The translations under genes were made by a program, and so were the position numbers. Of a stretch of DNA of 47,709 nt, positions 1-47,709 are shown one piece after another (the first letter of the stretch is position 1; each line of letters begins with the position of its first letter). Below the pieces are notes generated by a model. That model did not search any database. It saw nothing but the letters and a program-made list of their open reading frames with translations, and was not told where the DNA came from. The DNA comes from a virus, in IMG/VR virus record IMGVR_UViG_3300046002_005270, positions 1 to 47,709 of that record; one strand, 5' to 3'.

Positions 1-2
1 GT

Positions 3-1268
3 GATTCAATGTACGGTACACCTTCTGCAAACTTTGGTAATGAAGCTGCGGGTGGTTTATACGGTGCTGGTAGATTTGGTTACTCAATCAACCAATTCTC
101 AGGATCAGATACTACAGTTACTTCAGGATCAGATATAGTAATAACCAGAACATTTGCTGATGTAAACTATACTGCTGAATTATCAGCTTCTATGGTTGCT
201 GGTCAAATTATTAAAGTTACTATTGCTACTTCTTCTATCGCTGACTTCGATGTTAACGGAATTAGAGCTTTCGTAGCTGAATCAGGATCAGGAGCAACTG
301 GATTTACAGCTGCTAACTTATTACCAGCTTTCACTAGCTTAAGTGGTAATAACATTAACTTCTTCTATACAGGATCTGCTACTAACATTAAATCTGGTGA
401 TAGTACATTTGTTACTTATTTCAACAAATTAACTAAAGATAACTACAGAGGTGATTTCGAAGATGGAAACTCATACGCTGTTCCTAATGCTGCTTCTTCT
501 ACTGCAATTTCTATCCCAGAGGTAGACGTTCAAATGAGATCAGAAGCTATTGTTGCTAAAACAAGAAAATTAAAAGCACAATGGACTCCAGAGTTCTCTC
601 AAGATTTAAATGCTTTCCATTCATTGGATGCTGAAGCTGAATTAACATCTATCTTATCAGAATATATCTCATTAGAGGTTGACTTAGAAATTTTAGATAT
701 GTTAATCCAAAATGTACCAACTAACCAAGTTGAAGTATGGTCTGCTAAAATCGGTAACCAATTAGTAAATGGTGCTATGCAATCTAATGTAAATGGTGCT
801 TATTACACTCAAATGTCTTGGTTCCAAACTTTAGGAATTAAATTACAGAAAATCTCTAACTTAATTCACCAAAGAACTTTAAGAGGTGGTGCTAACTTTA
901 TGGTAGTATCTCCAACTGTAGCTACAATCTTAGAATCAATCCCAGGATTCGCAGCTGATACAGATGGTGATGTAGCTAAAGCTTCATACGCTTTTGGTGT
1001 ACAGAAAATTGGTGCTTTAAACTCTCGTTATAAAGTATACAAAAACCCATATATGACTGAAAACGTTATATTAATGGGATTCAGAGGTAACCAATTCTTA
1101 GAATCAGGTGCAGTTTATGCTCCATATGTTCCTCTTATCATGACTCCATTAGTGATGGACCCAGATACTTTCACTCCTAGAAAAGGTATCATGACTCGTT
1201 ACGCTAAGAAAATGGTAAGACCAGAATTCTATGGTAAAGTATTAGTAGCTGATACTAACATTATCTAA
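3..1268 (+). CDS. gp23: Major capsid protein, T4 gp23-like (5' end outside window)
   Basis: Shell subunit of the phage head. The C-terminal part carries the gp23-family pattern YAPYVPLIMTPLV...FTPRKG...TRYAKK followed by RPEFYG, and the middle has the typical RSEAIVAKTRKLKAQWTPE stretch. The reading frame is open to the left edge, and the first in-frame ATG at 9 falls within conserved-looking sequence (MYGTPSANFG), so the gene is probably truncated by the window. About 420 residues remain; T4 gp23 is 521. A GNRA-loop terminator follows directly. Confidence 0.93.
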   Translation, partial: DSMYGTPSANFGNEAAGGLYGAGRFGYSINQFSGSDTTVTSGSDIVITRTFADVNYTAELSASMVAGQIIKVTIATSSIADFDVNGIRAFVAESGSGATGFTAANLLPAFTSLSGNNINFFYTGSATNIKSGDSTFVTYFNKLTKDNYRGDFEDGNSYAVPNAASSTAISIPEVDVQMRSEAIVAKTRKLKAQWTPEFSQDLNAFHSLDAEAELTSILSEYISLEVDLEILDMLIQNVPTNQVEVWSAKIGNQLVNGAMQSNVNGAYYTQMSWFQTLGIKLQKISNLIHQRTLRGGANFMVVSPTVATILESIPGFAADTDGDVAKASYAFGVQKIGALNSRYKVYKNPYMTENVILMGFRGNQFLESGAVYAPYVPLIMTPLVMDPDTFTPRKGIMTRYAKKMVRPEFYGKVLVADTNII

Positions 1269-1292
1269 GAATAACGATTCTTAATATTAAAG

Positions 1293-1321
1293 AGACCTAG
1301 CGAAAGCTAGGTCTTTTTTTT
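1293..1321 (+). terminator. Intrinsic terminator after capsid gene
   Basis: Perfect 9-bp stem AGACCTAGC / GCTAGGTCT closed by a GAAA tetraloop and followed by a run of T. It separates the capsid gene from the downstream unit. Confidence 0.93.
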
Positions 1322-1331
1322 ATTATTTATT

Positions 1332-1346
1332 AATATTTATAATAAA
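1332..1346 (+). promoter_or_regulatory. Candidate late promoter motif
   Basis: AATATTTATAATAAA, the consensus form of a motif found upstream of many virion genes here. It lies 15 nt before the ATG at 1362, right after a terminator, and has no recognisable -35 box. Confidence 0.6.
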
Positions 1347-1361
1347 TTAAAACAATAAAAA

Positions 1362-1625
1362 ATGGCAGATATTTTTGAAGGACACTTACCAAGACTAGAA
1401 TCCCCATTAAGTAGATTAGAAGTAGTATCTTCTAGTTATACAAGCAGTGGATATATTTTTGAACAAACTCCAAGAGCAATTAATTGTAGCTCAGATGGTA
1501 CCTTATTAGTAACTATGGGTAGCTCTGTAACAGCATCTCTTTACGTAAATGCAGGACTAAACCCATACCGAATAGAAAAAATTCACTCAGGATCTTCAGC
1601 AGGAACTATAGTAGGATTATATTAA
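1362..1625 (+). CDS. Small beta-rich virion protein, spike-base-like
   Basis: An 87-residue protein. Its second half (DGTLLVTMGSSVTASLYVNAG, then PYRIEKIHSGSSAGTIVGLY) resembles the short spike-base proteins of other tailed phages, in which a beta-strand core ends in a conserved LY. It has no signal peptide or membrane segment. It lies between the capsid gene and an adhesin-like gene with its own late motif, so a capsid- or tail-surface role is likely. Family recognition is from memory and moderate. Confidence 0.55.
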   Translation: MADIFEGHLPRLESPLSRLEVVSSSYTSSGYIFEQTPRAINCSSDGTLLVTMGSSVTASLYVNAGLNPYRIEKIHSGSSAGTIVGLY

Positions 1626-1629
1626 TATT

Positions 1630-1788
1630 ATGATAGGATCTAATATTTACATAACAAATAGATTTACAGTAGGTGATAAAATCCAATCACGTATTAGTGC
1701 TTTCAAATCAAGAGTATTAGCAAATGGAGGAACTTTTCAAAGTGAGACCTGCTTAAAAGACACACTAACAAAATTAAACAACCTATAA
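1630..1788 (+). CDS. Small conserved phage protein (52 aa)
   Basis: A 52-codon ORF that fills the gap between its neighbours and ends in TAATG, overlapping the next start codon by one base, which suggests translational coupling. The C-terminal segment RVLANGGTFQSETCLKDTL resembles short proteins that sit beside surface-fiber genes in other Bacteroidota phages. It has no membrane segment. Function unknown. The tight packing and coupling support a real gene. Confidence 0.65.
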   Translation: MIGSNIYITNRFTVGDKIQSRISAFKSRVLANGGTFQSETCLKDTLTKLNNL

Positions 1789-3050
1789 TGAGTTTACTAG
1801 ATTCAGCTTCGTTAATTTTAACACCAAACGCTTACTCATCTTCAAAAATATATAGTATAATTCCATCTAACGGGAATGGTGATGCAGTATTTACAAGAAA
1901 TAGTCAAGCTATAGTAGTTAATTCATCAAATTTGCTAACTTTACAACCTAGCACACTACCTAGACTACAATATCCTAACACAGGATCAGGTTGCCCTAGT
2001 TTCTTATTTGAATATAACAAAACCCAACTAGTAACATTTAGTACCACACCGTACTCTAGTTCTACCTTCTGGAATCAAGGTTCAGGGTCAACATCACAAG
2101 TATCAACTATAAATTCACCCGAAGGTATAGACAACGCTTATGAAATAATAGCATCAGGTTCAGGGGAGCATTACCTAAGATCACATGCATTAGGGACGTC
2201 GACTTCAGGATCTGCGTATACTGTATCAGCATACGTAAAACAAAAAGGATATCAGTTTGTTCAATTAAGAACTGCAAATGCAATAACATCCGTGAGTACT
2301 TTTGACTTCACTAATAAAACTATAACTGCTGGAACTAACGCTGTAAGTGCGAGTTTTGAGGAACTTCCCAACGGTTGGTATAGAGTATGGCACCGAACAA
2401 CCCCAAGTGTAGCATCGGCATTCCGTGTTGGTATACACTTGTTAAGTGGATCTTCCACAACTACTACTTTTACAGCACCTGAAGATAATACTGATGGAGT
2501 GTATTTGTACGGACCTCAAATAGAGGTAGGAGGTTTATCAAGTTACATACCTACTACAGGTAGCGCAACTGCTACAAGAATTGGGGAACCCCTAACAATA
2601 TCTAATTTATATACAAATGGTATAATAACCAACCAAGGAGGTACATGGTATGTAGAATTGGATAATACTCAAACTCCTGTATCAAGAGAGGTAGCTTTTG
2701 GAATAAGGTTAGATACATCACAAAGTCTGGGTAGTATAGGAACTGGTTTTAGGATATCACCTCAAGTTAATGGGAAAATGAGCATAATATCAGGTTCTGC
2801 TGGATCTATTACAAATAATCTAGGAACTACTAATACTCTTAAAATTGCGATGAAATGGAATGGTACTAACTTAGTAAGTTTTTTTAACAACAATCAATCA
2901 GCATCAGTTTCATTTACTCCAACAAATATGGAATATTTACACATAGGTGGTTCTAACGGGCCTGGTGTTCCAATGTATCTAAGGAAATTATATATATTTC
3001 CAAAACCATTAACTGACGATGAATGTAGATCTTTAATACAATTACAATAA
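1788..3050 (+). CDS. Surface adhesin/fiber protein with carbohydrate-binding-like domains
   Basis: A 420-residue secretion-signal-free virion protein. Residues about 110-260 carry the pattern YTVSAYVK...GWYRVWH...GVYLYGPQIEVG...SYIPTTG. This pattern is common in phage spike/fiber proteins with a jelly-roll, carbohydrate-binding-like fold. Residues about 280-415 look like a LamG/concanavalin-type domain (WYVELDNTQ...LKIAMKWNG...LRKLYIFPKPLTDDEC). It is coupled to the 52-aa gene upstream by TAATG. It probably decorates the head or tail and binds host glycans; the exact location is not shown by the sequence. Confidence 0.6.
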   Translation: MSLLDSASLILTPNAYSSSKIYSIIPSNGNGDAVFTRNSQAIVVNSSNLLTLQPSTLPRLQYPNTGSGCPSFLFEYNKTQLVTFSTTPYSSSTFWNQGSGSTSQVSTINSPEGIDNAYEIIASGSGEHYLRSHALGTSTSGSAYTVSAYVKQKGYQFVQLRTANAITSVSTFDFTNKTITAGTNAVSASFEELPNGWYRVWHRTTPSVASAFRVGIHLLSGSSTTTTFTAPEDNTDGVYLYGPQIEVGGLSSYIPTTGSATATRIGEPLTISNLYTNGIITNQGGTWYVELDNTQTPVSREVAFGIRLDTSQSLGSIGTGFRISPQVNGKMSIISGSAGSITNNLGTTNTLKIAMKWNGTNLVSFFNNNQSASVSFTPTNMEYLHIGGSNGPGVPMYLRKLYIFPKPLTDDECRSLIQLQ

Positions 3051-3051
3051 T

Positions 3052-3342
3052 ATGCATATTTACAAATTAAAATACCAGGACAAAACAAAAGCTACACAAG
3101 ATTTTGTTAAAAAAGGAATATACTTAGAAACATCTGAAGGGATACAGTGGAGTGATTTTATATTAGCTATAGTTGATATAGGGTTAATTATAGATATAGA
3201 TGGCACTTATGATTCTAATGGTAATATAATTACACCACCTACTTTTATTCCTGGATATCATTATGATATAATGAGTACATTGGAAATAGATTTTGGAGAT
3301 AATGAAATTTTTCCAAACAATCCTAAACATGGATTTCTATAA
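3052..3342 (+). CDS. Conserved hypothetical phage protein
   Basis: A 96-residue protein starting one base after the adhesin stop codon, in the same transcription unit. It contains DGTYDSNGNIITPPTFIPGYHYD and an acidic C-terminal half ending NPKHGFL. Similar short proteins accompany fiber/adhesin genes in other phages, suggesting a fiber-linked role. I do not recognise a defined fold. A terminator follows. Confidence 0.55.
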   Translation: MHIYKLKYQDKTKATQDFVKKGIYLETSEGIQWSDFILAIVDIGLIIDIDGTYDSNGNIITPPTFIPGYHYDIMSTLEIDFGDNEIFPNNPKHGFL

Positions 3343-3347
3343 AATAA

Positions 3348-3370
3348 AGAGGACATAAGTCCTCTTTTTT
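3348..3370 (+). terminator. Intrinsic terminator
   Basis: AGAGGAC / GTCCTCT stem with ATAA loop followed by six T. Ends the adhesin unit before the phoH-like gene. Confidence 0.92.
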
Positions 3371-3389
3371 ATTCAACATATTTTGTTTA

Positions 3390-3402
3390 TATTTATAATA
3401 AA
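3390..3402 (+). promoter_or_regulatory. Candidate late promoter motif
   Basis: TATTTATAATAAA, exact consensus, 17 nt upstream of the phoH-like start codon and just after a terminator. Confidence 0.6.
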
Positions 3403-3419
3403 CAAATAAACGTTTCACT

Positions 3420-4106
3420 ATGGCATCCAACCGTCACACTGATGAGGTTTTCACACAAAAAAGAAAACCAAAAAATCCAATTAAGTTCCAACTCCAACTT
3501 AATGAAGAACAAAAATTAGCAAAAGCACTTATTGTAGAAAATCCAGTAGTCGTTTTGAAAGGAATGGCAGGATCAGGAAAAACTTTAGTAGCAGTACAAG
3601 CCGCACTAGATATGCTGTTTAGTAGAGAAGTAGAGAAAATTATTATAACAAGACCTACAGTAGCTAAAGAAGAATTAGGTTTCTTACCAGGGGATATTAA
3701 AGAAAAGATGGATCCGTGGTTAGCACCGATATACCATAACTTATACATGCTGTATGGTAAGGATAAGGTTGATAAAGAATTAGAACAAGGTAACATTGAA
3801 ATTGTACCATTTGCATTCATGAGAGGTAGAACATTTGTAAACTCTTTTGTAATAGTAGACGAAGCACAAAACGTTACTCAAGATCAAATGGAAACTGTTT
3901 TAGGAAGACTTGGAAAAGGATCTAAAATGGTAATATGTGGGGATTTAGCACAAATAGATTTAAAAGTAAAAAAAGAAACTGGTTTCTCTTTCTTAACAAG
4001 AGTGGAAGAACAAGTAGCGGGATTTAAAATATTTGCTTTAAAACAAAACCACAGACATGAAATTGTATCTCCAATATTAAAAGTATATCAAGACTTTAGA
4101 GATTAG
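3420..4106 (+). CDS. phoH: PhoH-like ATPase
   Basis: A 228-residue P-loop ATPase of the PhoH family, usual phage length. Walker A GMAGSGKT is at residues 48-55, the RPTVAKEELGFLPGD motif follows, and a Walker B/DEAQ box (D147-Q150) precedes GRLGKGSKMVICGDLAQID. The family is an SF1-like RNA/DNA ATPase of uncertain role in phages. Here it sits alone with its own late motif and terminator between virion genes, so it is expressed with the late genes. Confidence 0.93.
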   Translation: MASNRHTDEVFTQKRKPKNPIKFQLQLNEEQKLAKALIVENPVVVLKGMAGSGKTLVAVQAALDMLFSREVEKIIITRPTVAKEELGFLPGDIKEKMDPWLAPIYHNLYMLYGKDKVDKELEQGNIEIVPFAFMRGRTFVNSFVIVDEAQNVTQDQMETVLGRLGKGSKMVICGDLAQIDLKVKKETGFSFLTRVEEQVAGFKIFALKQNHRHEIVSPILKVYQDFRD

Positions 4107-4120
4107 AATATTTATATTAA
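4107..4120 (+). promoter_or_regulatory. Candidate late promoter motif
   Basis: AATATTTATATTAA, 10 nt before the ATG at 4131. It begins directly after the phoH-like stop codon. Confidence 0.55.
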
Positions 4121-4130
4121 ATATTAAAAT

Positions 4131-5297
4131 ATGGCTAATTCTCAATTATGGACAGGAACTGCTACCTTTACACAAGGTACATCAACTCCATTTGGATTTT
4201 ATGATAACGACTATCAATTTCAATTAGATGCTATAAAAGTAGCAAAATTCTGTGCTCAAAGATTAGGATACCCTTCAATGGATATTGAAATGGGAGGAGA
4301 CCAATTCTTTGCCTGTTTCGAATCAGCTGTAACAACATACGGTAATGAACTTTATTTATATCAAATTAGAAATAATTTCCTATCTTTAGAAGCTAATTCA
4401 AATCAACCTCCTTTAAATAATATTGTAATTCAACCTTCATTAGGAAACCTAATTAGAATGGCATCAGATTATGGAAGTGAAGCTGGAGTAGGAGGTAAAA
4501 CTACCTACTATACAGGCTCAATTGATATGTTAGAAGGGCAACAGAATTATGATTTAATGGCTTGGGCTTCTTCATCAGGAGTTATATCAGGAAATGATTC
4601 AATTGAAATTAAAGCAGTTTATTACGAAAATACTCCTGCTATTGTAAGATATTTTGATCCTTATGCTGGTACAGGATATGGTTCACAACAATTATTAGAT
4701 GCTTTTGGGTTTGGTAATCAATCACCTGCTATTAACTTTATGTTAATGCCTTTAAATTATGATATTGGGGTAATGCAAGCAATTGAATTAAATGATACTA
4801 TAAGAAAATCAGCATTCTCTTTCCAAATAGTAAATAATAAATTAAAAATATTTCCTATACCTACAAGAGATAAAAAATTATTTTTTGAATATATAAAAAC
4901 ATCTGAAAGAGATAGTGTTATACCAACTAATGGTCCAGGATCAGGAGATAATTTAATTACAGATATTTCAAATGTTCCTTACGAAAATCCAACTTATGCT
5001 AACATAAATGCACCAGGTAGATATTGGATATTTGAATACACTTTAGCTTTAGCAGCTGAAACTTTAGCTTTTATTAGAGGTAAATACAGTCAAGTACCTA
5101 TACCAGGAGCTGAAGTAACATTAAATCAGGCAGATTTATTAGGAAAAGCTAGAGATTTGCAGACATCGTTAATTGAAAAATTACGTTTAGATTTAGACGA
5201 AGCTTCACGTAGAAGTCAATTAGAAAGAAAAAAAGCTGAAAATGATGCTATGCAATCTACTTTACAGCAAATACCAATGAATATCTTTATAGGTTAA
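4131..5297 (+). CDS. gp13: Neck protein, T4 gp13-like (head completion)
   Basis: A 388-residue structural protein. The C-terminal third (RYWIFEYTLALAAETLAFIRGK, PIPGAEVTLN, then a charged helix KLRLDLDEASRRSQLERKK) matches the pattern I associate with gp13-type neck/portal-vertex proteins of T4-like phages. The next two genes are neck/tail-completion-like, in the expected order. It should bind the portal after DNA packaging. T4 gp13 is shorter (309 aa); the assignment rests on pattern and synteny. Confidence 0.65.
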   Translation: MANSQLWTGTATFTQGTSTPFGFYDNDYQFQLDAIKVAKFCAQRLGYPSMDIEMGGDQFFACFESAVTTYGNELYLYQIRNNFLSLEANSNQPPLNNIVIQPSLGNLIRMASDYGSEAGVGGKTTYYTGSIDMLEGQQNYDLMAWASSSGVISGNDSIEIKAVYYENTPAIVRYFDPYAGTGYGSQQLLDAFGFGNQSPAINFMLMPLNYDIGVMQAIELNDTIRKSAFSFQIVNNKLKIFPIPTRDKKLFFEYIKTSERDSVIPTNGPGSGDNLITDISNVPYENPTYANINAPGRYWIFEYTLALAAETLAFIRGKYSQVPIPGAEVTLNQADLLGKARDLQTSLIEKLRLDLDEASRRSQLERKKAENDAMQSTLQQIPMNIFIG

Positions 5298-5299
5298 TT

Positions 5300-5797
5300 A
5301 TGAGTTATTTTGGAAGAAGTAGAGATATTGATATGTTCTCAAATGTTAATAAGGAATTATTAGGACAAGTAATAGAACAAAAAGTAGGATATTATCAAGT
5401 TGTACTTGATGAGACTCCATCTAATTTATATGGTGAAAATCAAAATAAAACATTTAGAGGCCCAGTATTGATAAACTGTTTACTAGAAAGAGGCAATACA
5501 GATTCTACCAATGATGATTTTGGAGTTGATACTACTAGACCTTTAACAGTCAGATTTTTTAGACCTCATTTAATTTCAGCTAATGTAGTGCCTAATATAG
5601 GTGATATAGTGTTATGGAATGAAGATTATTATGAAGTTGATAATGTTAATGAAAATCAATTAATAGTAGGTAAAGACCCTAATTACGCTTATACAGATGA
5701 AAATGGGGTACCTGATACTGGTACTAGTTTATCAATAATACTAACATGCCATTACACACGCCCAGAACGTGTTGGCTTAAGAGATAATAGATTATAA
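5300..5797 (+). CDS. gp14: Neck protein, T4 gp14-like
   Basis: A 165-residue virion protein with LYGENQNKTFRGPVLINCLLER, VPNIGDIVLWNEDYYEVDNV and ENQLIVGK, a pattern seen in gp14-type neck proteins of cyanophage-like T4 relatives. It starts 2 nt after the gp13-like gene and overlaps the next gene by one base (TAATG). Expected role: part of the connector that joins the completed head to the tail. Confidence 0.6.
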   Translation: MSYFGRSRDIDMFSNVNKELLGQVIEQKVGYYQVVLDETPSNLYGENQNKTFRGPVLINCLLERGNTDSTNDDFGVDTTRPLTVRFFRPHLISANVVPNIGDIVLWNEDYYEVDNVNENQLIVGKDPNYAYTDENGVPDTGTSLSIILTCHYTRPERVGLRDNRL

Positions 5798-6672
5798 TGG
5801 ATTTTAAACCACGTCCTATAAATAAAAGAGAATTTTTATCTACCCTTTCAGAACCTTATAAACAACCTGAAAGGGAGATACAACCCTACTCTAACCCTAA
5901 TGAAGTTTATTCATCAGAAGTAAGACCTGGTCAACCCGAATTTAATAGAGCTTTAGAAACTTCATTAAAAGGTGATGATACTAAAACTATTAGTATTAGT
6001 TTAGAAGACCATGATGATACAGTATTATATTATTTAGAAAACGTGATAAAACCAACGGTTATCCAAAATGATAAACAAATAGCAGTACCTGTTATATATG
6101 GTTCTCCTGAGCGTTGGAAATCAATTCAAGCTGATGGTTTTTATAGAGATAAGAATGGTAAAACTATGGTACCATTAATTATGTTTAAAAGAGAATCATT
6201 TGAAAAAAATAGAACTTTAGGTAATAAATTAGATGGTAATCTAGTTCATAATGTTCAGTATTTTGAAAAAGGATATTCAAGTCGAAATAATTATGATAAT
6301 TTTGAAGTCTTAAGAAATCAAAAACCTCAAAAAGAATATATTTTAGGTATAATACCTGATTATATTACTATTACTTACAAATTATCTATATTTACAGACT
6401 ATACAACCCAAATGAATAAAATTATAGAGGCATTAGAATTTTCATCAGATTCTTATTGGGGTGATCCTCAAAGATTCTTATTTAGAGCATCTATTACTTC
6501 TTTTCCAACACCTGTATTATTAGAGAATGGGTCTGATAGAGCTAATAAAAGTGAATTAACTTTAACATTACAAGGATATATTATACCTAATACTATAAAT
6601 GTAGCTCAAGCTGGGCCTAACCCTAAATCATATAATGTTACTAAAACAATTTTTACAGAAAAAATAAAATAA
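5797..6672 (+). CDS. Tail completion / sheath-stabiliser-like protein (gp15-like)
   Basis: A 291-residue protein coupled to the upstream gene by TAATG. The second half, YILGIIPDYITITYKLSIFTDYTTQMNKI, EALEFSSDSYWGDPQRFLFRA and a conserved LTLTLQGYIIP, matches my recollection of gp15-type tail terminators. Position after gp13/gp14-like genes agrees with a protein that caps the tail tube and sheath and contacts the neck. A neck subunit is the alternative. Confidence 0.5.
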   Translation: MDFKPRPINKREFLSTLSEPYKQPEREIQPYSNPNEVYSSEVRPGQPEFNRALETSLKGDDTKTISISLEDHDDTVLYYLENVIKPTVIQNDKQIAVPVIYGSPERWKSIQADGFYRDKNGKTMVPLIMFKRESFEKNRTLGNKLDGNLVHNVQYFEKGYSSRNNYDNFEVLRNQKPQKEYILGIIPDYITITYKLSIFTDYTTQMNKIIEALEFSSDSYWGDPQRFLFRASITSFPTPVLLENGSDRANKSELTLTLQGYIIPNTINVAQAGPNPKSYNVTKTIFTEKIK

Positions 6673-6673
6673 A

Positions 6674-7060
6674 ATGGCAGCAGGAATATACAACATTACA
6701 TTAGAACAAGGTTCAACAATAGATTTTAAAGTTCAATATAAAGACTCAACAGGAAATCCTATTAACTTAACAGGATATGGAGCTGGAATGCAAATTAGAA
6801 GTAATTACGCTGATAATAATCCTACAACTTACATAACTCTATCAAGTTCATTAGCGGCGGATGGAACAGGATTAAACATGGTATCTTCAAGTACAGGATA
6901 TATAGGAGTATTTATATCGGCCTGCTCATCATCAGCATTAAATTTTTCAAATGCTCGATATGATCTAGAAATATATTCAGGTAGTGTAGGTTCATGTCCT
7001 ATAACTACACGTATTTTAGAAGGTCAAGTTTATTTAAGCAAAGAAACAACAAGACTATAA
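6674..7060 (+). CDS. BppU-N-like baseplate/fiber adaptor protein
   Basis: A 128-residue all-beta protein. It opens with YNITLEQGSTIDFKVQYKDS followed by PINLTGYGAGMQIR and ends RYDLEIYSGS...RILEGQVYLSKETTR. This is the Ig-like fold pattern of BppU N-terminal-type domains that anchor fibers to baseplates. It is coupled by TAATG to the long fiber gene, so it probably attaches that fiber to the tail. Confidence 0.6.
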   Translation: MAAGIYNITLEQGSTIDFKVQYKDSTGNPINLTGYGAGMQIRSNYADNNPTTYITLSSSLAADGTGLNMVSSSTGYIGVFISACSSSALNFSNARYDLEIYSGSVGSCPITTRILEGQVYLSKETTRL

Positions 7061-10000
7061 TGCAAGTAGATATAACTTTAAATAATAATAATGTAGAAGT
7101 TAATACAATTAGTAATCAAATAGTTGTAAGTGATCCTATTAATTCTACTGAAGTTAATATAACTCAACCTGTAACCTCTGTGATAATAACACAAGGATCA
7201 CAAGGCCCTCAAGGTCCTTCAGGTTCTGTAGATACAAGTTCTCTTGTAACAACTTCATCATTTAACGCTTTTACTTCATCCTACTATCAAGATAGTTCTT
7301 CTTTCAATAGTAGAATTATAAACACTAACTCAAATTTAACAACAGTTAGTAGTTCACTTAATATTCGTGTTACAAATTTAGAACAATTTAGTTCTTCCTT
7401 AGATTCAACTTTTGCTACAGATGCTCAATTAAATCAAGCAACTGCTTCCCTAAGTAGTTCAATAAGTATATTATCAAGTTCTTATTTACAAAGTAGTGCT
7501 AGTTTTTCATCTAACATAACACAAAATAGTAGTAGTATTTCAAGTGTGTTAAACACTTTTAATAACTTTACTTCATCTTACAATACTGGAAGTTTTACAG
7601 GAAGTTTTACAGGTTCGTTATTAGGTACAGCATCTTTTGCTGTAAGCGCTTCTTGGGCACCTACTCAAAATATAGATACAAGTTCTCTTGTAACAACTTC
7701 ATCATTTAATGCTTTTACTTCTTCATATAATACTGGAAGTTTTACAGGAAGTTTTACAGGGGATGGAGCAGGACTGTACAACATACCTGCTTCGGGAATT
7801 ATAGGATTAAACCTATCCCAAATTTCTTCAGGAAGTGTTAGCGCATCTATTTCACCAGAAAACGGATTACAGGTTAATACAAATGTAACAGCAACTTCTT
7901 TTACAGGAAGTTTGCAAGGAGTAGCCTCTACAGCTTCTTTTGCACCAAACTATACAACCACTTCATCGTTTAACTCTTTTACTTCTTCATACTATCAAGA
8001 CAGTTCATCTTTTGATACTCGTATTGGTAATTTAGAACAGTTTAGTTCTTCCTTAGATTCAACTTTTGCTACAGATGCTCAACTAAATCAAGCAACTGCT
8101 TCTTTAAGTTCAAGTATAAGTTCATTGAGTTCAAGCTTTCTATCCTTCACTTCAGCATACAATACTGGAAGTTTTACAGGAAGCTTTACAGGATCTTTAT
8201 TAGGAACCTCATCATTTGCTTCAACAGCAAGTTTTGCAGCTACAGCACAAACTGCTTCCTTTATAACTGGATCAAATGTATTTGGACCATTTGGTTCAAA
8301 CAGTATAATTTCTTCATCTTTTGCTATATCAAGCTCACGAGCTGTTACAGCATCATATGCTTTGGATAGTGTAAGTGCTTCCTACGCTTTAACAGCTTCT
8401 TATTCAAATTATGCTGCTACTGCATCTAATTCTCAAAATGCTCAAGATATTTTAATATATGTTAAAAATGTATCTGGGGCACAAATAAATAAGGGACTAG
8501 TAGTGAGAATATCAGGAGCAACAGGAGACAATGCTCTGATATCAACCTCATCTTATGAAAGCGATCCAGTATCTGCTAATACCCTAGGTATTACTACTCA
8601 AAATATCCCTAATGATAATTTCGGGTATGTAATGACTGAGGGAACACTTTTAGGGATAAATACTGATGCTTTCACAGCTGGACAATTACTTTATTTAGGA
8701 CCTACAGGCTCCATAATAGGAACAGCTCCAATAGCGCCATTACATAGTGTTAGATTAGGACAAGTCCTAAGAGTACAGCAAAATAATGGATCAATGTATG
8801 TTCGTATTGATAACGGATATGAATTAGGAGAATTGCATGATGTACGAGATACTTCAACAACTGCATCATATGGAGATTTACTAGTAAAAAGTGGAAGTAT
8901 TTGGACTAATTCTAAACAATTAACTGGATCTTATGGATTAACAGGTAGTTTAACTGCAACTTCATTTACAGGCTCTTTATTAGGAACAGCATCATTTGCT
9001 GTATCAAGTTCAAGAACGGTATCAAGTTCTTTTGCAACAAGTGCATCATTTTCAATTTCAAGTTCAAGAGCACTTAACGCTAATAACGCTACCAATGCTA
9101 CTAACGCCAATAATGCTACCACAGCATCTTATGCTCAAACATCATCAGTAGTCCAAAGTATAGCATCTAATATAAGTAATAATGCAAATAATTATTTACT
9201 ATTAGCTACAGGGGGAGATAATATAACAACTATACCGGATGTATTCTACGAAAATTCAACATTAAAAATATCAAAAAATTTAAAACAAGCTGACGGGATA
9301 GTAGGGGAAGCACAAGTATACTCAGTTTCAGGTAGTCAAATAGTAAATGGTGAATTAAGTATAATTGGAGATGAATCTCAATATTTTTCAACAGGAAGTA
9401 CTTTATTAGTATTTGACAAGGGTAATGTTACTATAAATTATTATGCAATAAAAACTGTAACATATAATATTATAGGAGATACAACTATTATAGAATTAGT
9501 AGATACTTCACTAGACGTACCTCCAACTTCATTATATGTAGCTGATATTAAATATCTACAAGGAAATAACGGAGATAGTACACAAAACCTTCCAATAGGA
9601 ACAGCACACGCTCAAGGAGCATCCGCTCAAGCATTAGGACCATTCTCTCATACTGAAGGGGGTTCAAAAGGTATGGGCATCCCAGGAGGGTTAACATTAG
9701 CAGATGGTTCTCATGCTGAAGGTTTACATACTATAGCATTAGGGGTAGGCCAACATGTTCAAGGACAGTTTAATGTCCCTTCAACATCACAAAGTGCTTT
9801 CATTATAGGAAATGGAACAGATAATAATAATAGATCAAATTTAGTATTTGCATCAGGTTCACAATTCCAAGTAACAGGAAGTATACAAGTAAGTGGAAGT
9901 ATTACAACACAAGGTAATATCACAATGCCTAATAGACCTGCTTTTAGAGTAATAGGTACCAGTACTGGTAGTATTTCAGCTACAACAACAATATCAGGAA

Positions 10001-10341
10001 GCGCAGTATCAGTTCAATTTAATCAAGGTAACCATTATAACCAAGAAACAGGAAAATTTACAGCACCGGTTGCTGGTCTATATCAAGTAAATGTTGTTTG
10101 TAGAACATCATCAAATTCCAATCCGGGTATAAATCAAATTATAGTCAAAAAACAATTACCAAGTGGTGGAACTACAACAGCCCAAATAATGTTAGAATGG
10201 GCAAAAGACACCACTGTAAATCATATGGGAGGTAGTTCTATTGTTAGTATGGCAGTGGGAGATACTCTTTGGGTAGATGTAACAGAAGGAACAATTCAAT
10301 TCGATGGAAACGATAACTTCTCAGTAGCGTATATAGGATAA
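7060..10341 (+). CDS. Long tail fiber: collagen-like, GSLLGTASFA repeats, C1q-like tip
   Basis: A 1093-residue fiber. I chose the ATG at 7060, which overlaps the preceding stop as TAATG, over an ATG 66 nt upstream that lies inside the adaptor gene. The order is: a short beta N-terminus; a collagen-like GSQGPQGPSG; about 500 residues of Ser/Thr-rich repeats built on SFTGSFTGSLLGTASFA and coiled SSSLDSTFATDAQLNQATASL units; an intramolecular-chaperone-like middle (SGAQINKGLVVRISGATGD); a YadA-head-like HAEGLHTIALGVGQHVQGQFN region; and a C-terminal domain of about 140 residues with C1q/TNF features (GNHYNQETGKFTAPVAGLYQVNVV). It is probably a trimeric receptor-binding fiber, with the C1q-like head contacting the host. 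Confidence 0.82.
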   Translation: MQVDITLNNNNVEVNTISNQIVVSDPINSTEVNITQPVTSVIITQGSQGPQGPSGSVDTSSLVTTSSFNAFTSSYYQDSSSFNSRIINTNSNLTTVSSSLNIRVTNLEQFSSSLDSTFATDAQLNQATASLSSSISILSSSYLQSSASFSSNITQNSSSISSVLNTFNNFTSSYNTGSFTGSFTGSLLGTASFAVSASWAPTQNIDTSSLVTTSSFNAFTSSYNTGSFTGSFTGDGAGLYNIPASGIIGLNLSQISSGSVSASISPENGLQVNTNVTATSFTGSLQGVASTASFAPNYTTTSSFNSFTSSYYQDSSSFDTRIGNLEQFSSSLDSTFATDAQLNQATASLSSSISSLSSSFLSFTSAYNTGSFTGSFTGSLLGTSSFASTASFAATAQTASFITGSNVFGPFGSNSIISSSFAISSSRAVTASYALDSVSASYALTASYSNYAATASNSQNAQDILIYVKNVSGAQINKGLVVRISGATGDNALISTSSYESDPVSANTLGITTQNIPNDNFGYVMTEGTLLGINTDAFTAGQLLYLGPTGSIIGTAPIAPLHSVRLGQVLRVQQNNGSMYVRIDNGYELGELHDVRDTSTTASYGDLLVKSGSIWTNSKQLTGSYGLTGSLTATSFTGSLLGTASFAVSSSRTVSSSFATSASFSISSSRALNANNATNATNANNATTASYAQTSSVVQSIASNISNNANNYLLLATGGDNITTIPDVFYENSTLKISKNLKQADGIVGEAQVYSVSGSQIVNGELSIIGDESQYFSTGSTLLVFDKGNVTINYYAIKTVTYNIIGDTTIIELVDTSLDVPPTSLYVADIKYLQGNNGDSTQNLPIGTAHAQGASAQALGPFSHTEGGSKGMGIPGGLTLADGSHAEGLHTIALGVGQHVQGQFNVPSTSQSAFIIGNGTDNNNRSNLVFASGSQFQVTGSIQVSGSITTQGNITMPNRPAFRVIGTSTGSISATTTISGSAVSVQFNQGNHYNQETGKFTAPVAGLYQVNVVCRTSSNSNPGINQIIVKKQLPSGGTTTAQIMLEWAKDTTVNHMGGSSIVSMAVGDTLWVDVTEGTIQFDGNDNFSVAYIG
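7229..7265 (+). repeat. Fiber gene direct repeat A, copy 1
   Basis: Starts TAGATACAAGTTCTCTTGTA and encodes DTSSLVTTSSFN. A near-identical copy lies at 7673-7720, about 440 nt downstream in the same frame. Confidence 0.8.
7375..7448 (+). repeat. Fiber gene direct repeat B, copy 1
   Basis: A 74-nt unit encoding NLEQFSSSLDSTFATDAQLN plus the following Ala-Ser residues. It matches 8029-8102 with two base differences, so the copies are recent or kept similar by recombination. Confidence 0.85.
7673..7720 (+). repeat. Fiber gene direct repeat A, copy 2
   Basis: Second copy of the DTSSLVTTSSFNAFTS unit, nearly identical to 7229-7276 at the DNA level. Confidence 0.8.
8029..8102 (+). repeat. Fiber gene direct repeat B, copy 2
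   Basis: Second copy of the 74-nt unit at 7375-7448, with two synonymous differences (CAA to CAG, TTA to CTA). Confidence 0.85.
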
Positions 10342-10352
10342 ACAAAAATGTT

Positions 10353-10613
10353 ATGAAAAAGAAATTATATAACATATTACCAAAATTTATTACCACTTTA
10401 AAACATGGTGATAAAATTGCACATACACTTTACGGAACCTTATTCTACTTAATATTATTATTTATAGTAGGACCTCATATTTCCTTATTTCTTACATGGG
10501 CCCTAGCTGTCGGAGTAGAGATATATGATACAAAAACCCATAAAGGAGACATAGTAGACTTTTTATCTACAATAATTTTACCAACTCTAATATATTTATT
10601 AACAAATCAATAA
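10353..10613 (+). CDS. Small membrane protein
   Basis: An 86-residue protein with a basic amphipathic start and hydrophobic segments at about 28-45, 46-58 and 68-83. It contains GDKIAHTLYGTLFY and VEIYDTKTHKGD, a His/Asp-bearing arrangement somewhat like VanZ-type membrane proteins. It follows the long fiber in the same unit. Membrane location is clear from the sequence; function is unknown, with a small holin-like role as one possibility. Confidence 0.55.
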   Translation: MKKKLYNILPKFITTLKHGDKIAHTLYGTLFYLILLFIVGPHISLFLTWALAVGVEIYDTKTHKGDIVDFLSTIILPTLIYLLTNQ

Positions 10614-10622
10614 AATTATAAT

Positions 10623-11126
10623 ATGAGTACAATTAGTACATCCGGTATATCAGTCTCTCAAGTAATCCGAGCAGAACATTTATTAAGAATAATAGGAGCA
10701 TTAAATGGTACTCTTAATAATACTATAATACTATCAGGTTCCCTTTCAGTAACGGGTTCAGCCACTTTTAATAGTGGTATAACCGGATCATTACAAGGTA
10801 CAGCATCATTTGCTTTAACCTCTTCAATAACTACAGCGATAACAGGTAGTACAGGGTACATCCCGATGTTTACTGGAAGTAGAGCTTTAAAAAATTCTAA
10901 TATATATCAAGATAGTAGTGGTAGAGTAGGTATAGGAATAAGTGTACCACAATCATGTGCTTCTTTAGAAATAAGTTCAAATGGTAGTAAATCAGGATTA
11001 ATACTACCAATAGTAGATACCACAGGATCTATAACTTCACCTACTAGCGGGCTAATGGTATTTGATATAAGTGTAAAGAAAGTAGCAGTATATGAAAGCA
11101 CAACTTGGAAATACTTAGCATTTTAG
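10623..11126 (+). CDS. Short tail fiber protein sharing repeats with the long fiber
   Basis: A 167-residue fiber-like protein. It contains LSGSLSVTGSATFNSGITGSLQGTASFALTSS, the same repeat type as the long fiber, followed by a GTGRVGIG-like head segment (SSGRVGIGISVPQ) and a C-terminal knob GLMVFDISVKKVAVYEST ending in a buried aromatic (TWKYLAF). This layout is typical of phage tail-fiber tips. It is probably a second fiber or fiber accessory transcribed with the long fiber. Confidence 0.65.
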   Translation: MSTISTSGISVSQVIRAEHLLRIIGALNGTLNNTIILSGSLSVTGSATFNSGITGSLQGTASFALTSSITTAITGSTGYIPMFTGSRALKNSNIYQDSSGRVGIGISVPQSCASLEISSNGSKSGLILPIVDTTGSITSPTSGLMVFDISVKKVAVYESTTWKYLAF

Positions 11127-11144
11127 TAATAAATAAATAACGTT

Positions 11145-11396
11145 ATGATAAAACCAACAAAATTAAAACAAGAAGAATTACAAGAGTTACAAGATTTTCA
11201 ACAAAAATCTGAATTTTTAATTTCACAACTAGGTCAATTACAATTTAAAAAATTGCAAATTGAAAAAGAAGAATTAATTTTAAAAAATTCTTTTGACCAT
11301 ATTACTAAATTAGAAACTGAATTAAGTGAAAAACTTAAAACATTATATGGTGATGTTCAAATAGATTTAAAAACTGGGGATATAATTTACCCTTAA
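11145..11396 (+). CDS. Coiled-coil small protein, possible fiber assembly factor
   Basis: An 83-residue, highly charged protein predicted to be almost entirely helical with heptad-like Leu/Ile spacing (LKQEELQELQDFQQKSEFLI...LQFKKLQIEKEELILK), ending in a short beta tail DVQIDLKTGDIIYP. It lies between fiber and sheath genes. Similar small coiled-coil proteins occur next to tail genes in marine T4-like phages. A chaperone or virion-accessory role is inferred only from position. Confidence 0.55.
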   Translation: MIKPTKLKQEELQELQDFQQKSEFLISQLGQLQFKKLQIEKEELILKNSFDHITKLETELSEKLKTLYGDVQIDLKTGDIIYP

Positions 11397-11420
11397 ATAT
11401 TAAGTTTTGAGCCTCCTCCC

Positions 11421-11436
11421 AATATTTATCATCAAA
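11421..11436 (+). promoter_or_regulatory. Candidate late promoter motif
   Basis: AATATTTATCATCAAA upstream of the sheath gene, 28 nt before its ATG; one base off the core TATTTATA. Confidence 0.5.
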
Positions 11437-11464
11437 TGAAAATTAATTTAAAACTAAAATAAAA

Positions 11465-13558
11465 ATGGCTGAAACTCTTTTATCTCCAGGTGTCCTAACC
11501 AGAGAAAATGATCAATCACAAATCACTCAAGGCCCTATTACTGCGGGAGCAGCTATTGTAGGACCTACAGTGTCAGGTCCTGTTAGAATACCAACATTAG
11601 TTACTTCATATAGTGACTATTTAAATAAATTTGGTGGTTCTTTTATTAGTGGGGGAGCATCTTACGAATACTTAACTTCAATTTCTGCTTACAACTATTT
11701 CCAACAAGGTGGTAGTACATTATTAGTAACTAGAGCAGTAAGTGGAACTTTCTTACCTGCTACCTCTAGTGCATCAAATAATATAGCTTCTGTAGTTGGA
11801 GGATTTGCTTCTGCTTCTTTTGTAACACAATCAAATTCAACAGCTTCATGGAATCAAATTTTAATTACTTCTAATACAGCATTTGGTGATATAAAATATA
11901 CTATTTATAACTACCCTTACTATAGTACAGGTTCTTACTCTTATGACAGTACTGGTAACACTTTATATGTTGGGATAGGTAATGGAAATAATGATGGGGT
12001 TAATGCTATAACATCTACTTCTCAATGGGCTACTTTATTAATTAATGCTGTAAATGCTTCAGGTTCAGCTGGAACTGAAATTTCAAGCTTAGTATCAGCT
12101 TCATTATCAGGTAGTAGTATTAAATTTACATCTACTAATGCTGGAACTGTTTATAATAATTTATCTTTAACTAGTAGCTTTGGATACGGAACTCCAGTAA
12201 CATCTAGTTTTAGAGGTGGTACAGACTCAACTCCAAGTACGGTATTTGTATTAGAAACTTTATCTCAGGGTGCTATTAATAATAGTTTTAGTACTGAAGG
12301 AACAAATGGAGTTTTACCATCAGGTTCAAAAGATGATATCAGATTTGAAATTTTAAATCCTAGTACAGGAAGTGGTACTTTTGATTTATTAGTTAGAAGA
12401 GGAGATGATAACAGTAGTACTAAAGTAATTTTAGAACAATGGATAGGTTTATCATTAGACCCTAACCAACCTAACTATATTGAAGCTGTAATAGGAAATC
12501 AATCAGTTAGTACAGATAACGGATATATTCAAACATCAGGAGATTATACTAATAAATCTAGATATTTAAGAGTAAAATCAGTTAATTATACTACTCCTAA
12601 TTATTTTGATAATAATGGTAACCCAGTATCTTCTTATACTTCATCTTTACCTATAGCTCAAAGTGGCTCATTCGGTGGAGCAACAGGAACAAATTGTGGA
12701 GTTTATGGTTTATCAAATAGTGATTACACATCTTCAATTTCGTTATTAGGTAATACTAATGAATTCAAATTTAATCTAATTACAGTACCTGGTATTACAG
12801 CTACAGCAGGAAACGCAGTTTTAACTTCTTTAACTAATATGGCTGAAGATAGAGGGGATTGTATAGCAATAGTTGATTTATCAGCTTATGGAAATAATAT
12901 ATCTACAGTAGTTTCAAATGCTACTTCAATTGATAGTAGTTATGCAGCTGCTTATTATCCATGGGTTCAAATTAGCGCTCCTAACACAGGAAAATTAACA
13001 TGGGTTCCACCATCAACAATCATACCAAGTGTTTATGCTTATAATGATAGAGTAGGTGCTCCATGGTTTGCTCCTGCAGGATTTACAAGAGGTGGATTAA
13101 GTGTAATTCAAGCTGAAAGAAAATTATCTCCTTCTGATAGAGATGCTTTATATGCAGGTAAAATTAATTCAATCGCAACTTTCCCTGGACAAGGAGTAGT
13201 AGCTTATGGTCAGAAAACTCTACAGAAAAAAGCATCTGCTTTAGATAGAATCAATGTTAGAAGATTATTAATTGAATTAAAATCATATATTGGTCAAATA
13301 GCTGATGGTTTAGTATTTGAACAAAATACTATTGCTACAAGAAATAGATTCTTATCTCAAGTTAATCCATATTTAGATTCAATTCAACAAAGACAAGGAT
13401 TATATGCTTTTAAAGTAGTAATGGATGAAACTAATAATACTGCTGAAGTAATTGATAGAAATCAATTAGTAGGTCAAATTTTCATACAACCTACTAGAAC
13501 AGCTGAGTTTATTATATTAGACTTTAATGTTACACCAACTGGAGCATCATTTCAATAA
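11465..13558 (+). CDS. gp18: Tail sheath protein, T4 gp18-like
   Basis: A 697-residue contractile sheath subunit (T4 gp18 is 659). The N-terminus LLSPGVLTRENDQSQITQGP, with VGPTVSGPVRIPTLVTSYSDYLNKFGG, is the classic sheath arm. The C-terminal domain has PSDRDALYAGKINSIATFPGQG, INVRRLLIELKSYI and a final strand EFIILDFNVTPTG, which forms the interlocking mesh. Codon use is strongly A/T-ending, as in other highly expressed genes here. It is followed by a terminator and then the tube gene, as in T4. Confidence 0.95.
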   Translation: MAETLLSPGVLTRENDQSQITQGPITAGAAIVGPTVSGPVRIPTLVTSYSDYLNKFGGSFISGGASYEYLTSISAYNYFQQGGSTLLVTRAVSGTFLPATSSASNNIASVVGGFASASFVTQSNSTASWNQILITSNTAFGDIKYTIYNYPYYSTGSYSYDSTGNTLYVGIGNGNNDGVNAITSTSQWATLLINAVNASGSAGTEISSLVSASLSGSSIKFTSTNAGTVYNNLSLTSSFGYGTPVTSSFRGGTDSTPSTVFVLETLSQGAINNSFSTEGTNGVLPSGSKDDIRFEILNPSTGSGTFDLLVRRGDDNSSTKVILEQWIGLSLDPNQPNYIEAVIGNQSVSTDNGYIQTSGDYTNKSRYLRVKSVNYTTPNYFDNNGNPVSSYTSSLPIAQSGSFGGATGTNCGVYGLSNSDYTSSISLLGNTNEFKFNLITVPGITATAGNAVLTSLTNMAEDRGDCIAIVDLSAYGNNISTVVSNATSIDSSYAAAYYPWVQISAPNTGKLTWVPPSTIIPSVYAYNDRVGAPWFAPAGFTRGGLSVIQAERKLSPSDRDALYAGKINSIATFPGQGVVAYGQKTLQKKASALDRINVRRLLIELKSYIGQIADGLVFEQNTIATRNRFLSQVNPYLDSIQQRQGLYAFKVVMDETNNTAEVIDRNQLVGQIFIQPTRTAEFIILDFNVTPTGASFQ

Positions 13559-13573
13559 TTAAAATTTAGGATT

Positions 13574-13599
13574 AAAGCCCTAATATAAGGGCTTTTTTC
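13574..13599 (+). terminator. Intrinsic terminator after sheath gene
   Basis: AAAGCCC / GGGCTTT stem with an 8-nt loop followed by T-rich sequence. Confidence 0.9.
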
Positions 13600-13601
13600 T
13601 T

Positions 13602-13616
13602 AATATTTATTATAAA
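13602..13616 (+). promoter_or_regulatory. Candidate late promoter motif
   Basis: AATATTTATTATAAA between the sheath terminator and the tube gene, 36 nt before its ATG. Confidence 0.58.
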
Positions 13617-13652
13617 CCATAATAACAAAAATAAAATTAATACAAATATAAC

Positions 13653-14141
13653 ATGGCAGTATTAAACCCAAATGAAATAATGTTTACAGCTTTTGAACCA
13701 AAAGTTCAAAATAGATTTATACTATATGTAGACGGGATTCCAGCATATCTAATCAAAAAAGCTACAGCTCCAGGATTTGAAGCAAATGAAATTATATTAG
13801 ACCACATTAATGTTTACCGTAAAGTGAAAGGTAAAATTAGATGGAATGATATGAATTTAGAATTATATGACCCAATCGCTCCTTCAGGAACTCAAGCTGT
13901 AATGGAATGGGCACGTTTAGCTCACGAATCAGTAACAGGTAGAGATGGTTATTCAGATTTCTATAAAAAAGATTTAAGATTAAATATCTTAGGGCCTGTA
14001 GGTGATGTAGTTGGAGAATGGATTATAAAAGGTGCATTCGTAAAATCAGCAAACTTTGGAGAGTATGATTGGTCTTCAGGTGAAGCCGCAGCAAACATCT
14101 CAATGACTATAGCAATGGATTATTGTATAGCAAACTTCTAA
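13653..14141 (+). CDS. gp19: Tail tube protein, T4 gp19-like
   Basis: A 162-residue inner tube subunit, the usual length. Features are FEPKVQNRFILYVDGIPAYLIKKATAPG, HINVYRKVKGKIRWNDMNLELYDPI and WIIKGAFVKSANFGEYDWSSGE, matching the T4-like tube family. It stacks in rings to form the DNA conduit inside the sheath. Monocistronic: it has its own late motif and a terminator. Confidence 0.95.
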   Translation: MAVLNPNEIMFTAFEPKVQNRFILYVDGIPAYLIKKATAPGFEANEIILDHINVYRKVKGKIRWNDMNLELYDPIAPSGTQAVMEWARLAHESVTGRDGYSDFYKKDLRLNILGPVGDVVGEWIIKGAFVKSANFGEYDWSSGEAAANISMTIAMDYCIANF

Positions 14142-14163
14142 GAAGTAAAATATATTTTAAAGA

Positions 14164-14192
14164 GAAAGCCCATTTATTTGGGCTTTCCTTTA
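14164..14192 (+). terminator. Intrinsic terminator after tube gene
   Basis: GAAAGCCC / GGGCTTTC 8-bp stem with an 8-nt loop, then CTTTATTTT. Confidence 0.88.
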
Positions 14193-14198
14193 TTTTAT

Positions 14199-14214
14199 TA
14201 TATTTATATATAAA
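14199..14214 (+). promoter_or_regulatory. Candidate late promoter motif
   Basis: TATATTTATATATAAA, 14 nt before the ATG at 14229. Confidence 0.55.
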
Positions 14215-14228
14215 CACAAATAAAATTT

Positions 14229-14978
14229 ATGGACAATCAAGTTACACAAGAAAAACCAAAATTCCCTACGGAAATGGTAGATTTGCCTTCTAAAGGTCTA
14301 CTATACCCTGAAGATTCTCCTTTAAGAGCAGGTACTATTGAAATGAAGTACATGACAGCACGTGAGGAAGATATTTTAACTAACTCTAACTACATTCAAC
14401 AAGGTATTGTATTAGATAAATTACTAGAATCTCTTATTGTTACTAAAATCAATTTCAAAGATTTATTAGTTGGTGATAAAAATGCTATTTTAATTGCATC
14501 TCGTATTTTAGGATATGGTCAAGACTATGAATTTGAAACTAATGGAAGAACTTACCAAGTTGATTTAACTACTTTAAAAGACAAAGAATTACCATCAGAT
14601 GTAGATTATAAAAATGGAAATGATTTCAGTTTTACTCTACCAGCTACTAAAGATGAAGTTACTTTTAAACTGTTATCACATGGCGATGAATTAGCGATAG
14701 ATCAGGAATTAAAAGGATTAAAGAAAATAAATCCAAACGGGTCACCTGAATTATCAACTCGCTTAAAATACATCATAACTTCAATTAATGGTGATAGAGA
14801 GAAAAAAACTATTAGAGAATTTGTTGATAATGAATTATTAGCAAGAGACTCTAGAGCTTTAAGACAAGAGGTAAAAAGAATATCACCAGATATTGATTTA
14901 ACTATTCAAGGTGATGGCGGGGAGGACATCGCCATTCCAATTAATCTTAACTTTTTTTGGCCTGACTTCAATTCATAG
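14229..14978 (+). CDS. gp26: Baseplate hub assembly protein, T4 gp26-like
   Basis: A 249-residue member of the T4 baseplate (gp26/gp51-type) family: EMVDLPSKGLLYPEDSPL, IEMKYMTAREEDIL, LDKLLESLIV, GDKNAILIASRILGYG, and a C-terminal INLNFFWPDF. It takes part in building the central hub. The stop TAG at 14976 interrupts a sequence whose other frame continues smoothly into the next ORF (see that entry and the findings), so it may also be expressed as part of a longer fusion. Confidence 0.82.
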   Translation: MDNQVTQEKPKFPTEMVDLPSKGLLYPEDSPLRAGTIEMKYMTAREEDILTNSNYIQQGIVLDKLLESLIVTKINFKDLLVGDKNAILIASRILGYGQDYEFETNGRTYQVDLTTLKDKELPSDVDYKNGNDFSFTLPATKDEVTFKLLSHGDELAIDQELKGLKKINPNGSPELSTRLKYIITSINGDREKKTIREFVDNELLARDSRALRQEVKRISPDIDLTIQGDGGEDIAIPINLNFFWPDFNS

Positions 14979-14997
14979 GATAAATTTATTCTCCCAA

Positions 14998-15225
14998 ATG
15001 AATGAAATAGTATTTCATGGTAAGGGAGGATATAATTGGGACACTGTTTATAATATGCCTATTTGGCTTAGAATTTTTACCTTTAATAAATTAAAAGAAT
15101 GGTATGATAAAGAGCAAGAACAAATAGAAGCCCAAAATAACATGCTTACTAATAAATCTGGTAAAAACCAAGTAGTAGGTCCTGATATAACTTCAACATA
15201 CAATGCAAAGGTTCCTAAAAAATAG
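14998..15225 (+). CDS. Small baseplate-associated protein downstream of gp26-like gene
   Basis: A 75-residue protein: MNEIVFHGKGGYNWDTVYNMPIWLR followed by FTFNKLKEWYDKEQEQIEAQN and a basic tail. The GKGGYxWxxVYNMPIxLR pattern is known to me as the segment that follows the gp26-type domain in related phages. The ATG at 14998 lies 19 nt after the gp26-like stop. The frame is open further upstream to an ATG at 14911 inside gp26, where the overlap encodes HRINLFSQ just before this Met. It could therefore be a separate gene or the extension of gp26 after a +1 shift. Its last codons lie in a terminator hairpin. Confidence 0.7.
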   Translation: MNEIVFHGKGGYNWDTVYNMPIWLRIFTFNKLKEWYDKEQEQIEAQNNMLTNKSGKNQVVGPDITSTYNAKVPKK

Positions 15226-15240
15226 GAGCCTTTCATATTT
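15207..15240 (+). terminator. Intrinsic terminator overlapping gene end
   Basis: AAAGGTTCCTA / TAGGAGCCTTT 11-bp stem (one G-U pair). The 5' arm lies within the last codons of the upstream gene. Confidence 0.82.
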
Positions 15241-15249
15241 ATACTAATA
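15236..15249 (+). promoter_or_regulatory. Candidate late promoter motif
   Basis: TATTTATACTAATA, only 9 nt before the tape-measure ATG. Confidence 0.5.
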
Positions 15250-15258
15250 TAATATATT

Positions 15259-17568
15259 ATGGCTCAAGATATAAACGCTTTAAATCAAGAAATAGCAGAC
15301 CTTAGAAGACAACTAGGAGACAAACCATTAACTCCTTTTGATTCTAAGGATTTAGATAAAGCTTTATTAACAGTTAGAGCTTTAAGGCAAGAATTTAGAG
15401 AAGCTTCTAGTGATTTAGATTATATCTCTAAAAGTTTTAAAGATACTGTCAATGAAATGTCTAAGCAAAATACTTATTATAATCTTGCTAAGAAATCTAT
15501 AAATGGTATAGCTGATATTTCTAGACAAATTGTTGATTACAGAAGAGGAGAAAGTTCTTTATCTGAAAAACAATTACAAAATCTCCAAAATCAAGCTAGA
15601 ATAAAATTTGAAGAATTAAAATTATCTGTAAAAAGTGGACAATTAAAAGGTAAAGATTTAATAGCTGCTCAAGATGCTTTAGATGAACAAGAAAGTTTTA
15701 ATAAAGCTCTAGATAGAACTATAGAACTTCAAGCTCAAGTTAATAAAGAAGTTGGTTTATTAGGAGAAGGTTTAGAAGGAGCAGGAAAATTTTTAGAAAA
15801 AATGGGATTTGCAGGTATAGCTAAACCTATATCAGATGCTATTCAAAAAACTAAAGATGCTAGACTTCAGATAAAATTAAATCAAGATGAAATGGCCAAA
15901 CTTAGAGAAGAGTATTCTCAATTAGGCCCTCATGACCTTCAACGTAAGAAAGAATTAAGAGATCAACTTGCTTCTCTAAAATCACAAAATAAAGAACTTG
16001 AAACTCAAGCTAATAAATATAAAAATATAGCTAGTGCTTTAAAAGAACAATTTACTTTAACTAATATGACTGATGCTATATTAGGTAAAATGGTAAAAAG
16101 TTTTTTTGATTTAGATGAGGCACAAGCTAAGTTTACAAATTTAACAGGGGGGCAAATCCCTATAATGGATCAATTCAATGATAGATTAATAACTAGTATT
16201 GATTACATTAAAACTGCAAGTTCATTAACAGAACAATTAGGAGTAAACGCGGCTGCTGTTTTCTCTCCTGACACTCTAGCAGCAGCATCTGAAATGGTTA
16301 AAACTATGGGTATGACCCAGGAACAAGCCAATAAAGCTGCTATAATGTCTCAAGTTAATGGTAAATCAATTGATAATATGAATAAATCCCTTAAAGAAGG
16401 GAATAAACAATATAATCAACAAAATAGATCTGCTTTAGCCCAAGGTGTTATAATGAGAGAAGTATATAGTACTTCAACTGCTATAGCAGCTTCTATGGGT
16501 AATAGTGTTGATAAAATAGGAGACGCTGTTAGGAGAGCAAAAGACTTAGGTCTTTCATTACAAGAAGTAGAAGGTATAGCTAGTTCTTTATTAGATATTG
16601 AATCATCAATAGCAGCGGAATTTGAATATGAAGTAATATCAGGTAAGCAGTTAAATTTAGAAGCAGCTAGATATTATGCTTTAACTAACCAAACTGATAA
16701 GTTAACTAAAGAAATAGCTAATAATCAAGCTGTAATTCAATCATTTGCCTCAGGTAATAGAATAGAACAAGAAGCTGCAGCTAAAGCTTTAGGTATTTCT
16801 CGTGAACAACTATCAGAAATGTATATGGCTGATCTAAGAAGACAAGGTCTCTCTGATAAAGCTATATCTGATGCTATGGCTATGGATGAAATGGATGTTA
16901 AAAGACTATCCACTCAAGAAGCTATTAATACTTCTATAGCTAAAATGACAGAATTATTAGCTGGGCCTGCTCAATTTTTAGTTTCTATGTTAGATAATGC
17001 TGTTATATTATACGGTATTATGGGAGCTATTGCTACTGTTATGGCAGTTAATATAGCGACGTCTATAGGTAAAGCCGCAATAGCTTTAGCAGGTATGATT
17101 CCTAAAACCGCTACTTTATTAGGATTAGAAGTAGGTAGAGCAGCAGCAGCAGTAGCTAGTGCAAGTGCTTTAACTTTAGGTTTAGGAGCTTTAGGCATAA
17201 TAGCAGGTATAGCTGCGGTTATGGCTGTAGTTAATTCAAACACTAAACCTAAAACACCTTCACCTGCGGGAGATATATCATCACCAGCTAGTGGTAGAAC
17301 TCAAGTATCAACTAGAGAAGGAGGATTATTTGAATTAAGTAAAAACGATGACTTAGTAGCAGCTCCAGGTTTAGTAAATAAACTAAACTCTCAATCCCAA
17401 CCATTAATAGTTAATCAATCAGCTCCTCAACAGCAATCTCAAGCTATTGATTACGATAAAATGGCTCAAGCAATGTCTAGAGTAAAAGTTCAAACAAACT
17501 TAGATGGAGTACGTGTATCAAGTGAATTACAAAAAGCTCCAATGGGGATAGCTACAAGAAAAATATAA
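15259..17568 (+). CDS. Tail tape measure protein
   Basis: A 769-residue protein with extended coiled coil over residues about 1-270 (for example QDINALNQEIADLRRQL and LREEYSQLGPHDLQRKKELR). A helical middle follows, then a hydrophobic segment at about 570-665 containing Ala/Gly-rich membrane-like helices (ILYGIMGAIATVMAVNIATS, LGALGIIAGIAAVMAV). The C-terminus has QAMSRVKVQTNLDGVRVSSE, a common tape-measure ending. Its length should set tail length, and the hydrophobic part may insert in the host membrane. The position between hub assembly and baseplate genes supports the call. Confidence 0.82.
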   Translation: MAQDINALNQEIADLRRQLGDKPLTPFDSKDLDKALLTVRALRQEFREASSDLDYISKSFKDTVNEMSKQNTYYNLAKKSINGIADISRQIVDYRRGESSLSEKQLQNLQNQARIKFEELKLSVKSGQLKGKDLIAAQDALDEQESFNKALDRTIELQAQVNKEVGLLGEGLEGAGKFLEKMGFAGIAKPISDAIQKTKDARLQIKLNQDEMAKLREEYSQLGPHDLQRKKELRDQLASLKSQNKELETQANKYKNIASALKEQFTLTNMTDAILGKMVKSFFDLDEAQAKFTNLTGGQIPIMDQFNDRLITSIDYIKTASSLTEQLGVNAAAVFSPDTLAAASEMVKTMGMTQEQANKAAIMSQVNGKSIDNMNKSLKEGNKQYNQQNRSALAQGVIMREVYSTSTAIAASMGNSVDKIGDAVRRAKDLGLSLQEVEGIASSLLDIESSIAAEFEYEVISGKQLNLEAARYYALTNQTDKLTKEIANNQAVIQSFASGNRIEQEAAAKALGISREQLSEMYMADLRRQGLSDKAISDAMAMDEMDVKRLSTQEAINTSIAKMTELLAGPAQFLVSMLDNAVILYGIMGAIATVMAVNIATSIGKAAIALAGMIPKTATLLGLEVGRAAAAVASASALTLGLGALGIIAGIAAVMAVVNSNTKPKTPSPAGDISSPASGRTQVSTREGGLFELSKNDDLVAAPGLVNKLNSQSQPLIVNQSAPQQQSQAIDYDKMAQAMSRVKVQTNLDGVRVSSELQKAPMGIATRKI

Positions 17569-17570
17569 TT

Positions 17571-17585
17571 AATATTTATTATAAA
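17571..17585 (+). promoter_or_regulatory. Candidate late promoter motif
   Basis: AATATTTATTATAAA, directly after the tape-measure stop and 17 nt before the next ATG. Confidence 0.58.
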
Positions 17586-17602
17586 CATTAAAACATAATA
17601 AC

Positions 17603-17806
17603 ATGGCAAATCAAATTTTAGGACAAGAACAAACTTCTATTTTAGGTAATGGAGGAACAGTTCAACCTCAAGAACCACAATTAGTAGCTTCAAAATTACA
17701 TTATGAATATTCTATTAATGGTAACCCTAATGTACCTAACAAACCTAGACCTTCACAATTAGATGATCGTGCTATAGTAAAATACATGGATAACTTACCA
17801 GGATAA
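17603..17806 (+). CDS. Conserved small virion-region protein
   Basis: A 67-residue soluble protein: MANQILGQEQTSILGNGG, then QLVASKLHYEYSINGNPN and a final YMDNLPG. I recognise this as a recurrent small protein preceding a large baseplate gene in related phages, without a known function. It starts the baseplate unit; the next gene begins 2 nt after its stop. Confidence 0.6.
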   Translation: MANQILGQEQTSILGNGGTVQPQEPQLVASKLHYEYSINGNPNVPNKPRPSQLDDRAIVKYMDNLPG

Positions 17807-17808
17807 TA

Positions 17809-19653
17809 ATGGCATTAAAAGACCTAAAATCTAATTTAAGAAATTTAAAATTCGATAAAGACACACCTGGTGGTGGTTCTAGTGGACTTCCTTATATTAA
17901 AGGAGGTTTACCTGAAGATTCACCTGCTGGAGAATATATAGCAGATTTAGCTAGATATAGTTCTAATGGTACAGTTAGAGGTGGTTTATTTTCTGTAGTA
18001 TCTTCAACAACGGATACTATAAGAGTTTCTCGTTTTTTAAATGATTTTCCTAAAGGTCTCTTATTTACTTCTAAACAAATAGGATTAGCTAAATCTAATC
18101 CAAAAATTGAAACAGGAACTAGAGGTGATGTTTTAAATACTCAAGTATTTTCAAATTCTAATTTATTAGCTCAAATTTCAGTTCAAGGAACAGGAGAACA
18201 TATTCCTTATTATGGGTTTAATACTAATAATCTTAGGAATGATGAAAATAAGTATGAAGAAATAGTTAAAAAGAAAAGTACTGATGAAAATAGGTTAGTT
18301 ACTCTTTATAACAATAAAATATTAAGTACTCCACCTTTAGGGATAATAAACAACTTAAAAGAATTAGGTATACCTGATAATAATAAGAATGTATTATTTA
18401 ATTATGAAGGAGGCCCAGGCTCTTCATACGGAGATGGAGTTACTTTTATACCTAGAGTAGTTGATACCACTAAAGCCCCTACAGGTCAAATCAATTTATC
18501 TCCTATAATTGATGTTAATAAATTATTAGGGTTTTCAAATAATAAAGATTTATTTAATAACCCTTTTATAGATATTTATCTAACTGAAAATATTGAATAC
18601 CAACAAGGATATGGAGCAACAGCTGTAGATTTTATAAGACCTGAACAATCACCAGAAGGTTATACTTTTGGTAATACAATGGCTTATAGTAAATTATTAG
18701 CCTCAACTCCTGGAGTATTACAAGATTTTAGACAACAAACTAATGCTTCAACCTTAGCAGCTTCTGTTAGTTATTTTACTGGTGGACGTAATAATAAGGG
18801 TTTTAATAGAGAAACTAGAATTGGTTTAGGTAACCCTAGTTCAAGAACATCAGAGCAAAGAGATAATTTTTATGAAGAAAATTATGCTGGTCAAGATAGA
18901 GTAAATATGACTCCTATCTACAGAAGATCTATTAATATCCCTGTAGAACAAGATAGTGATGATGTCAGAGATTTAATTAAATTTGTTATAGAATCTATAG
19001 ATAATGGTCACCCTGACCAAACCAATAGAATGCATTTTAGGGCTTACATCACCAATTTCTCAGATAATATTGGAGCGGATTGGAATAGTCAAAGATATAT
19101 GGGTAGAGGTGAAAATTTCTACACTTACCAAGGATTTACAAGAGAGGTAGGATTTACTTTTATAGTAGCTGCACAATCTGTTCAAGAAATGGAGAAAATG
19201 TACCAAAAATTAAATTACTTAGCATCAACTTTACATCCTGATTATAGCCCAGGAGGATTTATGAGAGGTACTATCCATCAACTAACTATAGGAGAATATT
19301 TTTATAGAACTCCGGGTATTATTACCTCAATGAATATAACTGTAGAAGATGATTATTCTTGGGAAATTAAAATGAAACAACCTGAATTAAGAAATGAGAA
19401 TGGTGATGTTGTGTTAATTGGAGATCAATTACAGATGGAATTGCCCCAAATCTTAAAAATCCAAATGAGTTTCAAACCTATAATGAATAGATTACCTCAA
19501 AAAGGATTCCAAGAACCTATAATAGTATCAGCTGGAAGAAATATAGGATCTTTAATAGCTAATAATTATTTAGAAAGAGATGATTTTAAAGAAGTAATTA
19601 AATCTTTTGGAGGTATACCAGTTGATACTGATGGTATCATTTCAAAAAAATAA
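17809..19653 (+). CDS. Baseplate protein, possible tail-tube cap (gp48-like)
   Basis: A 614-residue structural protein. The C-terminal third has FRAYITNFSDNIGADWN, RYMGRGENFYTYQGFTREVG, MEKMYQKLNYLASTLHPDY, GGFMRGTIHQLTIGEYFYRTPG and TVEDDYSWEIKMKQPE. This pattern appears in the baseplate tube-cap proteins (gp48-type) of T4-like phages. The N-terminal two thirds are less familiar and may be an elaboration specific to this group. Expected role: the platform on which tube polymerisation starts. Assignment is by pattern and position only. Confidence 0.55.
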   Translation: MALKDLKSNLRNLKFDKDTPGGGSSGLPYIKGGLPEDSPAGEYIADLARYSSNGTVRGGLFSVVSSTTDTIRVSRFLNDFPKGLLFTSKQIGLAKSNPKIETGTRGDVLNTQVFSNSNLLAQISVQGTGEHIPYYGFNTNNLRNDENKYEEIVKKKSTDENRLVTLYNNKILSTPPLGIINNLKELGIPDNNKNVLFNYEGGPGSSYGDGVTFIPRVVDTTKAPTGQINLSPIIDVNKLLGFSNNKDLFNNPFIDIYLTENIEYQQGYGATAVDFIRPEQSPEGYTFGNTMAYSKLLASTPGVLQDFRQQTNASTLAASVSYFTGGRNNKGFNRETRIGLGNPSSRTSEQRDNFYEENYAGQDRVNMTPIYRRSINIPVEQDSDDVRDLIKFVIESIDNGHPDQTNRMHFRAYITNFSDNIGADWNSQRYMGRGENFYTYQGFTREVGFTFIVAAQSVQEMEKMYQKLNYLASTLHPDYSPGGFMRGTIHQLTIGEYFYRTPGIITSMNITVEDDYSWEIKMKQPELRNENGDVVLIGDQLQMELPQILKIQMSFKPIMNRLPQKGFQEPIIVSAGRNIGSLIANNYLERDDFKEVIKSFGGIPVDTDGIISKK

Positions 19654-19671
19654 AATATATTCAAAATTAAA

Positions 19672-19702
19672 TTTGGCTCCATTAGGAGCCTTTTTTATTT
19701 TA
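19672..19702 (+). promoter_or_regulatory. TTTGGC-N18-TATTTTA promoter-like element fused to a terminator
   Basis: TTTGGC at 19672, 18-nt spacer, TATTTTA at 19696, the spacing shared by all elements of this class here. The hairpin GGCTCC-ATTA-GGAGCC lies inside it, so the T-run of the terminator falls on the -7 region. The -7 match is weaker than in other copies. Confidence 0.4.
19675..19696 (+). terminator. Intrinsic terminator
   Basis: GGCTCC-ATTA-GGAGCC followed by six T, after the tube-cap-like gene. Confidence 0.88.
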
Positions 19703-19720
19703 TATATTTATGCCTAAATA
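19703..19720 (+). promoter_or_regulatory. Candidate late promoter motif
   Basis: TATATTTATGCCTAAATA immediately before the gp53-like ATG at 19727; core TATTTATG differs from the consensus at the last base. Confidence 0.45.
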
Positions 19721-19726
19721 AACATT

Positions 19727-20044
19727 ATGGCTAGTAGATATCAAATTATTTCAATAATAAAAAATGATACAGGAATACCATCTGAATCTGGTAATTCTAT
19801 GTACGCTCCTACTTACTATCCTATTATAGAAGCCAAAGCGAATGATAATTATATTATAACTGGAACTGAAGATAGATTAGACCTTATAGCATACGATTTT
19901 TATGGAGACTCCACTTTATGGTGGGTAATAGCAATGGTGAATAATCTAGAAGGAGATTCAATATACCCTCCTACAGGAATTTACTTAAGAGTGCCTCAAA
20001 ATATATCAGAAATTTTAAATAGTTATAATAAAACTAACATGTAA
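19727..20044 (+). CDS. gp53: Baseplate wedge protein, gp53/LysM-like
   Basis: A 105-residue protein with a LysM-like core DRLDLIAYDFYGDSTLWWVIAMVNNL, then DSIYPPTGIYLRVP. This is the pattern of the gp53-type wedge or tail-LysM proteins, which in T4 complete the wedge. It begins a contiguous baseplate unit that runs to 23949. Confidence 0.72.
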   Translation: MASRYQIISIIKNDTGIPSESGNSMYAPTYYPIIEAKANDNYIITGTEDRLDLIAYDFYGDSTLWWVIAMVNNLEGDSIYPPTGIYLRVPQNISEILNSYNKTNM

Positions 20045-20050
20045 TAAGTT

Positions 20051-22243
20051 ATGGAGGCAAAAGACTATACTAACATAGCAGGATCACCTTTCCAACCCTT
20101 TGTAAAGCAACAAATTGAAGTAAGAAAAAATTTAGTTTCTAAAGAAAATAGAACCCCTAAAGATTTATTATGGTTAAATAATAAAAGTGCTTGGATAAGA
20201 ATTAGTTCAGGTGCTAATGTAGAAGATGGTAATTTATATTTTACTGAAGTTGGAGATACCTTATCAAGAAAATATATTTTACAAGCAGGTTTAACAGATC
20301 ATAGTAAAGTTATTGATCAAAAAGATAATATATTCGCTTTACGTGAAGGGTTAGGCCTTAATGGAGCATACGGTGTAGGAGGGACAGAAGATTTTGGATA
20401 TAGACCTATGCCTGGGTTAACTGGGCTATCAATTAAAACTGGAGGTAAATTAGGTACTTTAAGAGAAGCAACAATAGAATTTACTTGTTATAATTTAGAG
20501 CAATTAAATATAATGGATGCCCTTTATATGAAATTAGGATTCAGTATTTTAATTGAATGGGGACACCTTCCTTATATTAATAATGATTATTCTTCTACTA
20601 ATAAATTAGAAACTGTTCCTCAACTAATGGACTTCTATGGTATTAATAATAAAGAACAGTTAATGGAAGAGATTCAAAAAAGGAGAGTTATCCATGCTGG
20701 TAATTATGATGCTATGTGGGGTACTATTAAAAATTTTTCTTATTCTTTTGAAGGTAACGGAGAATTTAAATGTAAAGTAGATTTAGTAGGAGCAGGAGAT
20801 ATATTAGAATCATTAAAAATCAATCAATCAGGAACTTCAGGAGAATCTTCAACAAAAGATAAAGATGAAGAAATAGTAAATTCACCTTATCCAACAATAG
20901 CTGATCAAAATAAATCTAAATTAAATGAAGTTTTAAATAAAATCTTCACTAAAGATATTGAAACTGAAAGTAATAACTCTACTTTAACTTGGGATTATTC
21001 AGCTGAATATTATAACTTAATTAATCCATACTTTAAAAAATTAAATATATCTTTAGAATCAATGGAGTCTTATAATTCCAATACTGATTTTCTAGCAAAA
21101 TATGGATACCAATATTCTTTAATAAATAAATCTAATACTGCTAAAGGTAATGGAAATGTTACAATTCCTATTCCTTGGATTAAAAAACCATTAAGTTTTT
21201 ACTCAAAAGCTATCTTAGGTTACGATGTTGATGATGCGGGACTTGATACTGATATTAAAGAAAAGGGTTTACCTCAAGTTTACATAACCTTAGGTCATTT
21301 ATTAGTTTTAATTATGGCTACAGGTGGTATATATGATAAATCTGAAAATAAACCTGATGCTCTTGCAAAACCTTACTTCTATATAGATGTCAACCCAGAA
21401 ACTAATAGATGTTACACATTCCCCGGACATTGTTCATTAGATCCTACAGTATGTTTAATAGCTTCTGAAAAATTACCTTTTGGAATTGATTCAACTATTA
21501 TAGATAAATTAAGAACTATGTATCCATTTTATGATGAAACTTCTCAAGATTATGGAGGTAAATTTATGTGGACATTAGTTAATATAAATTTTATAACTTC
21601 CACTTTAGCTAAATACCAAAAATCTAGTGCTAAAGGGGATATAATATTTGTAGATTTTGTCCAAGACATTCTATCAGGTATATCAAAAGCATGCGGAGGA
21701 TTTAATGAATTTAGAATAGTACCAGATGATGACACTAGATGTGTTAGAATATTTGATGATAAAAGAAATACACAACCTTTAAAACCTGGATCTCCAACTC
21801 CTTATACAGTAATACCTGTTTTAGGTAAAAGTAGTTTAGCTTATAGTTTTAATTATACTTCTAAAATATCTCCTAATATGGCTTCACAGATAGTAATTGC
21901 AGCCCAAGCACAACCTGCGGGATTAGGAGAAGAAGCATTAGCATTTTCTCATTTATCTAAAGGATTAATTAATAGATTATCACCTGCTAGATCTACATCT
22001 ACTTCAGATGAAAATCAAACTTCACTTCAAAATGATACTCAAGCAACAGAGGACAGATATATAGAATTAAGAACATTTATAGAAAATATATACAATGCCC
22101 AAGGCTCAGGAGATAAAGGTGCTAATGAGCAAGAAGCTATTGATAAGGCAGCTGAAACTAATGAACAATTAAGGGAAGCAGGAGTAAATGATGAATATTA
22201 TAATACTGATGGAACAACAACATTCTCAGGCCCTAAATACTAA
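20051..22243 (+). CDS. Large baseplate structural protein (hub candidate)
   Basis: A 730-residue protein with no signal peptide. Recognisable stretches are GSPFQPFVKQQIEVRKNLV, SAWIRISSG, PMPGLTGLSIKTGGKLGTLREATIEF and MDALYMKLGFSILIEWGH, which recur in baseplate proteins of Bacteroidota T4-like phages. A low-complexity, charged linker lies near residue 260, and the C-terminal tail is Gln/Glu-rich. It sits between a gp53-like gene and a lysozyme-bearing hub protein, where T4-like phages carry hub or wedge subunits such as gp27. Specific identity is not established. Confidence 0.55.
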   Translation: MEAKDYTNIAGSPFQPFVKQQIEVRKNLVSKENRTPKDLLWLNNKSAWIRISSGANVEDGNLYFTEVGDTLSRKYILQAGLTDHSKVIDQKDNIFALREGLGLNGAYGVGGTEDFGYRPMPGLTGLSIKTGGKLGTLREATIEFTCYNLEQLNIMDALYMKLGFSILIEWGHLPYINNDYSSTNKLETVPQLMDFYGINNKEQLMEEIQKRRVIHAGNYDAMWGTIKNFSYSFEGNGEFKCKVDLVGAGDILESLKINQSGTSGESSTKDKDEEIVNSPYPTIADQNKSKLNEVLNKIFTKDIETESNNSTLTWDYSAEYYNLINPYFKKLNISLESMESYNSNTDFLAKYGYQYSLINKSNTAKGNGNVTIPIPWIKKPLSFYSKAILGYDVDDAGLDTDIKEKGLPQVYITLGHLLVLIMATGGIYDKSENKPDALAKPYFYIDVNPETNRCYTFPGHCSLDPTVCLIASEKLPFGIDSTIIDKLRTMYPFYDETSQDYGGKFMWTLVNINFITSTLAKYQKSSAKGDIIFVDFVQDILSGISKACGGFNEFRIVPDDDTRCVRIFDDKRNTQPLKPGSPTPYTVIPVLGKSSLAYSFNYTSKISPNMASQIVIAAQAQPAGLGEEALAFSHLSKGLINRLSPARSTSTSDENQTSLQNDTQATEDRYIELRTFIENIYNAQGSGDKGANEQEAIDKAAETNEQLREAGVNDEYYNTDGTTTFSGPKY

Positions 22244-22248
22244 AAAAT

Positions 22249-23340
22249 ATGGCTTTAATATACAAATCAGAAAAATTTGACTCAAGTTTAAATACTTATA
22301 GGGAAACTTTTAATAACCCGGATAACATTCCTACAACTGAGGGGAATGAAAACCAGTATGATGCTTCAATTATAATACCATTAGATTTTAGTTTAGAAAT
22401 GGATGGTATATCAGGTATTATACCTAACTCAGCTTTTGAAGTACCCGCTAACATTTTACCTAAAACTTACCTAACTAAAAAAGGAGAATCAAAAATTGGA
22501 TTTATCTTGCATACAATAGACCATAATTTTAATAATAATAAATGGACTACTAAAATAACAGGCCAAACTATTAACTTAAGATTTGACCCATTATCTCCTG
22601 AAGAAATAGCAGCGAGAAAAGCTAGACAAGAATCTTTAAATAAGGTCAAAGATATTGAAAAAGATTTAAATACAGGAACTAATCTTACTTTCTTACCAGG
22701 ATGTACTAAACAAGCTAATACTTTACTAACACAAACATCAGTTGTCTTTAATATAGGTTTAATTTCTAAAGCTGCTAAAGAATTTGGTATTACAGGTAAA
22801 AACGCTATTGCCGCTATGGTTGCTATAGCAGGAGGAGAATGTGGATTAATACCTAAATCTGAAGGGCATATTTATAAAGAAGCAAATTTAAGAAGAGTAT
22901 TCCCTAACCTAAAAGAAGATCAAATTAAAAGAGCAACTGCAAAAGGTGTATCTAAAAAAACATTCTTTAGTATAGTTTATGGTGAATATGCTCCTAATAG
23001 AGTAGGTAATAGAAATGCAGCTGATGGTGGTTTATATTATGGTAGAGGATTTAATCAATTAACAGGACACGGAAATTATACAAATATTTCTAATAAATTA
23101 GTTAAAAAATATGGTAGTTCTTATAACATTTTAACTAACCCTGATAAAATGAATACTCCAGATGTAGCGGCTAAAGCTTTAGTAGCTTTTTATGTAGATA
23201 AAATGCAAGGAGTTGACCAAAACAGTGATAAATGGTTTACAACCGCTTTAGTTAAAACTGGAAATGATGCTAATGGTGGATATGCTAAGAAAAAAGAATA
23301 TTATAGTTGTTTAATGAGTGATTTAAATTTTTTAATATAA
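22249..23340 (+). CDS. Baseplate hub protein with GH19-type lysozyme domain (gp5-like role)
   Basis: A 363-residue two-domain protein. Residues 1-125 resemble the C-terminal beta domain of hub proteins (IIIPLDFSLEMDGISGIIPNSAFEVP, then IGFILHTIDHNF and WTTKITGQ). After a helical linker, residues about 180-363 form a chitinase/GH19-like lysozyme: catalytic-type Glu in GGECG (E197), then YYGRGFNQLTGHGNY. By analogy with T4 gp5 it would cut peptidoglycan during tail penetration. A separate GH19-type endolysin is encoded at 35704. Confidence 0.75.
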   Translation: MALIYKSEKFDSSLNTYRETFNNPDNIPTTEGNENQYDASIIIPLDFSLEMDGISGIIPNSAFEVPANILPKTYLTKKGESKIGFILHTIDHNFNNNKWTTKITGQTINLRFDPLSPEEIAARKARQESLNKVKDIEKDLNTGTNLTFLPGCTKQANTLLTQTSVVFNIGLISKAAKEFGITGKNAIAAMVAIAGGECGLIPKSEGHIYKEANLRRVFPNLKEDQIKRATAKGVSKKTFFSIVYGEYAPNRVGNRNAADGGLYYGRGFNQLTGHGNYTNISNKLVKKYGSSYNILTNPDKMNTPDVAAKALVAFYVDKMQGVDQNSDKWFTTALVKTGNDANGGYAKKKEYYSCLMSDLNFLI

Positions 23341-23343
23341 ACA

Positions 23344-23949
23344 ATGCCTTACTTCCCTCAATCCCGAATAATAGAAAATCAAAAGGCCAATCCAGGTGAA
23401 TTTACTTTACCTGATGGCTCTTCATATACAGGACTTTATTATATTACATTTAATGGTGAAACATTTTCAGGAGCTAATCCTTACACTCCTGGGAGTGTAC
23501 TTTTAAATAGAGCTATCTCAAATAAAAATGAGGACCCTACTATTTCTGACTTAAATAATATAGATTATAATTCTTTAAAAAGTAATAAATTAGCTACTTT
23601 AATTGATCCTACTCCTTACACCCCAAAACCAACAGAAGAGGATTATAAAAAAGGTAAAATTACAAGATATTTTGCTAGACAAAGAAATGGTACTCAATTT
23701 AGAATAATGGAAATTAACCAACAAACTTATGATAATATGGTTAATAATAGAGGAGGCTTAAATACATCAATCTGGAAAGTAATCTCCATATTTTGGCAAA
23801 TCTCAGGTCCTTTAAGAGATGAAAGAGTAGGTAATATTAGAACTAGAGCAGGTATAATAGATACAAATCAAAGAGTACTAGATAATGCCGAAAAAAATTT
23901 CATAGGTATAAAACAATACTTAACAGATTTAAAACAATTTGCAAAATAA
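23344..23949 (+). CDS. Conserved virion-region protein
   Basis: A 201-residue protein: PYFPQSRIIENQKANPGEF, LPDGSSYTGLYYITFNGETFSGANPY, ITRYFARQRNGTQFRIMEI and IWKVISIFWQISGPLRDE. The opening GEF...G.YTG.Y....G...TG.NP layout is common to a family of phage tail-region proteins I know only as hypothetical. Last gene of the baseplate unit, so probably a minor virion component. Confidence 0.6.
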   Translation: MPYFPQSRIIENQKANPGEFTLPDGSSYTGLYYITFNGETFSGANPYTPGSVLLNRAISNKNEDPTISDLNNIDYNSLKSNKLATLIDPTPYTPKPTEEDYKKGKITRYFARQRNGTQFRIMEINQQTYDNMVNNRGGLNTSIWKVISIFWQISGPLRDERVGNIRTRAGIIDTNQRVLDNAEKNFIGIKQYLTDLKQFAK

Positions 23950-23950
23950 A

Positions 23951-23981
23951 TTTGGCTCCCATAGGGAGCCTTATTACATTA
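23951..23981 (+). promoter_or_regulatory. TTTGGC-N18-TACATTA promoter
   Basis: TTTGGC at 23951 and TACATTA at 23975, 18-nt spacer, 17 nt before the polymerase ATG. Matches the Bacteroidota -33 TTTG / -7 TAnnTT pattern. It overlaps a terminator hairpin. Confidence 0.65.
23954..23976 (+). terminator. Hairpin terminator embedded in a promoter
   Basis: GGCTCCC-ATA-GGGAGCC then TTATTA. It closes the virion unit while its 5' arm contains the -33 box of the next promoter. Confidence 0.7.
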
Positions 23982-23998
23982 TATAAAAATAAAGGTAA

Positions 23999-25324
23999 AT
24001 GTTCTATATAGTCGAAACACAATCACAGTTACAAAGGTTACATCCGCAAGAGGAATGTTATATTAACGTTATTCCTCTTTCAAATAATTACCATCCTATA
24101 TTAAGTGAAGTTAGTTTAATTTATTATAAGGTAAAAGATCAAAAAGGAATCATATTTCCTATCTCTCATAGTGAAGGGTTCTCATTAGATTTACAATTAG
24201 TAAAAGATTTTATCTTAAGGCATAAAACAATTTATGTATTAGATAAAAAACAAACTGCTCATTTATTAGGTGAGGATTTTTTAGGTGAACATGTTTTAGA
24301 TATAAATCTGCTTTCACTATCCATGTCCCAATCCCCTCCGTATATACAAGATTTAGACACAAGCTTACACACTCATTTCTATCAAAAGTATGGAGATTTA
24401 AAGAACGTCAATTCTCTAATCCCAATTCCAAAACACTATGAGACTCAAGAAAAGATATATGAAAAGGTAGTAGGATTTTTAAGCTTAAAACACTATAACA
24501 GCTATTATAACCATGATTATGTTAAGGTGTTCTACGGTATCGAGAAACAAGGTATAGCGTTAGATTTAGCTGTTTTTGACATGAATTTCAAGCCTAAAAA
24601 TGCCAAATTCAGTATAAAAGATGGTATAATTTATACTCAATATAACTTGTATAACTTTACATCAAGGCCTACAAATTCATTTAATAGTATTAATTTTGCC
24701 GCCTTACCAAAACATGGAGAAGCAAGATCCGCTATTGTGCCTCAAAACGATATGTTATTTGAATTTGATTATGAAGCATATCACCCACGAATTTTAGCGA
24801 AATTTATTGATTATGAGTTTGATAAAGGATCTGTCCATGAAAGTTTAGGGAAAATGTATTTCAAAACAGATGATTTAACAGAAGAACAATATCAACAATC
24901 CAAAGAATTAACATTTAAACAACTATACGGAGGAGTTTTTCAACAATATAAGGACATACCATTTTTCCAGAAAGTAGCTCAATATACAGATGAAATCTGG
25001 GAGACATATGAAACTAAGGGTAGGTTAGAATTAGTAGGAGGGAGAAAATTATTTGATATCGAGAATCCAACACCTCAAAAGCTGTTAAATTATAAACTAC
25101 AATCTGGAGAAACTTTTTATAATGTTCGCTCTATAATTACATTACAGGAATATTTGGCTACTAAGAAAAGTAGCATTATATTATACACATATGATTCAGT
25201 ATTAATAGATTATAGTAGAGATGATGGAAAAGAAACTCTAAGAGAAATAAAATCATTATTAGAATCTTCATTTGGTTTTAAAGTTAAGGCAAAATACGGA
25301 AATAATTACAATAATCTAAAATAA
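23999..25324 (+). CDS. Family A DNA polymerase, polymerase domain only, divergent
   Basis: A 441-residue protein with polymerase I-type motifs. Motif A is FDYEAYHPRILA (D257). Motif B is SKELTFKQLYGG, with K302, F306 and Y310 spaced as K758, F762 and Y766 of E. coli Pol I. Motif C is YTYDSVLIDY (D399). Both metal-binding Asp are present, but the Glu of motif A is replaced by His262 and the Glu after the motif C Asp by Ser400. I see no 3'-5' or 5'-3' exonuclease domain; a FEN-type nuclease is encoded nearby. It probably replicates the genome, in place of the family B polymerase of T4. It opens the replication unit behind a host-type promoter. Confidence 0.82.
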   Translation: MFYIVETQSQLQRLHPQEECYINVIPLSNNYHPILSEVSLIYYKVKDQKGIIFPISHSEGFSLDLQLVKDFILRHKTIYVLDKKQTAHLLGEDFLGEHVLDINLLSLSMSQSPPYIQDLDTSLHTHFYQKYGDLKNVNSLIPIPKHYETQEKIYEKVVGFLSLKHYNSYYNHDYVKVFYGIEKQGIALDLAVFDMNFKPKNAKFSIKDGIIYTQYNLYNFTSRPTNSFNSINFAALPKHGEARSAIVPQNDMLFEFDYEAYHPRILAKFIDYEFDKGSVHESLGKMYFKTDDLTEEQYQQSKELTFKQLYGGVFQQYKDIPFFQKVAQYTDEIWETYETKGRLELVGGRKLFDIENPTPQKLLNYKLQSGETFYNVRSIITLQEYLATKKSSIILYTYDSVLIDYSRDDGKETLREIKSLLESSFGFKVKAKYGNNYNNLK

Positions 25325-25327
25325 AAC

Positions 25328-25798
25328 ATGAGCAATTTACAGGCAGAGCTTCCTTCATATATTTATCTACAACATAACATGGCAACCCCATTTAATCTAG
25401 ATAAAGATTACATGAATAAATTATTCTGCACATTTTCAAGCAAGAATGAATTAGAAATTACATTAAATTCTATTCAAAATCAATACAATATCCTATTTAA
25501 TAAGATATTTGTTTTATATATAGAGTCAACTGATGAGTACGTTTGTACTTATAATGTTGATTCCGTTAATATGTCTAACTCATTATTAGAAAATACTATC
25601 CTATTACATAGAAAGAAAGAATCTAATACCTTATATACAATCAACGCTTTAAACGATTTGATCAAATCATTAAACTCAGGTGTTTTAGATACCTCTTTTA
25701 TGATAAATTGGAACGATTATAAAAATTGTATATTACTTACTCACGCAGGTGATTTAAGAAAATTAGATACAAAGATCTTTAAAATAATTACTTTATAG
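25328..25798 (+). CDS. Conserved hypothetical protein of the replication unit
   Basis: A 156-residue protein: YIYLQHNMATPFNLDKDYMN, then LYTINALNDLIKSLNSGVLD, and NWNDYKNCILLTHAGDLRKLDTKI. A similar small protein occurs beside replication genes in marine T4-like phages, but I know of no function. It starts 3 nt after the polymerase stop and precedes a promoter, so it is the last gene of the polymerase transcript. Confidence 0.6.
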   Translation: MSNLQAELPSYIYLQHNMATPFNLDKDYMNKLFCTFSSKNELEITLNSIQNQYNILFNKIFVLYIESTDEYVCTYNVDSVNMSNSLLENTILLHRKKESNTLYTINALNDLIKSLNSGVLDTSFMINWNDYKNCILLTHAGDLRKLDTKIFKIITL

Positions 25799-25804
25799 AA
25801 AATA

Positions 25805-25835
25805 TTTGGGGTCCTCGATCCTGTTCATTATATTT
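25805..25835 (+). promoter_or_regulatory. TTTGGG-N18-TATATTT promoter
   Basis: TTTGGG at 25805 and TATATTT at 25829, 18-nt spacer, upstream of the SSB gene. The -7 region merges into a late-type motif. Confidence 0.65.
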
Positions 25836-25843
25836 ATATTAAA
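25829..25843 (+). promoter_or_regulatory. Candidate late promoter motif overlapping an early promoter
   Basis: TATATTTATATTAAA shares bases with the -7 box of the TTTGGG promoter. SSB may thus be read both early and late. Confidence 0.5.
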
Positions 25844-25873
25844 TAAGTTTTAACCATTAAATTTTAAAAAGTT

Positions 25874-26743
25874 ATGAATGTAGACTTGATTAAAAACAAG
25901 TTAACTGAGTTATCTTCTCCTAAAGGTAGTAACTCAAACAAGAAAGATGAAAAAGCGTTAAGCTTTTGGAAACCTACAATTGGTAAACAATTAGTAAGAT
26001 TTGTCCCATCTAAAAACAATCCAGACAACCCATTTACAGAATTGTACTTCCATTATGGAATTGGGAAAAGAACAATTATTTCACCATTAAATTTTAGTGA
26101 AAAAGATCCAATTGTAGAATTTGCTAAAGAATTACGCAAAACTAAAGAACCTGAAAATTGGAAATTAGCTAAGAAATTAGAGCCTAAAATGAGAGTTTTC
26201 GCTCCTGTTATTGTAAGAGGTGAGGAAGACAAAGGTGTTCGTTTATGGGAATTTGGTAAAGAAGTTTATCAATCTTTATTATCATTAGCTGCTGATGAAG
26301 AAGTAGGTGATTTCACTGACATCTTAGAAGGTAGAGATATTAAAGTTGAAACAGTAGGACCTGACTCAACAGGTACAACTTACAACAAATCAAAAGTATT
26401 ACCAGCATTAAAAACATCAACTTTATCTGATGACAATGCTGAAGTAGAAAAATGGTTAGGCACTCAACCAGATCCAGTTTCATTCTATAAGAAATATACT
26501 TTTGAAGAGATTAAAGGGTTCTTATCTGAATGGTTAAACCCAGAAGAAGCATCCGAAGAAGCTCCTTCATCAGAACAACCACAAAAAGAAGAAGGAGGTT
26601 TATTTGATGGCCCTGCTACAAGTTTTGAACCAACAGGATTTAAATTAGAATCATCTAAACCAATTGCTAACAAAGCATTTGCTGCTCCTAAAAAAGAAAC
26701 TTTCGCCGCAGACGAATTCGAAGATTTATTTAACGAAGAATAA
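25874..26743 (+). CDS. gp32: Single-stranded DNA-binding protein, T4 gp32-like
   Basis: A 289-residue protein. The core contains FWKPTIGKQLVRFVPSKNN, FTELYFHYGIGKRTIISP and MRVFAPVIVRGEEDKGVRLWEFGKEVYQ, the gp32-type OB fold. The usual CCHC-like zinc cluster of T4 gp32 is not visible. The C-terminus is acidic and ends DEFEDLFNEE, as expected for the tail that recruits replication and recombination partners. It lies directly upstream of uvsX, with 2 nt between stop and start. Confidence 0.9.
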   Translation: MNVDLIKNKLTELSSPKGSNSNKKDEKALSFWKPTIGKQLVRFVPSKNNPDNPFTELYFHYGIGKRTIISPLNFSEKDPIVEFAKELRKTKEPENWKLAKKLEPKMRVFAPVIVRGEEDKGVRLWEFGKEVYQSLLSLAADEEVGDFTDILEGRDIKVETVGPDSTGTTYNKSKVLPALKTSTLSDDNAEVEKWLGTQPDPVSFYKKYTFEEIKGFLSEWLNPEEASEEAPSSEQPQKEEGGLFDGPATSFEPTGFKLESSKPIANKAFAAPKKETFAADEFEDLFNEE

Positions 26744-26745
26744 TA

Positions 26746-27816
26746 ATGGCTAAACAAAAAACAGAAAGCCTTTCCGGTAAAGTCGGAAAGGCCATTACTG
26801 GCACCTTCTCACTTGATAAGTTTAAAAAAGGTAAAAATCTAGGACAAAGTTCATCTAACTTTAAACCTCAAGCTTGGATTAATTTTTCTGAGCCTGTAAA
26901 AGAAATGTTAGAAATGCCTGGTATTCCTAAAGGACATATCACTTTAGTTAGAGGTCATAGTAATACAGGTAAAACTACCTTATTAATTGAAGCCGCTATT
27001 GAAGCTCAAAAGACACAAGTATTACCTGTTATTATTATCACTGAGATGAAACATAGCTGGGAACATTGGTCAGCAATGGGATTTGATTTAGGTGAAACAG
27101 TCGATGAGGAAGGAAATAAAGAATATAATGGTTTCTTCTTATATGCAGATAGAGAACAATTACAATCTATTGAAGATGTAGCTTCTTTTATTGCTGACTT
27201 ATTAGATGAACAGAAAAAAGGTAACTTACCTTATGACTTATTATTCTTATGGGATTCAATCGGTTCTATACCATGTCAAATGTCTATAGATAAGAATACT
27301 AACTCTCCAATGTGGAACGCAGGAGCAATGTCTCAACAATTTGCTAATTTCATCAATCAGAGAATTATTATGTCTCGTAAAGAATCACAATCTTATACTA
27401 ATACAATGCTTTGTGTAAATAAAGTATGGGTAGAACCAGCTTTAATGCCAATGGCTCAACCTAAATTAAGAAATAAGGGAGGTGATAGTATGTTTTTTGA
27501 TGCTTCATTCATTATCACATTTGGTAACGTAACTAGTCCTGGTACTCAAAAAGTTAAAGCTACTAAAAATGGTAAAGAAATTGAATTTGCACTTAAAACT
27601 AAAGTTTCTTGTGATAAAAATCACGTAACAGGAGTTACAGCTAAAGGAACTATTGTAAGTACCGCTCACGGGTTTATTAAAAATTCACCTAATGAGATTC
27701 AAAAATATAAAAAAGAACACTCTAAAAATTGGGCTAATATTTTAGGAAGCGATGATTTCGATATCGTGGAAGAAGAAAACCTTGATTTCTTAGGAGTAGA
27801 CACATCAGAAGTTTAA
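26746..27816 (+). CDS. uvsX: RecA-like recombinase, UvsX
   Basis: A 356-residue RecA/UvsX protein. Walker A GHSNTGKT is at residues 70-77. The Walker B strand is DLLFLWDSIGSIPCQ, followed by AMSQQFANFINQRI and a loop L2-type region QPKLRNKGGDSMFFDA. It forms filaments on SSB-coated DNA for recombination-dependent replication and repair. It sits between SSB and a FEN-type nuclease. Confidence 0.92.
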   Translation: MAKQKTESLSGKVGKAITGTFSLDKFKKGKNLGQSSSNFKPQAWINFSEPVKEMLEMPGIPKGHITLVRGHSNTGKTTLLIEAAIEAQKTQVLPVIIITEMKHSWEHWSAMGFDLGETVDEEGNKEYNGFFLYADREQLQSIEDVASFIADLLDEQKKGNLPYDLLFLWDSIGSIPCQMSIDKNTNSPMWNAGAMSQQFANFINQRIIMSRKESQSYTNTMLCVNKVWVEPALMPMAQPKLRNKGGDSMFFDASFIITFGNVTSPGTQKVKATKNGKEIEFALKTKVSCDKNHVTGVTAKGTIVSTAHGFIKNSPNEIQKYKKEHSKNWANILGSDDFDIVEEENLDFLGVDTSEV

Positions 27817-27818
27817 TT

Positions 27819-28844
27819 ATGAGTTATAAATCACTTTTAGATAATATAAAAGAAGATACAACTACCGAAGCCCTACATTTAAATAGTAGGGTTTTGTTAG
27901 TTGACAGTATGAACACGTTCATGAGATCATTTGCTGTTATTAACAGTATGAATACTCAAGGAACCCATATTGGAGGTATGGTTGGTTTTTTAAGATCATT
28001 AGCTTACGCTGTGAATTTAATTCAACCTACAAGAGTAATATGTGTATTTGATGGTGAAGGTAACACAACCAATAGAAAAAATTTATACTCTGATTATAAA
28101 GGTAATAGAAAATTAAAACGTATCACTAACTGGTCTTCATTTGATGATTTAGCTGATGAATCAGCTTCAATGTCTCAACAAATGTTAAGATTAGTGGATT
28201 ACTTACATCAACTACCTGTAAGTATCATAACTCGTGATAAATTAGAAGCCGATGATATAATCGGTTATTTAGCCCCTAAATTTGACCAAGCTGTTATTAT
28301 GTCAGCCGATCAAGATTTCTTACAATTATGTAGTGATAGTATTCAAGTATACTCTCCTATTAAAAAGAAATTTTATGGTCCTAAAGAAGTATTTGATGAG
28401 TATGGATTATGGCCTCAAAACTTTATTAACTATAAAGTATTAATGGGTGATACTTCAGATAATTTACCTGGAGTAAAAGGATTAGGTCCTAAAAAATTAT
28501 TTAAACTCTTTCCTGAATTAGTTGGGGAAGAAAAAGTAACTCTAAAAGAAATAATTCAGAAGGGTTATGATAAAAATGAAGAAAACGGAATTTATGGTAA
28601 TGTATGGAATTTTAGACAACAATTAATAGTTAATGAACAATTAATGTCTTTAGAAGATCCTAACATCCCTGATTACGATATAGAAGTATTAGAAAAATTA
28701 TTAACAACTGAACCATACTCATTAAATCAGGCTAGATTTTTACAGTTACATAGTTCCGATCTATTAGAGAGACAAATCTCCCCCAACGTAGAGTTTTGGA
28801 TTCAGAATAATTTTTTATATCTTACAAAATATAAACACAAATAA
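27819..28844 (+). CDS. 5'-3' exonuclease / RNase H of the FEN family
   Basis: A 341-residue flap/5' nuclease. It has VDSMNTFMRSFA, VICVFDGEGNTTNRKNLYSDYK, LEADDIIGYLA, MSADQDFLQLC, and a helix-hairpin-helix segment GDTSDNLPGVKGLGPKK. The acidic metal-binding residues are all present. Expected role: removal of RNA primers and flaps, supplying the activity missing from the polymerase at 23999. It starts 2 nt after uvsX. Confidence 0.93.
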   Translation: MSYKSLLDNIKEDTTTEALHLNSRVLLVDSMNTFMRSFAVINSMNTQGTHIGGMVGFLRSLAYAVNLIQPTRVICVFDGEGNTTNRKNLYSDYKGNRKLKRITNWSSFDDLADESASMSQQMLRLVDYLHQLPVSIITRDKLEADDIIGYLAPKFDQAVIMSADQDFLQLCSDSIQVYSPIKKKFYGPKEVFDEYGLWPQNFINYKVLMGDTSDNLPGVKGLGPKKLFKLFPELVGEEKVTLKEIIQKGYDKNEENGIYGNVWNFRQQLIVNEQLMSLEDPNIPDYDIEVLEKLLTTEPYSLNQARFLQLHSSDLLERQISPNVEFWIQNNFLYLTKYKHK

Positions 28845-28849
28845 AAGTT

Positions 28850-29050
28850 ATGGAAGACGAATTAGAAAATTGGCAAAGAGTTCAATATAGAATGGACGAA
28901 GAAGGAATTGGTTATTGTTTTGAAGGCTATAGTGATTGGAAAGAAATAAAAGATGAAAAGTTCCATGAATTGAGATTAGGTTTTTTAAAATCAATGAATG
29001 ATTTAAGAGAATATGTTAACAATCAAGTAGAAACACTTGAATCTAAATAA
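28850..29050 (+). CDS. Conserved small protein of the replication unit
   Basis: A 66-residue acidic helical protein: YRMDEEGIGYCFEGYSDWKEI then DEKFHELRLGFLKSM and a coiled C-terminus. Related short proteins sit between replication genes in other Bacteroidota phages. Function unknown. Confidence 0.62.
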   Translation: MEDELENWQRVQYRMDEEGIGYCFEGYSDWKEIKDEKFHELRLGFLKSMNDLREYVNNQVETLESK

Positions 29051-29061
29051 AAGTTATATAA

Positions 29062-30441
29062 ATGGTTGCATTTGCTAGTCTAAAAGATTATGGCCCAACA
29101 TTTCAAGTAAAGGTCATAAGTTCTTTATTAAAAAACAAAAATTTTCTACTTAACGTAAGAGACATTACAGATGAAGCTCATTTTGAACATCCTGGTATTA
29201 AATGGATTTTAACAGAAACCTTAAAATACTTTGATAAGTTTCACACAACACCAACACTTGATACTTTAAAAATTGAGGTTAAAAAAATTGATAATGACAT
29301 TTTACAGACTGCTGTAAAAGAACAGTTAAAATTGATTTACACTACTCAATATGATGATCAAGAATATGTTGAAGAAGAATTTGCTAATTTCTGTAAAAAC
29401 CAATTACTAAAAAACGCATTACTTGATTCAGTAGATTTATTAAAAAGTGGTCATTATGATGATATCAGATTATTAATTGATAATGCTTTAAAAGCAGGTT
29501 CTGATAAGAATTTAGGTCATGAGTATATTAAAGATATTGAAGATAGATATCGTTCTGAAAGTAGAAAAGTAGTACCTTCACCTTGGCCTCTAATTAATGA
29601 TTTATTACAAGGTGGATTAGGTAATGGAGATTTTGGTTTAATATTTGGTGGTCCTGGAGGAGGAAAATCATGGGCCTTAGTAGCGTTAGGAGCATTTGCA
29701 GCTCAATTAGGTTATAAAGTAATACATTATACTTTAGAATTAGGCGAAGCTTATGTTGGTAAGAGATATGACGCTTTTTATACTAATATAAGTGTTAGTG
29801 AAGTAAGTTCTAATAAGGATAAAGTTATAGAAGCTTTAAAAGACATGGAAGATAATGTTATTATCAAAGAATTTGCACCTAAAGTAGCATCACTTACTAC
29901 TATTAAATCTCATATCCAGAAAACAAAAGATTTAGGTTTTAAACCAGATTTAATCTTAATTGATTATGTTGATTTATTAAAAGCTCCATCTAAACGTAAT
30001 AGAGATAAAAAAGAAGAAATTGATGATCTTTATTATGGTACTAAAGGATTAGCTAAAGAATTAGATTTACCAGTTTGGTCTGTATCTCAAGTAAATAGAG
30101 CAGGTGCTAAAGATGAAGTAGTTGAAGGAGATAAAGCAGCAGGTTCTTATGATAAAATGATGGTTATTGATTTTGGTATGTCTCAATCTAGATTAAGAAA
30201 AGACAAAACTAATGGGACTGGAAGATTTCATATTATGAAAAACAGATATGGAATGGATGGAATGACATATTTTGCTGAAATTGATACTTCAACAGGTCAC
30301 ATCATAATGGACGAAAGGGAGTTCATTGAAGAATCTCCATCTGAAAGTAATAAATCTCCATTCGGAGGAATCACAGATAGTGAGAAAAACACAATGGGAA
30401 ATTTATTCAAAAATTTCAGCTTATCAGATAATAACACTTAA
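29062..30441 (+). CDS. gp41: Replicative DNA helicase, DnaB/gp41-like
   Basis: A 459-residue DnaB-family helicase. The N-terminal helical domain (about 1-150) precedes a RecA fold with Walker A GGPGGGKS at residues 196-203, Walker B LILIDYVDLL, and the SVSQVNRAGAKDE and GSYDKMMVIDFGMSQSR motifs. The arginine-containing RFHIMKNRYGMDG is near the C-terminus. It should unwind the replication fork as a hexamer on the lagging strand. Acidic Ser-rich tail. Confidence 0.93.
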   Translation: MVAFASLKDYGPTFQVKVISSLLKNKNFLLNVRDITDEAHFEHPGIKWILTETLKYFDKFHTTPTLDTLKIEVKKIDNDILQTAVKEQLKLIYTTQYDDQEYVEEEFANFCKNQLLKNALLDSVDLLKSGHYDDIRLLIDNALKAGSDKNLGHEYIKDIEDRYRSESRKVVPSPWPLINDLLQGGLGNGDFGLIFGGPGGGKSWALVALGAFAAQLGYKVIHYTLELGEAYVGKRYDAFYTNISVSEVSSNKDKVIEALKDMEDNVIIKEFAPKVASLTTIKSHIQKTKDLGFKPDLILIDYVDLLKAPSKRNRDKKEEIDDLYYGTKGLAKELDLPVWSVSQVNRAGAKDEVVEGDKAAGSYDKMMVIDFGMSQSRLRKDKTNGTGRFHIMKNRYGMDGMTYFAEIDTSTGHIIMDEREFIEESPSESNKSPFGGITDSEKNTMGNLFKNFSLSDNNT

Positions 30442-30453
30442 TATTTATAGACC
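30440..30453 (+). promoter_or_regulatory. Candidate late promoter motif
   Basis: AATATTTATAGACC after the helicase stop codon, 26 nt before the nrdB ATG; matches the core TATTTATA. Confidence 0.48.
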
Positions 30454-30479
30454 CATCTTTTAAAATTTAAAGAAAAAAC

Positions 30480-31460
30480 ATGAGAGACATTACAAAAGAA
30501 AGAGTGGTTTATAAACCATTTGAATACACTGAAGCACATGACTTCTGGTTAAAACAACATCAAGCGCATTGGCTTCACACGGAAGTTCCTATGATGTCTG
30601 ATGTAAATGATTGGAAACAAAACCTATCAGAAACCGAAAAAAACATTATAGGTTCTATTTTAAAAGGTTTTGCTCAAACTGAAACAGTAGTAAACGATTA
30701 CTGGACAAATTTAGTTACATCTTGGTTCAGAAAGCCAGAAATTATCAAAATGGCTGTTACTTTTGGAGCCTTTGAAACAATTCATGCCGAGGCTTATTCA
30801 TTATTAAACGAAGAATTAGGATTAGATAACTTTTCTGAATTTTTAGAAGATGAAGCTACAATGGCTAAGATTCAAGGTTTAATGGATGTAAGAGATTCAC
30901 ATACTGGTGAAATTGATTGGGCTGAAAGAGCCAAATCATTAGCAATATTTTCAGCATTCACTGAAGGAGTAAATTTATTTTCATCATTTGCAGTTTTATT
31001 ATCTTTTAAACTTGATAATAAAATGAAAGGAGTGGGAACTATAGTAGAATGGTCAATTAGAGATGAATCATTACATTCAGAAGCAGGATGTTGGTTATTC
31101 AGAACTTTAATGCAAGAAAAACCTGAACTTAATACATCTGAATTAAAAAAGGATATTGAGGAAGCAGCTAGATTATCTTTAAAACTAGAACTAGACTTTA
31201 TTGATAAAGTCTATGAAATGGGGGATTTACCAAGTTGCCCTAAATATGATCTAGTATCATTTATTAAATATCGTACTAACACTAAAATGCAAGACTTGGG
31301 TTACGAATCTATTATCACTGATGTGGATCAAGAAGCTGTAAAAAGAATGAAATGGTTTGATAGTCTATCAGCTGGTAAACAACACACCGATTTCTTCAGC
31401 ACAAGGGTGACTAATTACTCAAAAGGAACACAAAATTGGGATGTTAGTGATATATTTTAG
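30480..31460 (+). CDS. nrdB: Ribonucleotide reductase beta subunit (class I)
   Basis: A 326-residue R2 protein that makes the radical used for dNTP synthesis. Ligands in order: helix GFAQTETVV (first carboxylate), FETIHAEAY with E99, H102 and the radical-site Tyr106, TEGVNLF (E162), and RDESLH (E196, H199). All diiron ligands and the tyrosine are present, so it should be active. It pairs with NrdA at 32033; the two are separated by a homing endonuclease gene. Confidence 0.93.
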   Translation: MRDITKERVVYKPFEYTEAHDFWLKQHQAHWLHTEVPMMSDVNDWKQNLSETEKNIIGSILKGFAQTETVVNDYWTNLVTSWFRKPEIIKMAVTFGAFETIHAEAYSLLNEELGLDNFSEFLEDEATMAKIQGLMDVRDSHTGEIDWAERAKSLAIFSAFTEGVNLFSSFAVLLSFKLDNKMKGVGTIVEWSIRDESLHSEAGCWLFRTLMQEKPELNTSELKKDIEEAARLSLKLELDFIDKVYEMGDLPSCPKYDLVSFIKYRTNTKMQDLGYESIITDVDQEAVKRMKWFDSLSAGKQHTDFFSTRVTNYSKGTQNWDVSDIF

Positions 31461-31480
31461 TCTACTATTTGTCCTTTTAG

Positions 31481-31495
31481 TATATTTATAATAAA
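31481..31495 (+). promoter_or_regulatory. Candidate late promoter motif
   Basis: TATATTTATAATAAA, exact core, 9 nt before the start of the HNH endonuclease gene inserted between nrdB and nrdA. Confidence 0.58.
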
Positions 31496-31504
31496 ATCAT
31501 AAGT

Positions 31505-32011
31505 ATGAGAACTAAAAAATGTACTAAATGTAAAGAGATTAAAAATGTTGATGAATTTTATTGGAGGAAAACAAGAAATAATTTTTCACCAAAATGTAAA
31601 ATTTGTTGGACTGAAGATTCTATAACATATAATCAAAACCATAAAGAAGAAAGACAAGAATATTTAAAAGAATGGGTAAAGGATAATGATGATTATCGTA
31701 AATATCAAAGAGAATATAAACGTAAATCAACACCTCAAAAGAAAATTATTTTTAATTTACGAAATAGAGTATATAAATTAATGTTAAAAGAAACCCAATC
31801 TCAAAAAACCTTAGAACTTATAGGATGCTCAAAAGAAGAATTTATGAACCATTTAGAAAAACAATTCACTTCAAAAATGAATTGGGATAATTATGGAACA
31901 TATTGGGAAGTAGATCATATATTACCTCTAAGTAAAGGAGGAACAATCCATTGGTCTAATTCTCAACCATTAACTATATCAGAAAATAGGAAAAAAAGTA
32001 ATAAAATATAA
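31505..32011 (+). CDS. HNH homing endonuclease between nrdB and nrdA
   Basis: A 168-residue nuclease. The N-terminal zinc-finger-like part has CTKC...CKIC pairs (KKCTKCKEI, PKCKICW). A basic helical linker leads to the HNH motif, WEVDHILPLSKGG then HWSNSQPLTISENRKKSN. Free-standing HNH genes of this kind invade conserved phage genes such as nrd. It carries its own late-type motif, as homing endonuclease genes in T4 often do. Confidence 0.85.
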   Translation: MRTKKCTKCKEIKNVDEFYWRKTRNNFSPKCKICWTEDSITYNQNHKEERQEYLKEWVKDNDDYRKYQREYKRKSTPQKKIIFNLRNRVYKLMLKETQSQKTLELIGCSKEEFMNHLEKQFTSKMNWDNYGTYWEVDHILPLSKGGTIHWSNSQPLTISENRKKSNKI

Positions 32012-32032
32012 AAATAAATTAATTAAATATAA

Positions 32033-33748
32033 ATGGATAATAATAGTTTAATGTCAAATATAGATGAATGGGTAATTGGTCGTGACTATCCTGAATGGAT
32101 GGACGAAATATCATTAGCAACAATTAGCAAGGGATACTTGTTACCAGGAGAAACACCTAAAAAAGCATACAGAAGAGTAGCAGCAGCTACTGCAATGAGA
32201 TTAAACAGACCTGATTTAGAAAATAAATTCTTTAAAATTATTTGGAATGGTTGGTTAGGTTTAGCATCCCCAGTTTTATCAAACATGGGTACAGATAGAG
32301 GTTTACCAATTTCATGTTTTGGTGTAGATACACCGGATTCTATACGAGGAATAGGCTTAACTAACGCTGAACTAATGAAGTTGACATCTGTTGGTGGAGG
32401 AGTAGGTATTAGTTTATCTCGCATTAGACCACGTGGAAGAGAAATTAAAGGTAATGGTAAATCTGAAGGAGTAGTGCCTTGGGCTAAAATTTATGATTCA
32501 ACTATTATTGCTACTAATCAAGGTAATGTTAGAAGAGGAGCAGCATCTGTTAATTTAGATATTAACCATTTAGACATTGATGAATTTTTAGAAATTAGAA
32601 GACCAAAAGGTGACCCAAACAGACAATGTTTGAATTTACATCAATGTGTTGTTGTAGATGATGCCTTTATGAGAAAATTAGAATCAAGAGACCAAGCATC
32701 AATGGAACGTTGGGCTAAGATTTTAAAAGCTAGAATGGAAACAGGAGAACCTTACATTATGTTTAAAGATAATGTGAATAAAGCAAATCCTATCGCTTAT
32801 ATGATGAATAATCTTGATGTTTCAATGACTAACATTTGTACTGAGATTACTTTACATACAGATGAAGAACATTCATTTATTTGTTGTTTATCTTCATTAA
32901 ATTTAGCTAAATATGATGAGTGGAAAGATACAGATACAGTTCAATTAGCAATTTACTTCTTAGATGGGGTAATGCAAGAATTTATTGAAAAAACAAGTGG
33001 TAAAGAAAGTATGGTTAGAACTAATAACCACGCTAAAAAAGGTAGAGCATTAGGATTAGGAGTAATGGGATGGCATACATTCTTACAACAAAAAGAATTA
33101 CCATTTAATTCAATTGCATCAACTGCTCACACTCACAATATCTTCAGTAAAATTAAAAATGATGCAGAAGCTGCTTCAAGACAGTTAGCTGTAGAGTATG
33201 GAGAACCATTATGGTGTAGAGGTACAGGAATGAGAAATACTCACTTATTAGCTATTGCACCTACAGTATCTAACTCAGTAATTACAGGAGGAATTTCAGC
33301 AGGAATTGAACCATTACCAGCTAACATTTATACTTTTAATGGTGCTAAAGGTACTTTTATTAGAAAAAATAAAGTGTTAGAAAACATGTTAGAAAGTAAA
33401 GGTCAAAATAAAGATGAGTATTGGGACCAAATGTTAAGAGACAATGGTAGTGTATTAGGTTTACCGGATAGTGTTTTATCACCTGATGAAAAGGAATTAT
33501 TTTTAACATTCCCTGAAATTAATCAGTTAGAATTAGTTAGACAAGCTGCTATTAGACAAAGATATATTGATCAAACTCAATCTTTAAATTTATCATTTGA
33601 CCCTAATGATTCACCAAAATGGATTAATCAGGTTCACATGGAAGCCCATAAATTAGGTATTAAAACACTTTATTACTTAAGAACTGATTCAGTAATTAAA
33701 GGTGATTTAGGATCACGCCAAGCTGAGTGTAATTCATGTGATGGATAG
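32033..33748 (+). CDS. nrdA: Ribonucleotide reductase alpha subunit (class I), short form
   Basis: A 571-residue catalytic subunit. Active-site residues are C95 in ISCFGVD, N267-C269-E271 in NICTEI, the partner C285 in CCLSSLN, the radical-transfer tyrosines Y547-Y548 in LYYLRT, and the C-terminal shuttle C566-C569. Compared with 761 residues in E. coli it lacks the N-terminal ATP-cone, so it should not be switched off by dATP through that site. It is followed by a hairpin. No promoter is visible in the 21 nt upstream, so it depends on reading through from upstream. Confidence 0.93.
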   Translation: MDNNSLMSNIDEWVIGRDYPEWMDEISLATISKGYLLPGETPKKAYRRVAAATAMRLNRPDLENKFFKIIWNGWLGLASPVLSNMGTDRGLPISCFGVDTPDSIRGIGLTNAELMKLTSVGGGVGISLSRIRPRGREIKGNGKSEGVVPWAKIYDSTIIATNQGNVRRGAASVNLDINHLDIDEFLEIRRPKGDPNRQCLNLHQCVVVDDAFMRKLESRDQASMERWAKILKARMETGEPYIMFKDNVNKANPIAYMMNNLDVSMTNICTEITLHTDEEHSFICCLSSLNLAKYDEWKDTDTVQLAIYFLDGVMQEFIEKTSGKESMVRTNNHAKKGRALGLGVMGWHTFLQQKELPFNSIASTAHTHNIFSKIKNDAEAASRQLAVEYGEPLWCRGTGMRNTHLLAIAPTVSNSVITGGISAGIEPLPANIYTFNGAKGTFIRKNKVLENMLESKGQNKDEYWDQMLRDNGSVLGLPDSVLSPDEKELFLTFPEINQLELVRQAAIRQRYIDQTQSLNLSFDPNDSPKWINQVHMEAHKLGIKTLYYLRTDSVIKGDLGSRQAECNSCDG

Positions 33749-33771
33749 AATTAATTTATTATTTTTAAAAA

Positions 33772-33796
33772 GAAAGCCCCTATATTAGGGGCTTTC
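33772..33796 (+). terminator. Hairpin after nrdA
   Basis: GAAAGCCCC / GGGGCTTTC 9-bp stem with a TATATTA loop. No strong T-run follows, so it may act as a terminator in either direction (A-run upstream) or as a 3' stabiliser. Confidence 0.72.
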
Positions 33797-33811
33797 AATA
33801 TTTATTGTAAA
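33797..33811 (+). promoter_or_regulatory. Candidate late promoter motif
   Basis: AATATTTATTGTAAA directly after the nrdA hairpin, 63 nt before the first gene of the lysis module, a longer leader than elsewhere. Confidence 0.5.
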
Positions 33812-33874
33812 TAATGTTTATATAAATCTGTTTTATTAACTAGGTTATCCTAATTTAACTTAAATAAAAATATT

Positions 33875-34117
33875 ATGGCATTTAAAGACATTTTTAAAAA
33901 ATCAAGTGATTATAATGAAAAAACTATAATAGGTTTTCTTTCATTCACAGTTATGGTAGGAGCAATTGTAGTAGACTTGGTAACAGGTTACTTAGGGAGA
34001 GCATTAGAATTAAATGAATATATATTTGATGCTTTTATGTACATTACATTAGGGTCATTTCTTCCTGATGTAATTGAAAAATTTGCTGGTTTTAGAGGAA
34101 ATAAAAAATCTGAATAA
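33875..34117 (+). CDS. Small two-helix membrane protein (holin-like candidate)
   Basis: An 80-residue protein with membrane segments at about 18-38 (IIGFLSFTVMVGAIVVDLVTG) and 50-66 (IFDAFMYITLGSFLPDV) and charged ends. It begins a run of small membrane genes leading to the endolysin, which is the main reason to consider a holin or antiholin role. Confidence 0.55.
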   Translation: MAFKDIFKKSSDYNEKTIIGFLSFTVMVGAIVVDLVTGYLGRALELNEYIFDAFMYITLGSFLPDVIEKFAGFRGNKKSE

Positions 34118-34128
34118 AACCAAAAATC

Positions 34129-34524
34129 TTGAAAAACTTAAATGAATTTATACCTGCATTTTTAAATGGAGGGTGGGTAGTATTACTAATAGGTGCAGCA
34201 GGAATGATTGCCCGATTAGTGACTTCTTCGTCCCCTGAAGAAACTAGCGCTAATAATATTGTTAAAAATATCATAGCTGCTATGATTACCTCTCTATTAG
34301 CTTGGTTTATCCTAGAACAATTTGAAATAGGTTCCTTATATAAGGCTTTAATCTATGGTTTAGGCGGGTTAAATTCACCAGAAATCTTAAGTGGAATTTT
34401 AAAAATATCCACATCATTCTCAAATAATCCTGGTGAGTTCCTTTCAAACATAAAATCAGGTAAAGTACAAACACCTTCTAAAAGGAATACGAAAGTTACA
34501 AAAAGACCAGTTAAAAGAAAATAA
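34129..34524 (+). CDS. LydA-like holin candidate
   Basis: A 131-residue membrane protein with a TTG start; the nearby ATG at 34142 is out of frame. The pattern NGGWVVLLIGAAGMIARLV, then IIAAMITSLLAWFIL and ALIYGLGGLNSPEIL resembles LydA-type phage holins: two to three helices and a Gly-rich third segment. It ends in a strongly basic tail (PSKRNTKVTKRPVKRK). Likely forms membrane lesions that release or activate the endolysin at 35704. Confidence 0.6.
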   Translation: MKNLNEFIPAFLNGGWVVLLIGAAGMIARLVTSSSPEETSANNIVKNIIAAMITSLLAWFILEQFEIGSLYKALIYGLGGLNSPEILSGILKISTSFSNNPGEFLSNIKSGKVQTPSKRNTKVTKRPVKRK

Positions 34525-34528
34525 TCAT

Positions 34529-35230
34529 ATGAACAATCAAAAAACATTTATGTTAGTTCTAACCTCAATCGTTTTACTTATTGCAGGTTATGGAATTTAT
34601 GTAGAGAAGAATATTAAAGCTTCTGCTACAACAATCTTAGAGGATAGGCTAAAACCTGTACCTCTTATCTCTCACAGATTTGATTACTACGGAACTACTA
34701 TCCAGGATAACTTTTCAAGTAATGTAGTTAACTATGAACAATTACTAGCCAATAGAGGGGAAATGGAAAGAGTAAAGAGAGAAACAGAAGAAGGTTGGAA
34801 TGCTTACAAAGAAACTTACTTAACTCCTGAAGAAGCAAAATTAGTAGAACGTGCTCAAAAAGGAATGGATGAGGCTGATGCTTTGGTTAGTTTATTATTA
34901 GAAAAAGCAGTTACTGATAGAAAAGCAGTAGATAGTATTCTAAAAACTGGAATATTAAATGAAAAAATTACTCCTGTACTTGACGATACCAATGCTTTAA
35001 TGGATTTACAAACTGAGGTTGGTAAACAAGAAACTATCAAAATGATTGAATTACTTAAAAACTTTTCAAATTTTATGATGGGTGCCTTAGCTTTAGCAAT
35101 TGTATTGTTAGGTTCTATAGTATACCCAATGATAAAGAAGCCAAAAGAACAACCTAAAACAAGAAGAAAAGCTCCTGTTAAAAAACCAGCGGCTAGAAAA
35201 ACAACACCTAGAAAAACTGTTAAAAAATAA
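34529..35230 (+). CDS. Membrane protein with four-helix-bundle chemoreceptor-like sensor domain
   Basis: A 233-residue protein. Membrane segment 1 is at about 7-24 (MLVLTSIVLLIAGYGIYV). Helices of an outside domain follow (about 40-180) with the features of 4HB_MCP ligand-binding domains: VPLISHRFDYYG, NRGEMERVKRETEEGWNAYKETYLTPEE and ERAQKGMDEADALVSLL. Membrane segment 2 is at about 182-200. Instead of HAMP and signalling domains it ends in a 33-residue Lys/Pro/Ala-rich tail (KKPAARKTTPRKTVKK). It overlaps the next gene by one base. In the lysis module, a sensor of external or periplasmic signals that tunes lysis timing is possible (inference). Confidence 0.65.
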   Translation: MNNQKTFMLVLTSIVLLIAGYGIYVEKNIKASATTILEDRLKPVPLISHRFDYYGTTIQDNFSSNVVNYEQLLANRGEMERVKRETEEGWNAYKETYLTPEEAKLVERAQKGMDEADALVSLLLEKAVTDRKAVDSILKTGILNEKITPVLDDTNALMDLQTEVGKQETIKMIELLKNFSNFMMGALALAIVLLGSIVYPMIKKPKEQPKTRRKAPVKKPAARKTTPRKTVKK

Positions 35231-35670
35231 TGAAAAAACTTTTTATCTTTTTTATATTTTTAATATCTTTTATGAGCTATTCTCAAGCTAAATATTATGT
35301 ATGTTTTGCTCCAAATATAGCTTTTAATTCAACCACCCAAGATCCTAAAAACTTATTAGGATGTAACATAGAAATAGGTAAGTATGTAGGAAATACCTCT
35401 ATAGGAATTACAACAGGCCTATTTTCCATAGAAAGCAAATCACTATATTCAGAATTAATTGTCACTGTACCTATAAGTAAAGAATATCCAATTTCAATGT
35501 CAGCAGGAGTAGGATGGTTTTATTTCCAAAAAGATATTACAATGGAATATGATATTAACTATACCTTTAGTATCAAAGATGATCTATCACTTATAATAAC
35601 ATTAAATAATCAAAGTGCCTTTGGTACTACTTCACAAGCTTTTTGCATAGGATTAAATAAGGATTTTTAA
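35230..35670 (+). CDS. Secreted, beta-barrel-like outer membrane protein
   Basis: A 146-residue protein with a clear signal peptide (KKLFIFFIFLISFMSYSQA, cleavage probably after SQA). Alternating beta strands follow (IEIGKYVGNTSIGITTGLF, MSAGVGWFYF, FSIKDDLSLIITLNN), and it ends in aromatic Phe (LNKDF), as many outer-membrane barrels do. The start codon overlaps the sensor-like gene (TAATG). It may alter the host surface during infection or help lysis; neither is proven by the sequence. Confidence 0.6.
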   Translation: MKKLFIFFIFLISFMSYSQAKYYVCFAPNIAFNSTTQDPKNLLGCNIEIGKYVGNTSIGITTGLFSIESKSLYSELIVTVPISKEYPISMSAGVGWFYFQKDITMEYDINYTFSIKDDLSLIITLNNQSAFGTTSQAFCIGLNKDF

Positions 35671-35673
35671 TTG

Positions 35674-35688
35674 AATATTTATTACAAA
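35674..35688 (+). promoter_or_regulatory. Candidate late promoter motif
   Basis: AATATTTATTACAAA, 15 nt before the endolysin ATG. Confidence 0.55.
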
Positions 35689-35703
35689 TAAAAACCATAT
35701 AGT

Positions 35704-36315
35704 ATGAGTTTAACATCATTACAGACTAAAATTGGAGTAACAGCTGATGGAGCTTTTGGTCCAGGTACAATGAAAAAAGCAATGGAGTTTTACAAATTAA
35801 CTCCAATAAGAGCAGCACATTTCTTTGCACAAACCTCTCACGAAACAGGAGGTTTTAAAGCATTTTCAGAAAATTTAAATTACTCAGCACAAGGTCTTCA
35901 AGGGATATTTGGAAAATACTTCCCAGGCAATTTAGAAGAATCTTACGCTAGAAATCCTGAGAAAATTGCTAATAGAGTTTATGCTTCAAGAATGGGTAAC
36001 GGTGATGAAAAATCAGGAGATGGTTGGAAATTTAGAGGAAGAGGTGCTCTTCAGTTAACTGGAAAAGATAACTATAAGGCATTTTCAGACTACTTAAAGA
36101 AACCTGAAATCATGACTAACCCTGACCTAGTGGCTACAACTTATTCATTTGAATCAGCAATGTTCTTCTTTGATAAAAACAAATTGTGGTCAATCTGTGA
36201 TCAAGGAATCAATGATGCAGCTATATTAGCTCTTACAAAAAGAATTAACGGTGGTACTCACGGGTTAGAAGATAGAAATCAAAAAACTAAAAAGTATTAC
36301 GAATTTGTAAAGTAG
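35704..36315 (+). CDS. Endolysin, GH19 chitinase-like lysozyme
   Basis: A 203-residue muralytic enzyme. A short N-terminal peptidoglycan-binding-like segment (LQTKIGVTADGAFGPGTM) leads into a GH19-type fold: FFAQTSHETGGFKAFSENL with H46 and the catalytic-type E47, GWKFRGRGALQLTGKDNY, and TKRINGG. It has no signal peptide, so it should need a holin. It has its own late motif and is followed by a holin-like gene and spanin-like genes. Confidence 0.88.
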   Translation: MSLTSLQTKIGVTADGAFGPGTMKKAMEFYKLTPIRAAHFFAQTSHETGGFKAFSENLNYSAQGLQGIFGKYFPGNLEESYARNPEKIANRVYASRMGNGDEKSGDGWKFRGRGALQLTGKDNYKAFSDYLKKPEIMTNPDLVATTYSFESAMFFFDKNKLWSICDQGINDAAILALTKRINGGTHGLEDRNQKTKKYYEFVK

Positions 36316-36326
36316 TTGTATATAGC

Positions 36327-36752
36327 ATGAAAACATCACTTATAATCATATTAACATTGACAACAGCTTGCGCATTTATAGGTTCCTACTTTATGGAACT
36401 TACAGCAGATAACATCGAACAGTACCTTTCAGTAGCATTTGTAGTATTTGCTGATGGTTTTTTTGGTGTATGGGCAGGCACAAAGGCAAAGGGTTTCCAA
36501 ACTTGTAAAGCATTAAAAGTACTAAGAACCTTTGGATTCTGGGTGGTAATGCTATCTGCTATATTAACTATAGAGAAAGGATTTACTGGAACATCATGGT
36601 TAAGTGAAACTATTATGGCTCCATTTTTAGTATTCCAATTAATTTCTATTTTCAAAAATGCTTCAATGGTAGGTATAGTAAAAAATGAGTTACTTATACA
36701 AATTTTAGACAAACTAGACAAACATAAAGGTGAAAGAGATAACAGCAATTAA
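36327..36752 (+). CDS. Phage holin candidate (phi29-type holin family)
   Basis: A 141-residue membrane protein with three to four hydrophobic segments (3-21, 33-52, 66-84, 94-110). FADGFFGVWAGTKAKG, then a basic turn and VLRTFGFWVVMLSAIL, recalls the DxxTG-type phage holin family. The C-terminus is a charged amphipathic helix. It lies just after the endolysin and overlaps the next gene by 23 nt. Confidence 0.65.
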   Translation: MKTSLIIILTLTTACAFIGSYFMELTADNIEQYLSVAFVVFADGFFGVWAGTKAKGFQTCKALKVLRTFGFWVVMLSAILTIEKGFTGTSWLSETIMAPFLVFQLISIFKNASMVGIVKNELLIQILDKLDKHKGERDNSN

Positions 36753-37095
36753 CAAGCAAAATATAGTGTTAGCTATAGTGGCAGGACTATTAATATGGAA
36801 CCTTATCAATACTAGAGGAATTTCTACAGATGTTAAACAATACAAAAAGCAGATAGAGCTAATAGAAACAAAAGTAGACTCTGCAAAAACTATAGACAAA
36901 ACTATAACAGTAAAGATAGACTCAGTCCAACAAAGAGTGTTTGGAATTTCAAAAGAAATTCACTATATTGATAAGAATATAAACATAATAAAAAAACAAA
37001 CAGATGAAAAAGTTAGTAGTTCTAATAGGTTTTCTAATGCTGAGCTTGAGCAGTTTTTCTCAAACAGATACAACCAAAGTAGTAATTCCAACTAA
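36730..37095 (+). CDS. Spanin-like protein: N-terminal anchor and coiled coil
   Basis: A 121-residue protein with a GTG start inside the holin gene. One N-terminal membrane helix (about 11-27, NIVLAIVAGLLIWNLI) precedes a long periplasmic-type coiled coil (YKKQIELIETKVDSAKTI, VQQRVFGISKEIHYIDKN) and a Ser/Asn-rich tail. This is the architecture of an inner-membrane spanin. Its 3' end overlaps the next gene by 92 nt, similar to nested Rz/Rz1 pairs. Confidence 0.55.
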   Translation: MKEITAINKQNIVLAIVAGLLIWNLINTRGISTDVKQYKKQIELIETKVDSAKTIDKTITVKIDSVQQRVFGISKEIHYIDKNINIIKKQTDEKVSSSNRFSNAELEQFFSNRYNQSSNSN

Positions 37096-37405
37096 GACTG
37101 CTAGACTTATAGTAGCAGATCTTATCAGATATGATGGATGTAAATTTGAATTGGAACTTACTAAAGAGAAGATAACAAAACTTCAAGAAAGAGAGGCACA
37201 GAAAGATACCATCATAAAATTATTAAATGATAAGGATGAGAATAATAAATTCATCATTCGTCAACAAGAATTACAAATAGGTCAATATGAACATCTAACA
37301 GATGATCTTCACAAAGAATTAAAATCAGCTAAACGCTCTAGTTTTTTCTGGAAAGCAGGAACAATGTTAGGAATATTCACCTCAGTAGTACTTTTAATAA
37401 AATAA
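37004..37405 (+). CDS. Secreted coiled-coil protein with C-terminal membrane segment (spanin partner candidate)
   Basis: A 133-residue protein: signal peptide MKKLVVLIGFLMLSLSSFSQ, then TKTARLIVADLIRYDGCKFE, a long coiled coil, and a C-terminal hydrophobic helix (WKAGTMLGIFTSVVLLI). It has no lipobox, so it is not a classic outer-membrane o-spanin. Proteins with this TARLI...DL..YD start occur next to lysis genes in other Bacteroidota phages. The overlap with the preceding gene supports a paired function. Confidence 0.55.
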   Translation: MKKLVVLIGFLMLSLSSFSQTDTTKVVIPTKTARLIVADLIRYDGCKFELELTKEKITKLQEREAQKDTIIKLLNDKDENNKFIIRQQELQIGQYEHLTDDLHKELKSAKRSSFFWKAGTMLGIFTSVVLLIK

Positions 37406-37419
37406 TAACTTAAAATAAA

Positions 37420-37722
37420 ATGGATAAAACTAAATTAAAAAATCTTATTAAAGAGGTAATTAAAGAGGCCTTAGAAAACCCAAAATCTTTAAATGAAAGA
37501 GGCCCAGACAAATATGTAGGTAAATATAAAGGCGTTAACATGTATATAGATGATGAAGGTAATTATTACATAAAAGGTAAACAAACCAATTTCACACCGG
37601 TAGCCATTAAAGATTCAGAAGGTACTCAAAGAAGTGATCAAGAAATCAGACAAGATGTTTTAGCGGCTCAAAAACAATCTTATAAAGATTGGAAAATGGA
37701 TATGAGATATGGTAATTATTAA
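37420..37722 (+). CDS. Conserved hypothetical protein
   Basis: A 100-residue soluble protein. It has an amphipathic start KLKNLIKEVIKEALENPK, a type frequent in small virion or scaffold-associated proteins of marine T4-like phages. KYKGVNMYIDDEGNYYIKG follows, with a helical charged C-terminus. Function unknown. It ends just before a composite terminator/promoter. Confidence 0.58.
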   Translation: MDKTKLKNLIKEVIKEALENPKSLNERGPDKYVGKYKGVNMYIDDEGNYYIKGKQTNFTPVAIKDSEGTQRSDQEIRQDVLAAQKQSYKDWKMDMRYGNY

Positions 37723-37732
37723 ATAAAATAAG

Positions 37733-37763
37733 TTTGGCTTCCTAGGAAGCCTTTCTTATATTA
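37733..37763 (+). promoter_or_regulatory. TTTGGC-N18-TATATTA promoter
   Basis: TTTGGC at 37733 and TATATTA at 37757, exact spacing and boxes, 16 nt before the next ATG. Confidence 0.7.
37736..37756 (+). terminator. Hairpin terminator embedded in a promoter
   Basis: GGCTTCC-TA-GGAAGCC then TTTCTT. Same composite layout as at 19672 and 23951. Confidence 0.68.
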
Positions 37764-37779
37764 CCTCAAAATAAAAGTT

Positions 37780-38298
37780 ATGATTTATAATCCATCCTTA
37801 TCTGAAGCTCAATTAGAAAAAGAATTTTCTAAATTACGTAAACTCAAATACAACCAATTTAGATGGTGGAGAATGTATGATAACCCAAAACCACCAAAAC
37901 CAAAACAATCACCATTAATTGATAAAATTAAAAATGGTGATTTTGATTACTCTCATTATCGTTTTCAAGCTATGTGGTGTGAACATGAAATGAATAAAAT
38001 CTACAAAAAAATTGGCCCTGAAGACATGGGTCGTTTTGTAGAAGAAACTTCATTACTTCGTACTAGAAGAAAACGTTTATTAGAAGATTATTTTAAAGAT
38101 GAAGATGAAAAGTTAGAAGAAATAACTATTAATTTTTCCCGAACTTTTAGATTACCTAAAGAAGAAATAAAAGAACTTATGGCCTCGTTTGGGGGAACAT
38201 TAGAAGAAATGTATATTCATTTAGAAAAAAAGCACCCATACAATCAATTTTATTTACCAAAATCATTAAAACATTTACAATCACGTTATGATTTTTAA
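37780..38298 (+). CDS. Conserved hypothetical phage protein
   Basis: A 172-residue, highly charged helical protein: SEAQLEKEFSKLRKLKYNQF, then RFQAMWCEHEMNKIYKKI, RFVEETSLLRTRRKRLLEDY and a C-terminal HPYNQFYLPKSLKHL. Similar proteins are frequent in marine T4-like phages with no assigned role. It has its own strong host-type promoter, suggesting early expression. Confidence 0.62.
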   Translation: MIYNPSLSEAQLEKEFSKLRKLKYNQFRWWRMYDNPKPPKPKQSPLIDKIKNGDFDYSHYRFQAMWCEHEMNKIYKKIGPEDMGRFVEETSLLRTRRKRLLEDYFKDEDEKLEEITINFSRTFRLPKEEIKELMASFGGTLEEMYIHLEKKHPYNQFYLPKSLKHLQSRYDF

Positions 38299-38326
38299 AA
38301 ATACTTATAGTCCCTTATCCATTATC

Positions 38327-38341
38327 AATATTTATAATAAA
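38327..38341 (+). promoter_or_regulatory. Candidate late promoter motif
   Basis: AATATTTATAATAAA, exact consensus, 8 nt before the ATG of the GIY-YIG endonuclease. Confidence 0.6.
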
Positions 38342-38349
38342 TTGATATT

Positions 38350-38925
38350 ATGGAAAATAAACATTATTTATATTACCATTTTAATCCTATTACTAAAAAA
38401 TTATTTTATGTAGGAGTAGGATATAAAAATAGAGCATATACTTTTAAATGGGGGAGAAGTAAACATTATTGTAATTATATAAAAAAACATGGTGATCCCA
38501 TTGTTATTATTAGATATCAAAATTTAGAGGTTGACTATGCTTATGAATTAGAAGAAAGGCTAATTAAGAAATTTGGTAGAGTTGGAATAGAACCTAATGG
38601 AATATTAATTAATAAAAGCAGTGGAGGTAAAACTTCTGGAAATGGAGTTAAACAAATTAGAAACCCTGAATGGAATTCTAATATATCTAAAGCTAAAAAA
38701 GGAAAACCGCAGCATAATGAATTAGGTAAAAAAGCAATAGGAAATAAAAATAGTAAACCTGTTAATCAATATGATTTAAATGGAGTATTTATTAAAGAAT
38801 GGAAATCCCAATTAGAAGCATCAAAATGTTTAAATATAAATTATCAAAGTATAAATAATTGTGTAATGGGGTTATCAAAATCCGCTGGCAATTATATATG
38901 GAAATTAAAAACAAATAAAAAATAA
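38350..38925 (+). CDS. GIY-YIG homing endonuclease with NUMOD DNA-binding domain
   Basis: A 191-residue protein. The N-terminal half has a GIY-YIG-like nuclease: HYLYYHFNP, then KLFYVGVGYKNRAYTF and an acidic YELEERLIKKFG that supplies the catalytic-type Glu. The C-terminal half has a nuclease-linked NUMOD1-type motif: KPVNQYDLNGVFIKEW, ASKCLNINYQSINNCVMG. The first tyrosine of the motif is embedded in an unusual YLYYH. It sits 5 nt before the TGT-like gene and has its own late motif, as expected for a mobile homing gene. Confidence 0.75.
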   Translation: MENKHYLYYHFNPITKKLFYVGVGYKNRAYTFKWGRSKHYCNYIKKHGDPIVIIRYQNLEVDYAYELEERLIKKFGRVGIEPNGILINKSSGGKTSGNGVKQIRNPEWNSNISKAKKGKPQHNELGKKAIGNKNSKPVNQYDLNGVFIKEWKSQLEASKCLNINYQSINNCVMGLSKSAGNYIWKLKTNKK

Positions 38926-38930
38926 AATTT

Positions 38931-39719
38931 ATGAAAGTATCACATGAAGTCCCAATCTCATTATTTGAATATAACAATGAATGGTCAGACTATGATTATT
39001 GTCTCCCTATATTTATGGATAAGTATCCTGAATATAGACAATATTTTTTAGACCAAAGAGAACGAGATCGTTTTATAATAATGGATAATTCTTTATTTGA
39101 GGGTTATTCCCACACAACTCAGGATCTTTTAGAAAAAATCCAATTAGTTCAACCTGATATTTTTATTGTTCCTGATGAATGGAATGATTCAATAATCACG
39201 GCTAAAAACGCCAAATATTGGAAGCAATTCACATTACCCGAACGTACCAAATTAATGGTAGTATTGCAAGGTAAGACCGTAAATGAAATACATTTATTGT
39301 ACCAAACATGTGTAGACTTAGGTTACACACATTTTGCATTTAACCATTCTTCTATTGTGTACCAAGAATTAGGAGGATCCGAGAATCCATTAGCTAACCA
39401 ATCAGTTGGTAGAGTAATGTTAATTGAATATTTGAGATCACAAAATGTTGTTAAAGATTACCATTACATACATTTGTTAGGATGTTCAACTCCTCAAGAA
39501 TTTACTTATTATAGAGATAACTGTCCTGATTTAATCAACTCAGTTGACACTTCAAACCCAATTATTGTAGGAGCTTTAAACCAAAGATATTCAGATGTTG
39601 GGTTATTAACAAAACCTTCAAATAAAATTGAAGAGTTTATGGAAAAAGATTTGTCTTCCTCATTAGAAGATATTATATTTAATGTAAATAAATTTAAAGA
39701 ATTTTGTAATGGAAGATAA
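38931..39719 (+). CDS. TGT-superfamily protein, DpdA-like (7-deazaguanine transglycosylase candidate)
   Basis: A 262-residue protein with features of the tRNA-guanine transglycosylase barrel: IIMDNSLFEGY at the position of the TGT DSGGF loop with a candidate catalytic Asp, FIVPDEWND, LMVVLQGKTVNEIHLL, and DLGYTHFAFNH matching the LG(F)DGYAIGG segment. YIHLLGCSTPQEFTYYRDN and LINSVDTSNPI follow. Phage members of this superfamily (DpdA) exchange guanine in DNA for 7-deazaguanines. The QueC-like gene 290 nt downstream, which would make the preQ0 base, supports that role over tRNA modification. DNA as the substrate is inference. Confidence 0.68.
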   Translation: MKVSHEVPISLFEYNNEWSDYDYCLPIFMDKYPEYRQYFLDQRERDRFIIMDNSLFEGYSHTTQDLLEKIQLVQPDIFIVPDEWNDSIITAKNAKYWKQFTLPERTKLMVVLQGKTVNEIHLLYQTCVDLGYTHFAFNHSSIVYQELGGSENPLANQSVGRVMLIEYLRSQNVVKDYHYIHLLGCSTPQEFTYYRDNCPDLINSVDTSNPIIVGALNQRYSDVGLLTKPSNKIEEFMEKDLSSSLEDIIFNVNKFKEFCNGR

Positions 39720-39720
39720 A

Positions 39721-39954
39721 ATGATGTCATTGTATGACTTTTTAGGTTATGCTGCTGGTCAAGAATTAGGAGGTTTAGTGTGTAAGACTGCTGTGAAGTT
39801 AAAAGAACCTATCCAAGAGAGAGAAATTACTAATACTAGATATAAAGGTAAAGTTCATCTTTATAGAAAAGAATTTCTAGAAGAGTACTTTAGGCTGAAA
39901 AAAGAAGCAGATTATGAACCTTCTATAGGGGATCGTCAAGATTATCAATTATAA
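39721..39954 (+). CDS. Conserved small phage protein
   Basis: About 77 residues: MMSLYDFLGYAAGQELGGLV, a helical middle, and TRYKGKVHLYRKEFLEEYF. Proteins with the SLYDxLGxAAG start and KGKxxLYxxxFLxEYF end recur in T4-like phages; function unknown. I chose the ATG 1 nt after the upstream stop because it matches the family start; an ATG at 39709 in frame would add four residues and overlap the TGT-like gene. Confidence 0.62.
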   Translation: MMSLYDFLGYAAGQELGGLVCKTAVKLKEPIQEREITNTRYKGKVHLYRKEFLEEYFRLKKEADYEPSIGDRQDYQL

Positions 39955-40007
39955 AATAGCGTTTGCCTATACGCTTAAAATACCTGGCTTATTTAAAATT
40001 ATAAATT

Positions 40008-40976
40008 ATGTCTAAAAAACATGTTGTAGTATCACTTTCAGGTGGTATGGACTCAAGTACTTTGTTACTTAGATGTCTAAAAGAGTATGATACAGTTACG
40101 GCTATTAGCTTTGACTATGGTCAAAAACACAGAGTAGAGCTAGAGAGAGCTCAATCATTAGTAGAGTATATTAGAAGTACTTTCTTTACTAATATGGAAA
40201 AATCAAATCCCAATATTTCATTTACTCCTCCTGGATTATATGGAGGTAAAGATGAAAGTGTTATTAAGTACCGTCAAATCAAATTAGACGGATTAGTTGA
40301 TTTATTAGATTCAGCTTTAGTAACAGGAGGAGAAGATGTACCAGAAGGTCACTATGCAGAAGATAATATGAAAGCAACAGTTGTTCCTAACAGAAACAAG
40401 ATATTTGCTTCTATTACTCAAGCAGTAGCTTTATCAGTTGCAAATAGAACAGGAGAGACTTGTGACATTGCAATGGGTATCCACGCAGGTGATCATGCAA
40501 TATATCCAGACTGTAGACAAGAATTCAGAGATGCAGACGATGCAGCTTTTAGAATGGGTAACTGGGATGCTGAAAGAGTAGGTTATTTTACACCTTACTT
40601 ACAAGGAGATAAATTTACCATCTTACAAGACGGAGAAGTACTATGTAAAGAGTTAGGATTAGATTTTAATGAAGTTTATAAAAGAACTAATACTTCTTAT
40701 AAGCCAATTTGGATACCAGCTCCTGTAAATCAAGAATGGTTAGAAAACGAACTATTAGCAAAAATTGGTACAGAAGAAGAACTAATTAAAACTCACGAAC
40801 ATTACGTAGGTGAATGGTACTCAGACTATAAATCAGCTTCATCAGTTGAAAGAGTAGAAGCATTTATTAAACTAGGAAGAAAAGATCCAGCACCTTATGC
40901 AGACGAAACAGGACCAGTAACATGGGAACATGTAGTAGCGGAAGTAACAAAAGTATTAGATAACCATAACAAATAA
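40008..40976 (+). CDS. queC: QueC-like 7-cyano-7-deazaguanine synthase lacking the zinc cysteines
   Basis: A 322-residue PP-loop enzyme. The ATP motif LSGGMDSS is at residues 10-17, with SFDYGQKHRVELERA, a VVPNRNKIF segment matching QueC FVPGRN, and IAMGIHAGDHAIYPDCRQEF matching the substrate region. QueC normally has a C-terminal four-Cys zinc site; here the aligned SASSVERVEAFIKLG replaces the usual CxxCVERxEAF and no Cys remains. It is about 90 residues longer than typical QueC. It should act on 7-carboxy-7-deazaguanine to give preQ0, or a relative of that reaction. A small hairpin (AGCGT/ACGCT, 39958-39977) lies upstream. Confidence 0.82.
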   Translation: MSKKHVVVSLSGGMDSSTLLLRCLKEYDTVTAISFDYGQKHRVELERAQSLVEYIRSTFFTNMEKSNPNISFTPPGLYGGKDESVIKYRQIKLDGLVDLLDSALVTGGEDVPEGHYAEDNMKATVVPNRNKIFASITQAVALSVANRTGETCDIAMGIHAGDHAIYPDCRQEFRDADDAAFRMGNWDAERVGYFTPYLQGDKFTILQDGEVLCKELGLDFNEVYKRTNTSYKPIWIPAPVNQEWLENELLAKIGTEEELIKTHEHYVGEWYSDYKSASSVERVEAFIKLGRKDPAPYADETGPVTWEHVVAEVTKVLDNHNK

Positions 40977-40980
40977 AATT

Positions 40981-41313
40981 ATGTTTGAAGCAAGCACAAA
41001 CCTAGTAAACGGATACTCAGGTACCACAATAACAACTAACACCTTAGGAACACCTTATATTAGAACAACAAGTAATTTAGGCTTATCACAAGCAGTCACA
41101 AATCAAAATAATATGACAAAACAAGTAAAAGTAGCAGTATTTACTATAGAAAGAAATGATAAAAATGAAGTTATTTCTTCAAAATTTATTAAAGAATTAT
41201 GGGTTGAACAAAAGAATAGTTCATCTATTGAATTAGCAGTATCTAAATTTTTAGAACCTGATTTTGACCCAGAAACAATTGTAATAAAAATACTCTATAC
41301 TGCTTTATTTTAA
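40981..41313 (+). CDS. Hypothetical protein
   Basis: A 110-residue soluble protein with a Ser/Thr/Asn-rich first part and a beta-like second part KQVKVAVFTIERNDKNEVISSKFIKELW ending in VIKILYTALF. It is packed 4 nt after queC and 1 nt before the next gene. I do not recognise the family. Confidence 0.5.
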   Translation: MFEASTNLVNGYSGTTITTNTLGTPYIRTTSNLGLSQAVTNQNNMTKQVKVAVFTIERNDKNEVISSKFIKELWVEQKNSSSIELAVSKFLEPDFDPETIVIKILYTALF

Positions 41314-41314
41314 T

Positions 41315-41578
41315 ATGGGACTTTATAGAAAGAAACCAGTTGTAATTGAAGCAGTTCAATTAAGAGACTTAGAAGTACGTACCTTAATGGCACTTCAAAA
41401 CTTTGCTGGATTAGGTAATGATATTTTTCGAGTTGAATCAGATGGTATTGTAATTAAAACTCTAGAAGGGGATATGAAAGCTTCAATAGGTGACTTTATC
41501 ATTAAAGGCATACAGGGAGAATTTTATCCATGCAAACCAGATATTTTTGAAAAAACTTACGAAGAAGTTTGGGATTAA
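41315..41578 (+). CDS. Conserved small phage protein (PGDYG-type)
   Basis: An 87-residue protein: GLYRKKPVVIEAVQL, then IVIKTLEGDMKASIGDFIIKGIQGEFYPCKPDIFEKTYE. This is a very common small protein of phages and prophages, usually annotated by its PGDYIIxGVxGExYPC core; here SIGDFIIKG. Function unknown. The next promoter's -33 box lies in its last codons. Confidence 0.75.
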   Translation: MGLYRKKPVVIEAVQLRDLEVRTLMALQNFAGLGNDIFRVESDGIVIKTLEGDMKASIGDFIIKGIQGEFYPCKPDIFEKTYEEVWD

Positions 41579-41598
41579 CAAAAAAATTTCATATATTT
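41568..41598 (+). promoter_or_regulatory. TTTGGG-N18-TATATTT promoter
   Basis: TTTGGG at 41568, inside the end of the previous gene, and TATATTT at 41592. 35 nt before the lipoprotein ATG. Confidence 0.62.
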
Positions 41599-41633
41599 AA
41601 GTATAAATTAATTAACAAATAAAAAAACAAAAA

Positions 41634-41807
41634 ATGAAAAAAGTATTTTTAGTATTAGCATTAGTAGCAACAGTTTTAGTATCTTGTAATCAAGTAAACA
41701 CAGCTGAAACATCAACATTAGATTCAACAGCAGTAGTAGTTGATACAGTACAAGTTGATTCAACATCAGTTGACACAGTAGCAGTAGATACTACAGCTAC
41801 AAAGTAA
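41634..41807 (+). CDS. Small lipoprotein
   Basis: A 57-residue lipoprotein: hydrophobic signal KKVFLVLALVATVLVSC with lipobox LVSC (Cys18), then a short mature part made of Val/Asp/Thr/Ser repeats (VVVDTVQVDSTSVDTVAVD). Bacteroidota lipoproteins use the same signal. It has its own host-type promoter and its stop codon is the start of a structured RNA. Phage lipoproteins often block superinfection or receptor use; that role is inference. Confidence 0.68.
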   Translation: MKKVFLVLALVATVLVSCNQVNTAETSTLDSTAVVVDTVQVDSTSVDTVAVDTTATK

Positions 41808-41927
41808 TTACCAACGCTCGCTGTTAATTGAGAAGTAGAGTGTATTAATTTCCGAACAAGGGTTAATAGTAGGAAGAGCTCACTCATTGCACTCAATCAG
41901 TAACCCTGAAAGACCAAGGTTGGTAAT
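41807..41927 (+). ncRNA. Structured RNA after the lipoprotein gene
   Basis: Closing stem ATTACCAAC / GTTGGTAAT (9 bp). Nested inside are GTTA-ATTGAG with CTCAAT-CAG-TAAC, GAGTG with CACTC, and TATTAA with TTAATA, giving one long branched hairpin of about 120 nt. No family recognised. The 5' arm overlaps the lipoprotein stop codon. Confidence 0.55.
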
Positions 41928-41933
41928 AAAAAA

Positions 41934-42022
41934 GAGTCGATTGGTGTAAGTGGGAATAAATACCACATTAGAGTAACATCGAGGCTGCCTCGGGATGAGG
42001 GTTCGAATCCCTCATCGACTCC
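41934..42022 (+). ncRNA. tRNA-like RNA without a normal anticodon arm
   Basis: Acceptor-like GAGTCGA / TCGACTC and a T-arm with TTCGAAT loop (stem TGAGGG/CCCTCA). Between them lie a TGGT...ACCA hairpin and a CGAGG-CTG-CCTCG hairpin rather than D and anticodon arms. No loop with T33 and an anticodon is visible. Confidence 0.55.
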
Positions 42023-42032
42023 AAATTAAAAA

Positions 42033-42128
42033 CTACTTGAGTAAGCGGATATGGTCAATCAACAGTCCGAAGAAGGTACAGGTAAATCAATATGAGATAG
42101 GGATGGCCGAGCCCAGATAGGTAAGTAG
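42033..42128 (+). ncRNA. Possible structured spacer RNA
   Basis: Ends pair as CTACTT / AAGTAG (6 bp) with small inner helices. The stem is short enough to be chance; reported because neighbouring spacers show the same layout. Confidence 0.25.
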
Positions 42129-42181
42129 GAAGTTAGTGTTTTTTAGGAGGATTGAATTAGTTTTTAACATTAACGAAAATT

Positions 42182-42262
42182 AGTCAGGTGGGCGTAATGA
42201 GGGATGGTGCCCGAATCCATGAAATAATGGTTGCTTATCCGGTTCGAGTCCGGCCCTGACTA
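42182..42262 (+). ncRNA. tRNA-like RNA with abnormal anticodon arm
   Basis: Acceptor AGTCAGG / CCTGACT with discriminator A and CAAA after it, a GGGC...GCCC D-like arm with a long loop, a T-arm with TTCGAGT, and a CCAT-GAAATA-ATGG hairpin with a 6-nt loop where the anticodon arm should be. Confidence 0.5.
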
Positions 42263-42270
42263 CAAATTAA

Positions 42271-42282
42271 ACTACCGTTCTT
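42271..42282. repeat. Inverted repeat, left arm, flanking a membrane ORF
   Basis: ACTACCGTTCTT, exact reverse complement of 42625-42636; the pair encloses the ORF at 42304. Confidence 0.85.
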
Positions 42283-42303
42283 TGAAATAAACTAAATATA
42301 ACT

Positions 42304-42615
42304 ATGGAACAAATTTTAGCATTTGTTTTAGGTGTTAGTGCAGTTGCCTTTGTATGGGTAGTTGTGGTAGCGTTTAAGACAGCAAGCAAAGTAAAGGGAT
42401 TTGAAAAACAATTCCAATCTATATACACATCTTTAATTAACAGAGATGAATTAGTAAATCGTAGAATAGACGAAGAAATCAACAGAGTAGATCTAATCTA
42501 CAGCGAATGTAACAGACATACAGACTCCAGAGTAGATAAATTAGAAGCAAAAATCTTATCAGTTAATAAGGATGGTTGCAAACCTGTTAAGAAAAAAAAA
42601 TTAATAAAAGGATAA
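42304..42615 (+). CDS. Small membrane-anchored coiled-coil protein
   Basis: A 103-residue protein. N-terminal membrane helix (about 4-26, ILAFVLGVSAVAFVWVVVVA) followed by a charged helix (FEKQFQSIYTSLINRDEL, RVDKLEAKILSV) and a Lys-rich end. The gene lies within the tRNA region between two 12-nt inverted repeats that could fold its whole transcript into a closed stem. No known family. Confidence 0.6.
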   Translation: MEQILAFVLGVSAVAFVWVVVVAFKTASKVKGFEKQFQSIYTSLINRDELVNRRIDEEINRVDLIYSECNRHTDSRVDKLEAKILSVNKDGCKPVKKKKLIKG

Positions 42616-42624
42616 ATTAATCCG

Positions 42625-42636
42625 AAGAACGGTAGT
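42625..42636. repeat. Inverted repeat, right arm
   Basis: AAGAACGGTAGT, exact reverse complement of 42271-42282. Confidence 0.85.
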
Positions 42637-42642
42637 AAAATA

Positions 42643-42673
42643 TTTGGCTTCCCAAAAAGAAATTATTATATTA
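42643..42673 (+). promoter_or_regulatory. TTTGGC-N18-TATATTA promoter
   Basis: TTTGGC at 42643, TATATTA at 42667, 18-nt spacer. Drives the small ORF at 42748 or its leader. Confidence 0.65.
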
Positions 42674-42721
42674 AGTTATATTAAAAAAAGAAAAAATAAT
42701 TCGAGGTTTTTATCTCTATTA

Positions 42722-42735
42722 TATATTTATAATCA
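42722..42735 (+). promoter_or_regulatory. Candidate late promoter motif
   Basis: TATATTTATAATCA, 12 nt before the ATG at 42748; one of the few such motifs in the tRNA region. Confidence 0.45.
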
Positions 42736-42747
42736 CATAAAATTAAA

Positions 42748-42894
42748 ATGACAACAATTCAAAACATACATCAAGATTTAACTACAATAATGGGTAGAGC
42801 ACTTAATACGTGGTCGCAGCTGTTATGTGGGGATGTCATTTTAGGCTTTAGCGCGTATAATAACGAACCGAAACAAGGTGGCACCGAGGTATGA
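42748..42894 (+). CDS. Putative 48-aa peptide
   Basis: ATG at 42748 after an A-rich leader; 48 codons starting MTTIQNIHQDLTTIMGRALN and ending GGTEV. The first half has phage-like A/T codons, while the second half (from about 42810) is clearly richer in GC and uses codons rare here, so that part may instead be an RNA. It is followed by a strong terminator. No homology recognised. Confidence 0.35.
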   Translation: MTTIQNIHQDLTTIMGRALNTWSQLLCGDVILGFSAYNNEPKQGGTEV

Positions 42895-42924
42895 TATAGG
42901 TAAATAAACATATAAACTTAAATC

Positions 42925-42963
42925 AAGACTCGGATCAAAATAAAAGATTCGAGTCTTTTTTTT
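42925..42963 (+). terminator. Strong intrinsic terminator
   Basis: AAGACTCGGATC / GATTCGAGTCTT 12-bp stem (one G-U) with a 9-nt loop and eight T. Confidence 0.93.
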
Positions 42964-42971
42964 CACTTAGG

Positions 42972-43002
42972 TTTGGCTTTTGGAAATAAGTTTCGTATAT
43001 TA
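42972..43002 (+). promoter_or_regulatory. TTTGGC-N18-TATATTA promoter upstream of tRNA array
   Basis: TTTGGC at 42972, TATATTA at 42996. First of two tandem promoters; GGAAA-TAAG-TTTCG lies in the spacer. Confidence 0.7.
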
Positions 43003-43053
43003 TAGCATAATAAGAAAATAAAGAAAAAGAAAGTAAAAAAGATTTAAAATAAG

Positions 43054-43084
43054 TTTGGCTCTCGAAAAAGAGTTTCGTATATTA
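43054..43084 (+). promoter_or_regulatory. TTTGGC-N18-TATATTA promoter upstream of tRNA array
   Basis: TTTGGC at 43054, TATATTA at 43078, about 50 nt before the first tRNA. Spacer holds CGAAA-AAGAG-TTTCG. Its downstream sequence TTAAATCATAATAA is nearly the same as at 46364. Confidence 0.72.
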
Positions 43085-43134
43085 AATCATAATAAAAAAT
43101 AAAGAGTTCATTGACATATTGGATAAAGTAAAAA

Positions 43135-43219
43135 GGAGGTGTGGACAGTTGGTTGTTAAGCGGTCTTGAAAATCGTCGCCCGTGCATTCGGGTTGCAGGT
43201 TCGAATCCTGTCGCCTCCG
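43135..43219 (+). tRNA. tRNA-Ser(TGA)
   Basis: Acceptor GGAGGTG / CGCCTCC, anticodon loop CTTGAAA, long variable arm CCCG/CGGG, T-loop TTCGAAT. CAA follows the discriminator. Confidence 0.93.
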
Positions 43220-43225
43220 CAATAT

Positions 43226-43297
43226 TGGCTCATAGTGTAACGGTTAGCACAAAACACTTTGACTGTTTTAGTCCAAGTTCGAATCTTGGTGAGCCAA
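43226..43297 (+). tRNA. tRNA-Gln(TTG)
   Basis: Acceptor TGGCTCA / TGAGCCA, anticodon stem AAACA/TGTTT with loop CTTTGAC, T-loop TTCGAAT. Confidence 0.93.
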
Positions 43298-43306
43298 CAA
43301 TAATTT

Positions 43307-43377
43307 CTAGTAGCGAAGCCCGGTTTCATGCCTCACTTGGACTGAGGAGTACGCAGGTTCGAATCCTGCCTATTAGA
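43307..43377 (+). tRNA. tRNA-Pro(TGG)
   Basis: Acceptor CTAGTAG / CTATTAG, anticodon stem CCTCA/TGAGG with loop CTTGGAC, T-arm GCAGG-TTCGAAT-CCTGC. Confidence 0.9.
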
Positions 43378-43383
43378 CGAAAG

Positions 43384-43439
43384 GAGACTGTTACTAATTT
43401 ATTGGACCTCATAGTGGGGGGAATCGTAGAATTAGATTT
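43384..43439 (+). ncRNA. Spacer RNA element, copy 1
   Basis: Begins GAGACTGTTACTAATT and ends CGTAGAATTAGATTT; CTAATT pairs with AATTAG around a CCTC/GGGG hairpin. A second copy with a different centre precedes tRNA-Val. Confidence 0.5.
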
Positions 43440-43440
43440 T

Positions 43441-43513
43441 GCCTTCGAAGCTCATGTGGACGGGCACTCCGCTTTTAACGGAGGGGTAGATGGTTCGAGG
43501 CCATCCGGGGGTA
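43441..43513 (+). tRNA. tRNA-Lys(TTT)
   Basis: Acceptor GCCTTCG / CGGGGGT (wobble-rich), anticodon stem CTCCG/CGGAG with loop CTTTTAA, T-arm GATGG-TTCGAGG-CCATC. Confidence 0.9.
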
Positions 43514-43519
43514 CGAGAA

Positions 43520-43580
43520 GAGACTGTTACTAATTCATAGAAGACCACGCGAGTAAGTTCTCGAAGCGTAGAATTAGATT
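43520..43580 (+). ncRNA. Spacer RNA element, copy 2
   Basis: Same 16-nt start and 15-nt end as 43384-43439, with a different middle that folds as ACGC-GAG / CTC-GCGT. The two copies precede tRNA-Lys and tRNA-Val. Confidence 0.5.
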
Positions 43581-43581
43581 T

Positions 43582-43652
43582 GCCTCGTTGGCGTAATGGT
43601 AGCGTATTTGTTTTACATGCAAAGGGAAGTGGTTCGATTCCACTACGAGGTA
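43582..43652 (+). tRNA. tRNA-Val(TAC)
   Basis: Acceptor GCCTCGT / ACGAGGT, anticodon stem TTTGT/GCAAA with loop TTTACAT, T-loop TTCGATT. Confidence 0.92.
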
Positions 43653-43658
43653 CAATAA

Positions 43659-43740
43659 GGGTAGCAAAAGTCGTTCGGATACGGCAGCGAGACTGTAAAT
43701 CTCGTCCTTATAGGGAGTGGTTCGAGTCCACTGCTACCCA
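43659..43740 (+). tRNA. tRNA-Tyr(GTA)
   Basis: Acceptor GGGTAGC / GCTACCC, anticodon stem CGAGA/TCTCG with loop CTGTAAA, long variable arm, T-loop TTCGAGT. Confidence 0.93.
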
Positions 43741-43753
43741 CTGTATTAACTTG

Positions 43754-43826
43754 GGGCCTTTTGTATAGCTGGTGCGTACGCTAGTCTGAAGAACTAGAGG
43801 AACAGGTTCGATTCCTGTAGGGCCCA
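43754..43826 (+). tRNA. tRNA-Phe(GAA)
   Basis: Acceptor GGGCCTT / AGGGCCC, anticodon stem CTAGT/ACTAG with loop CTGAAGA, T-arm ACAGG-TTCGATT-CCTGT. Confidence 0.92.
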
Positions 43827-43902
43827 CGAGGAGAGATATGAGTTGAAACCTCATTTAGGCCCAGTAGGACTTAATCGTATAAAAGACAATACGCTCGCAT
43901 TA
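43827..43902 (+). ncRNA. Structured spacer between tRNA-Phe and tRNA-Asn
   Basis: Two hairpins: ATGAG-TTGAAAC-CTCAT, and CGTAT/ATACG flanked by TAAT/ATTA. No family recognised; may be processed spacer or a small RNA. Confidence 0.35.
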
Positions 43903-43974
43903 GGATCCTTAGCTCAGAGGCAGAGCGGTTGTTTGTTAGGCAACGGGTCGAGATTTCGAAATTCTCAGGGTCCT
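43903..43974 (+). tRNA. tRNA-Asn(GTT), first copy
   Basis: Acceptor GGATCCT / AGGGTCC, anticodon stem GTTGT/GCAAC with loop TTGTTAG, T-loop TTCGAAA. Unusual T32 and G38 in the loop compared with the second copy. Confidence 0.78.
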
Positions 43975-43980
43975 CAAAAT

Positions 43981-44052
43981 TGGCTTGTCGTATAAAGGTT
44001 ATTACGGATGACTGTTAATCATCTTATGAAGGTTCGATTCCTTCCAGGCCAG
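43981..44052 (+). tRNA. tRNA-Asn(GTT), second copy
   Basis: Acceptor TGGCTTG / CAGGCCA, anticodon stem GATGA/TCATC with loop CTGTTAA, T-loop TTCGATT. Body unlike the first tRNA-Asn. Confidence 0.9.
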
Positions 44053-44054
44053 CA

Positions 44055-44144
44055 AATTACTAAAATAAATTAAAAAGTGACGTGGTGTCAGGAAGTGACG
44101 TCTGTAATAAAACATTCGCAGTTAGTCTGTCTGCTTTAGTAATT
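44055..44144 (+). ncRNA. Structured RNA between tRNA-Asn and tRNA-Ile
   Basis: Closing stem AATTACTAAA / TTTAGTAATT (10 bp) around two hairpins, GACGT/ACGTC and GCAG/CTGC. About 90 nt, no ORF. Confidence 0.55.
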
Positions 44145-44148
44145 AATT

Positions 44149-44220
44149 GCTCCTATAGTAGAATGGTTAGCACACATCTCTGATAAGGATGAAATGGAGG
44201 TTCAATTCCTTCTAGGAGTA
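44149..44220 (+). tRNA. tRNA-Ile(GAT)
   Basis: Acceptor GCTCCTA / TAGGAGT, anticodon stem CATCT/GGATG with loop CTGATAA, T-loop TTCAATT. Confidence 0.92.
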
Positions 44221-44226
44221 CAAAAT

Positions 44227-44311
44227 GGAAAGTAAATCACACAGGGTGTGAGACCGCTTGCTAAGCGAATCATGCGTTAATTCGCATGGGGATCGAGACC
44301 TCTGCTTTCCT
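44227..44311 (+). tRNA. tRNA-Ser(GCT)
   Basis: Acceptor GGAAAGT / GCTTTCC, short anticodon stem CGC/GCG with loop TTGCTAA, long variable arm CATGCG/CGCATG. T-loop ATCGAGA departs from TTC. Confidence 0.82.
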
Positions 44312-44568
44312 CAAAAAAACCTGTTCCCCGCCCTCACAACGTATTTAAGGAATACAGGAGCAGAATGTACAATCGGGGCGATGTGGTGGGACACTTTAAA
44401 ATCTTAGGTACAACGATAAGTTAGTGGGTTCTTATCAAACGCCGACTTGATCTAGTGATCGAGGATATCTCATAAGTATTCTCAGACAAGAGCGTAACTT
44501 GTAGTCGGTACTGCATCTCCCAAGGGAGAAGGCTCTGGTTGGGGATCTGACCTTATAGATCTCAATAT
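44312..44568 (+). ncRNA. Large structured RNA region (about 255 nt) inside the tRNA array
   Basis: No ORF or tRNA. GC is visibly higher than in the coding genes. Helices seen: CCCCG/CGGGG, GTATT/AATAC, GATAAG/CTTATC, CCGACT (44442) with AGTCGG (44503) around three inner hairpins, and TCTCCC-AA-GGGAGA. It may be one or more stable RNAs. I do not recognise a known class. Confidence 0.5.
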
Positions 44569-44639
44569 GGTGGTTCTAGCTTATTGGTAAAGCGCTTGAC
44601 TGTGAATCAGGAGAACAGGGTTCGATACCCGGAATCACC
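44569..44639 (+). tRNA. tRNA-His(GTG)
   Basis: Extra G-1 at 44569 facing C73, acceptor GTGGTTC / GAATCAC, anticodon stem CTTGA/TCAGG with loop CTGTGAA. Confidence 0.93.
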
Positions 44640-44645
44640 CAAAAT

Positions 44646-44725
44646 GCCCCTGTGGTGAAATAGGTAAACACACCAGGCTTAAAACTTGGCGCTCAGGCTT
44701 GCTGGTTCGACTCCAGTCAGGGGTA
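44646..44725 (+). tRNA. tRNA-Leu(TAA)
   Basis: Acceptor GCCCCTG / CAGGGGT, anticodon stem CCAGG/CTTGG with loop CTTAAAA, variable arm, T-loop TTCGACT. Confidence 0.93.
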
Positions 44726-44732
44726 CAAAATT

Positions 44733-44805
44733 GGTCTTATAGCATAAATGGAAATGCACTTGAATACGAATCAAGAGATTGTAGGTTCGACTCCTACTAA
44801 GACCA
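44733..44805 (+). tRNA. tRNA-Arg(ACG)
   Basis: Acceptor GGTCTTA / TAAGACC, anticodon stem CTTGA/TCAAG with loop ATACGAA, T-loop TTCGACT. A34 implies inosine by host TadA. Confidence 0.9.
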
Positions 44806-44819
44806 CAAAATAAAGTATT

Positions 44820-45008
44820 ATGAAAAATGCAGTTAAAACTAAAGAATTTTTAGATGAGCTAGATAGGATGGGAGTATCTTATTCAATTGATTCTAATCCA
44901 AGTCCTGAAAAGATAGAAAGAATTAAAGAGAGTATTGAAAAAAGAGATGCTGAGTTAAAACAAATTCAAGAAGACTATCGTTCAGGAAAATTACAACTGC
45001 CCTTGTAG
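44820..45008 (+). CDS. Small charged helical protein overlapping a tRNA
   Basis: A 62-residue, Glu/Lys-rich protein (KTKEFLDELDRMGVSYSID, EKIERIKESIEKRDAELKQI) with A/T-ending codons like the other genes. Its last ten bases, including the TAG stop, form the 5' acceptor arm and positions 8-9 of tRNA-Arg(TCT), so processing of the tRNA would remove the end of the message. Function unknown. Confidence 0.58.
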   Translation: MKNAVKTKEFLDELDRMGVSYSIDSNPSPEKIERIKESIEKRDAELKQIQEDYRSGKLQLPL

Positions 45009-45069
45009 TTCAAAGGAAGAACATATCTCTTCTAAAGATAGAATCCTGGTTCGAGTCCAGGTAGGGGTT
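44999..45069 (+). tRNA. tRNA-Arg(TCT)
   Basis: Acceptor GCCCTTG / TAGGGGT, anticodon stem TATCT/AGATA with loop CTTCTAA, T-arm CCTGG-TTCGAGT-CCAGG. Overlaps the end of the preceding ORF. Confidence 0.92.
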
Positions 45070-45078
45070 CAAAAAAAT

Positions 45079-45221
45079 CGTCTTGGATCATTTGATATGA
45101 TTTAATGGGTAACACCTGGTAGGTTAAGCGATATCCTACAAATGCGTCACAGGCTAAGGTAGCCAAATGGATTCCAACCCCATAGGACAGAGTTCGATTC
45201 TTTGGTGGCGTGCAGAAGACG
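45079..45221 (+). ncRNA. Closed-stem RNA enclosing tRNA-Trp
   Basis: CGTCTT / AAGACG closing stem. The upstream half holds GTAGG/CCTAC and GGT-AAC-ACC hairpins; tRNA-Trp occupies the rest. Could be a precursor-specific fold. Confidence 0.35.
45144..45212 (+). tRNA. tRNA-Trp(CCA)
   Basis: Acceptor GCGTCAC / GTGGCGT, D-arm GGCT/AGCC, anticodon stem ATGG/CCAT with loop TTCCAAC, T-arm CAGAG/CTTTG. The cloverleaf is compact and less regular than its neighbours. Confidence 0.75.
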
Positions 45222-45273
45222 GAGAACAGAGTAAGGATTAAATTCCGTTAGGCTATCCCTTACCAGTTTCTCC
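45221..45273 (+). ncRNA. Structured spacer hairpin
   Basis: Stem GGAGAA / TTCTCC continuing into GTAAGG / CCTTAC, loop about 21 nt. Lies between tRNA-Trp and a tRNA-like RNA. Confidence 0.5.
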
Positions 45274-45283
45274 CGAAGAAATT

Positions 45284-45354
45284 GGGGTAAAAGCACATAA
45301 GGATGTGCAGGCGGTAGACGCTGCAAGGCCTGGGTTCGAATCCCAAGTACTCCA
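45284..45354 (+). ncRNA. tRNA-like RNA, anticodon unclear
   Basis: Acceptor GGGGTA / TACTCC, a good D-arm GCAC-ATAAGGAT-GTGC, T-arm TGGG-TTCGAAT-CCCA and CAAA after the discriminator. The anticodon region GCAG(G)CG-GTAGA-CGCTGC has a bulge and a 5-nt loop without T33. Confidence 0.5.
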
Positions 45355-45368
45355 CAAAAGTATTAATT

Positions 45369-45411
45369 ATGAAAAAGAAATTCGATGCTCATTAGGTTTA
45401 TTAACCTAAAA
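45369..45411 (+). promoter_or_regulatory. Short leader ORF and hairpin upstream of a small gene
   Basis: ATG at 45369 opens an 8-codon peptide (MKKKFDAH); its TAG stop lies at the start of TTAGGTT-TATT-AACCTAA, a hairpin 10-15 nt before the next ATG. This may regulate translation of the ORF at 45422. Confidence 0.3.
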
Positions 45412-45421
45412 TTTGAGCAAA

Positions 45422-45601
45422 ATGAGAATCAAAAACTATACTAACAAAGAGTATAAAAAAGAAAAAAGAAAAGAGTATAAGGAATGGGATACTTGGTTTG
45501 AAGATTATTGGAGTAAAAAGTCAAAAATATGGGCTTTTAAATACCGAGAATATAGAACCTGGAAGTACAACAGAAAAACACAATATAAACCTTTAAAATA
45601 A
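45422..45601 (+). CDS. Small basic, aromatic-rich protein
   Basis: A 59-residue protein, strongly basic, with many Tyr/Trp (MRIKNYTNKEYKKEKRKEY, then WDTWFEDYWSKKSKIW). ATG at 45422 chosen over a TTG nine bases earlier. It sits 6 nt before an HNH nuclease gene. It could be a nucleic-acid-binding or host-takeover peptide; nothing specific is recognised. Confidence 0.5.
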   Translation: MRIKNYTNKEYKKEKRKEYKEWDTWFEDYWSKKSKIWAFKYREYRTWKYNRKTQYKPLK

Positions 45602-45607
45602 GTTATC

Positions 45608-46114
45608 ATGAGTAAACATCAGAAAACACTAGTAGTGGATTCAAGCTTTATCGCAAGAAGTATTATACCTGCAGAAAGAGCATTTGTGATTTCTTATAAA
45701 GGTAATGCAGAGGTAATAGCAGAACATCCAGAAACATTTGGATTAGTAAATCCAAATCTAGAGATTTACAAACCATCTATTATTAGAGTATTCACTTATG
45801 TGAAACAACACATACATAAAGTTGCTCTGACAAGAGATAACATCTACAAAAGAGATAACTATGAATGTGTATATTGTGGAAGTTCAAATCAAAGAACACT
45901 AACATTGGATCATGTTATTCCTCAATCAAAAGGAGGAAAAGATAGCTGGGACAATTTAGTAACAGCATGTAGAACATGTAATCAGGAAAAAGCTGATTTA
46001 ACGTTAGAGGAATACGGAAAAGAAATTCCAGAACCAAAACGTCCACATTACCTGATGCTACTAAGACAAGTTCAGGACATACCAAGAGAATGGGAAACAT
46101 TTTTATTCTTTTAG
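45608..46114 (+). CDS. HNH endonuclease
   Basis: A 168-residue protein. The C-terminal half is an HNH domain of the McrA-like type: RDNYECVYCGSSNQRTLTLDHVIPQSKGG, WDNLVTACRTCNQEKADLT, with two CxxC pairs for structural zinc. The N-terminal half (KTLVVDSSFIARSIIPAERAF) is typical of a widespread bacterial/phage HNH family. Within a tRNA array it may be a mobile nuclease; a DNA-processing role is possible. Confidence 0.85.
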   Translation: MSKHQKTLVVDSSFIARSIIPAERAFVISYKGNAEVIAEHPETFGLVNPNLEIYKPSIIRVFTYVKQHIHKVALTRDNIYKRDNYECVYCGSSNQRTLTLDHVIPQSKGGKDSWDNLVTACRTCNQEKADLTLEEYGKEIPEPKRPHYLMLLRQVQDIPREWETFLFF

Positions 46115-46123
46115 TAAAAAAAG

Positions 46124-46154
46124 TTTGGAAATTAGAAATAAAGTTCGTATATTT
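46124..46154 (+). promoter_or_regulatory. TTTGGA-N18-TATATTT promoter
   Basis: TTTGGA at 46124, TATATTT at 46148, after the HNH gene. Restarts transcription of the tRNA region before tRNA-Cys. Confidence 0.62.
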
Positions 46155-46174
46155 AAGTATAAGAAAAAAGATAA

Positions 46175-46242
46175 ATCACCTACTACGTAACCACTGCAGG
46201 GTAACACGTACAGCCAAGGAAGAAAAGGTCAGGCTAGGTGAT
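46175..46242 (+). ncRNA. Structured RNA before tRNA-Cys
   Basis: Closing stem ATCACCTA / TAGGTGAT (8 bp) with TACGT/ACGTA and AGCC/GGCT hairpins inside, 20 nt after a promoter -7 box. Confidence 0.55.
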
Positions 46243-46246
46243 AATT

Positions 46247-46318
46247 GGTCCTCAGGCTGATGGTTAAGCTCTACAGTTGCAACCTGTATGATTCAGAGTT
46301 CGATTCTCTGGAGGACCT
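46247..46318 (+). tRNA. tRNA-Cys(GCA)
   Basis: Acceptor GGTCCTC / GAGGACC, anticodon stem TACAG/CTGTA with loop TTGCAAC, T-loop TTCGATT. Confidence 0.92.
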
Positions 46319-46339
46319 CAAAAAATAAATAAAAATAGG

Positions 46340-46370
46340 TTTGGCTATCGAAAATTAATTTCGTATATTA
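46340..46370 (+). promoter_or_regulatory. TTTGGC-N18-TATATTA promoter inside tRNA array
   Basis: TTTGGC at 46340, TATATTA at 46364; spacer holds CGAAA-ATTAA-TTTCG. Downstream sequence through TTGGATAAA resembles that before the first tRNA (43078-43127). Confidence 0.72.
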
Positions 46371-46413
46371 AATCATAATAAAAAGATCATTGAAATATTG
46401 GATAAAATAAATT

Positions 46414-46489
46414 GCACCTGTGGGCAAACTGGCAAAGCCGTCTGACTTAGGATCAGAAGATGTTGTGGGTTCGACTCCCACCAGGTGTA
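46414..46489 (+). tRNA. tRNA-Leu(TAG)
   Basis: Acceptor GCACCTG / CAGGTGT, anticodon stem TCTGA/TCAGA with loop CTTAGGA, T-arm GTGGG-TTCGACT-CCCAC. Confidence 0.92.
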
Positions 46490-46494
46490 CAAAA

Positions 46495-46561
46495 TTAGAG
46501 TTAGCTTATAGTAAAGCAGCAGGGGCTAACCTGCAGAACGGATACGAGAACCGGCTCTAAT
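46495..46561 (+). ncRNA. Degenerate tRNA-like RNA
   Basis: Acceptor TTAGAGT / GCTCTAA and D-arm GCTT/AAGC with TA at positions 8-9. The anticodon hairpin GCAGG-GGCTAA-CCTGC has a 6-nt loop, the T-arm lacks TTC, and no CA follows the discriminator. Probably a decayed or repurposed tRNA. Confidence 0.5.
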
Positions 46562-46566
46562 TATTT

Positions 46567-46638
46567 GCTTCTGAAACATAAATGGTAATGTACTTGATTT
46601 GTACTCAAGAAAACGGGGTTCGATTCCTCGCAGAAGCT
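46567..46638 (+). tRNA. tRNA-Thr(TGT)
   Basis: Acceptor GCTTCTG / CAGAAGC, D-arm ACAT/ATGT, anticodon stem CTTGA/TCAAG with loop TTTGTAC, T-loop TTCGATT. Confidence 0.92.
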
Positions 46639-46641
46639 CAA

Positions 46642-46718
46642 AAGATGAATTCGATCACACCTAGGGTTAGTGATTTAATTAAAGGATCCATTCAGTATAC
46701 AAGGCTGAGATTCATCTT
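46642..46718 (+). ncRNA. Structured RNA between tRNA-Thr and tRNA-Gly
   Basis: Closing stem AAGATGAAT / ATTCATCTT (9 bp) around ATCAC/GTGAT and CAG/CTG hairpins, 77 nt. Confidence 0.55.
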
Positions 46719-46723
46719 CAATT

Positions 46724-46797
46724 GCATCATTCGCCTAGTAGGTATGGCACCACACTTCCAATGTGGAATAAGGCCGGTTCGAGACCGGCATGATGCT
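46724..46797 (+). tRNA. tRNA-Gly(TCC)
   Basis: Acceptor GCATCAT / ATGATGC, anticodon stem CCACA/TGTGG with loop CTTCCAA, T-arm GCCGG-TTCGAGA-CCGGC. Confidence 0.93.
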
Positions 46798-46805
46798 CAA
46801 GGGTG

Positions 46806-46844
46806 TGTAGGAGCCCAAGAGTATGTGATGAGCATACACCTACA
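46806..46844 (+). ncRNA. Structured spacer hairpin
   Basis: TGTAGG / CCTACA closing stem with inner GTATG/CATAC hairpin, between tRNA-Gly and tRNA-Glu. Confidence 0.42.
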
Positions 46845-46848
46845 ATTT

Positions 46849-46920
46849 GCTGCGTTAGTGAAGAGGTTAACACGTATCACTTTCTATGATAAGGCACGGG
46901 TTCGAATCCCGTACGCAGTA
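46849..46920 (+). tRNA. tRNA-Glu(TTC)
   Basis: Acceptor GCTGCGT / ACGCAGT, anticodon stem TATCA/TGATA with loop CTTTCTA, T-arm CACGGG-TTCGAAT-CCCGT. Confidence 0.93.
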
Positions 46921-46923
46921 CAA

Positions 46924-46996
46924 AAACAATAGGTGACTGTAAGGTTTAAATGTGCTCCTAGAATACTGATTGGAAGTTATCTCCAGCCTATTGTTT
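46924..46996 (+). ncRNA. Structured RNA between tRNA-Glu and tRNA-Ala
   Basis: Closing stem AAACAATAGG / CCTATTGTTT (10 bp perfect) around about 53 nt with weak inner pairing. Confidence 0.55.
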
Positions 46997-47000
46997 AATT

Positions 47001-47072
47001 GGGGCTATAGTATAACGGCTATTACGATGGTTTTGCAAATCATAAATTGGAGTTCGATTCTCCATAGCTCCA
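47001..47072 (+). tRNA. tRNA-Ala(TGC)
   Basis: Acceptor GGGGCTA / TAGCTCC, anticodon stem ATGGT/ATCAT with loop TTTGCAA, T-arm TGGAG-TTCGATT-CTCCA. Confidence 0.92.
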
Positions 47073-47128
47073 CAATAGCTTAATCGACTTTTGACAGATT
47101 TGACAACTTGGAACAGACAAGTAATTTT

Positions 47129-47201
47129 GGTCTGGAGGTGTTATTGGTAACACGTCGCACTGTCACTGCGAAGATTGCGGGTTCGATCCCCGTGCAGACC
47201 G
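47129..47201 (+). tRNA. tRNA-Asp(GTC)
   Basis: Acceptor GGTCTG / CAGACC (7th pair G-G), anticodon stem TCGCA/TGCGA with loop CTGTCAC, T-loop TTCGATC. Confidence 0.92.
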
Positions 47202-47211
47202 CTATATAAAC

Positions 47212-47282
47212 TGCGTTAAGGTGTAAATGGTTGCATTCGGGTCTCATAAGCCTGAGGGGTGGTTCGAGTCCACGCTACGCTA
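47212..47282 (+). tRNA. tRNA-Met(CAT), imperfect acceptor stem
   Basis: Anticodon stem CGGGT/GCCTG with loop CTCATAA, T-arm GTGG-TTCGAGT-CCAC. The acceptor TGCGTTA / CTACGCT pairs only in four positions and has an unpaired T-T at 1-72. An open 1-72 pair recalls initiator tRNA, but the GGG/CCC triple is incomplete. Confidence 0.75.
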
Positions 47283-47288
47283 CAAATT

Positions 47289-47363
47289 GGCCTCTTAACT
47301 CAGCCCGGTAAGAGTAGCTCGCTCATAACGAGAAAGTCACAGGTTCAAATCCTGTAGGGGCCA
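47289..47363 (+). tRNA. tRNA with CAT anticodon, Ile2-like
   Basis: Acceptor GGCCTCT / AGGGGCC, anticodon stem CTCG/CGAG with loop CTCATAA, T-loop TTCAAAT. The acceptor closely resembles bacterial tRNA-Ile(CAT), whose C34 is changed to lysidine to read AUA; elongator tRNA-Met is the alternative. Confidence 0.85.
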
Positions 47364-47408
47364 CAAAATTTATCCAATATGAGAGCAATTCAATCGTCTC
47401 CAATGTAG

Positions 47409-47427
47409 TTTTAGCTATTAGCTAAAA
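47409..47427 (+). promoter_or_regulatory. Hairpin just upstream of a start codon
   Basis: TTTTAGC-TATTA-GCTAAAA, perfect 7-bp stem ending 2 nt before the ATG at 47430; likely to affect translation start or act as a processing end of the tRNA transcript. Confidence 0.42.
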
Positions 47428-47429
47428 TT

Positions 47430-47663
47430 ATGACTCAGAAATTGAGAATTTGGAGAGTAGTCCCAACCAGCATGACTGGTGTTCAGGCTCCCACGTTTTT
47501 TGTTGAAACAACAGAGAACGGACGAGAAGAAGCAGAAAAATCTGCAAACCTACAAGCAAGACAAAAATCTAGCTTGGGTAAGTTTAACAATTGGTATTTT
47601 GATTTAACAAGAATGAATGTCAGAGTTGACAAACATGGGAGGTATATCAAGCATCACCAATAA
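47430..47663 (+). CDS. Hypothetical protein
   Basis: A 77-residue basic protein: KLRIWRVVPTSMTGVQAPTFFVET, a helical EEAEKSANLQARQKSS, and NWYFDLTRMNVRVDKHGRY. No signal or membrane segment. It follows the last tRNA. Family not recognised; codon use is phage-like apart from a few GC-richer codons at the start. Confidence 0.55.
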   Translation: MTQKLRIWRVVPTSMTGVQAPTFFVETTENGREEAEKSANLQARQKSSLGKFNNWYFDLTRMNVRVDKHGRYIKHHQ

Positions 47664-47709
47664 TAAAAAGTATTTGAAGAATGTTTTGGATATCTGGATC
47701 TTTCTTCTT

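Follow-up and report, generated by a model that had tools for sequence, protein, structure and literature searches.

Why would a phage keep what looks like the front half of a chemoreceptor among its lysis genes? The question is raised by a 47.7-kb IMG/VR virus record (the window, meaning the whole stretch of 47,709 nucleotides that was analysed), which codes for a T4-type major capsid protein and a contractile sheath. Judged by the capsid protein, the cultured phages closest to it belong to the immuto group of Flavobacterium phages (58% amino-acid identity), and its lysis genes lie at 33.9-37.4 kb (Table 1). Here we describe a membrane protein from this region, the 4HB protein, that accompanies a LydA-like holin throughout a group of uncultivated Bacteroidetes-type phages, and we infer that it probably controls the timing of host burst.

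Table 1. Lysis-region features of the window and predicted parts of the 4HB protein.
Feature	Position	Strand	Remarks
g80, 80-aa two-helix membrane protein, weak holin/TssN-like	33875..34117	+	left flank of the cassette
Cassette: holin, 4HB protein and barrel	34109..35686	+	absent from the closest cultured phage, immuto
LydA-like superfamily III holin	34129..34524	+	TTG start; Lys/Arg/Pro C-tail; constant upstream partner
4HB_MCP_1 membrane protein, antiholin-type sensor candidate	34529..35230	+	233 aa; ATG
TM1, ~residues 7-25, predicted N-in	34547..34603	+	hydropathy; model helix 3-41
Predicted periplasmic four-helix bundle, ~residues 26-178	34604..35062	+	
TM2, ~residues 179-203	35063..35137	+	hydropathy; conserved FxNFMxGxLAL...GSxxY
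Predicted cytoplasmic Lys/Arg/Pro/Thr tail, in the place of HAMP	35138..35227	+	
Signal peptide and predicted 8-stranded outer-membrane beta-barrel	35230..35670	+	cassette gene 3
GH19 endolysin	35704..36315	+	Pfam 1e-8; phrog_181 4.8e-62; right flank of the cassette
Phage_holin_4_1, second holin	36327..36752	+	26.4 bits vs cut-off 22.2 (Pfam)

Judged from sequence and model, the protein is of the two-TM 4HB_MCP_1 sensory-module type. 4HB_MCP_1 is its single significant Pfam family (E=1e-7, 32.1 bits against a cut-off of 27, residues 9-169), and all 26 aligned close relatives match the same family (E<=0.01), 9 of them matching TarH as well. Among diverged relatives, L053 and L048 score 44.7 and 38.8 bits, L064 and L099 fall under the cut-off, and L047 and L068 give no Pfam hit. 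Hydropathy finds two membrane segments (19-residue windows starting near residues 5-9 and 179-186). The AlphaFold model, of moderate confidence (pLDDT 69, pTM 0.50) and low confidence in the tail, has helices at residues 3-41, 45-63, 76-94, 100-129 and 142-202. Its best solved-structure match is the ligand-binding domain of MCP2201 (Z 13.4, rmsd 2.5, 128 residues); the corresponding domain of Vc1313 (Z 12.4, rmsd 2.8, 155 residues), YvaQ-McpB (McpB Z 12.2) and NarQ also rank high, and the top five matches are all chemoreceptor ligand-binding domains. A first-pass annotation had read the protein as two membrane helices around an MCP-type four-helix bundle and had proposed a model as a check on the fold; the Pfam score above cut-off, the hydropathy and the model all bear this out. 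The fold by itself is weak evidence, because unrelated bundles (de novo designs, apolipoprotein E) reach Z 10-12, and the argument is carried by the sequence matches. A profile-sequence search of solved structures with the protein returned no chemoreceptor and no relevant match. The stretch SATTILEDRLKPxPLxSHRFDYYGT, at residues 32-56, is near-invariant among close relatives.

Downstream of TM2, Pfam reports no HAMP, MCPsignal or kinase domain; a tail of ~30 K/R/P/T residues is found there, in agreement with the earlier description of a short basic tail replacing the HAMP and signalling parts. The final 25 residues hold 12 K/R and 0 D/E, and the only near equal within the window is the adjacent holin (10 K/R, 0 D/E). 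Tails of 62 homologues span 23-57 residues with a mean of 15 K/R and 1.4 D/E, so that a Lys/Pro-rich composition is conserved, and it is common to the holin tail. The tail may bind nucleic acid, as had been suggested; membrane-surface or charge effects account for it equally well.

What is new here, at the level of sequence, is the constancy of the pairing with the LydA-like holin. Loci were gathered from both ends, from the 4HB protein and from the holin alone, and their ORFs were scored with profiles. Directly upstream of the 4HB protein, a LydA-like holin is present in 74/74 distinct homologues, and no homologue among the 74 examined lies away from one. Seen from the other end, the 4HB protein comes next in 72 of the 83 complete distinct holins. 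The overlap between the 4HB start and the holin stop is 4 bases in 32/74 and 1 base in 14/74, and in another 26/74 the start comes within 5 bases after the stop; the last two spacings belong to 4HB ORFs called with an earlier in-frame start. With starts that overlap or lie so close, the two genes are probably translationally coupled. L001 and L025 were considered as holin-less loci and rejected, their appearance being an artefact of an earlier in-frame choice of 4HB start.

The gene pair is kept among homologues down to ~40% identity, far beyond chance, and in the distant lineage L099-L101 an un-iterated profile detects a 4HB homologue at the same position in L099 (E=2.9e-8). The 11 of 83 holins that have no 4HB partner occur in marine T4-like phages and in a small number of other contig groups, and they are also without the long Lys/Arg/Pro tail typical of paired holins; the holin of L099, paired and short-tailed, is an exception. 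Over 29 loci, pairwise divergence of the holin and the 4HB protein is correlated at r=0.91, against 0.61-0.74 for either of them with the endolysin. The remaining values (4HB/barrel 0.85, 4HB/endolysin 0.74, 4HB/g80 0.67, g80/endolysin 0.71) agree with two units, and the correlations partly reflect the shared descent of neighbouring genes. The pair also persists beside three unrelated endolysin types (GH19, Amidase_2 and Peptidase_M15_3), which indicates that it goes with the holin and not with the enzyme.

Of the two holin candidates named in the first annotation, the one at 34129 is the LydA-like protein and the one at 36327 is a Phage_holin_4_1 above cut-off that adjoins the endolysin in immuto too. 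The LydA-like holin of the window scores 19.2 bits against Pfam Phage_holin_3_3, under the cut-off of 28.4; this model matches 9/21 members of the holin family at E<=0.01, and phrog_6384 'holin' matches 19/21 (best 3.6e-9). By sequence reading the protein has approximately three TMs and lacks a sizeable periplasmic domain. TTG is the apparent start in ~34 of 83 distinct holins, that of the window included, and may limit holin synthesis. Further downstream, two overlapping genes (36730-37095 and 37004-37405), both conserved in immuto, are possibly a spanin-like pair: one product combines an N-terminal TM with a coiled coil, and the other has a signal peptide and is hydrophobic at its C-terminus.

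A location between holin-like and endolysin genes had been described for the 4HB gene. The setting is correct, but the gene does not directly adjoin the endolysin, since 35230-35670 intervenes. Comparison with immuto gives this intervening gene a context. Window positions 33855-34108 are 82% identical to immuto at the nucleotide level and positions 35687-36738 are 79% identical, and in immuto both flanks are contiguous except for 13 nt where the window has the cassette. There, the counterparts of g80 (gp192), the endolysin (81% amino-acid identity) and Phage_holin_4_1 follow one another. The joined flanks argue that the three genes for holin, 4HB protein and 35230-35670 product are present or absent together, as one unit of ~1.58 kb. 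The product of 35230-35670 is predicted with good confidence (pLDDT 86, pTM 0.75) to be a signal peptide followed by an 8-stranded outer-membrane barrel, and its model matches the OprF N-domain (Z 16.9), NspA (15.9), OmpA and OmpW (~15). The cassette unit and the membership of the barrel are, like the fold, the topology and the pairing, deduced from sequence or models. A barrel gene comes next in 44/59 homologues of the 4HB protein and a g80-like gene in 8/59, which points to the holin/4HB pair as the core; in L099 the next gene is not a barrel. A phage-encoded barrel of this predicted kind is a candidate for superinfection exclusion or outer-membrane disruption.

Searches outside these loci returned little. 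With four 4HB proteins and two holins as queries, tblastn found no homologue in 50,697 phage records, and the A2 profile, in a search without a positive control, matched nothing in immuto, Microcystis phage Mel-JY01, RM378 or HTVC008M. Bacterial genomes scanned with the 4HB alignment gave no match by short exact patterns, which diverged copies may escape; the same kind of scan with the holin alignment gave one Flavobacteriaceae MAG contig, where the holin has no 4HB neighbour. Antiholin and lysis-inhibition families in Pfam, PHROGs and NCBIfam do not match the 4HB protein or its homologues, and a weak spanin match (0.0041) occurs in 1 of 23 homologues. In the open-access literature we found no description of a 4HB or chemoreceptor protein as an antiholin. 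The best viral structural match (BFVD) is A0A8S5L4P1 (E 4.8e-3, probability 1.00, TM 0.62), a fragment that is named '4HB MCP domain-containing protein' and attributed to an ssRNA phage; it may be another case of a phage using the 4HB domain, or a host sequence that was wrongly attributed. A sensor-like protein also accompanies a lysis gene in Cellulophaga phage phi14:2 (KC821624; L178:2312-2941), where an N-terminal TM, a coiled coil and a PAS-like domain (PAS_4, 22.8 vs 23.1 bits) make up a product whose gene overlaps the start of the GH19 endolysin gene.

What, then, does the 4HB protein do? We consider the chances about even that it is a dedicated antiholin-type partner or regulator of the LydA-like holin upstream. 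This reading is supported by the pairing in every homologue, the tight co-divergence of the two proteins, the conserved position in L099, the missing long tail of unpaired holins, and the precedent of phage P1, in which an antiholin is encoded downstream for the LydA holin (PMC9025707). It is weakened by the absence of the cassette from immuto, the sub-cut-off Pfam score of the holin and the lack of an antiholin family match, as well as by the moderate confidence of a model whose helical bundle resembles many folds and the failure of the profile-sequence search to retrieve a chemoreceptor. Since immuto manages with another holin, the LydA-like protein may itself be an accessory holin or a non-holin.

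In receptors, the 4HB-type domain binds ligands. We infer physical contact with the holin, inhibition of the holin, periplasmic sensing and the nature of the signal, and together these would give the following mechanism. The 4HB protein would be inserted N-in/C-in with its chemoreceptor-type four-helix bundle in the periplasm, and TM1 and TM2, perhaps with both matching basic tails, would make contact with the holin and keep it from triggering lysis. By its sequence the holin appears to end in a basic C-tail and to lack a sizeable periplasmic domain, and contact would thus be made through membrane helices or tails, unlike in RI/T. The bundle could tune this hold according to a periplasmic condition, such as a ligand, envelope stress or superinfection, so that the front half of a receptor would send its signal sideways to the holin and not down through HAMP. 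True signal-gated sensing by the 4HB protein is a tentative part of this scheme. We regard as similarly speculative the idea that a chemoreceptor's input half (4HB and two TMs) was taken up by phages for the direct gating of a holin, producing an environment-responsive lysis switch, possibly together with the phage-encoded outer-membrane barrel.

The main rival is that the 4HB protein senses nothing and is an obligate holin co-factor, a two-TM protein that either forms a structural part of a two-component holin or helps to assemble it, with the bundle as a mere rigid spacer in the periplasm. Constant pairing and coupled spacing would also fit such a subunit, and marine T4-like phages (L074-L092, e.g. 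L083:5310-5525) place behind the same holin family a 71-aa protein built of a TM, a short loop, a TM and a basic end. This protein is alike in topology and has no four-helix bundle, and the two-TM hairpin may therefore be the indispensable element and the bundle an optional addition. However, the 71-aa protein has no family match, which leaves its homology to the 4HB protein putative, and the bundle is preserved down to ~40% identity and includes a near-invariant segment following TM1, which exceeds the needs of a spacer; overall we hold this explanation to be rather unlikely. The chemoreceptor resemblance could also be that of a generic helical bundle with no chemoreceptor ancestry, which is compatible with a role in lysis. 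The modest model, the scores of unrelated bundles, the empty profile-sequence search and the Pfam-negative L047 and L068 lean that way; against them stand independent Pfam matches throughout the close relatives and up to the bit score of L053, structural matches headed by five chemoreceptor domains, and a best viral match named for 4HB MCP, and we consider a merely generic resemblance unlikely.

Two further explanations place the function elsewhere. An outer-membrane barrel makes conceivable a cassette for superinfection exclusion or envelope remodelling, in which incoming phages would be blocked or detected by the barrel together with the 4HB protein, and the LydA-like product would act as a small effector in the membrane and not as a lysis holin. 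The barrel is indeed the usual next gene, and the cassette is separable from core lysis genes that stay together in immuto. This explanation is nonetheless unlikely given that the unit sits among lysis genes in the loci read, that the barrel gives way to a g80-like gene in some homologues and is not the next gene in L099, and that nearly all upstream proteins compared (19/21) match a holin family. Finally, a truncated receptor might act as a decoy in host signalling, one that dampens 4HB receptors or histidine kinases of the infected host by pairing with them. Retention of the receptor front half without an output domain is what such a decoy would look like, but it leaves unexplained the holin directly before every homologue, and we consider it very improbable.

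The lysis-inhibition systems of T4, ICP1 and N4 belong to Escherichia and Vibrio phages, and the cassette belongs to Bacteroidetes-type phages. The cassette is widespread, compact and separable; it offers a type of domain that binds ligands in receptors, a constant holin partner and, in immuto, a relative that has the empty site naturally and whose Flavobacterium host can be cultured. With a single gene pair it becomes possible to test what phages sense ahead of lysis, which would connect the biology of receptors with the timing of lysis.

Several known systems share features with this arrangement. Modules of the 4HB_MCP_1 (PF12729)/TarH type, as in MCP2201 and Vc1313, have the same two TMs around a periplasmic four-helix bundle, but the phage protein has no HAMP, MCPsignal or kinase output, ends in a Lys/Pro tail and is paired with a holin. 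Antiholins are commonly encoded close to their holin (PMC7182436). TeaA/ArrA of the Vibrio phage ICP1 and gp63/gp62 of N4 likewise combine a holin with a membrane antiholin or lysis regulator; neither is described there with a 4HB_MCP domain, and the likeness is one of function (PMC7182436, PMC12642591). In T4, the holin T has a single TM, and its periplasmic domain is bound by RI, a small protein of the periplasm that is made with a cleavable signal peptide (PMC11413866, PMC8385771); RI inhibits this holin through the periplasmic domains of both and is thought to respond to the DNA of superinfecting phage (PMC8385771, PMC11413866). The initial proposal of an RI-like lysis sensor holds for the link to a holin, and its likeness to RI is one of functional analogy, that of a periplasmic domain that would regulate a holin and might sense superinfection; the 4HB protein differs in its predicted second TM and cytoplasmic-type basic tail, and matches no RI family. 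The closest parallel in gene order is P1, where the antiholin LydB shares an operon with LydA, LydB antagonises LydA, and lydB mutants lyse early (PMC9025707). The upstream protein described here resembles Phage_holin_3_3 (LydA) and the candidate antiholin occupies the matching position; LydB, however, is predicted to lack TM domains and has no functionally characterised homologues (PMC9025707), whereas the 4HB protein has two predicted TMs.
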